A stretch of 46,026 nt of DNA from Stramenopiles sp. TOSAG23-2 (taxonomy: Eukaryota; Sar), in contig LT649284.1 of assembly GCA_900128395.1 (NCBI GenBank), forward strand, positions 1 through 46,026, in the 5' to 3' direction. Under the pieces are notes generated by a model that had not been told where the DNA came from, ran no database searches, and saw only the letters and a program-made list of their open reading frames with translations. The translations under genes were made by a program, and so were the position numbers. The stretch's first letter is position 1. Every line of letters starts with the position of its first letter. Below are positions 1 through 46,026 of this stretch, in pieces.

Positions 1-430
1 TACGACTGGCCGGCACAGTAAAAATTATATCGGGATTACCCTACTTGTAAGTCCTTGTGTACGTTGATCTGCCGTTAGGCCATTTAGTGTGCTTTTCAGT
101 GGGGATGTTTCAATCGATAGCAGGTATATACCATTATATAGCGATTAAATTAAATTAAATTAAACTAATATCGATAGATATGTCTAGATCGATCGATAGA
201 ACGTGCGAACCGCAGAAGAAAGGTAGAAAATATTTTAATTTAAATGAACAACAAGTGTGAATACGAAGTTACAAACGAAAATAATAAGTTTGACACGAAT
301 TGCAAGCAAAAAAAAGTTCGTGGAATAGTAATTTTTTGAAATTTTTTTTGTAAATTAAAAAAATCATAATTTAAGAATAATAATAATTTATTAAAAGCAA
401 TATTTTTATATCAAAAAAAGTAAATAAACG
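1..430. other. Left-edge intergenic / 5' flank of MEIG1-like gene
   Basis: No coding region is supported here. The stretch is AT-rich with a TTAAA-type run near 144-164 and long A/T tracts at 310-430. The hexamer CGATAG occurs three times within 85 bp (about 115, 172 and 194), which could be a promoter motif of the downstream gene, but this is only a pattern. Confidence 0.4.
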
Positions 431-1157
431 ATGAATATATCAGGATTAAGTATACAAGCAAATAGTGCACCAACACGACGATCAAGTAGTGGTAGTAATA
501 GTTCATCCTCCTCCTCATCTTCCAGAAGACGAAGAACAACAACTAATAGCAATAGTAATAGTAGGAATGCATCATCGAACCGAAGAAGAGGACCTAGTAA
601 CGATACTGCATATGAAGGTAAAATGAGCAGTAATGATAATAAAATGCCTAACGGAAATGCATCTGAACAACGTAAAAAAGGTGGTGTCGATGAATCCAAA
701 TATGTATTATCCGAAGGACATGAACATTTCACACACGATACCAATAAATTTGGTTATCGCAAAACGAAAGAATGGGAAAAAGAAAACCGCCCAAAAGCAT
801 GTGGTGTTAGCCGTGCTAAATATTGGAGTGAAGAAGTTGAAAATTTATTTCGTATACAAAGTGTTGGTTGGAGAGATTTATATGAATACATTGCAGTACA
901 TGGTGAACCGGAAATATGGTTAAGCAATGGTTTTATATCAAAAGTTTATGTAAGTAATACAGCATTATTTCTTTAATTATTATTATCGATGAATCAATAA
1001 CTAACAATATATATATATATATATATATTTGTAGGTAAAAGCAACTGGTTTTATTACATATTGGGGTGAAACACGTGAATGCCCAAATAATAAATTGCAC
1101 TTAGTGAAATTATTTAAATATCAAACTGCTGTTGAAGGAAAGGAATGTAAAAAATAA
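431..1157 (+). CDS. MEIG1-like protein (ciliary/flagellar)
   Basis: Two exons, 431-949 and 1035-1157, joined by an 85-bp phase-0 intron (GTAAGT donor, TTTGTAG acceptor), give 213 residues. Without splicing the frame ends a few codons into the intron. Residues 1-125 are low complexity (Ser, Asn and Arg rich). Residues about 125-210 resemble the whole of animal MEIG1: a SRAKYWSEEVENLFRIQ block, a GWRDLYEY block, then GFISKVYV, a WGETREC block and LVKLFKY at the end. In mammals MEIG1 binds PACRG and helps deliver cargo to the sperm manchette and flagellum; MEIG1-like proteins occur in ciliated protists. A ciliary role here is inference. The match rests on remembered family features, but the order and spacing of conserved blocks are good. 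Confidence 0.75.
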
Positions 1158-1610
1158 ATATGTATATCATATGATATATACGTACACGTAGTTGTGTGTG
1201 GTGGATTGATACGTGTAGGATGGTTGTACAACTCTACAAAGGTGATTTTTTATGTAGATTGCAACAAGGTTTTGATGAATTGATCATTTGGTGGAGGTGT
1301 AGCACATCAACACATACACACACATACATGCAACATGAATTGAATGCTTTACAATAAGCTATATGGAAAACTAAAATGAAAAAAGACTCTTTTCAGTGTA
1401 AGAAAGGCAGAAGGCAAAGGAGGACACAAAAAGAAAAATATGTAAAAAACTCTTCCCCGGTGCAAGAGTGTTATGATAAAACAAAAAGAAAATATTAAGT
1501 GTAAACTAAGAATGAGATATATAATATACTGAAAAGTAAAACACCACACTCCACACTCCACACTCCACACTCCCTCCGTTCTCCATATCTCCATATTCCC
1601 CTTTCTATCA
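1158..1610. other. Intergenic, convergent gene ends, minisatellite
   Basis: This lies between the 3' ends of the MEIG1-like gene and the methyltransferase gene. It holds a short tandem array of CACACTC-type units at about 1540-1573 and TA/CA repeats. No gene is seen. Confidence 0.5.
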
Positions 1611-2717
1611 TCATAAATCTTTCAATGCTTCATTATAAACATCATAATATGCATCTTGTATGAAGAAATAAAAATAATATTTACGTTTACCATTTAAAAT
1701 ATCTTCCTTTCGAATTAATTTCAACGTCGTCTTGGATTCAATCAATTTTTGCCCTGCAATAGTAATATAGAAATAATAATACGTGTTAACAAATTGCGAG
1801 ACATTCTTTTTTGTAGAGGAAGGGCGTGGTATGGGGTGATAAATTTTACTTACGATCACTTGTATGACTTATTAAAATAAATGAAGTTTTTGTTATTTTT
1901 GTAATTGAATTGAGTAAATTAATTATATTTGTTGGTAATTTATCAATCGTATCATCATCATCAATACCAGTCAACATTGCATCTAATGTACCTTTATCAA
2001 TAGTCACATCGAATGTATCAACATCAAACAATTCCCTGATATTATTATTTACCTATATGTGTACACATGTATACAATATATATTTGTTAGTATGTTGTGT
2101 ATAATAATTTGTTAGAGGAGTTCATCCATATAATAATTATCTTGAAAATAACGTACATGTATATATTTAATTAATGGTTGAAATTTCATTTCCATATTTA
2201 CAATTCGTTGATTCATTAATTCTATAGCACTATTAGCAATATCAACACCTGTTACAGATCCATACCCATCGAATACTAATGATTCCACTAATAAGGATGC
2301 ACCACATCCTATGTCTAATATATTCAATGGATTATTGGTTGTTGATTTTGGTAAATATTTTTCAAATAATGGTTTTAAATGTTCTTTATAACTGACAAAC
2401 CATTCATTACGGTCGTTCGGTTCGATTAATCTTTCATATCGTTGTTCCCAATATTCTTTTGATGAGTAAAATGTAGATGTTTTATCTTCTTTTGTATTTT
2501 CCTTCTTCTTGTTGGTACTTTTACGGTTAAACCGTTTATTTTTTTTTCTACATATTTCACAATTTGCTGAATCATGTTCGACGGTTAGATGTATACACGT
2601 TCGACGTGTATGTGGGCCTAAACAATATTTACATTTTAATATAGGTGATGTAGACGTGATGATATTTTTTTCGGGCGAAGACGAAGCAGTGGTGATATGT
2701 ACAACAGCAGATGTCAT
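1611..2717 (-). CDS. SAM-dependent methyltransferase, EEF1AKMT/METTL13-like
   Basis: Three exons on the minus strand: 2717-2157, 2052-1854 and 1753-1611. The introns are GTACGT...TATAG and GTAAGT...TTGCAG. Splicing gives 300 residues ending in TGA. Residues 29-56 carry five cysteines (C29, C32, C41, C53, C56), with CxxC pairs at both ends, like a small zinc knuckle. The class I methyltransferase domain starts with a YWEQRYER block near residue 89, which is typical of the METTL13/EEF1AKMT4 group. Next come motif I LDIGCGAS (residues 134-141), acidic motif II in TGVDIA, and a FDVTIDKGTLDAML block that only forms after splicing. Family members methylate lysines of eEF1A; the substrate here is inferred. 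The zinc-knuckle extension is unusual for the group. Confidence 0.72.
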
Positions 2718-3230
2718 GTCTTTGTCTTAACGATGAGTATACCAACGATGATATATATATATATATATATATAACAAAGATATTAATTCTTTTTCATATG
2801 TACACTGCACTTTTCCCTATTTCTTCACACCTATATTATGTTATGTGTTATTATTGATTTTATCTTTTTGCTTGGCGACTCTACTACTCAAGTGCTCAAC
2901 AACAACAACAACAGCTAATAAAACTTAAAAATTAAACTACTAAAAAAAAAATGAATGACCAGCAGTGCACTACTATAACTATAGACTTTCTTAGTTAATA
3001 TACAGACTTTTCGTCTTAGTAGTAATAATAGTAAGATATATACATATATATATATATATATACGTCGTGTACAAATACTATAGCATAAGTGTGTATATAC
3101 AAGATACACGCCTACGATATTATAAACTCTAGTTCCGTATGAGAATAAAGTGTATATTGGTTTGATAAATATATTATTATTAGGTAAATTTAAAATATCT
3201 TAGTCCAAGTCACCATTTGACAAGAAAACA
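2718..3230. other. Divergent intergenic/promoter region
   Basis: This separates the 5' ends of the methyltransferase (-) and the kinase (+). It contains two (TA)n tracts (about 2748-2773 and 3045-3062) and a CAACAACAACAACA run near 2900. No coding region is supported. Confidence 0.5.
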
Positions 3231-5185
3231 ATGGCAGCTTTATTAAACCAAGATAATGCCGATAATAACAAGAATGCCAGCATTAATGGATTTGAAGATG
3301 ACATGCTTATGCTTTTCATTAACCCAACGACCAACGAAGTACACGAAGAATATAGGAAACTAGTACAAAATTACAATGAATGCAAAGAAGAAAAAGATTA
3401 TGCATCGTGGGTTATTCAAGTGGAGAAACAAATTGAAGAAAATCCATTTCCACTTATTCCTCTATGTCAAACATTAAGAACTATTGCAACAAAATTTAAA
3501 TCAACAACGACAGAACATTTAGCGGACATAACATTTGAGAAAATGTTGAATAAAATACCAACAATTAAATATTATCTAAAGCATGTACTTGATTTTGATG
3601 ATCTTTTGCATAAACCAAACAACGTATTTCATAATTTTTATGATGGTGGAAGAGGTGCTGAATTAGGCACTATTAAATATATGGCAGAGAAAACAAGACG
3701 CAATGGACGTGAAGTTATTGTTATTGATCCTCCCGATAGAAAAAGACACGATGGGCTTAACAAACATTACAACAATATTATCAATAAACTACAAGGCAAA
3801 AAGTTTCGGACGGATCGTATTGAATGTGTTGCCAAGTATGTATGCACTGCAATGGGTGGAACTAACGTTAATACAAATGATGTTGATAATCATATTGAAA
3901 AATTACGCAGTTCAACAAATTTTAGTACATTAGTTGGTGAAGTTTTATTAGGTTCAATTGAACTCGGTGTATGTCGCCATCGTTCTATTTTATTTAAATG
4001 GTTGTGCGACCACCCTGAAATAAACATACCAACACGATTAATACGTGGAGATTTAAGTGATGGTGGTCATGCATGGAATATATGTTTAATTGATAAACAA
4101 TATTTTCTAGTTGATGTGATGAATTTTTCATATACATCAACAAATCAATATTCTACTTTATTAATTGCAAATAATAGTAATAACGCCGCTGCATATAAAC
4201 GTACAGGTGGAAGTTTAGGTTTAGAAAGTGTTCGTGGTGGGTTGAGAGGAATTAATAGTACAAAAGATTTAATGCCAATTAATTATCATAGAAAAAATGG
4301 GGATTATATTGGTGATGGCACATTTGGAAAGGTTTATAAAGTGCGCCCAAAAACTAATCAAAATAAATCATATGCATTAAAGGAAATCGAAATTGCTAAT
4401 GCAACGCAGCGTAATAATGCTCTATTAGAGGTTAAAATCTTACAATGTGTTAATCATCGAAACGTAGTAAATCTAAAAGCGTCCTTTGAAGATGAAACTA
4501 GGGATGGTGCAAACGCTTTATATGTCTTATTAGAATTAGCAGAAGATAGTTTACAAGGTAAATTAGACAAGCATTTTAATCTGAAAAAACTTATTGATAC
4601 AAAACAAGTTGCTAAATGGCTACATCATATTGCACTTGGAATGGCATTTTTACATGAAGAAAATCGCAAGTTAGGTAAAGTCCAACGTATTTTCCATCGT
4701 GATTTAAAACCCGGTAATATATTGATATGTGCAAATAATGTAGCTAAAATCACTGATTTTGGTGTTAGCAAGTTATTAGAAGAATCACAACAATCACAAT
4801 TAATGAGTACACAGGGCACTCCAGTGTTTTGGTCTCCAGAATTAAATAACAGAAATTTTACTAGAGGTCATAAAGTTGATAATTGGGCTTTTGGTGGCAC
4901 TATTGGATATTGTTTAACAAATGAATGGCCACATCGTAGTGTAGAAAAGATGTATTCAGACAACCATTTCAATATAGGTAATAAGTTTAAACATACAATT
5001 ACTAATCAAAAAATATATAACGGATTAGTAAATGTCTTTAAATCATGTGTTGGCAATACATCGTGTGGTACTAAAAAGAAATGTGAACAAAATGTGAAAG
5101 AACGCAAAGAATTTAAAGAAATTGAAATTCAATTAAGAACAATATTATTTGATAATATAAAACGAAAAAAAGTTAATAATAATAA

Positions 5186-5222
<37 letters not shown>

Positions 5223-5786
5223 GTTAAAAAAAAGAAAGTGCAGGTTGATAAAAAGATTGCGAAAGATTTGTATAAGAAATATAGAAAAGAATTTCCAAAA
5301 GGTACGCCAATAGTATGTGCATGTGAAAAAGGACGTTTGGAGGATGTGAAAGTATTGATTACAGGCTATAATGATGTGAATGGTAGTAATGGTAATAATA
5401 ATAATAATAATAATATGACATTGAAAGAATACGTGAGTCAACTTGGTAAAAGTAGTGATGGTCGGGAATATACACCTTTAATGAAAGCTGCAATGTACGA
5501 ACATTTCCAAATAGTTAAATATTTGATTGAACGAGGTGAAGCTGATCCTAATATTACAGGTAGTTATGGAAGGAATGCATTACATTATGCAGCAAATTAT
5601 AACAAAAAGGATACAAAGTTGATTGAGTTCTTATTAACTAATATGCCTCTTAATAGCATTAATAAGAAGACCATCTACGGGGACACTCCCCTGGACAAGG
5701 CATATTTATATAATGAAAGTCCAATTCAACAAAAGAAGATTGATCTTATACGTTCAAAAGGTGGAAAACGGAAGAGTGAATTATAA
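3231..5786 (+). CDS. Transglutaminase-like (EDR1-type) / protein kinase / ankyrin protein
   Basis: Single-exon gene of 851 residues. Residues about 60-320 resemble the EDR1/CTR1 transglutaminase-like domain: GVCRHRSILFKWL with C248, GGHAWN with H280, and FLVDVMN with D295, so a full Cys-His-Asp triad is present. A kinase domain follows (about 355-600): GDGTFGKVY glycine loop near 361, YALKE with K384, HRDLKPGN at 489-496, DFG at 509-511, and a GTPVFWSPE activation segment. After a poly-Ser/Gly linker the C-terminus has ankyrin-type repeats (about 690-850), including FPKGTPIVCACEKGRLEDV and TPLMKAA...HFQIVKYLIERGEADPN. The C-terminal module is shared with the paralogues at 28937 and 30641. All key kinase residues are present, so it is probably active. 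Plant EDR1 kinases act in stress signalling; the role here is unknown. Confidence 0.85.
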
Positions 5787-6181
5787 AAAGAAATAAAAGA
5801 TTTGATTAAAAAACAAAAGTTAAATCGTTAAGTTTATACACAAAAGTATTTAAAATTGTTTTTTTTACAATTCCCACACATTTATTAATCGTTCTTGTTC
5901 ACAAACCTTTCTTGTTGATGTGTAGTAATAATTTTTTCTATTTTGTTTTCGTTGTTTTCGTTTGTCGTTATTATTTCAAATAATAATTCAAATAATAATA
6001 ATAGAACATACATCAGTGACACAAAGAACGAGATCAAAATTGAACAGACAAATATCATATTACCAATACAATCAAGCAGAAGTATTACCAATTATCTTCT
6101 CAACCATTATTTTGTCGGCCACACCGTTTCCAGTCTCTGGTGTACATTTAAGTATACATACGCGAAATAAAAAGTTTTAAA
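5787..6181. other. Intergenic
   Basis: AT-rich sequence between the kinase and the secretory-protein gene, with AATAAT runs around 5970-6003. No gene or RNA is recognised. Confidence 0.45.
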
Positions 6182-7355
6182 ATGAAGAAATTATTCAATA
6201 ATATTTTAAATAAAAGAAACAATTCAAATAATCATGTAAATTGTCATAATATTAAAAAAAATATGTTATCACTCTTGTTGTTGCTTATAGCACTTACATT
6301 GACAACGTTTCTTCCACACGCAAATGCAAAGAAAGTATATACTACATGCCAAGAGTGCGTAAAGCAAAATCGATTAGGATGGTGCCCTATCCGTCGTAAA
6401 TGGTATGTAATTAACTCCAAAATTCCAAACAAAATAAATTCACCATGTATTCCATTATCATTCACACTAACAACAACAACCACCAACATACCCATCCACT
6501 CCACCCACACACACGCAAACCCAATCAACACCACAACCACACACAATCAACAGTGGCGGATTTGCAAATCAAAATTGTCGCAACGATCATACCGATACGA
6601 TGGTACCCGTAGTAAAAGAAGCACGTGATAATTTACTTGACATTTTATCAACATCAGAAAAGCATACTATAATCTTTGCATTTACAGAAATCTATGAAGG
6701 TGATATTAAACATAACAATCGTTTAGATGAATATTTAGAATTTTCATTGCAATTTCCATCGTATAAAGAATTATTATTTTTAAAAATCAATTGTACCATG
6801 TATCGATCCACTTGCAAGGATGTCTTTGTACAAGAAACAACAACAACAACAATTCATGGTATGTATTTATTTCCTGAACATGTTGTCCATTCCAATGAAT
6901 CATATACATTACAATTTGAATTTCAAAATACAATCAATGTCATCAATATATTAAAAACATTACGTGGTACATCGGAAACATTTAATAACTTAGCATCTGA
7001 TTTTACACGACAAAAATTCATGCGTTCCCATCAACAAAAACAACAACAACAACAGCAAAAAAGTGATGATAGTAAAGATGATGAACATATGATTTTAGAA
7101 GTTGCATTGAACATTATTGATAAAACAGAGGAATGCATTCAATATCAAACTACAATTGATTTATGTAATCGATATATCAAATGGATGAAATATTTTATAA
7201 CAAAAGATTCAAATGATTTAGGTTGTATAAGTGAAGCATTAAATGATGCAAATAAAAAATTAGGGGATGGGATGATTAATAGTAAACAAGATTATACAAT
7301 TGCAAGAGTTGAAATCGATATTTTAAATGCATTTGTTAAACCATTGTTTGGTTGA
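6182..7355 (+). CDS. Secretory protein with PSI-like Cys module and ERp29-like fold
   Basis: Two overlapping reading frames are reconciled by a 151-bp intron. Exon 1 is 6182-6402 (GTATGT donor) and exon 2 is 6554-7355 (CAACAG acceptor), giving 340 residues ending in TGA. A hydrophobic segment (MLSLLLLLIALTLTTF, residues 28-43) followed by HANA-KK looks like a signal peptide; M28 (ATG at 6263) may be the real start. The next stretch has cysteines at 56, 59, 68, 74 and 82, spaced like a PSI/EGF-type module; C74 is created by splicing. Residues about 100-210 look like a thioredoxin fold without CxxC, and the C-terminal 110 residues are helical, as in ERp29. This suggests a redox-inactive ER chaperone. 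No KDEL-type tail is seen. Confidence 0.6.
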
Positions 7356-7762
7356 TCGAAGGTGTTAACGTGTATGCCAATTCGTAATTCAATGTAAATC
7401 TTCTGGAGGATCATTCAATTGGTTTGTATATATATATAAGTGTGAAGGCAAATGCAAATTTTATATTCAGCAAAAATGGACTTCTCATCACTGATGAAAC
7501 AAAAATCGATCAAAACGATCTGAAGAGTTGACATTGATTGTAGTCAATGCATTTGGTTTGGTTGTGTGTGTGTGTAAAAATTATTTTTCAAATTTTTTGT
7601 CGGTCGTCGGTGTGTTTTGAAATTGTTTTTTCTATTGAAAATTTTATCACTTTTTCCCATTTGAATTCTCATTGAAATACTATCATATGAAATATATATA
7701 TTCATTCGTACAAACAGAATATCAAATAGAAATAACAAACAGAAACACAAACAAACACAACG
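7356..7762. other. Intergenic
   Basis: AT-rich spacer with a (GT)n run near 7564-7576 and (TA)n near 7427-7437. No gene is supported. Confidence 0.45.
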
Positions 7763-9445
7763 ATGACAACGATGATGAACGATTACATACGTGATATGTT
7801 ATCAACATATTTCAATTTTAATACGACAAATATCAAAGACCATATTATTATATTTGTTATTACGATATTAATAATAAATGCAACTACATTTATATATGTT
7901 ATTAAAATATTATTAACGACAAGACCATTACCAATAACAAGTGAAAATGGGAAACGTATATTAAAACCATATGGATCAACATATGGTAAGAATTACTTTG
8001 CATATTTCATGGCATATATTGCTAAATTACGTGAACGTAAAAAAGCATATAAAATGTCATTGAAACAATTGGAAGCATTTCATAAACCAGATATACATAA
8101 ATATTGGAATGAAAGTTATTATTTTAACGGTAGTGAAAGTGGTACGAATAATCGTTTTATATCACGTATAAGTCGACATGGTTTAAATGCAAAGGAAATG
8201 TATATCGTATTAATACTAGATTTAAATGGTTATGGTATCTTATCATTGGAAGAAGATCATGTGCCAGTTGTAAGGAAGAAGAATAAGAATGACGACGACG
8301 ATGAAACCGACGAAGATAATACAAATACAAATTATATTTATGAAAATCCATCAGGATTGAATTTAACATATACCTGTATTGAACCAATGAAAAAATGGCG
8401 TATTGAATATAAAGGTATGTTAACACAAGGATATAAATCACCAGAGGAGAAGAAAAAAGAAGACAACAATACCAACAACAAACAATATGTTGAAATTGAT
8501 TTAACATATACAAATCAATCTGATACATTTTGGTATATGCGTGATGAAAATCAAATGACATTAGCTAAAAATTTAAGTGAAGAACCATGGGGGTATTCTT
8601 TTTTTAAATATTGTTTGGAACGTTCACATAATCATTGTCATATTGAAACATTTGGTAAGTATATATATATGTATGAAATTCACTTTAACATAAACTACCA
8701 AGTTATTTTTCTGTAAAGTAGTCATAAAAAATATATTTGTTGTCCCTATTTGACCTATATATGTACTAACAACAACAACATTTAAACATATATATATATA
8801 TATACAGGAACATTAAGTGGACATATTAAAATGGGTGATGGTCATGGACATAAATTTATAAAAGATTATACATTCAATACCTTTCGTGATCATAGTTGGG
8901 ATATACGTAATTGGGCTGCAATTGATTCAATGTATATATTATTAATATATTTCAATGAACCATTACGTATTAACAATGTAGAATATGATTATTTTGATTT
9001 AACATTAGTTGATATGCCAGGTAATATTAATGGTGTACAAAGTTTTACAACTGGTTATTTCAGTTCAAAACATGGTACGATTAAAAATTTACCAATATCA
9101 CATGCAACATCAATACGTGAATTACCAATACAAATGAGTAAAAAATATAAAAATGAATCTGGTCATCCAACACGTGAACCATCATGTACAAAAAACAATA
9201 TTATTGATATTCATATAAATGATCAAACCATGATACAAATGACTATACAATGTAAAGGTATTGATTTAAAACGACGTGGTATGTATTTTCCAGATAATGG
9301 TCGTTTTCATTTATTTGAAGATAATATTACAAAAATCATTATTGATGATTTTGCAAATGGATATGGCATAACTGGTTATGGAACAAGACAAATTGGTTAT
9401 CGTGCAACTGAAAATGTTGATTTATCAGGAGGTGGCGTTGGTTGA
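7763..9445 (+). CDS. Membrane-anchored DUF7064/7065-like (AttH/lipocalin-like) protein
   Basis: Two exons, 7763-8654 and 8808-9445, joined by a 153-bp intron (GTAAGT...ATACAG, phase 1), give 509 residues ending in TGA. One transmembrane segment lies near residues 25-50 (IIIFVITILIINATTFIYVI). Conserved features are a TYTCIEPMKKWRIEYKG block, then RDHSWDIRNW near 324-333, which matches the DHSWG-R-W signature of DUF7064/7065 proteins and the N-terminal part of insect putative phosphoenolpyruvate synthases. An acidic low-complexity insert sits near 175-190. The biochemical activity of this family is not known to me. The gene lies head-to-tail with its neighbours and shows no sign of co-regulation. 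Confidence 0.65.
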
Positions 9446-10444
9446 AAATGAAATTTGTTCGGTCTCTCTCTCATCATAGATTTTCACTATATATATATAT
9501 ATAAAACAATTTAAATCGGCACGTAATTCATGTCGTCCAAGGTGGTGATGATGTAGGTGTCATCACGTTGTCAGTTGTCACGCGTTGTCACGATTTAATT
9601 TCATATTAGACATCAGACATCAGACATCATTATAATCAGACATATCAGGTATTAGAGAGATGTTTTTATTAAGTACAACATATATATGCATTTACCATAT
9701 ACACAACATCTAATATGTTAGTCTACTGAAAAACACGCCTACCAACTTCTCCTTTACATTCAGCATCAGCATCATTACAGGATCACAGCATTACATCAGC
9801 GCCCTGAAAAATCAGTCCAATGTGGAGACGTAGTCAAATCGAACAAATTTGACCTGTGACTCCTTGTACCAATATTTATATTGGATTTTATATCGGTAAA
9901 AAATAATATTATAATAGTCTTCAATTGATATAATATTACTGTTTATATTATTATTAAATTATGTAATATCATGTTAATATTAATACATGTATTATCGGAT
10001 ATTTGTACATAAAAATGTATTTCTTTGTACCTTGAAGAAAGATCCATTTTTTAGTTATCTTATCTCTATATCGATATTACAGGTAATAGTTCAATATCTT
10101 GTAATTTTTACAATAGGTTTTTTGCTTTTTGCGAAGAATATTGGTAGGCGTGTTTTTTATAGTCTAATGTATTTTATATATTGTGTATATGCTATATGGA
10201 ATGCAAAATGAACTTTCAGATATACACTACTAAGTATTATACTTAAATACAGGATGTTATTTCTATTTCTGTACTTGTAAAATCGATGTCCCAAATTCCA
10301 AATTCTTCTTCTTCATCAAAATTCATCAAAATTCATCAAAAATAAGACTGGAAACAAGAGTTGATCAAGGTATAGGTTGATGCATGTAATATACAAAACA
10401 AAGAACAGAAATCAAAACAATTCAATTACGAGATATATCTATAC
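9446..10444. other. Intergenic, 1 kb
   Basis: No gene is supported. An AGACATC-type direct repeat occurs at 9607-9630, and a 7-bp inverted repeat (GTCAAAT at 9833-9839, ATTTGAC at 9847-9853) surrounds a 7-nt loop. ATTCATCAAA is repeated near 10314-10338. A 74-codon open frame at 9987 has no recognisable protein character. Confidence 0.45.
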
Positions 10445-12894
10445 ATGCAATTGCAACGTTGTTTATTGAAAAATAAACATATTAATTATTTCTTCTTTCA
10501 ACAATTTCAAAAAAAAAATAAAAACTACGAACAATTATCAATATTCATTAATAATAAAACAAAACAACGTATTAAAAATAATAATATAGTAGCAATACGA
10601 AATTATTTAACAACTAATACATATAGAAACAACACATTAAAACCACGTATTATTACTACCACGAATATAGTCAATAATAATACGAAAGAATCAATTACAA
10701 AACTACATTACAATAATAATAATAATAATAAGAAGAAGAACGGATTATCCATTGTTCCGTCTTCTGTTATTTCTACTAATAGTAGTCGATCATTTCATAC
10801 AACAAAAAACAACAACATGTCGAATACATATCAAATACCAAATGGACGTGAACAATATCAAGCAACATATGAAAAATCAATGTCACCTGATTATTGGGCT
10901 GAATTAGCATCCAAAAATTTTCATTGGGAAACACCATTTGATAAAAATAATGTTTTATCATATAATTTTACAAAAAGTAAAGGTCCTATTTTTATTAAAT
11001 GGTTTGAAGATGGTGAAACCAATATATGTTATAATGCAGTAGACCGGTGGGCAAAACAATTTCCAGATAAAGCTGCATTTATTTATGAAGGTAATGATGG
11101 TGAATCACTTACATTATCATTCAAAGAATTGCAAGACAAAGTATGCCAAGTAGCAAATGTATTACGTGATACCTGTCATGTGAAAAAAGGTGATCGTGTA
11201 GCATTATATATGCCAATGTCATTGGAATTACCAATTACCATGTTAGCATGTGCACGTATAGGTGCAATACATAGTGTCGTCTTTGGTGGTTTTAGTGCAG
11301 AAGCATTAGCAAGTCGTATTATTGATTGTAAAGCAGATGTATTAATAACTGCAGATGCCGTCATGCGTGGTACGAAAGTTATCAATTTGAAATCAGTTGC
11401 CGATGAAGCAATGGATAAATGCAACGATGCTATTAAACATTGTGTAGTATTAAAACGTTTAGGTTCAAAAGCACCTGCAAATTGTCAAACAATGAAACAT
11501 GGTCGTGATATTAATTTTCATGATGCAATGAATCAAATGTCAACTACATGTCCAATTAGTTGGAACAATGCGGAAGATCCATTATTTATTTTATATACAA
11601 GTGGTAGTACGGGGAAACCAAAAGGTGTTTTACATACAACAGGTGGTTATATGGTATGGACACATACTACATTTGTAAATGTATTTAATTATGAAGGAAA
11701 TCCAAATGATGTATTTTGGTGCACTGCAGATTGTGGATGGATTACTGGACATAGTTATTTAACATATGGACCATTACTTGCTGGTTGTACTTCAATTGTA
11801 TTTGAAGGTGTACCAACACATCCAACACCAAGTCGATTTTGGGAAGTATGTGAAAAACATAAAGTATCTCAGTTTTATACAGCACCAACGGCGATTCGTT
11901 CATTAATGGCAAGTGGTGATGAACCAGTATTAAAACATGATTTATCCTCATTACGTATTTTAGGTACAGTGGGTGAACCAATTAATCCAGAAGCATGGAA
12001 TTGGTATGATCGTGTAGTGGGAAAAAGTAAATGTCCAATTGTCGATACATGGTGGCAAACGGAAACCGTACGTAAATTCTATTCTCCTAAACTTAAAAAA
12101 GATATTCTCTCTCTAACACGTCACTCATTCATCGTCACTCATTCATACGCTACGCTCCACAGGGTGGACACATGTTAACCCCAATTCCATATATGTGGGA
12201 ATTAGAACCAGGTAGTGCAACATTACCATTTTATGGTGTTGAACCTGCATTGATGGATCCAACTGCATCTACACCAACGGAAGTGGAAGAAGAAGGACAT
12301 TTAACCTTTAAACGTCCATGGCCTGGTATTATGCGAACGTTATGGGGTGATCAAGAACGTTTTGAAAAAGTTTATTTTTCAGAATTTGATGGATATTATA
12401 CAGCTGGTGATGGTGCTAAACGTGATTTAAATACTGGTTATTTAACCATTACAGGTCGTACCGATGATGTGATGGTAATAAGTGGCCATAATATTGGCAC
12501 GGCAGAAGTAGAAAGTGCATTTGTTGCGCATCCAAATGTTGCAGAAGCTGCTGTAGTTGGTATTCCACATCTAGTGAAAGGCAGTTCAATTTATGCATAT
12601 GTTACTTTAGTTGATAATATTCAAGGTGATAGTACAGTTATGGGTGAATTGAAAAAAGCTGTAAGTGATGAAATTGGTGCATTTGCACGTCCAGATACGA
12701 TACATTTCACAAGTGGCTTACCAAAAACACGTAGTGGTAAAATTATGAGACGTATTTTGCGTAAAATTGCTAACGAGGATTCATTTAAAGCGGTGTTAAA
12801 TGATAGAAGTGAATTAGGGGATACGAGTACGTTGGCAGAACCTGAAATTGTAGATGAATTGATTGTTGGGAGGAAAAATTTAGCGAGTTTGTAG
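10445..12894 (+). CDS. Acetyl-CoA synthetase (AMP-forming)
   Basis: Exons 10445-12067 and 12163-12894 flank a 95-bp intron (GTACGT donor, CCACAG acceptor). Splicing joins DTWWQTET to GGHMLTPIP, a hallmark of this enzyme. The product is 784 residues; starting at ATG 10817 (M125) would give 660, the usual length. It converts acetate, ATP and CoA to acetyl-CoA. The P-loop-like TSGSTGKPKG starts at T385, the GRTDDVMVISGHNIGTAEVE block contains the hinge, and PKTRSGKIMRR carries catalytic, acetylatable Lys at residue 734. Residues 1-124 are basic, Asn-rich and nearly acid-free, resembling a mitochondrial presequence, so the two start codons could give mitochondrial and cytosolic forms. That split is inference. 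Confidence 0.92.
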
Positions 12895-13113
12895 TAAAAG
12901 TATAAAAGATCATTTGAAAATTTCGAACAAGAAGTGTGGTTGTGGTGTGTGGTGTTACAAAACATGTAACATGTGTAGTGAAAAGTGCAAAAAATAATAT
13001 TTGCAATCCAAATTAATTTTAATAATCGTGTGTGTATATAGTAATTAGTAAAATTAAAAAATATACTATATATAGGAGTTTGTAGTTGGTAGTATATAAA
13101 TATATATTAATTA

Positions 13114-15135
13114 TTATGTCCATATCTCCATCCCTTTCACTTGTTGATACCCGTTTGATCCATCTCTTTTATATTGTTCTATAGCATTTAATTGTGATAT
13201 CATATTATCACTAAGTTGATTATTAGATAGGTACAAGTACTTTAATGTATTGTTTGTTTTTAATACATCAATAATACTTTGTATTCCACCATCATCAGTA
13301 ATATTATTATTAGATAGGTACAATCCCATTAATGTCTTGTTTGTTTTTAATCCTTCACCAATACTTTGTACATTAGTAATATTATTATTATCTAGGTACA
13401 ACCACTTTAATGTATTGTTTGTTTTTAATCCTTCACCAATACTTAGTACATCAGTAATATTATTATTACGTAGGTTCAATGTCGTTAATGTATTGTTTGT
13501 TTTTAATCCTTCACCAATACTTTGTACATTAGTAATATTATTATTATCTAGGTACAACCACTTTAATGTATTGTTTGTTTTTAATCCTTCACCAATACTT
13601 AGTACATCAGTAATATTATTATTACGTAGGTTCAATGTCGTTAATGTATTGTTTGTTTTTAACAATTCACCAATAGCTAATGCATCGTCATCTGTGAGAT
13701 TCCTTCCACCCAAATATACTTTCGTCTTCCCATCAAATTCAATTTTCCATCTCTCCAAATTTTTGAAATGTTGAAAATTACAACCGATATTAATTATACC
13801 TATAATCTGATCTGTTGTTGGTCGTTCTTTTGCCTCATATTTCAACATACTTTCGATTATATCTTTACCTCTATGTGATATATTTTTTTTATTGTATACC
13901 ATAATCTCCCTTCGTTGAGGCGAATGCCAGTTAGTACCTGCTAGAGGTATACAATTAAATAAAGTAACAAACAAAACCATTCCTAAACTATAAATATCAG
14001 CTGCCGTCGTATAAGTTCTCCCATACACTGCCACCTGCACCTCTGGCGCAACATAAGCTGGTGTATGTACAATTGTTTTTGCTTTTGATACATCCGTATT
14101 TTCTCTAGCAAATCCAAAATCAACTAAATACACTGTCCCATCTTTACGAATCATAATATTCTCAGGTTTAATATCACGATGCATCATATTATTTGAATGC
14201 ATATCATTCAAGATATTTACAAGTTGCATAAAAAAATCTAAAATAGCTTTCTCATTTTTAACGACGCCTTCGCCATCGTACCAATTAAACTGATTGTTAC
14301 ATATAGCATCAAATAAATCACAACCTTCAATATATTCTTGTACTTCATAAATGCGAGTATATTGTATTGTAACAATTTGATTTTGACCTTTTCTAACTTG
14401 TTTTGTCAGACCTTGTTCTACAAAATGATCTTCAATTTTCGGAATACCAGGTACATTACATGCAAGCCCTTGTTGTAAGGCTATAGTTTTCATAATACGA
14501 TCTTTGTGAGACGGCTTTAAGTTGTCGTATATTTTCATAGCACATGTTTCGCCTTCCGCTAATTTATAACATTTATGGACCGTGCCTTGACCACCGCTAC
14601 CTAATTTTTGATTTAAATCATAAATATATTTTTTATGCATATTGTTATGTACTTTTGCAAATTGGTTGATTTCATCCCATGTTCGGTTGGTAGCCGCATT
14701 TTTCGACTTACTATCAGAACGATAAATATACACACCTTTTAGTTTGATATCATGAAAGTAAATATCAACTGGTATATCAGTATTTTTGTTTTTTACAATT
14801 AACTCTCCTGGTTTTTCAGGAGGTATTGCTAATTTGTAATATTCATCTTTATTACTACGCTTAGAACAAACAATTTTCATTTCTTCGCTTGTATTTTCAT
14901 TTTTCACGTAATACTCAAATTGATTGATTTTGTTAATTGATGAAAACAAATGAGTTTTAGTGCATAAATGCAATTTTGCATTAACTGCAACAGGTTGATT
15001 CAATATCCTTTGTTTTTCATCCTTTGCTATACGCCCACCTGTTTTGATGGAAGTCAAGGTAAAAATAATTTTCTGTCTTTTTGATGATGATGAAGAAGAG
15101 GGGGCAAACGATGGTCGTTTTACTAACGACGACAT
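13114..15135 (-). CDS. Protein kinase with C-terminal leucine-rich repeats
   Basis: Single exon of 673 residues from ATG at 15135; the frame stays open to 15243 but that extension is Lys/Glu/Tyr-rich and looks like translated leader. Residues 1-170 are beta-rich and unrecognised. The kinase domain (about 175-460) has the LGSGGQGTVHKCY glycine loop, CAMKIY lysine, HRDIKPEN (H319), DFG (D339) and a TPAYVAPE segment, so it should be an active Ser/Thr kinase, CAMK-like in style. From about 470 to 660 there are 26-28-residue leucine-rich repeats (TNNTLTTLNLRNNNITDV type), resembling ribonuclease-inhibitor/NLR repeats. Two adjacent repeats form a 52-residue unit present twice with identical DNA (13337-13492 and 13493-13648). 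Confidence 0.85.
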   Translation of the reverse strand: MSSLVKRPSFAPSSSSSSKRQKIIFTLTSIKTGGRIAKDEKQRILNQPVAVNAKLHLCTKTHLFSSINKINQFEYYVKNENTSEEMKIVCSKRSNKDEYYKLAIPPEKPGELIVKNKNTDIPVDIYFHDIKLKGVYIYRSDSKSKNAATNRTWDEINQFAKVHNNMHKKYIYDLNQKLGSGGQGTVHKCYKLAEGETCAMKIYDNLKPSHKDRIMKTIALQQGLACNVPGIPKIEDHFVEQGLTKQVRKGQNQIVTIQYTRIYEVQEYIEGCDLFDAICNNQFNWYDGEGVVKNEKAILDFFMQLVNILNDMHSNNMMHRDIKPENIMIRKDGTVYLVDFGFARENTDVSKAKTIVHTPAYVAPEVQVAVYGRTYTTAADIYSLGMVLFVTLFNCIPLAGTNWHSPQRREIMVYNKKNISHRGKDIIESMLKYEAKERPTTDQIIGIINIGCNFQHFKNLERWKIEFDGKTKVYLGGRNLTDDDALAIGELLKTNNTLTTLNLRNNNITDVLSIGEGLKTNNTLKWLYLDNNNITNVQSIGEGLKTNNTLTTLNLRNNNITDVLSIGEGLKTNNTLKWLYLDNNNITNVQSIGEGLKTNKTLMGLYLSNNNITDDGGIQSIIDVLKTNNTLKYLYLSNNQLSDNMISQLNAIEQYKRDGSNGYQQVKGMEIWT
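13337..13648. repeat. Exact 156-bp tandem repeat inside LRR coding region
   Basis: Two back-to-back 156-bp copies (13337-13492 and 13493-13648) appear identical by eye. The unit is 52 codons, exactly two LRRs, so the frame is kept. It may be a recent LRR expansion; the length and exactness also recall the assembly-type duplications further right. Confidence 0.85.
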
Positions 15136-15968
15136 TGTTTTATAATTTTGTTTTTGTCTTGTGTAATATTCGTTATATTTATATATGATTCTTTTATTTG
15201 TATATGTTTTTCTTTTTTCTTTTCTTTTTTCCTCCCTCAACATGTTTATCGATGTTTACATGTAATTTTCTTAGTTTTAATTATTATTAAATCTTCTAGA
15301 TAAAAGATAAAAGTGGAAGGTCCCGTATTGGAATAATTCATGTACCATAATATGCCAATTTCAATAAAATAACATTTATCTTCGCTATCAAGCCGGGCAA
15401 GGTAAATATAAATATTGACAATATCATAGCATTTAATGAAGTTTCCTGATGGTTTTCTAAGTACAATATATGGTATAGTTAGCTATAATATCATCTACGA
15501 CTATATTACTGTCATTTTAATTTTCCAATAAGATAAAAGGATTAGTACTTGTCAAAAATCCTTTACGAGTTAATTGTTAATACCCCTTGATCGGCAATTT
15601 ATAATGAAACATAATGTATATTATTAAGCATAGGGGTGGTTTAATTGTGCAGAGGAGGCATTTTAGACGGCAAATTGATATAGTTAGGAGTAGGGTTTGG
15701 TGTTTGTCTTTCGAGTTAAATAGCATGGGAATATCATAGCAGGGCAAGATACTAATACATTTCTCGTTGAAATTCAAGGTAGCAGGTACATACCACTACG
15801 AAACCAATGTCTCCTGTCTCCAAAATACATATATCAATAGAAAACATATAGAATACACAGATACATATGGGTAGATATATCCAAATAGAAGAAAAAAAAC
15901 AAAGAAAAACAAATCTAAAACAAAGAAAACATACCCCAAAACAATTATTAAAAACAACAAATACCAAA
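15136..15968. other. Divergent intergenic region
   Basis: This separates the LRR kinase (-) and the coiled-coil protein (+). The first 108 bp may be translated leader of the kinase. The rest is AT-rich with no supported gene or RNA. Confidence 0.45.
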
Positions 15969-16787
15969 ATGTCAAACGTTGAAGAACAAAAAGCCCCTGA
16001 AGTGGCTCATGAAACAAAACTCGATGTTGAATCACCACCAGAAATTAATCCTGGCGCAATTATTATTGCTGAACATGATGTTCAACCATATCAAAGATAT
16101 CGTGATGAGATGTCTCGCAAAAAAAGTAAACGCGTCAAAAAAGAAAAAGTTGGAAAATTTGTAAAAGCGTTTAAATATTTTTCATCTTGCTTCCGTGGAA
16201 AAAGTAAGGGTATACCTCAAATTCAATTTGAAGAAGCGAAAGATATGTTTATTAATTCGCACAATGCATTAGAAGAAGCCATTCATTCAGCATTTCAAAA
16301 AAATACACAATTGCAAGTAGATTGTGAACGTGAGATGAAGTTATTACGTAAGGAATGCCATGACGCAGTGGAAGATATGCAACAAGAAGTTGAAGCAACG
16401 AAACAAGATTGTGAACGTAAAGTGAAGTCGTTGCGTAAGGAATGCCAAGATCAAGTGGAAGGAATGCAACAAAAAGTTGATGCGATGCAACAAGATTGTG
16501 AACGAGAAGTCAAAGCTATTGCTGACGAATTTTATCGTTCGGTCCAAAAGTTCAAACAGCTTGTAAAGGAGACCCAAGATGATTTGCGTTCTGTTACATC
16601 AGCGAATGATGTCGTTTCAAATTCACTTGCTACGCGATTAATTGAGCTAGAAAATGGCTTAAAAGAAAGTTGTTTCTTGAAATTTTGCATGCAAGACCAT
16701 GCTCTTCCAGAGACACTTCCAGAATTTGAATCACCACAATTACAACAAGCGCGACATGTAATTCATTCAATTCGATGTCGTCAATAA
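15969..16787 (+). CDS. Coiled-coil protein with 29-residue repeats
   Basis: 272 residues from ATG 15969; the frame is open upstream to 15867 but that part is Lys/Gln-rich leader-like sequence. The N-terminus is acidic and Pro-rich, followed by a basic patch (RKKSKRVKKEKVGKF, about residues 49-63). Residues about 117-203 contain two and a part copies of a 29-residue unit starting DCERE/KxK, with a CxxE...Q heptad character (87-bp DNA period), predicting a long coiled coil. The C-terminus is short and mixed. No known domain is recognised. It could be a cytoskeletal or scaffold protein, but nothing in the sequence shows this. Confidence 0.65.
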   Translation: MSNVEEQKAPEVAHETKLDVESPPEINPGAIIIAEHDVQPYQRYRDEMSRKKSKRVKKEKVGKFVKAFKYFSSCFRGKSKGIPQIQFEEAKDMFINSHNALEEAIHSAFQKNTQLQVDCEREMKLLRKECHDAVEDMQQEVEATKQDCERKVKSLRKECQDQVEGMQQKVDAMQQDCEREVKAIADEFYRSVQKFKQLVKETQDDLRSVTSANDVVSNSLATRLIELENGLKESCFLKFCMQDHALPETLPEFESPQLQQARHVIHSIRCRQ

Positions 16788-17156
16788 TATAATTGATAAA
16801 GATTGTCAACGCCTTGTCGCGATATTAGCAGTAAAAAATTAGCTCCACAACTCCACAACTCCGCATGGATGCTTATGGCTAAAGTTTCTCCAAAGCCTAG
16901 ACAATGTCGGGGAGTTGCTAAATACTATCTGCGTGTATTTTTTACCTAAAAAATTATTTAAAAATCACGCGTCGTAAATAATGAATTTTTTTTTCGTAAA
17001 TGCTAACGCGTAAAATGCGTGTAAACGTTTTTTATTCCTACTCATAATTGCTACTCTCCAAATGGAAAAAAACTCTGTGTACCTTATCCTTGCTGCTGTA
17101 CACTTTTATTTTTACCAAAAACCAATGCCAAACGTCTTAATTGTTTTTTACAAAAC
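16788..17156. other. Intergenic between convergent genes
   Basis: AT-rich spacer containing two ACGCGT-type words near 16966 and 17006 and a CTCCACAA direct repeat near 16842-16860. No gene is seen. Confidence 0.4.
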
Positions 17157-19427
17157 TCACATCACCACCTCTTCCTCCTCATCATAATTATCAACTTCAT
17201 CCTCCTCCCCACCCCCCGTTTCCTTCGCATTCGTCAATTCCAACACTCGACAATCCAACAACACAAGATCTTCCATAATTATCTTTTCCTCATCACCACC
17301 GTCACCACTTTTACCACCACCACCACCATTACTACACAGATACCCTTCAACACTCCCCCCCGGCATAAAATGATTTGGTAAAAACGTCGAATGTTTCAAT
17401 CCATTTGTATCGATTGCACCAATAATTGATAAATACGTAACCACCACTTCAGAACAAAAATAATTTGAATTTTGATCATACACCACCGTCTTTTGTTGTT
17501 GTGAAGAATTATAATTATTATTATTATTATTCTCCACCTCATTATTACTACTAACACCATCCTTCGTCGTAAATCCATTACTAACATTTTTAAAATATTC
17601 TAATAAACTAAATGAATATGCATTTCCTTTAATTGTTTTTAAAAATTCAATACCAGCATCCATTTTCGATTCTTTAATAGTAAAATGTTTTAATCGTCGT
17701 ATGGCAATTTTATCAACATAACCAGCTAAATAATATCCACGCAAACGTCCAAGTAATGAATACGTATTGACACCTTCTGCACTACTTGCTTCTAATATTT
17801 TCAATCCACTCATATGTGAATCTCGTACAACAACACCAATATGATCATATTCACTATTAATAGCCATACGTGTAAAACCACCAGACATATCACTACATTT
17901 AAAACAAATTATATCACCAACATTTACAAAATGTTTCAATTGAGAAATATGGATAACTTGTTTTCCATCTTCATTTGCACGACTAGCATTAACAACACCA
18001 ATAAATTCTAGTAATTCTACTGACCCAGATGCCCATGAGTGTCGCAATAATGCATTCATATATTTTTGATATGTCTTTATTCCATTATTATTATTGTCTT
18101 TTGTCAACGATGGTAACGTAACTATTTTCTCGCTTGGATGTATCTCACAATATTCATTAAATTTTTTACATAATTTCTCATGAAATTGTTTAAAATGATT
18201 TGAATGATACAATATTTTCCAATTCAAGGAACTATGAAAAATATGCAATTCATGACGTAAACATGGCTTTTTAAATACATCAATCGTTTTAATAATATTC
18301 ATATTACAAAACGTTAATCCAAATGGCAATTCACTGCAATGTATTAATGATAGATACAATGTACCCGTTCCAGTATTACTGATGTGTTCTAATGTAGATT
18401 TTTCATCAATTAACCAGGAATTTGGATGATCTGAATCGATAAAATCATTATTTATATCGATTTGATAACGAAAAATATATGCATCTTCCCCATTATCAAT
18501 TATATTTTGTAATTTTACATTTGGATGTATATGTAGTTTTTCAATTGCACTTTTGTTTTCTTCTTGTTGTGCCTCTTGTTGTGCCTCTTGTTGTGCTTGT
18601 TGTTGTTGTTGCAATAATATTAATGGGTTAATAACTTCGGTTGCTACATAATTCGAAGCAACAGGTTGTTGTTGCTTATAATTACTTTCACCGTTTTTTT
18701 TCACAATTAATTGTTGAATTTCAATAAAAATTTGTTGTTTTAAATTATATAATGCAAATAATGTACTATCCTCGATTGGTATATCAATAATACCTGAATT
18801 ATCTGGTAATTCCACTTTACATATATGTACAGTACTTAATGATTTAGCGTTTTTTACATTATATTTGCTAGTATTATTATTATTAGTAGTAGTAATTGAC
18901 AATGGCGATGAGATGGAGCCATAGATACCATTATCATATTGACGTATTTTACCATTTAATATTTGCTTAGTATTTATTATATCATTTGTTATATTTGTAT
19001 TATCAATATTGTTATTACGAAAATATTTTTCAAAACGCGTCATATCTTTATCATTGGATGTGAATATTTTATATACAATATTTGTTTCATCTTTTTCAGA
19101 ATCAATTACCAACATGTTTCGTTCATTTTCTGTACGTGCTAAATCATGATTATATATAAAATTAATATTTCGTATTGTATTTAAATCAATTAATTTCAAA
19201 TTTTTATTATTATTATTATTATTATTATTTGAAATTTGTTCATAAGATATATTGTTTCTATCTTTTATTTTAAACATAGAATAATTGATTCGTTTCTTCC
19301 AAAGTTTCGACATGTTGTTTATTAACATGTTTGTAATATTACCAGTTGTATGCACAGATACTTTACAATAATATTCACCAATATAATTTACATTAGTATT
19401 CTTATTCTTTTTTTTCATCATTTTCAC
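17157..19427 (-). CDS. PX domain plus papain-fold (YiiX/NlpC-P60-like) protein
   Basis: Single exon of 756 residues. The N-terminal half is Asn/Gln-rich with no clear domain. Residues about 395-475 resemble a PX (phosphoinositide-binding) domain: a W-K-I-L strand, HFKQFHEKLCKKF helix, a Leu-Pro-Ser-Leu turn, and KTYQKYMNALL near its end. Residues about 500-710 resemble the permuted papain/NlpC-P60-like group (YiiX, LRAT-like): FVNVGDIICFKC, SEYDHIGVVV with H529, ILEASSAEGV, and YFCSEVVVTYL with C658, giving His before Cys as in permuted members. The C-terminus is acidic and Gly-rich. Inference: a hydrolase or acyltransferase targeted to phosphoinositide membranes. The combination is unfamiliar to me. 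Confidence 0.68.
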   Translation of the reverse strand: MKMMKKKNKNTNVNYIGEYYCKVSVHTTGNITNMLINNMSKLWKKRINYSMFKIKDRNNISYEQISNNNNNNNNKNLKLIDLNTIRNINFIYNHDLARTENERNMLVIDSEKDETNIVYKIFTSNDKDMTRFEKYFRNNNIDNTNITNDIINTKQILNGKIRQYDNGIYGSISSPLSITTTNNNNTSKYNVKNAKSLSTVHICKVELPDNSGIIDIPIEDSTLFALYNLKQQIFIEIQQLIVKKNGESNYKQQQPVASNYVATEVINPLILLQQQQQAQQEAQQEAQQEENKSAIEKLHIHPNVKLQNIIDNGEDAYIFRYQIDINNDFIDSDHPNSWLIDEKSTLEHISNTGTGTLYLSLIHCSELPFGLTFCNMNIIKTIDVFKKPCLRHELHIFHSSLNWKILYHSNHFKQFHEKLCKKFNEYCEIHPSEKIVTLPSLTKDNNNNGIKTYQKYMNALLRHSWASGSVELLEFIGVVNASRANEDGKQVIHISQLKHFVNVGDIICFKCSDMSGGFTRMAINSEYDHIGVVVRDSHMSGLKILEASSAEGVNTYSLLGRLRGYYLAGYVDKIAIRRLKHFTIKESKMDAGIEFLKTIKGNAYSFSLLEYFKNVSNGFTTKDGVSSNNEVENNNNNNYNSSQQQKTVVYDQNSNYFCSEVVVTYLSIIGAIDTNGLKHSTFLPNHFMPGGSVEGYLCSNGGGGGKSGDGGDEEKIIMEDLVLLDCRVLELTNAKETGGGEEDEVDNYDEEEEVVM

Positions 19428-20520
19428 TAAATAAGTATTGATAATCCAAAGAAGAAAAATGAAAATTTACAATTATTAATTTCACAAAAAAAAAATAAAA
19501 AATAAATATTTCTTTTTTCTCACTACAAATTTGTTCAAGTTCCAATTACGGCAGAAACAAAATGTTGCAAACAATGTATCATACAATATATATATATACT
19601 ATAAAAAACAAAAAGACGACAATCCGATATGTATAATTTGATTCTATATAATATGTGCATATTGGTCTTTTTGCACGTTGTTTTCAAGTTTAAGGTAGAA
19701 TAATTTTCCAAGAATTCTGCCTAAAATTGGAAATCTCCTCCTATCAAATGACAACGTTGTACTTGAAAGGGAAATTAGAATAACAGGAAAAATACTATCA
19801 AGTCATCAAGTTCAAATATTTGTACTTGAAAGGGTAATTAGAATACTGAAATTCCTGTAGTTGCGTTTCTCTTTTTGCTTTTATTTATTTTAAAAATTAT
19901 AAAAGCCCCAAACTGGCAAAAACAAAAAATCACCAAAAAAAAGAAGGGGCTTTTACGCTTTTGCACCTTTTGCAAAAGTAAAAAGAGAGAAATTATTGAT
20001 TATTTTATGAATTGTATTTTCTATGGTGTACAATGGTAAAAAATAGTGCATAATGTAGTGATGTAGTGATTATTATAGCGGTAAAATATCGGGTATAAGT
20101 TAACTAACGGTGCGCACTCCAACCATGTAATTTTACATAGGGGTGACAAATTGATCATAGGCATATAACATTTTACACTTAAATATACCATTATATAAGT
20201 TGAAAAAAGAAGATCATTTAATCACACCTACTGTCTCCAACTCTTCTTTGCGCCTTTGCGGTTCTTTTGTTTTTCGGCAGTATTAGAACATTAGGTTATA
20301 CAAACAAAATAATAAGATAGTAATAGCATATAATAGTAATAATAGCATAATAGTAGTAGCAACTACTACTTTAACTTCAACTATTATTATTATTATATAT
20401 TATTATATATACATATATAGACTAACTGAATTGACCCTTCATCTAAACACACATACACACGCAAACAAATATACATCTATATATTTTCAGCTGATATATA
20501 ATAGACTCATATCGTGCAAT
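19428..20520. other. Divergent intergenic region, 1.1 kb
   Basis: Between the PX protein (-) and the EF-hand protein (+). It holds a direct repeat of TGTACTTGAAAGGG (about 19758 and 19821), an inverted repeat AAAAGCCCC/GGGGCTTTT (19901-19909 and 19946-19954), and a hairpin CTTTTGCA/TGCAAAAG (19958-19965 and 19971-19978). (TAT)n and (TA)n tracts lie at 20380-20420. No gene is supported. Confidence 0.5.
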
Positions 20521-21903
20521 ATGAGTTTACAACTTACCGGCCGTGTGGAAACGCCAATGGCGAAGCGTAAATACAAAATACCAAAAGCAAAAAAAAGAGA
20601 GAAAAAAAAAGATGTTAATGATGTTACAGTCGGTACATTATTAAAAACAAGTCATATACGTGAGACTGGTAAATTAATGGATTTATTAACAGACGCAATT
20701 TTACGACGTGTAAAGAAAAATTCAAAAGGATTTGCTGATATATTTGGTAATTTTCACAAAGATCCTATGACTGGTACATCGTATATGAGTTATGATAGCT
20801 TTTGTAAAAGTTGTATCAATGTATTACGTCTACAGTTTACCAAAGCAGAATTAAAACAGTTGTTCAATGCAATAGATAAAGATAAAAATGGTAAGTATAT
20901 ATAGTACATAAATACTATAATGGTAACGATTCTGATGGATAACGTATCTCCTTAATGATCTCCTTAAATCAAGTATATATACTAACATAATATACATACA
21001 CAAATATATCTCATAGGAAAACTTGATTTCCAAGAATTCTCAAATTTAATTGCATCACACCATACACATATATTACGTTCTATTGACCATCAAGCAAAAG
21101 GGCAGTTGCGTAAATCACAAGCACAAACATTGCAAAAATTACGCCAAAGAGGTGCAAAGACTGTATCTAGTAGTAAATCAAATGGACCCGTTCAATCAGG
21201 CCATGCGCATGGGCATCGCTTGAATGTTGCAGAGCTTAAATTGCATTTAAAAGATGTCATTTGGGAAAAAACACAAGGCGATAAAAGTAGAATCAAACGT
21301 CTATTTAGAAACTTTCAAGATTCATTAGTACGAAATGGTATTACATTTCAAAGTTTCGTATATGGATTACAAACATGTGGTCTTCGTTCCATAACACAAG
21401 AAGAAGAATGGGCATTGTTCAATACGTGTGATAAAGATGGAAGTGGAATCATTAATTTAAAAGATTTCATCAAAGAATTTAGAACACAGAAAAAGCCAAA
21501 AAGCAAAACACATTCTACAGATTTATTTAAAAAAGAACTTGATAGATTTATTAGCAAAACGAAAGAACAACATGTTAATAACAGAATGAATATGAGTAAA
21601 CGAAAAAGTAATCGTAAATCACAATATAAAGTATTTACTAAAAGTCCATCTAATATTTCATTAGAAGAAACAAAGACAAGATCAAATGCAAGTATGAGTA
21701 GAGGCAATAGTATCAGTAGTATTACATTGGATGGATCATTAGCTGGATCGATTGAAACGACTAGTAGTGCATATAAAACAAATCGTTCATCCTACAAACC
21801 ACGTGTATTTTCCATGCCAAAACTGAGTCGGGCATGGGATATCGACAAATCAGAATCATTGTATAGTGTTAAACAAGCACCGTTTGGTAGTCGATGCATG
21901 TAG
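20521..21903 (+). CDS. Two-EF-hand calcium-binding protein
   Basis: Exons 20521-20890 and 21017-21903 flank a 126-bp intron (GTAAGT...CATAG). Splicing gives 418 residues and completes the first EF loop, DKDKNGKLDFQEF (from D119), which is cut by the intron. The second loop is DKDGSGIINLKDF (from D262). Both have acidic or polar residues at the calcium-coordinating positions. The N-terminus is basic (KRKYKIPKAKKREKKK) and the last 120 residues are Ser/Thr/Lys-rich and probably disordered. The general plan recalls EF-hand proteins of the cytoskeleton or axoneme, but I cannot name the family. The start is the ATG at 20521; an in-frame upstream extension is leader-like. Confidence 0.75.
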
Positions 21904-22646
21904 AAAAAAAACTTACACGAACATGTGTCAGGAGAGAGAGAAAAAGGGGAGGACGGGAATACTATTATGTGTGAAATGTACATCTGAGGTATATGTTATA
22001 TATAGTGTTCCATGTTTAGAAAGAAGAAATTTAAACGCATTTTCATTGTAAAGAAGTCTTCATAAAATTTTCAATGTTTTATTAAAATATAAAATATATA
22101 ATTCAGAATAATTTTAGTTTTTCCTCTTTTTTCTCTCCTTACCAGGGTTTCTTTTCTTTTCCTTTGTTATACCACATCAAGAACATGCTCATTAAACGAT
22201 CAACGAAAAATATTAAAATTGGATTTTATGTACAATTAGTCTGGTACCAAATTATGGCTATATTTGATAGGCATAAGTACAACATGTATGTAATCTACTA
22301 TGAAATAGGATAAATGGCATTTTGATGAACAACAAATTTTTAATGTTAATTTTAGTCAGAATGGTCAAAAATGTGTCTAGGTGTCTAGGTACAGTATTGT
22401 CCTATTTATAGACTATAAGCTTTAAACAATAAATAAAAATCAATTTTTTCAATTAATCTCGTGTGTACATTATATACTTGTATAAACATCATATAAAAAG
22501 CCACACTACGCACTACACGCACGTTTATAAAATGAATTTATTATTGGCCACCTTCAATCTCTGCCTTTAAACGATCTAATAAAGGTGATTTAGCTGGTTT
22601 CTTACCAATTTCCAAGCACTACACGCACGTTTATAAAATGAATTTA
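21904..22646. other. Intergenic, includes stray copy of next gene's 3' end
   Basis: Between convergent genes. Most is AT-rich non-coding DNA. From 22510 it carries the first copy of the 106-bp duplication that includes the last codons and stop of the coiled-coil gene to the right. Confidence 0.5.
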
Positions 22647-22721
22647 TTATTGGCCACCTTCAATCTCTGCCTTTAAACGATCTAATAAAGGTGATTTAGC
22701 TGGTTTCTTACCAATTTCCAA
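22510..22721. repeat. 106-bp exact tandem duplication
   Basis: 22510-22615 is repeated at 22616-22721. It spans the 3' end of the minus-strand coiled-coil gene. The stop occurs in both copies, so the coding sequence itself is not broken. Likely an unmerged contig overlap. Confidence 0.9.
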
Positions 22722-25339
22722 ACGTCTTAAATTTTCTTCTGTTAATCTACCTTCCAATTCTTCTGCTTGTAATTCTAACAAACTTTTACTAGTTTTTTGT
22801 TGTTTTGGTATCGCTCCCCATCCCATTTTCTTTGCAGGAGCTGCAGTTGCATTATCTTTCTTATTGTTATTGCTTTTTTTAACTTTTTTACTTTTATTAA
22901 CATTGTTATTATTTTTGTTATTGTTACTATTATCGCTATTGCCATTTGTTTTTGCTGCTGTCTTATTCTCCGAGGATGAAGCAACGTTATTGCCAGTAGA
23001 GGAAGATGATGAAGAAGTTTTGGTTGTTGGTGCGATGCCTAAATTAGCAGCTAAATTGCTTCCAAACATACTGTTACTACCATTGTCTTCCACACCTTCT
23101 TTTTTTGGTGGGTTCCAATGCCTTGCAACGTTGTCTCCAACGTTTAATTGAATGAAATTCTTTTTCAAATCTTGTAATAAATCCGACGTCAAACCATCCA
23201 AACTATCAATATCTTTTGCATGATCATCCCCAATAGCTTTGACAATATTGAATATTTCCATTGCTTTGTTGCTTAATGCACCGACGACACCTTCATCTTG
23301 CTCAATATATTGCGCCAATTGACTCTTTGTTCTTTCCAATTGTGAAACAACATTTGTTAATCCTAATGTTTTCATCGAAGCAATTTCTTCCGTCGTTTTC
23401 ACAATTTTCTCTTTGTTTTCCTTCACGCGTGTACGCATTAATGTCAAACATGTCAATTCCATTCGTGTATAACTCAATGCCGTGCGCAAAACATCATTTG
23501 AACTTTTGCTGATTGCATTGGCACCACCAGCTTTTTGCAATGCCTTTGCTAATCTGTCTTGCACTATCTTTGCACCTTCATTTCCATCTCTCGATTGTTT
23601 CGCTAATTCTTCATCGAATTCTCTGAAATCTTTTGCAATTTTAGATTGACTTTCCGCACGTCTTAAATGTACGGCCATCCCTTTGTGCTCGTTATCTAGT
23701 TTGGTCAATTTTGTTTCCATTTCCATATTGATGGCCTCTTTACGTGCAGTAACGCTTGATTTTGTACCATATAAAACATCTAATTCCCCTTGAACGCTTT
23801 CCAATTGTTGCATTAATTGTTTTTTCTTATCCTCCAATGTACTAATTGCATCATTAGCTTGTTTTTCCTCTTTTTCTAGTGGTTCGATTTTTGATTTATT
23901 TTCCGCACGCAATTTATTCAATTGTTTTTGTACTTCCTTTGCCTCTTCACCTTTTTGGTTGGATTCATTGATACGTTCAACGGACATGCCTAATGATTCT
24001 AAAATTCGCGCATCGTTTTTTTCATTACGAGCGGAAACCATTTGATTCTTATTACTACCATTATTACGTGTATTGTTCAAATTTGCACTACCAACTGCCT
24101 TTGCTAACCTTGAAGTATTTTTACGAATTAAATTACCTAAAACAATTCGTTCACATGCTAAATCACGTCTACGAAACGTATTTGCAATATTTTCATCACC
24201 ATTGTCGTTCCCAAACTCATCAGCAGCAACCACATTGGCTTGCATATGATCTTGTAATTTTTTCAAATCTTGTGGTATTGATTCTACTTGATCACCATAT
24301 TGCATAAATTCACTTAAACGTGATGATAATAAATTGGAATATCGTTTCACCACTAAACGCCATTCATCCTTATCCAAACTTAAATCTTTCAATGCTGTGA
24401 TAAATGATTTTAAATTAAACATGATCAATTTGCTTAACTTGTCTTTAAAAATGCATGATAATAATTTTGCCATTAAATTTATATCATTGGAAGATGATTG
24501 CTTTGTAGGTAAATAACGATCTGTTAAATAATTTTCCAACAATTGTGAAGCTGCTTTGCAACGAAACAATTCGATTAAATCATCTGGAAATTGCATACAC
24601 CAACGTGTTAATACTTCCATGACGGTACTGCATGGTTTCATTTTAGTAGCTGCTTCTAAACGATCTGCAATACTCGGTTCTTTATCGTTGTTACTATTAT
24701 CGTTTTGTTGTGTTTTTTTCGAATTATTATTATTCGAAACATTTTCCCAACCTTCATTATCAGCAGTATTGTTGTTGTTGTTGTTGTTATTGCTTGATGA
24801 AGAAGAAGCTGCACGTACTTGTTGATGATTTGTTTTATTGTTGTTGCTGCTGCTGCCATTGTTATTATTACTTTTGTCATTACTATTACTACTATCATCA
24901 ACATTGCTATTTTCTCCACCATCAACTGTTTTGCCATCTAGCTTTGCTTTTACACTTTCATAATCATCGTAACGTTCCCCACTTGTAAACATACTATCTA
25001 AACATTGATCAATTTTGGTAGAATCATATCCTTGTTTCATTAATTTTTGTTTCATTACAAATGCTGGGTTGTTGTTCAAGACACCGTTGCTACTTTTATT
25101 CGCAGCATTTTTTTTATTCTTATCACTTGATTTCTTTGATTTCTTTTTTTTCTTTTTTTTTTTACTTGTCGTTGTAGTAGTAGTTGACTTTTATTCGCAG
25201 CATTTTTTTTATTCTTATCACTTGATTTCTTTGATTTCTTTTTTTTCTTTTTTTTTTTACTTGTCGTTGTAGTAGTAGTTGGATTTTTATTTCCTTCCTC
25301 TTCATCGTCAAATCCATAAAATGCATTATTGGTTGACAT
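22647..25339 (-). CDS. Long coiled-coil protein with UBA-like N-terminal segment (frame broken by duplication)
   Basis: The gene begins at ATG 25339 and ends at 22647. A 95-bp duplication (25092-25186/25187-25281) shifts the frame; with one copy removed the frame is continuous and encodes 865 residues. The N-terminus is acidic, then a poly-Lys stretch, then a UBA/CUE-like three-helix segment (QKLMKQGYDSTKIDQCLDSM, about 70-100). Asn/Ser-rich linkers surround a helical domain. A long coiled coil (roughly residues 400-620) follows, then a low-complexity linker and a charged conserved-looking tail (MGWGAIPKQQ, LLELQAEELEGR). No family is recognised. The UBA-like piece suggests a ubiquitin link, but this is weak. 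Confidence 0.65.
25092..25281. repeat. 95-bp exact tandem duplication that breaks a gene
   Basis: 25092-25186 is repeated at 25187-25281, including poly-Lys codons. 95 is not a multiple of three. Deleting one copy fuses the start ATG at 25339 with the long frame to the left, joining AANKS directly to SNGVLNNN. Confidence 0.92.
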
Positions 25340-27056
25340 GATGTTTGTTATAGGTGATGATAATAATGGTTGTAAAAATAACTATTATTTTTTCTTGGTA
25401 CTTTAAAACAGAAAAAAAGGCAACACGCTCGGTATATATATCTCTCTCTCTCTGTGTGTTTATGTATATATTGTTATGTATTATGGTATATTCCAATATC
25501 TTTCGTTGTCGTCTATTCCTCTGCCCTATGTTGCAACCAACTGATGAAAGGTATATATATATGTTATTATTATTGGTCAAGGAGAGAGAGAGGTGTGGTG
25601 AGATTCCCGACGGAGGTGAAATGGCCCATAGAATAATCGTGTGGAAACAATATCAACACTATTGACACCATACCGATAATATATTAGTAAATATCCATAC
25701 AAATAAAAATCAACACACCACAAGGAGATCAAAGGAGAGGTGGTGGTGAGATTCCCTACGGAGGTGAAATGGTCCATTTAATATATGTGTGGAAACAATT
25801 ACAAACAAATATATACCATACCGAGAATATATTAGTAAATATCCATACAAATAAAAATTAACACCACAAGAGATCAAAGGAGAGGTGGTGGTGAGATTCC
25901 CTACGGAGGTGAAATGGTCCATATAATCATCGTGTGGAAACAATTACAAAATTATTGACACCACACCGATAATTTATTAGTAAATATCCATACAAATAAA
26001 AATTAACACCACTAGGAGATCAAAGGAGAGGTGAAAATTTTCCTCCTCGTTCCAAAATATATCGATAATAGCTACTATACAAATAGAAGGTATCACAAGC
26101 CTAGAAAATCTTCATTTTTAATTATATATTCAGGAAAACTGTTTGGAATTTTTTTATTTTGGTTTTATACTATTTTGTAATCTGGATATATGTATTTATT
26201 TAATGGTTATATCGTATAAATGTATGTATTATATAATATTTTGTATATGTGGATATTCTTGATACGGTTCAAGTGTTCAAGTGGTATTGGGAAGATCTTG
26301 ATCAAAATTCTGTGGCTGTGAGGTTTTTTAATTTATAGAATCCGGCCAAAATGTGTTATATGTTAGTGTATCTCTGGATTGTGCGATTCTGGATTCTGGA
26401 TCTGCCACCTCTATTCTCTATCATCCTCTAATCCTCTATCCTCTATCCTCTATCCACATATCCACATATGGGAGAGCTTGGAATTCTGTTACTGTATTAT
26501 ACAAACACACGTCTTTATTTTATTACATCATGGAAATCTGACGTCATCATCATGAGCATAGCATTACAACCTTCGAATTACAGAATTACATTAAACTACT
26601 CAAACCGACTGTTTAGAGTCGGATATGAACAATAATATCCGATAATTAAATAATAAATAATATATATAATTAAGTATATTTGATGTTTATTTTTAGATAG
26701 TAAAATTCCTGAAATGTTATCTATTTTTTAATGCGAAATCCATCGCACGCTGTTTAATTAATTTGTTCTCGTTTCTAATTAAGGATACATGAATCCAATC
26801 TTCATCGAAGAAATTATATTCATATATAAAGTATCGCCATATTATACAACTACCTTAACTAAAATTTCAAACATAGATTGTTGTGTGATGTTTATAAAGG
26901 GATCTCAATCAACGTTGAAAAGTAATAATTTAGTAGTTCAATATATATATATTATATATATCAAGAATTACATTGTGAAAACATAAGTGTTTGAAATAGG
27001 ACGGGGGGGGTGAAAAGAAAATAAAAAGTAGTCTGAGAAAAAAATATTAAAAAAAT
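25340..27056. other. Gene-free region, 1.7 kb
   Basis: No coding region is supported; open frames here lie within repeats. It holds the 145-148 bp tandem repeat (25585-26033) and a CCTCTAT-type minisatellite around 26417-26455, with AT-rich DNA up to the PTEN-like gene. Confidence 0.55.
25585..26033. repeat. Satellite-like tandem array, about three units of 145-148 bp
   Basis: The marker GGAGGTGAAATGG recurs at about 25612, 25760 and 25905 (spacing 148 and 145 bp), and a shortened fourth start, GAGATCAAAGGAGAGGTG, lies near 26015. Units differ by several substitutions and small indels, unlike the exact duplications elsewhere, so this array is real and older. Each unit has a GC-richer core (GTGAGATTCCCTACGGAGGT) and an AT-rich half (TAGTAAATATCCATACAAAT). 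Confidence 0.85.
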
Positions 27057-27104
27057 ATGGCATCATCATCATCATCATCATATAATAATTTAAAAAATGA
27101 GACC

Positions 27105-27140
<36 letters not shown>

Positions 27141-28619
27141 CAAACAACACGTAGGTCTACTGCAAATTCAATTTCTACATTAGATGAAAATGAAATGTTA
27201 TTTACTGAAAAAGAATTAGCAAAAGCAAATGGTGCTTGTTATTCACGATTTTGGAAACAATGTCCAACAAAATGTTTACCATTATGTTTACCATGTAATT
27301 GTTTATTACATCCATGTAGGAAAGCTGTATCCAAAGATAAAAATCGATATGAGGAAGGTACCTATTCGTTAGATTTAGTATATTTATTTCCACGTTTAAT
27401 TATATGTGGTTTCCCAGCTGCTGGCATGGAACATATATGGAGAAACCCACGGTTGGAAGTTAAGCGATTTTTAGAAGAAAAGCATCCAGGTAATTATTTT
27501 ATGTTTAATTTTTGTGTTGAACCAGGTCGTTGTTATCCACATGAAATTTTTAATAATCGTGTACAACGTTTTCCATATAAAGATCATAATGTACCGCATA
27601 CAAAAGTATTATCGCGTTTTTTATTTACTGCGAAAAAATGGTTAGATAAGGATGAAAAACATGTAGTAGTATTGCATTGCAAAGCAGGGAAAGGCCGTGC
27701 TGGTATGATGTCCTGCGCATTGATGTTGCATATGGGATGGAAAGGAAATCCAAAAGAGGTATTGAAATATTACGATGATAAACGTGTATGGAGAAACAAA
27801 GCATTGACGGTACCATCACAAATACGATATGTCCATTATGCGCAAATGGTTAGTGAAAAAGTACAGGAAGGGTTGATATTGGAAGATTTAAATGGTACAT
27901 TGGATTCCATTACCATTGGCCCGAAGGATACGGTATCGCCTATGAATATTAAAATCCATTTGCAAAACGATTGCATTGGAAATACGAAATTGTTATACGA
28001 TACGAAAGATAATAAAAATTTACATAATAATTTAAATGTAAAGACAAAAGGTAATATTAAAATCACATTGTTTTTACCAAATGGTAAGAAATGTGGACGT
28101 TTTTGGTTAAACATGGCATTTGAACCAGGGACAACAGTCACGTTTTACAAAAAAGATATCGATAAAATGTCAAAAGATTGTAAAAATGATAAACGTTTTC
28201 CAAAAGATTTATTTGTACGTATTGATTTTAAAAATATTGGTAATGCAATTGAAATGGGACAAGTCAATCCATTAATACAAAGTCAAATAAATAATATAAA
28301 TAATAATAAGGAAGTTGTAAATAGTAATGTAAATGGATCAACAAATGCATCATCATCACCACCAACAACAACAACAACAACAACAAGTAATAATGTGGAG
28401 AAAGAAGCAAATGATATAAATAACAAAAAAATAAATGCAGCGGAAGAAGGAGTGGTAGAGGTAAATGTTAGATTAGAACGTCTAAGTGCACCACAAACAT
28501 TAACTCATACAACATTGACACGCCCAATGATTACTAAAAATATCATTACTACTAATAATAATAAGAAATTACAACAATCCAAACCAGAAACACCAAAAGC
28601 ATTGAAACAAATGAAGTGA
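27057..28619 (+). CDS. PTEN-like phosphoinositide 3-phosphatase
   Basis: Single exon of 520 residues, TGA stop. After Ser and Asn runs there is a cysteine cluster (C61, C69, C73, C77, C80, C82, C87), then a PTEN-like start (KNRYEEGTYSLDLVYLFPRL, followed by IICGFPAAG). The catalytic loop HCKAGKGRAG has nucleophile C208 and R214; the two lysines that read the inositol phosphates in PTEN are kept. FPYKDHNVP matches the PTEN Asp loop and VPSQIRYVHY matches PTEN TIPSQRRYVYY. A C2-like region follows (about 275-400), then an Asn/Thr-rich tail. It should remove the 3-phosphate from PIP3. The Cys cluster is not in PTEN and could be palmitoylated or bind metal. Confidence 0.9.
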
Positions 28620-28936
28620 GATTTGAACGAAAAGAATTATTTAATTAGAGGAGAGTGTATAGGTTATTAGGTGTTATGAATGCCCGCTGGTGGAACTGCC
28701 CATGGGATTATGTGTCGTGCAGTGCCGTTGTGGTGCAATTTAGTAAAACCCTGTTTAGGTAAATATTATTTTATTTGATGTGTAATTTATATCTCTATAT
28801 ATCATACAGTTTAATGTTCCCTGCTGCATACCTTTTTCCTTGTTCCTTGTTTGAGACGATCCTATATATATAGTTTTGAATGAATAGAGAGAGAGATACT
28901 ATAAGAAAACAAAACAGATATATATATATACGCAAC
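28620..28936. other. Intergenic with GC-richer patch
   Basis: A GC-rich patch at about 28680-28740 contains a 28-codon open frame (ATG at 28677) ending at TTTAGGTAAAT, which looks donor-like. No product is recognised. TATA-like CTATATATATAGT near 28862 precedes the ankyrin gene and recurs upstream of its paralogue. Confidence 0.4.
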
Positions 28937-29558
28937 ATGGCATCTTTAGCCACGAATGACAATGATGATAATAATGAGGATCAGTTAAAACCACCTACAA
29001 TAACAAGGCAACGGTCTACTAACGCAGCTACGTTGGAAGCATTACAAGAAAAACCAGAACGGACAATTATCGTTGGTATATTAGTTTTACCAGCTGGAGT
29101 GGAATCTGCATGCGGGATCATGTTAAATATGTTTCAATATTTGGATATTAGATCATTATGCAATGTGAAACGATCATCTTTGATACAACAATGTAGAAAA
29201 GCATTTGGATCAGATGATTTTGAACGTGTACGCGATGTAGCTTTGAGGCTTGATTATGAAGGTAGAAGAAGTATAAATGAGTTGATACTTTCACATCCAG
29301 CGAGAAGACTTTATTTATTAATTGAAAGATATAAACGAGAGTTTCCACGTGGTACACCTATCGTATGTGCATGTCGATATGGACGTATGAATGATGTAGA
29401 ACTATTTGTTTCTCTTCATCCTTTTCACAAGTATATTACTAATCGTGATGTGAATGGCTACAGAGATGATATGACATTAAAAGAATATGTGAATCAAGTC
29501 GGTCAATATAGTCGTGGTTGGGAATGGACACCTTTAATTGCAGCTGCAACAAACGAAC

Positions 29559-29733
29559 ATTTCCAAGTAGTTAAATATTTGATTGAACAAGGTGAAGCTG
29601 ATCCTAATATTGCAAATAGTGTTGGATGGAATGTATTGCATTGTGCATCATGGCGTGACAGAACGACTATTGATTTGATTTCCAAGTAGTTAAATATTTG
29701 ATTGAACAAGGTGAAGCTGATCCTAATATTGCA
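29559..29733. repeat. Imperfect join of two ankyrin-module copies
   Basis: A 55-bp stretch (ATTTCCAAGTAGTTAAATAT and onward) starts at 29559 and again at 29678. Beyond it the copies differ at many sites, unlike the exact duplications nearby. It looks like two different paralogous or allelic contigs placed end to end. Confidence 0.7.
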
Positions 29734-29952
29734 CGTATTAGTGGTGGAATGAATGCATTACATTATGCAGCATGTAATAACAGAACGACTACTGAGTGGA
29801 TTGAATTGTTGTTAACGCATATGAATCTTGATAGCATTAATAAGAAGAACTGCGGGGGATACACTCCCCTGGACTTGGCATATCTTAATAATGATAGTCC
29901 AATTCGCCAAGAGATCATTGCACTTTTACGTTCAAAAGGTGGAAAAGCAAAT

Positions 29953-30033
29953 NNNNNNNNNNNNNNNNNNNNNNNNNNNNNNNNNNNNNNNNNNNNNNNN
30001 NNNNNNNNNNNNNNNNNNNNNNNNNNNNNNNNN
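29953..30033. other. Assembly gap (81 N) flanked by a 66-bp exact repeat
   Basis: The 66 bp before the gap (29887-29952) are identical to the 66 bp after it (30034-30099). The two contigs therefore overlap and the true gap is probably zero length. Confidence 0.97.
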
Positions 30034-30156
30034 AATAATGATAGTCCAATTCGCCAAGAGATCATTGCACTTTTACGTTCAAAAGGTGGAAAAGCAAATA
30101 ATATTGATGAAAATGGTAGATATGTTAATGTAGGACCATTTGGAGACGATTATTAA

Positions 30157-30640
30157 AATAGATTAAAAAATTTTATAATAAGTATGTTTCTCTTGTTAAA
30201 TAATTTTATACAGATGATATGTTTGATTAAAGTGATAAAATGCATACAATTTCCTTCCCTCCCCTTTCATCTTTTTCATCCAAGAAAGTGTGTGTGTTCG
30301 GTCCCTCGTCTTCTATATATAGTCTTTGTTGAATGAATGATGTGCATTTGATTAATATTTAATATAGATAGAGATGATAGCAGGAAGGAAGGGGAAATAT
30401 ATATATATATACCAATACAACACATTCTTCTTCTTTAAAGTCTGTAGTAAAATCAGAAAATAAAAGAAAGATCAACATTATATTGTTCAAATATACATAT
30501 ATACATTTATATATTTTCGTATATTTTGGAAAATATAAAAATCACCACATCGACAAACAAATATTATATTATTATATTATAACTAAAGAAAGTACAAATT
30601 ATAAAAACAAAACAGACATATATATATATATACGTATAAC
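30157..30640. other. Intergenic/upstream of second ankyrin gene
   Basis: AT-rich. TCTATATATAGT plus GAATGAAT near 30311-30340 matches the upstream DNA of the neighbouring paralogue, and AAACAAAACAGAC plus (TA)n precedes the ATG in both. No gene is seen. Confidence 0.5.
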
Positions 30641-31621
30641 ATGGCATCTTTAGCCACGAATGACGATGATGATACCGTTGTTGATCAGTTAAAATCACTC
30701 GCAATAACAAGGCAACGTACAACTAACGCAGTGACGATTGAAGCGTTACAACAAACACGGGCACCACCACCAATTAAGATTGGTATATTAGTTTTACCAG
30801 CTGGAGTGGAATCTGCCTGCGGGATCATGTTAAATATGTTTCAATATTTGGATATTAGAACATTATGCAATGTGAAACGATCATCTTTAATACAACAATG
30901 TAGAAAAGCATTTGGATCCGATGATTTTGAACGTGTACGCGATGTAGCTTTGAGGCTTGATTATGAAGGTAGAAGAAGTATAAATGAGTTGAGACTTACA
31001 CATCCAGCGAGAAGACTTTATTTATTAATTGAAAGATATAAAAGAGAGTTTCCACGTGGTAAATATAAAAGAGATAATATACCAATACCTATCATATGTG
31101 CATGTGAATACGGACGTATGGATGATGTGCAATCATTTGTGAATCTTCATCCTTATCACAAGTATATTACCAATCGTGATGCGAATGGCTACAGAGATGA
31201 GATGACATTGAAAGAGATGGTGAATCAATTCGGTATCGATAGTGAAGGTGGTGCATTAGAATGTACACCTTTAATCATAGCTGTAACATGTGAACATTTC
31301 CAAGTAGTTCAATATTTAATTGAGCAAGGTGAAGCTGATCCTAATATTACAGATAGTGATGGGCAGAATGCATTATATTATGCAGCAATTCATAACAGAA
31401 AGAATACTGAGGTGACTGAACTGTTATTGGAGCATATTTCTCTTGAGAGCATTAATAAGAAGCAGTCCGGGGGATGCACTCCCCTGGACTGTGCATATTT
31501 TAATCGTGGTCCAATTCGTTTACAGATCGCTGCACTTTTACGTTTAAAAGGTGGAAAATCAAATTGGTTTGATGCAAATGGTATAATGGTAGGAGATGGT
31601 AATGGTGATTTAAATCATTAA
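30641..31621 (+). CDS. F-box-like/ankyrin protein, intact paralogue
   Basis: Single exon of 326 residues. An acidic N-terminus (MASLATNDDDD) precedes a segment resembling an F-box helix (IMLNMFQYLDIRTLCNVKRS, about 60-80). A conserved linker follows (FERVRDVALRLDYEGRRSIN), then ankyrin-type repeats: PIICACEYGRMDDV, TPLIIAV...HFQVVQYLIEQGEADPN, NALYYAAIHN, TPLDCAYFN. It is closely similar to the gene at 28937 and its C-terminal part to the kinase at 3231. A small insertion (KYKRDNI) follows FPRG. The F-box suggests a ubiquitin-ligase adaptor with ankyrin repeats for substrate, but the F-box call is tentative. Confidence 0.75.
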   Translation: MASLATNDDDDTVVDQLKSLAITRQRTTNAVTIEALQQTRAPPPIKIGILVLPAGVESACGIMLNMFQYLDIRTLCNVKRSSLIQQCRKAFGSDDFERVRDVALRLDYEGRRSINELRLTHPARRLYLLIERYKREFPRGKYKRDNIPIPIICACEYGRMDDVQSFVNLHPYHKYITNRDANGYRDEMTLKEMVNQFGIDSEGGALECTPLIIAVTCEHFQVVQYLIEQGEADPNITDSDGQNALYYAAIHNRKNTEVTELLLEHISLESINKKQSGGCTPLDCAYFNRGPIRLQIAALLRLKGGKSNWFDANGIMVGDGNGDLNH

Positions 31622-31985
31622 AAAAAATATTTTTGTTGATTTCGTTGATTAAAGAGTTTACTAAAAAAACATAAAATATATATATATTGTGTGCACACAC
31701 ATGTATTTATACAGAGATTCCTTTGGGCCCCGATCCCTTGTCTCAAAGTCTATATCTGTATGTTTATTTTTAGTTTAGCACTTTACTGACTAATGTATAT
31801 TATAGGATGAGAATATCATTACAATATAGACATAGACATAGCATTATGAACAAATTAGGGTTTTAAATTTTTTTAACTTGTTACTTGTTACACTATAACT
31901 TATTGATAGTATAATAATAATATAAATGTACACACGAAATACGAAATAGAAACTGACCTTATAAATCCTTAAATTACAAAAGCAT

Positions 31986-32213
31986 ATGTCAAAGGAAGAT
32001 GCTGCATGTGTGTGGAAGTGTTATACACATTCACAAACAGAGACATGGTTAACAACAACACCAAAATCAATACATAGCACAGGTTTACAAAAAGGACCGA
32101 AAATTTGTATGGGGTGTGGGTGCACACACACAAAAAGTGCAACATATGCATTACATCATATACAAAAGTGTAAAGGGTTAAGTGAATGTTCATACATTAG
32201 CAACAATGTATGA
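31986..32213 (+). CDS. Short ORF with BED-finger-like Cys/His pattern
   Basis: 75 codons from ATG 31986. It contains KICMGCGC then HTKSATYALHHIQKC, an arrangement similar to BED-type zinc fingers of hAT-family transposases (CxxC, then Ser/Thr-Leu-His...His/Cys). No transposase catalytic core is seen next to it, so it may be a fragment of an old element or a chance frame. Confidence 0.3.
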   Translation: MSKEDAACVWKCYTHSQTETWLTTTPKSIHSTGLQKGPKICMGCGCTHTKSATYALHHIQKCKGLSECSYISNNV

Positions 32214-32364
32214 ACAAGGTGACACTATTTGTACTACTGGCATTAAACAGTACTACAAAGAGTGTACATCTTTGCAGGCAACAATAATATTCTCATATTT
32301 ATTGGAACCAATTATATCCCCATGGCAAATTTCTCTCTTTTAACCCATTCCTCTTTTGTTTAAA

Positions 32365-32429
32365 TGGTGGAACATAATCGTTCTCCCATATGAACGTTTT
32401 TTTTATGGGAGAATGATTATGTTCCACCA
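32365..32429. repeat. Near-perfect 26-bp inverted repeat (hairpin)
   Basis: Arms 32365-32390 (TGGTGGAACATAATCG...) and 32404-32429 (...GATTATGTTCCACCA) are complementary with a single C/T change, which would be a G-U pair in RNA. The loop is 13 nt with a T run. It could be a MITE remnant, a transcript hairpin or a recombination footprint. Confidence 0.88.
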
Positions 32430-32598
32430 GTATACATGTATTAGAACTAGTAGTACCACCAACCGGTTTAACAAATATTTAGTCCATAATTCCTCTAATC
32501 GCAAACATGGCAAAACAGGTTTTGTCAAATCTAGGTATGTCCACACATAAATAATTGTTAATATTTTACCTCATTAGCATTCACTACTTTAATATTAT

Positions 32599-32967
32599 TT
32601 ATTTTTTTCTCTTTTTCTTAGCATTAAACTCTATCCTTAGGTTTTTATCTCGTTCAAATTGGTCCACCATTGCATACGATCCCCTATTTGAAGTTGATTG
32701 TCTTTTTGGACGAGGTGTTCTAGCAGCTGCAGCTACTCGTGCTTGTTGTGCTTTCTTCTGTGCTCTTTGCGCTCGTTTTTTCGCTTTCAATTCTTGTTGC
32801 CGTTTTCGTTCCTCTTCTAAACGACGATCTTCATCTTCTTGTTCCTTTTTCTTTCTTTCTTCTTCTTCTTCACGTTTTTTTGCAGCAGCTAATTTTTCTT
32901 CTTCTTCACGTTTTTTCGCAGCATTTCGTGCAACAGCAACACCAGCTTGTCTAATACCAGATAACAT
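32599..32967 (-). CDS. Charged coiled-coil protein or C-terminal exon
   Basis: 122 residues if it starts at ATG 32967. The frame stays open to 32994, where minus-strand TATCCACAG is a plausible splice acceptor, so this may be the last exon of a longer gene. The sequence is an almost uninterrupted Glu/Lys/Arg/Ala helix (KKREEEEKLAAAKKREEEEE type) followed by a basic Ala-rich stretch and a mixed tail (NRGSYAMVDQFERDKN). The start, NDMLSGIRQAG, faintly recalls a short actin- or formin-type helix. No upstream exon could be fixed. Confidence 0.45.
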   Translation of the reverse strand: MLSGIRQAGVAVARNAAKKREEEEKLAAAKKREEEEERKKKEQEDEDRRLEEERKRQQELKAKKRAQRAQKKAQQARVAAAARTPRPKRQSTSNRGSYAMVDQFERDKNLRIEFNAKKKRKK

Positions 32968-33883
32968 ATCATTTTTGAAGGCAAGCCTCAACAACTGTGG
33001 ATATTATATCCCATGTAATTTCGGAAAGCTTCAATAATGGAATCATCACAGGAGTTCAAATGTATACCAAATCACACCTATACAAACTATATAAAAATGC
33101 CGTTGAAAAGTCTAACAACAACAGAAAAGGCAATCCATTCAACAATGATAATGATGATAATTTGTCTTTAGCTTTGCTAACACATCATCTATTGCAGAAC
33201 AACATTTTACATAGGAATCATTTAAAGCTAGTCAAGCTACTACGAATTGGCGAAGAATTGGCCCAGAAAACAATTTAGCAGTTAAAAAAGGGAAACTAAT
33301 TGAAGAAAAATTGGACCAATTAATCAAAAAGTACAACAAAGGTTCTACATAAAAATATACAATTACTATATATAATAACAACTAATCGCTGTGTTAAACT
33401 ACAATCATGGCATCATTTACAAAGACATATCCAAATGGTTCAAACGACTGGTAGACCAAATCTACAGATACGTACAGTTCTTGAATATGAACAGAAAGCA
33501 GAATCAGTCGTTATATGATTATACTGTATCGTTAAGAGGAAAACTGCAGTATATGAATAGTAAAACCTGGACAACTGGACTATATTATAGTTTATTCAGA
33601 TTTGCTGGTATCTGAAGTGTGAGCCATCTTTTTCATGTTCCTAGCAGGGTTGCAATGCTATTCCTATGCTAATGCTCCTCTTCATAAATCCATCATATTT
33701 CCTTCCAGGAGACAAAAACATATATCTCTCTATCTCCATATCTATAATCTATATATACCACATAGATCTATATAATGTATATGTATACATATATAGATAG
33801 ATACATCCATACACTCACACATAATATAATTAAATAAAGTTTTCTTGTACACACACACACACATATATATATATACTACAATC
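32968..33883. other. Unresolved stretch with ORF fragments
   Basis: Short plus-strand frames occur at 33052-33277 and 33211-33351 (the latter with NWRRIGPENNLAVKK and a Lys/Glu-rich helix), split by a stop or a possible TTTTACATAG acceptor. None can be assembled into a convincing gene. Microsatellites (CA/TA) lie at 33720-33870. Confidence 0.35.
33401..33455 (+). pseudogene. Copied fragment of the TPR gene's 5' end
   Basis: ACTACAATCATGGCATCA then ACAAAGACATATCCAAATGG repeats the translation start of the TPR gene at 33884 (MASTKTYPNG), here with an extra in-frame codon (MASFTKTYPNG). The frame stops five codons later at TAG. The similarity covers about 40 bp only. Confidence 0.6.
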
Positions 33884-35386
33884 ATGGCATCAACAAAGAC
33901 ATATCCAAATGGACAACCAAAGCCATTTTCACCACGGCGTATTGCATTATCGCGTGGGGTATTTGCTCATAATTATATCCATACCAATCTTAAACGACAT
34001 GATATTAATAATACAACAACAAATAATCAAACTGATAATGTTACGTTGAAATCGTATGTTGATTTAGCAGATGCATATGCAGCAATTGTAAGTAGACATC
34101 TCCTACGAACATCTCCAACGAAAAAAAACTTGACGCAATAAACTAACACTATGACATACATACATACATATCCATACATAGGGACAATATGAAATAGCAG
34201 AGGAAAAATATCGTAGTGCATTAACTGCATATAATGGATCAATTCATACAGCATCTATCATTTCACGTTGTTTATGTGGAATGGGAGCTGTTTGTACAGA
34301 TACAAGTAGATTTGATGAAGCAAAACACTATTTATTATTAGGATTAAAATTTTTAACAGCTGCAACTGAAACTGCTACAAATGCAAAAATAGCACGTGAA
34401 CAAATGGAAGAAACCATGATTAATGTGAATGATATCATGGAAAATATAAATAAAGATTTAGATGATTGGAAATTTGCTGATTTAATGAAAGCACGTACAT
34501 ATGGACATATGGCTGAATTATGTCGTGCAGAAGGTAATATATCTGGATTGATATCATGGAAAATATAAATAAAGATTTAGATGATTGGAAATTTGCTGAT
34601 TTAATGAAAGCACGTACATATGGACATATGGCTGAATTATGTCGTGCAGAAGGTAATATATCTGGATTAATATTGTATTTAAATAAAGCTATTGATACGA
34701 TGTCCATGTTAGAAAATGGCAATGAATTAGAAGCATATGCAGGTGAATTAGGTAATGAATTATTACAATTTTATTATCAATTAGGTACTATTTACATCAA
34801 TCAAGGTTTATGGAATCATGTTATAATTACATATGAATCTGCATTAGAAGTTGTAAAGAAACAATTAGGTACCGATAGTGTTGAATGTGCGGAATGTTAT
34901 TTACAAATTGGACGTGCATTGGAGGAAATTGATATAGAAAACAAAAACCATTTCAATGTAAAACGTAGTTGTAAAGTACTGCATCATGCTGGTAAAATAT
35001 TTGAAAAACAATTTGGTAAAGGACATATACGTACAGCTGCATGTTATGAAAAATTAGCAAAATTAACAGCAGCAGGTAATGAAACAGATTTAGATTTAGC
35101 GGCATATTATAGTAAAAAAGCATTAGATTCCGCAGAAGCTGCATTATTATTAGATCCATACAGTGAACAAAGTAGTATTGTATTATCACGATGTATTACA
35201 CGATATGCAAATATTAAATTTAAACGTGGCCAACCATGTAGTGCATGTGCATTGGGAAGCGAAGCGAGTATGTCCTTACGATATGCACAACCGGAAAATA
35301 ATATTGAACATTCAAAGATATTTGCAAATAATGCAAGGATGTGGAGTGAATTGCCAAAATTCAATTATTATCCAGCAAAACCGTGA
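33884..35386 (+). CDS. TPR (kinesin light-chain-like) protein, frame broken by duplication
   Basis: Exon 1 is 33884-34087; exon 2 begins at 34182 after a 94-bp intron (GTAAGT...CATAG), joining ADAYAAI to GQYEIAEEKYRSAL, a typical TPR. A 119-bp duplication (34431-34549/34550-34668) then shifts the frame; with one copy removed exon 2 runs to the TGA at 35386 and the protein is 429 residues. Repeats of the 34-42-residue TPR type follow (DEAKHYLLLGLKF; LGTIYINQGLWNHVIITYESAL; SCKVLHHAGKIFEKQFGKGH; DLAAYYSKKALDSAEAALLL). The spacing recalls kinesin light chain or nephrocystin-3 repeats, so it is probably a protein-binding scaffold. Partner unknown. Confidence 0.75.
34431..34668. repeat. 119-bp exact tandem duplication in TPR gene
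   Basis: 34431-34549 repeated at 34550-34668. It shifts the TPR frame and creates a premature stop (ISWKI then stop). Removing one copy restores the frame. Confidence 0.93.
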
Positions 35387-35562
35387 GGAGTGGAGGAGAC
35401 GAGGAGGGGTGTTGTGAGAGGAGTGCGTGGAGAGTAAGAGAAGGGGAAAAGGATGTGGAGTGAATTGCCAAAATTCAATTATTATCCAGCAAAACCGTGA
35501 GGAGTGGAGGAGACGAGGAGGGGTGTTGTGAGAGGAGTGCGTGGAGAGTAAGAGAAGGGGAA
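35335..35562. repeat. 114-bp exact tandem duplication at TPR gene end
   Basis: 35335-35448 repeated at 35449-35562. It covers the last 17 codons, the stop and GA-rich 3' flank. Confidence 0.92.
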
Positions 35563-35683
35563 AGGAGTGCGGAGAGTTATTATCAACCACTATCCCCAGG
35601 GATATTTATTAAGTGATTAAGAGTGAGGTACGGATAGTGTCCAAAAACTAAAAATCTAATGAATAATAACATTTTTAACTCTG

Positions 35684-36155
35684 CATTAATGAAATTGTTT
35701 TTTACACTGCTTGCACTGACTGCTACACTAAAATAAAAATTCGTACGCGCTCTCGTACATGTCATATGTGGCCTCTATGATTGTTCCGTCTGAGTCATGC
35801 ACACATTTATCTACAATCATTCAAATACAATATAAATTCCATGTTTAATAAAATCTCTCTCAAGTCTTGCATGTATATGGGTTTTATATTTAATTACCCT
35901 CTTTGAACATAAACAAGTCCATTAATGAAATTGTTTTTTACACTGCTTGCACTGACTGCTACACTAAAATAAAAATTCGTACGCGCTCTCGTACATGTCA
36001 TATGTGGCCTCTATGATTGTTCCGTCTGAGTCATGCACACATTTATCTACAATCATTCAAATACAATATAAATTCCATGTTTAATAAAATCTCTCTCAAG
36101 TCTTGCATGTATATGGGTTTTATATTTAATTACCCTCTTTGAACATAAACAAGTC
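35684..36155. repeat. 236-bp exact tandem duplication
   Basis: 35684-35919 repeated at 35920-36155 in the GILT 3' flank. Its end overlaps the start of the next duplication, so AAATCTCTCTCAAGTCTTGC occurs three times (about 35850, 36086 and 36318). Confidence 0.92.
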
Positions 36156-36546
36156 CATCATTGATCATTTTTTACATTGTATTGTACATGATTGAATTCA
36201 CTTTTTTAATATAAGATATATAATGTGGCATGTACATTGTATATAACATCATATAACATTTCTGTTTATTGATTAATTAATTAATTGCATCCTTCTGGTT
36301 TATTACTACCTTGAAATAAAATCTCTCTCAAGTCTTGCATGTATATGGGTTTTATATTTAATTACCCTCTTTGAACATAAACAAGTCCATCATTGATCAT
36401 TTTTTACATTGTATTGTACATGATTGAATTCACTTTTTTAATATAAGATATATAATGTGGCATGTACATTGTATATAACATCATATAACATTTCTGTTTA
36501 TTGATTAATTAATTAATTGCATCCTTCTGGTTTATTACTACCTTGA
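36083..36546. repeat. 232-bp exact tandem duplication
   Basis: 36083-36314 repeated at 36315-36546. It includes the last codons of the GILT gene, truncated at the inner edge. Confidence 0.92.
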
Positions 36547-36784
36547 TATAAACTACATACATGTGATAGTAATTGCGACGGATCTTCCATTGGTTTTCCA
36601 TTTACAATTACCCATGGTGTTCCAATTTTAGATGTACCTAATTTGAATTAATTAATTGCATCCTTCTGGTTTATTACTACCTTGATATAAACTACATACA
36701 TGTGATAGTAATTGCGACGGATCTTCCATTGGTTTTCCATTTACAATTACCCATGGTGTTCCAATTTTAGATGTACCTAATTTG
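36507..36784. repeat. 139-bp exact tandem duplication at GILT 3' end
   Basis: 36507-36645 repeated at 36646-36784. It contains the last 43 or so codons of the GILT gene. The copy at 36646 is joined to the rest of the gene. Confidence 0.92.
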
Positions 36785-37515
36785 ATTGTTTCCATTGCAT
36801 TAAATTGATCTACACGATGCCCTTCGGTACCAGATTCACATTGGTTTAAAATATTTGCATCAATTTCAACTGCTTTTGCACATTCATCAACAGCACTTCG
36901 TTCTGCATTATTCATACCTTCAAAACATATTAGAAAATCTAAATATTTAGTTGGATAATGTTTTATTGCACAACCTTCCAAACGATTTGCCCAACATTCA
37001 TCCACTCCATGTTGACATAATATTTCACCATTAAAACAATTTGTTTCATTTTCGTTGATGTTGTTAGAATTTTCACTACATTTATTTATCCAACAATCCA
37101 TTCCTTTCTCTTTATCAAAATTAGGTGTATTGCATACATTGTAATATGCATTACCCCATGGATAAAATGTGAAATTCATAATGTCCAACACACCTTCTGC
37201 GTTGATTGTCTCATTTAATCCACCAGCGACAAAATTGTCGCATTCTGGTCATAATGCTTCTCCATAAAATTGGACTTGTACTAAATCCTCATTATTATTA
37301 ATATTATTATTTAATGTTGTCATTGCAAATGATGTATTAACAGCGACAAAATTGTCGCATTCTGGTCATAATGCTTCTCCATAAAATTGGACTTGTACTA
37401 AATCCTCATTATTATTAATATTATTATTTAATGTTGTCATTGCAAATGATGTATTAATAATAATAATACAACAATATGTTGCAATAACAATATTTTGGCA
37501 TATATTATATTTCAT
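36652..37515 (-). CDS. GILT-family thiol reductase with in-frame UGA at active-site Cys (candidate selenoprotein)
   Basis: Starts at ATG 37515, ends TAA at 36652; with one copy of the in-frame 117-bp duplication removed it is 248 codons, a normal GILT length. Residues 1-25 form a signal peptide (hydrophobic IATYCCIIIINTSFA). The active site reads VQFYGEAL-U-PECDNF: codon 50 is TGA where the family has the first Cys of CxxC, and C53 is the second. The GILT signature CQHGVDECWANRLEGC is at 128-143, and TPWVIVNGK near the end is also diagnostic. GILT reduces disulfides in lysosomal or secreted proteins. The frame is intact on both sides of the TGA, and TGA is present in both duplicate copies (37249-37251 and 37366-37368). 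Alternatives: a point mutation or sequencing error. Confidence 0.82.
37224..37457. repeat. 117-bp exact tandem duplication in GILT gene
   Basis: 37224-37340 repeated at 37341-37457. It is in frame (39 codons) and contains the active-site UPEC region, so an unmerged reading would show two active sites. Confidence 0.93.
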
Positions 37516-37804
37516 GGTTGTTGTATTCTCAATCTGTTAGATGTATTATACGATAAAATCTAACAAAAATATCTTGATTGTGTTTGTTTTCCTGTTTTTT
37601 TATATATTTGTGCCTCTCTATGTACATCCCCCCGCCTACTATTCAACAATAGTAGTTTTAGTTTTGTTTATGGAAAAAAGTGCAACTTTAAAACTTACAT
37701 ATATATATTTGAATATTATAAGTGTGTATAAACAGAAAGGAGATATATATTAATATATATATAATTGAAATTTTGAAAACATATCATACATAATACAAGA
37801 TAAT

Positions 37805-37840
<36 letters not shown>

Positions 37841-37900
37841 TTACATTTACAGTACATTCACGATATATACATACATATACATATATATTTAAAGACAGAG
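37516..37900. other. Divergent promoter region, GILT and four-TM gene
   Basis: AT-rich with a long (TA)n tract at 37810-37838. No gene is supported. Confidence 0.5.
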
Positions 37901-38889
37901 ATGTATAGTGATTTAGATAATGCTCATGAAGGACAATCATTAAATAATGGTTCACCTTATGATAATAATAATAATAACGGCATGAATCCAAATTTTCCAA
38001 CAAATAAATTATTTTTTGGAATGAAAAAAACTGCTTTGGTGAAATATGTATGGACGTGGAATACTGGGATGTTATTGCCATTTTTTATTAGTGGATGATA
38101 ATAATAATAATAACGGCATGAATCCAAATTTTCCAACAAATAAATTATTTTTTGGAATGAAAAAAACTGCTTTGGTGAAATATGTATGGACGTGGAATAC
38201 TGGGATGTTATTGCCATTTTTTATTAGTGGATGTGCTACTGCAGGTGGAGAATTTCCAGGTGGTGTAGTATTTTCGTTTATATTTGTTACCTTCATTGCA
38301 ATTGCCGTATCACTATTTGGCTATCAAATTATGTTAAAGCCAGAATTTCGAAGTGATGAAAGATATGGCATGTTATTAGCATCTGTATTTTTTATGACTA
38401 TGTTTTCATTTAATGAAGCTGTTGATGCTGGGAGTTTTAATAGAAATTTTTACCAATTGCTTGGGGTCAATCTGCCAGCTGTACGTGCAACAATAGCATT
38501 TGCTGTGTTTTTATTTCTTGGATATTTAGTAGCATTATTTATGCTATACAATTGGAAAGAGGAACTAGAATGGAATGATGGATCTTCTTCACGTAATCTA
38601 TCAGATCTAGGAAGATCCTTTGATTCAATACATATCGATAATGGTGTATTTAGTAGCATTATTTATGCTATACAATTGGAAAGAGGAACTAGAATGGAAT
38701 GATGGATCTTCTTCACGTAATCTATCAGATCTAGGAAGATCCTTTGATTCAATACATATCGATAATGGTGATAATGAACGTAACATATCCGTACCAGATA
38801 TGAATCCTAATAACAATATCAACAGCAGAAGCCAAGCTGTTGGTAATAACAATGTTGCAAATGATGAATATTTAGAAACCGAGCTGTAA
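37901..38889 (+). CDS. Four-transmembrane protein, frame broken by two duplications
   Basis: With the 136-bp (37961/38097) and 124-bp (38523/38647) duplications each reduced to one copy, the frame from ATG 37901 to TAA 38889 encodes 242 residues. The N-terminus is polar and Asn-rich. Four hydrophobic segments follow: GMLLPFFISGCATAGG, VVFSFIFVTFIAIAVSLFGY, GMLLASVFFMTMFSF and IAFAVFLFLGYLVALFMLY. The C-terminal tail is acidic, Ser/Asn-rich and probably cytoplasmic. The plan (four TMs, both ends cytoplasmic) resembles MARVEL/synaptogyrin-type vesicle proteins, but no signature residues confirm this. It is divergent from the GILT gene. Confidence 0.68.
37961..38232. repeat. 136-bp exact tandem duplication in four-TM gene
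   Basis: 37961-38096 repeated at 38097-38232. It shifts the frame by one and creates a stop (FISG then stop). Confidence 0.93.
38523..38770. repeat. 124-bp exact tandem duplication in four-TM gene
   Basis: 38523-38646 repeated at 38647-38770. It shifts the frame; collapsing it joins the last TM to the acidic tail. Confidence 0.93.
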
Positions 38890-39331
38890 ATGATAATCTA
38901 TGCATAAAAAAAAAATCAAAATTATATAAAAAATGAAATCAATTGTCCATCATATCTCTATATAAGAATACTGGATACTGCTGTGAGAGATACATACACT
39001 GCTTGATGCTTGAAGCTGCTGAGTGCTGAGTGCTGAGATAAAAATGGAATGTATACATTAATATTTATAAAATGAAATATTTAACTACACAGACAGAATA
39101 TCCATAATTTTAGTGTTTACGTTTTTAAAATACAACACACGGCTCTCTCTCTCTACACTATACAATATCTAGATATTATATATATGTCATCACATGTCAT
39201 AAAGTCCACTATCTAAAGCCACACTCTCCTCCTCTCTTCAAATCTTCAAATCTTCATAACACATATTACACTCTTCAACACACTTTTCTCTCAAATTTCT
39301 TAAACAATTTCTTTGGAATCCTTATTTTTTT
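38890..39331. other. Intergenic between convergent genes
   Basis: AT-rich with a GCTGAGT(GCTGAGT) micro-repeat near 39015-39035 and a CTCTCT run near 39143. No gene is seen. Confidence 0.45.
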
Positions 39332-40628
39332 TTAATTGGATACAACAGAAGATAATAAAAATTGTTTCAAATCCATTGTCATGATGTTAAATCCTTCAAC
39401 AATTGGGTCATGAAATAAAAATCCTATAATTGGTGCTAAAGGTCCAGAATTTATATCATAATGTCGTATTAAAATATCATTATTTTTTTTTCGTCTTTTA
39501 ACTTCCATACGGGTCATGAAATAAAAATCCTATAATTGGTGCTAAAGGTCCAGAATTTATATCATAATGTCGTATTAAAATATCATTATTTTTTTTTCGT
39601 CTTTTAACTTCCATACATCTTCTGGTTTTTAAAATATATGGTTGTAATTGTATAGGAACCATTTGATAGGCCCAACAAATTCGTGAATTTTGTGTGATTT
39701 CTAAAAATTCAAAATTTAATATCATATTATTTTTGATATTTGTAAATGGAACACGTAAATTGACTTTTAATATAGCACTATCGCCGGCAACAACTGCTGA
39801 TGCAGTATTTTCAGCACTACTACTACTACTGATGGTACTACCATCATCATCATTATTCCCATCCTTAATGACATGTACGTCATATGTAAATGTATTCCAA
39901 TTTTTGTAATTTGGAAAGTCATACATCACATCATAAACTTTCTCCAAAGTCATTGTATTGCCATCATCTATACCAATTACAGTCCATTTGGTATGGATAT
40001 TGATTTCGTATGGCATCAACAATTTAATATATATAAACAGAAAGAGAAAAAAATAAAAAAATCTCTTAAAACGTTTTTCTCTTCCTATGATTGGTGGGAT
40101 CAATTCTTCAGTAGGTGATGAATATTCTTTTGGATCATATTGATTCGGTCCATTTGGAAAATCTGGATTTTGCAAATAATAATCAAGTGTACGATCAAAT
40201 GCTACTTGTTTTGAATACAATGGTACATAATTTAAATCTTTACGAGATGCAGATCCAGTGGCAGAAAAACTTAAACATGTACCTTGAACAGCTTCACGTG
40301 TAAATAATAATTGTTTTGTGCCTAGATTACATATTTGTAATATATTATTAATCGTTTCAACTGTCGCAGCTATTGGATACATTAATAAATATGGTAAACC
40401 AATTGTTGGAACTACATGTCCTTTTGCTTTTAAATACGGCTCACTGAAACGAAAAAAATTTGTTACCGGTGTATCATCAACAGCAAAATAAATTTTACCA
40501 TTTGATTTATATGGATTTGTTATTAATGTTTTTAATGCACACATATGAACATGTGCTACATTACCAGCATAACATCGTTGAAAAATAGATTCTCCTAATC
40601 CAATTTTAATAGAAAATAATATTACCAA
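39332..40628 (-). CDS. 3-beta-HSD C-terminal half fused to SRPBCC/START-like domain; N-terminus missing
   Basis: The frame runs from the 40628 end to 39332 once the 106-bp duplication (39405/39511) is collapsed (397 codons). The first about 165 residues match the C-terminal half of the 3-beta-hydroxysteroid dehydrogenase family: IGLGESIFQRC-YAGNVAHVHM, then YFAVDDTPVTNFFRFSEPYL, and a closing RKDLNYVPLYS block. A hydrophobic segment (FFYFFLFLFIYIKLL, about 188-202) leads into an SRPBCC/polyketide-cyclase-like domain (VYDVMYDFPNYKNWNTFTY). The NAD-binding Rossmann half and YxxxK are absent, no ATG starts the frame, and a stop lies just upstream at 40643-40641. The opposite-strand gene begins at 40631. 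The gene is truncated by rearrangement, misassembly or an unseen intron. A sterol or lipid role is inferred. Confidence 0.6.
39405..39616. repeat. 106-bp exact tandem duplication in HSD-SRPBCC gene
   Basis: 39405-39510 repeated at 39511-39616. It shifts the frame; collapsing it joins GFLFHDP to IVEGFNIMTMDLKQF. Confidence 0.93.
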
Positions 40629-40630
40629 AC

Positions 40631-42985
40631 ATGAATATATTTATCATATTAACAATAATAACCATCATTTCTCTCCAACGAATCGAAGCCTTTGACGTAG
40701 CGACAGTGAAATGGGGAAAAGAACCGATAAAAGTTAGTAGCACTGGACCAGACTCCACATTACCTAATTTTTTTTTCATGGCTGGTGGAGAGGAAGGTGG
40801 AAGTATGTTTGATGGGTACGGGTACACCGGTGGTAAAGGGAATCCATCCCCATATGTACCACCTGATGGTTGTCCTGATGAAATATTTGAAAATACAATG
40901 AAAGATGAGCGAGTGCCACAACTCCCATGGGCATTACAAGAATCATGGGGATGTGAAAGGAAACCAACGGAAGTCGATGCTATTATAATTGAAAATGATT
41001 ATTTACGTGCTGCAGTTACACCTCAATGGGGTGGAAAAATTTGGAGTTTATATAATAAAAAATTGAAACGACAAGTATTTTACAATAACCCAGCACATCA
41101 ACCAGATAACATTGGATATAGAAAAGCATGGACATCTGGTGGATGTGAATGGAATTGGGCACCTGGAAAGATTGGACATTCCGTATTTACGGAATCACCA
41201 GTCTATACAGCTATCATTCCAAGTGACAAAGGTAATATAACACGTGTATGGGAATATGATCGACAAAATAATACCGTATGGTCCGTTGATATTTTAATTA
41301 TTGATGATGTTTTATTTGCACATCCAAAAATACGAAATCCAACCGATGTAGAAATTCCAGGTTATTGGTGGACATGCGTTGCTATGCCAGTAACGGATAA
41401 TACACGTATAATTACACCAGCGGAAGCAAGTTTAACACCATGCACACCATGGCCTGCAGGTGCATGGACTAATCCAAATACTACATTTCGTGGAAGTAGT
41501 CTTGGTACATGCAGGGAGGAAGATACGTGTGCATGGCAACAAGATATGTCATGGCTTGGTAATATTCCACATCCACATGATTTTTTCATGATGATTTCAC
41601 CAGAAAAAGTACCATACATCACACATGTTACCGATGATGGTTTTGCAACCATTCATTCCCATCCAAAAAAAATGAAAGGAACGAAATTTTTCACCTGGGG
41701 ACAATCTGGAATGGGCGCATTTCAACAAGATTTCATGTCTGCATCTGATTATGAAAATCCAAAATGTGATAAACCATATTATGATCCATATTGCGAACAT
41801 TATGAACATGAAGGCCGTTATACGGAATTGCAGATTGGACCGGCACCATCACAAATGCATACATTTCCAATTGGTAAAAATTCATCTTATGAATGGACGG
41901 AATGGTTTAAATCATGGAATAATGGAGATATTAGTAAACTTCATTCATCTCATTATAACGATGCGGTTGATGAGGTCAATAAATGGATGGATTCAAAAGA
42001 AGGAATGTCGCAAACTGAATTGGATGAAATTGACCAATTTATGGAGCAAATGGCTGATGTGAAACCTTTGAAAGAAAATATTGTCTATGAAGGTATGCCA
42101 TGGGGTGGTTTACGTGAAAAATTAGTTGGCCAACCAATCATTGCAAATGGTGCAACGCCATTTTTCCCGCCAAAATATACAGAGGAAACACGTTGTTGGT
42201 TAGATTTAATCGTTAATGGTACATTTAGTGAAGAGACGCTACAATTAAACCCAATTAATTTTGAAATAAGTGATGAATGGGTTGCATTACTACAAAAATC
42301 TATTGCAAATGGACATTCAACATGGTTGCATTATTTATTTTTAGGTACAGTTGATTTGGAAAAAGGAAATGCCAAAAGTGCACGAGAGCTATTCATTAAA
42401 TCATTTACGTTAAAAAAAAGTGTTCATGGTGCAAGAAATCTTGCAATATTTTCAAGTACAAAAACTGAAGCGATTGATTATTACAAACAGGCATGGGATA
42501 TATGGAAAACTCTGGATCCAAACGTTGATGTTGTAGTAGAACGATTAGGTGCAGATCTTACTAGTGAATTTGCAGGTTGGTTAGTTGGAAATGAAGAGTG
42601 GGCGGAATTAAATGCACTGTTGAACGATATAAAATCGAATGGTATCTCTTCATCAATGAAAGAGAATTTTTTAAACCAAGATAAATTATTGCATGCACAA
42701 GCTTGTATAGCAAATCAAAATAAAGATTATGATACAGCAATTAAAATCTTAACCAAAAATTGCTTTCCTACATATGGATCGTTAAGAAATGCCTTGATTC
42801 AATTATGGTTTGAAGCCAATGTCATAAAAGCAGAAACAAAGAAAGGCAGTTCATTGTCCGTATTAGAAACTGTACATTTAAGAAGAGAACTTGGATGTGG
42901 CGGTGATTCCGAAACAACTTTATCCTATAAAAATAATTGTATCAGGGGTCCACCGAATCTAGGATATGCTTATGGTCGTCTATGA
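40631..42985 (+). CDS. Secreted DUF5107 and TPR-repeat protein
   Basis: Single exon of 784 residues, TGA stop. Residues 1-20 (MNIFIILTIITIISLQRIEA) are a signal peptide. Residues about 110-440 match DUF5107, a galactose-mutarotase-like beta domain: TPQWGGKIWSLYNKK near 130, FYNNPAHQPDNIGYRKAW, SGGCEWNW and GHSVFTESPV. The C-terminal third (about 550-760) has helical TPR-like repeats (HYLFLGTVDLEKGNAKSARE, AIDYYKQAWDIWKTLDP, AQACIANQNKDYDTAIKIL), the usual partner of DUF5107 in bacterial proteins. It probably acts on or binds extracellular carbohydrate. There are N-glycosylation sequons (NGT, NNT, NSS). The family is common in bacteria and scattered in eukaryotes, so transfer is possible. Confidence 0.78.
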   Translation: MNIFIILTIITIISLQRIEAFDVATVKWGKEPIKVSSTGPDSTLPNFFFMAGGEEGGSMFDGYGYTGGKGNPSPYVPPDGCPDEIFENTMKDERVPQLPWALQESWGCERKPTEVDAIIIENDYLRAAVTPQWGGKIWSLYNKKLKRQVFYNNPAHQPDNIGYRKAWTSGGCEWNWAPGKIGHSVFTESPVYTAIIPSDKGNITRVWEYDRQNNTVWSVDILIIDDVLFAHPKIRNPTDVEIPGYWWTCVAMPVTDNTRIITPAEASLTPCTPWPAGAWTNPNTTFRGSSLGTCREEDTCAWQQDMSWLGNIPHPHDFFMMISPEKVPYITHVTDDGFATIHSHPKKMKGTKFFTWGQSGMGAFQQDFMSASDYENPKCDKPYYDPYCEHYEHEGRYTELQIGPAPSQMHTFPIGKNSSYEWTEWFKSWNNGDISKLHSSHYNDAVDEVNKWMDSKEGMSQTELDEIDQFMEQMADVKPLKENIVYEGMPWGGLREKLVGQPIIANGATPFFPPKYTEETRCWLDLIVNGTFSEETLQLNPINFEISDEWVALLQKSIANGHSTWLHYLFLGTVDLEKGNAKSARELFIKSFTLKKSVHGARNLAIFSSTKTEAIDYYKQAWDIWKTLDPNVDVVVERLGADLTSEFAGWLVGNEEWAELNALLNDIKSNGISSSMKENFLNQDKLLHAQACIANQNKDYDTAIKILTKNCFPTYGSLRNALIQLWFEANVIKAETKKGSSLSVLETVHLRRELGCGGDSETTLSYKNNCIRGPPNLGYAYGRL

Positions 42986-43180
42986 TCTAAATTTGATACT
43001 CCCTGTGCGTATGAAAAAACTGTATACTTCGTATTATGTAATTTTTTGTGTGTGAATGATGTAGTGCGTGAAAATTATGGTCGTCTATGATCTAAATTTG
43101 ATACTCCCTGTGCGTATGAAAAAACTGTATACTTCGTATTATGTAATTTTTTGTGTGTGAATGATGTAGTGCGTGAAAAT
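42971..43180. repeat. 105-bp exact tandem duplication at DUF5107 gene end
   Basis: 42971-43075 repeated at 43076-43180. It covers the last five codons and the stop; the coding sequence is unaffected. Confidence 0.92.
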
Positions 43181-43750
43181 GTGTGTGAACAAAGTGGCGA
43201 ATGAAGTATGAAGTCATGAAAAGGCTATAAAGTTACGTATGAAACACGAAATAATTAAAAAATACGTGAGTACGTTTCGTACTACGTTTAAAATACGAAT
43301 TTTTATATCATATGACATACGAATTCGTAGGTGTAAATGTGAAAGAGAGAAAAAGAGAAAAGAGAGGGAGAATTAAAATGTGGTGAAAAATGGTAAAACA
43401 TGATGTGTGTGTGTGTGTATTTTGTGTTATCATGTTATGCATGTAATCTGTAATCTGCATAAAAAAATTACGAAAATAAAAGAAACGTTTTTCATTCTCA
43501 GGTAAATAAAAATTATTTTTTTATTTTTTTTTATATAATATTTTCATATCATACTTTTCATTTATTAGACATATGATATTAAATACTCGTATCATTCCCT
43601 TAATATATTGTAATATTTACCCCCGAAAAAACACTTTTATTTGTGTGGCTACTGGCTATTAAAATCACGTGGTTCATTTTGTTCGATGCCTTTCAATACT
43701 TGAAGTACATCATTATATTCAATTGATGAGACTTCGACATTTTTGTGTGG
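42986..43750. other. Intergenic between convergent genes
   Basis: Apart from the duplicated ends of both neighbours it is AT-rich with a (GT)n run near 43403-43420 and a GA-rich tract near 43340-43372. No gene is seen. Confidence 0.45.
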
Positions 43751-43843
43751 CTACTGGCTATTAAAATCACGTGGTTCATTTTGTTCGATGCCTTTCAATA
43801 CTTGAAGTACATCATTATATTCAATTGATGAGACTTCGACATT
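43640..43843. repeat. 102-bp exact tandem duplication at PH-cyclin gene end
   Basis: 43640-43741 repeated at 43742-43843. It includes the last codons and stop of the PH-cyclin gene; the stop used is at 43751. Confidence 0.92.
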
Positions 43844-46026
43844 AAAGTTTAGATTTGTCAACGACTGCCATTCGAATACACTAGACTGCTTTTCATTTGC
43901 TCGAGAGTCGGTGTTATACCATAGATTATCAATATTTTCTAAATTTACCCCACCACTCCTAGCTTTATGTGCAACATTTAATGTTGCTAAGAAAAAATGC
44001 TGCCAATTGTCAGTATGCAATGCCAGGATATTTTCCTTACACATTCGTCTCATTAATGCTAAACATGTCACAGCACTATAAGCGGCTGGATTCCCAGTCT
44101 CTTGTAAAAATTTCAAAAATGAGTATACTCTTTGAAATGATGGAATATGGCTCCCAAATGACGAGTTCACATTTCTACCATTTGTTAAATACTGCATGTC
44201 ATCCGTCATTTTAAACTGTCGATATGCAGTGATACGAGCCAAATTATTTGGATCTTGTAGCATATCATAATAACAAACTGCAACCGCATACCAAAAATGA
44301 TCAGAGCCTGTATCTCTTGCGTTTGCAGGCCTTACCAAAGCTCCTTCGTCACCCACAACAACTAATGTTGTTGTATTTGTTGATAATGCCTCGCTATCGG
44401 TCGTTAAACGACTTAGTCGCAGCGAAGTGAGTCTTTCCTCAGTAAAAATAATCAATTTTTCATACCACGCCTCAAAACTTTTCAAACTTTCCGGACAAAG
44501 CCAAATGCTTTCAAACCCGAAATTAATTTCAAACCCATTATGTGGTAAATGAGTGTGTGGATAAATTCTTAGAAACTTTGCTTTTTTTAACTCCGCTATT
44601 AACTCGGGATAAGCAGAACCAGAATTGAAAGCAATGCGGCTCTCGTATTGTTTTAACTGTCCATTTTCAAAGAGTACAAAATAATGCCGCTTGAAGATGT
44701 GACTAGTAGTACTCTGTTTTCTAGATGGGTTTGAGTGCTGGCGAATCATCCACCCTTCAACAATGCTACGTTTCTTAGATCGGCTTCCCTTAATTTTGCG
44801 CTTTCGGTTTATCGTGCGAGTTTTTTTCTTTTCTAGATGGGTTTGAGTGCTGGCGAATCATCCACCCTTCAACAATGCTACGTTTCTTAGATCGGCTTCC
44901 CTTAATTTTGCGCTTTCGGTTTATCGTGCGAGTTTTTTTCTGTCTTTGACTCCCCAAAATATTATTACCAAATGCTTTAGAACGCCATGGACTCGAAGAA
45001 ACATTATTACGAGCATTTCCACGTTCAAATCTATTCATACCAGAGCTATTAGCAAGACTATTATCAAAACTTTTTGTTTCAATCGACGGAACATTCATCA
45101 TGAGACTATATGCCCCTCGAGACTCATGATATTTCAAAAAATCAGAATTTAATCCTAGCCATTCATCGCTTCCATTGTATCCCATTCCATCGAAATGCCT
45201 CGACGGCATGTCCTTTATATATACATTGTACGAGTCAACATCGTTCAATGATGATTGAATATCATTCACTGCACCTTTACCAAATTGACGTGGATTTACT
45301 TCACTCACATCTTTACGATATTCTGGATCACCAGTACGCTGGTATCGACCACGATTCAAATTACCAATTATATTACGTAATTTATTGTACCAATCCATAA
45401 ATATATTACCACCACCTTCTGGACATATCGTTGTCACTTTACCTGATGATGATACCAATTCTATACCACGTCCATCGCCTGGTAAACCTTTCTTTGTTAC
45501 CATACGCACACCAACAATATCACGTAAATTTATCTCACCTTTTGCATTGTTTTTTGATTTATTACCATTGTAAAATTTATCACTACTTGCATCATCACGA
45601 TGGAAATACAATATACTATTACGCCACAAACTCAAAAATTGACGTTTCCATTTACCAAATATACCATATCCACCACGACGCTTGATCCATCCTTTATGAC
45701 TCAAATTATCACGCGTACGTAAAGACGATTTTGGTACATGCATACTAACACGCATACCTGCTTTCGATACATTCCTTGTATCACCAATATTATTGACTGA
45801 ATTCATTGGACCTGACACATCACTTACTTCATCATTATCAAACATACCAATATTATAATCTGATGATTTACTTTCATCCAAATCCCATACATCAACATTG
45901 TAAGAGTCAACATCGTTCAATGATGATTGAATATCATTCATTGTACCTTTACCAAATTGACGTGGATTTACTTCACTCACATCCTTACGATATTCTGGAT
46001 CACCAGTACGCTGGTATCGACCACGA
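43751..46026 (-). CDS. PH-PH-cyclin protein, partial at right edge, frame broken by duplication
   Basis: The frame is open at the window edge and ends at 43751. With the 112-bp duplication (44717/44829) collapsed, 720 residues are visible. A first PH domain (about 45720-45360) has KGWIKRRGGYGIFGKWKRQF and a C-terminal WYNKLRNIIG. A second (about 44830-44430) has EGWMIRQ, KRHYFVLFENGQLKQYES and EAWYEKLIIF. The C-terminal 200 residues resemble a Pho80/cyclin-P box: SFQRVYSFLKFLQETGNPAA, LALMRRMCKENILALHTDNW, FFLATLNVAHKAR and LNFNVEVSSIEY. The linker after the first PH domain (QRTGDPEYRKDVSEVNPRQF) recurs at the edge, so another PH unit may lie beyond it. Inference: a lipid-tethered cyclin partner of a CDK. 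Confidence 0.72.
44717..44940. repeat. 112-bp exact tandem duplication in PH-cyclin gene
   Basis: 44717-44828 repeated at 44829-44940 inside the second PH domain. It shifts the frame; collapsing it joins NPSRK to QSTTSHIFKRHYF. Confidence 0.93.
45224..46026. repeat. Dispersed 130-bp repeat in PH-cyclin linker
   Basis: About 130 bp at 45224-45353 recurs at about 45897-46026 (offset near 674) with a few substitutions. Both are in frame and encode DVSEVNPRQFGKG...NDIQSSLNDVDSYNV. The distance and sequence changes differ from the exact head-to-tail duplications, so this is a genuine internal protein repeat. Confidence 0.8.

Follow-up and report, generated by a model that had tools for sequence, protein, structure and literature searches.

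The DNA analysed here (the window) is the 46,026-nt contig LT649284.1 of Stramenopiles sp. TOSAG23-2 at its full length, contig C51 of a 17.45-Mb genome in 793 contigs; the GC content of the window is 26-37% per 2 kb. On its minus strand, a frame matching the Pfam GILT family (PF03227) extends over 36652..37515, from an ATG at 37515 to a TAA at 36654-36652, and is interrupted as assembled by two in-frame TGA codons. The frame opens with a hydrophobic N-terminal stretch, MKYNICQNIVIATYCCIIIINTSFA (37441..37515, minus strand), which was judged by eye from the translation to be a probable signal peptide. Codon 50 is TGA (37366..37368, read as 37368-37366) in the context YGEAL-TGA-PECDNF, and reading continues in phase to the signature CQHGVDECWANRLEGC further downstream. 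The ATG, the N-terminal stretch, the TGA of codon 50, the signature and the TAA had been claimed in the preliminary description and were found as described. To these we add the second TGA at codon 89 (37249..37251, minus strand, read as 37251-37249), which arises because a 117-bp unit at 37224-37340 recurs exactly at 37341-37457 (duplicated segment 37224..37457). Codon 50 is the first copy of the putative selenocysteine (Sec) codon of the motif UPEC, and codon 89 is the second copy, which is contiguous with the remaining GILT domain. A further exact tandem duplication, with a 139-bp unit, crosses the stop codon of the frame (36507..36785) and is also a probable assembly artefact.

Exact tandem duplications number 15 in the window; their units measure 95-236 bp, and five of the unit lengths are multiples of three. 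The copies lie head-to-tail between 13337 and 44941, are dense from 34430 on, and some of them overlap. The comparison loci, which total 131,219 bases, hold five exact tandem duplications (three distinct, as the loci overlap). The duplications in the window, which will interfere with gene models, resemble assembly artefacts. They are taken as such because three relatives that cover the site, P0006, P0008 and P0018, have a single active-site segment. Hence the 117-bp duplication within the GILT gene is most likely an assembly artefact, and a real duplication that yields a protein with two UPEC sites is highly improbable.

When the frame is taken from the second copy and its TGA is translated as a residue, the product scores 73.1 bits against PF03227 (cut-off 22.4), and the protein is predicted to adopt the GILT fold. 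In an alignment with mouse GILT (PDB 6nwx), the TGA codon occupies the position of the first catalytic Cys. Mouse GILT carries CGAC, with Cys at both positions, whereas the Stramenopiles sp. TOSAG23-2 protein carries U-P-E-C. The signature CQHGVDECWANRLEGC, which corresponds to the CQHG motif of the family, is accompanied by an active site of the form TGA-x-x-Cys, in the position expected for GILT and with Sec in place of the first Cys. The same column is occupied by Cys in P0008 and P0018, as in 6nwx, so the in-frame UGA stands where homologues have Cys, as is typical of a selenoprotein. A second match to the GILT profile in the genome (C289; L003:724-2166) was set aside; it is weak, has no TGA, and its protein ends in a RING-like region.

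A search with the contiguous second-copy GILT (223 aa) returned 19 proteins. Fifteen of them, with identities down to 34%, begin with a Met that lies beyond the UGA column; this count includes P0017, whose first five residues were set apart by the aligner. P0011 and P0014 start two residues past the column and retain the second Cys. Two of the 19 (P0006 and P0016) have Trp at the column, possibly a TGA printed by a code-4 gene caller or else a TGG, and two (P0008 and P0018) have Cys. The environmental cluster P0002 (99% identity, 24 members from nine contigs, JGI and ENA) likewise begins downstream of the TGA codon, and three more clusters are 68-71% identical. The starts fit a TGA in most relatives, although some of them could instead reflect introns, contig ends or the choice of the gene caller. 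The proposed homologue check gave a pattern that fits UGA in most relatives and Cys in two, as read from proteins from which the codons are deduced.

The preliminary description had also called for the Sec machinery, and tRNA-Sec, SepSecS, SelD and eEFSec were all located in the genome. The tRNA-Sec scores 64.4 bits (gathering score 47), is present in two copies 179 bp apart, and has the anticodon UCA as judged by eye. The two copies (L004:1501-1586 and 1680-1765) form an exact tandem with a 179-bp unit, probably the same artefact as the duplications of the window. SepSecS is divided among three stretches, as exons would be, and the best of these scores 217.9 bits. SelD reaches 283.4 bits and is a Cys form (MRCGGCGSK). 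It is fused N-terminally to a pyridine nucleotide-disulfide oxidoreductase (L011:94-2631), and the five closest relatives of the fusion, mostly environmental, are 68-99% identical. PMC4561486 (see also PMC2398784) places oxidoreductase-SelD fusions in bacteria and scattered protists and ascribes the latter to horizontal transfer. Domain III of eEFSec scores 98.7 bits within a 616-aa frame. The nearest relatives of this eEFSec are environmental clusters, at identities of 79-100%, and an entry of EukProt that is 84% identical along 83% of the query.

Family profiles were searched over the genome by reading through stops and counting them. The searches matched 47 stretches, some of them from one gene: GILT 3, SepSecS 3, Rdx 1, SelD 1, GPx 1, thioredoxin 29, eEFSec domain III 1, MsrA 4 and DsbA 4. 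Forty of the 47 stretches contain no stop, and the other seven contain exactly one TGA each, always at Cys/Sec positions that we take to be catalytic from known family motifs. Besides GILT, these are six further selenoprotein candidates (L012, L020, L035, L045, L047 and L049): a GPx (NVARLUDVQ), a PDI (FLAPWUGHCK), a PDI-like protein (FCRQGUGYCQ), an MsrA (FGAGUFWKP) and two DsbA-type proteins (UPWCFVGKRR and UPWCFIGKRR). A SECIS-like element was found for five of the six, and the sixth gene, the second DsbA, runs off its contig. This usage of TGA upholds the earlier argument against reassignment of the code. As to the accompanying statement that TGA is a regular stop nearby, TGA ends 7 of the 20 long frames in the window, but the ORF tool assumes TGA to be a stop. 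The GPx frame itself probably terminates in TGA. The genome search for the Sep15/SelM family (PF08806) gave no match, and the controls also remained without a match. PF10262 gave one match in the genome, in a long frame that is not selenoprotein-like and was not retained.

A candidate SECIS element was located in the 3´ UTR of the GILT gene with our own descriptor, which demands AUGA, a helix II with 8 or more pairs, an unpaired AA at a distance of 10-18 nt, and GA. The first copy lies at 36315..36405 on the minus strand, with ATGAT from 36393, AAA at 36372-36370 and TTGAG at 36331-36327. The second copy lies at 36083..36173 on the same strand (ATGAT from 36161, TTGAG at 36099-36095), because a 232-bp tandem duplication has repeated it. 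The candidate has an energy score of -8.0, 11 pairs, an AA at 17 nt and a loop of 32 nt; its helix I is short and A-U rich. Only two of the 38 descriptor matches in the window (both strands, 92,052 bases, duplicate copies included) score better. When the 700-nt UTR was shuffled by dinucleotides 400 times, an equal score came up in 13 shuffles, and in 4 when helix I had to have 6 pairs or more. The whole candidate folds no better than its own shuffles (z 0.19).

Corresponding controls were applied to the sister genes. The score of the native element was reached by 0 of 400 shuffles for the GPx UTR, 5 for PDI and 15 for the PDI-like UTR (1 with helix I), and by 1 of 400 for MsrA when a long loop was allowed. 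The PDI and MsrA elements have no helix I of 6 pairs, and the element of the first DsbA gene scores -10.0. The MsrA element was found only with loops of up to 85 nt; loops of at most 40 nt gave weaker ones. This element (L045 from 2156) has a perfect 13-bp helix II and a 77-nt apical loop, far longer than the others. With long apical loops energy alone does not discriminate, as 90 of 295 matches in 327,716 bases have E at or below -8; therefore, a shared core, AUGAU...UGAG, was used as a filter. The filter was applied to both strands of 37 sequences (these 327,716 bases, with 14 overlapping loci left out), and it left 10 of the 295 matches. It was set after the elements had been seen, and the loci searched are enriched in selenoprotein genes. 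Six of the 10 have E of -4.6 or lower, and all six lie in the UTRs of MsrA, DsbA (two), GILT (two copies) and the PDI-like gene; the remaining four score -1.7 to 1.3. The GILT element shares this core with three of the five sister elements, those of GPx and PDI having none. Compared with the five sister elements, in which the AA follows AUGA by 13-15 nt, that of the GILT element follows by 17 nt.

Rfam searches did not recover the candidate. SECIS_1 (RF00031) gave no match over the genome at E up to 10, the whole window gave no Rfam match at the gathering score, and the 2.8-kb GILT region gave five sub-threshold matches at E up to 10, with no SECIS among them. The SECIS_1 result discriminates little, because the sister selenoprotein genes were missed too. 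Another candidate at 36056-35987, with a copy at 35820-35751 (E -10.8, free-folding finder), was rejected; it has 7 pairs and a 48-nt loop, and there is no AA near the loop start, where a long helix II would end. The search for a SECIS proposed earlier gave a descriptor element with the shared core (36405-36315) and was negative for the Rfam model. We regard the 3´ UTR candidate as a probable SECIS element.

Taken together, the frame, the codon position, the predicted fold, the machinery, the SECIS-like element and the sister genes suggest, at a probability of about 0.93, that the gene encodes a Sec-containing, secreted, lysosomal or phagosomal GILT thiol reductase. The proposal that UPEC is a Sec-Cys active site is thereby strengthened by the alignment, the machinery, the homologue pattern and the SECIS-like element. 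Against it count the negative Rfam model, the folding of the SECIS candidate at the level of its shuffles, the 13 of 400 shuffled UTRs with an equal element, its AA spacing of 17 nt, its short A-U rich helix I and the lack of the core in GPx and PDI, as well as the duplication-damaged assembly around the gene and the Cys of P0008 and P0018. In the proposed mechanism, the UGA of UxxC would be decoded co-translationally as Sec by tRNA-Sec(UCA), eEFSec and the 3´ UTR SECIS, and the protein would be secreted to the lysosome or phagosome. There a substrate disulfide would first be attacked by the selenolate; the second active-site residue, the Cys three positions further along (Cys28), would then resolve the intermediate. 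A selenol has a low pKa and is largely ionised near pH 5, and most thiols are not, a difference that would favour Sec in GILT. According to the description of the enzyme in the review PMC12691970, GILT is most active at about pH 5, and its substrates are disulfides in proteins that have been taken up. We infer Sec insertion, lysosomal targeting and the advantage of a selenol at such a pH from these features.

The in-frame TGA might instead be a Cys codon mutated to a stop, leaving either a pseudogene or a shortened product initiated at a later Met. TGC becomes TGA by one substitution, and in the close relatives gene callers do place the start at a Met past the codon. However, the frame beyond the codon stays open and is conserved, at 99% in the 24-member cluster and 68-71% in the three other clusters, and the start past the same site recurs in 15 of the 19 homologues down to 34% identity. 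The product from the downstream Met would be without the first active-site residue, and a chance nonsense mutation would not recur at the same kind of site in six other redox genes. Loss of the codon is accordingly very improbable. An error of sequencing or assembly that made TGA from a Cys codon is, if anything, less probable still. The many exact tandem duplications of the region show that its assembly is imperfect, but duplications do not produce substitutions. Such an error would also have to be repeated at six other catalytic sites, and the 99% identical P0002, drawn from nine contigs of both JGI and ENA, starts past the codon as well.

A general reassignment of TGA to Cys or Trp in this genome would agree with the Trp of P0006 and P0016, if this is a code-4 print of TGA and not a TGG. 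It is very unlikely, at the same low level as a sequencing error, because reassignment would scatter TGA elsewhere. The 40 of 47 family stretches without a stop, and the restriction of the single TGA in the other seven to catalytic Cys/Sec positions, speak against it, as do the probable TGA stop of GPx and the 7 of 20 long window frames that end in TGA under the assumption of the ORF tool. The tRNA-Sec(UCA) already accounts for the site. The Sec-containing GILT remains the preferred reading.

Whether Sec-containing GILTs had been described before was left as a question in the preliminary description, and they had. In its account of Global Ocean Sampling data, PMC2398784 (2008) introduced GILT as a selenoprotein family new to eukaryotes on the basis of three ocean sequences, one of which had a SECIS predicted in its 3´ UTR; their host organisms were not known. 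The present protein resembles that family as a eukaryotic GILT with a probable Sec. In contrast to those three short environmental sequences, the present gene lies on a 46-kb contig accompanied by the machinery and sister selenoproteins. PMC7539508, on algal selenoproteomes, places GILT with the Sec proteins of narrowest distribution in algae, and a figure legend of PMC5917014 names it as one of the selenoproteins of Aureococcus; both count it as Sec-containing. A literature search on selenoproteins of uncultured marine protists found nothing. This kind of protein is thus already known, and the present member has a better genomic context.

The window supplies a probable Sec-GILT gene and a candidate SECIS, to which the genome adds the Sec machinery and six sister candidates. 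The homologues suggest that many GILT entries in databases are truncated at the Sec codon. Tentatively, and at slightly less than even odds, Sec-GILT may be the normal form across a broad group of protists, missed since gene callers cut at UGA. Active-site selenium would then be an adaptation for breaking disulfides in acid digestive vacuoles, should the organism engulf prey. The gene offers a concrete case for asking why a reductase of an acid compartment would use selenium. Viral contigs were scanned for relatives and none was confirmed. Elsewhere in the window, a 784-aa frame at 40631-42985 encodes a single protein that matches both DUF5107 and SIX1_SD.
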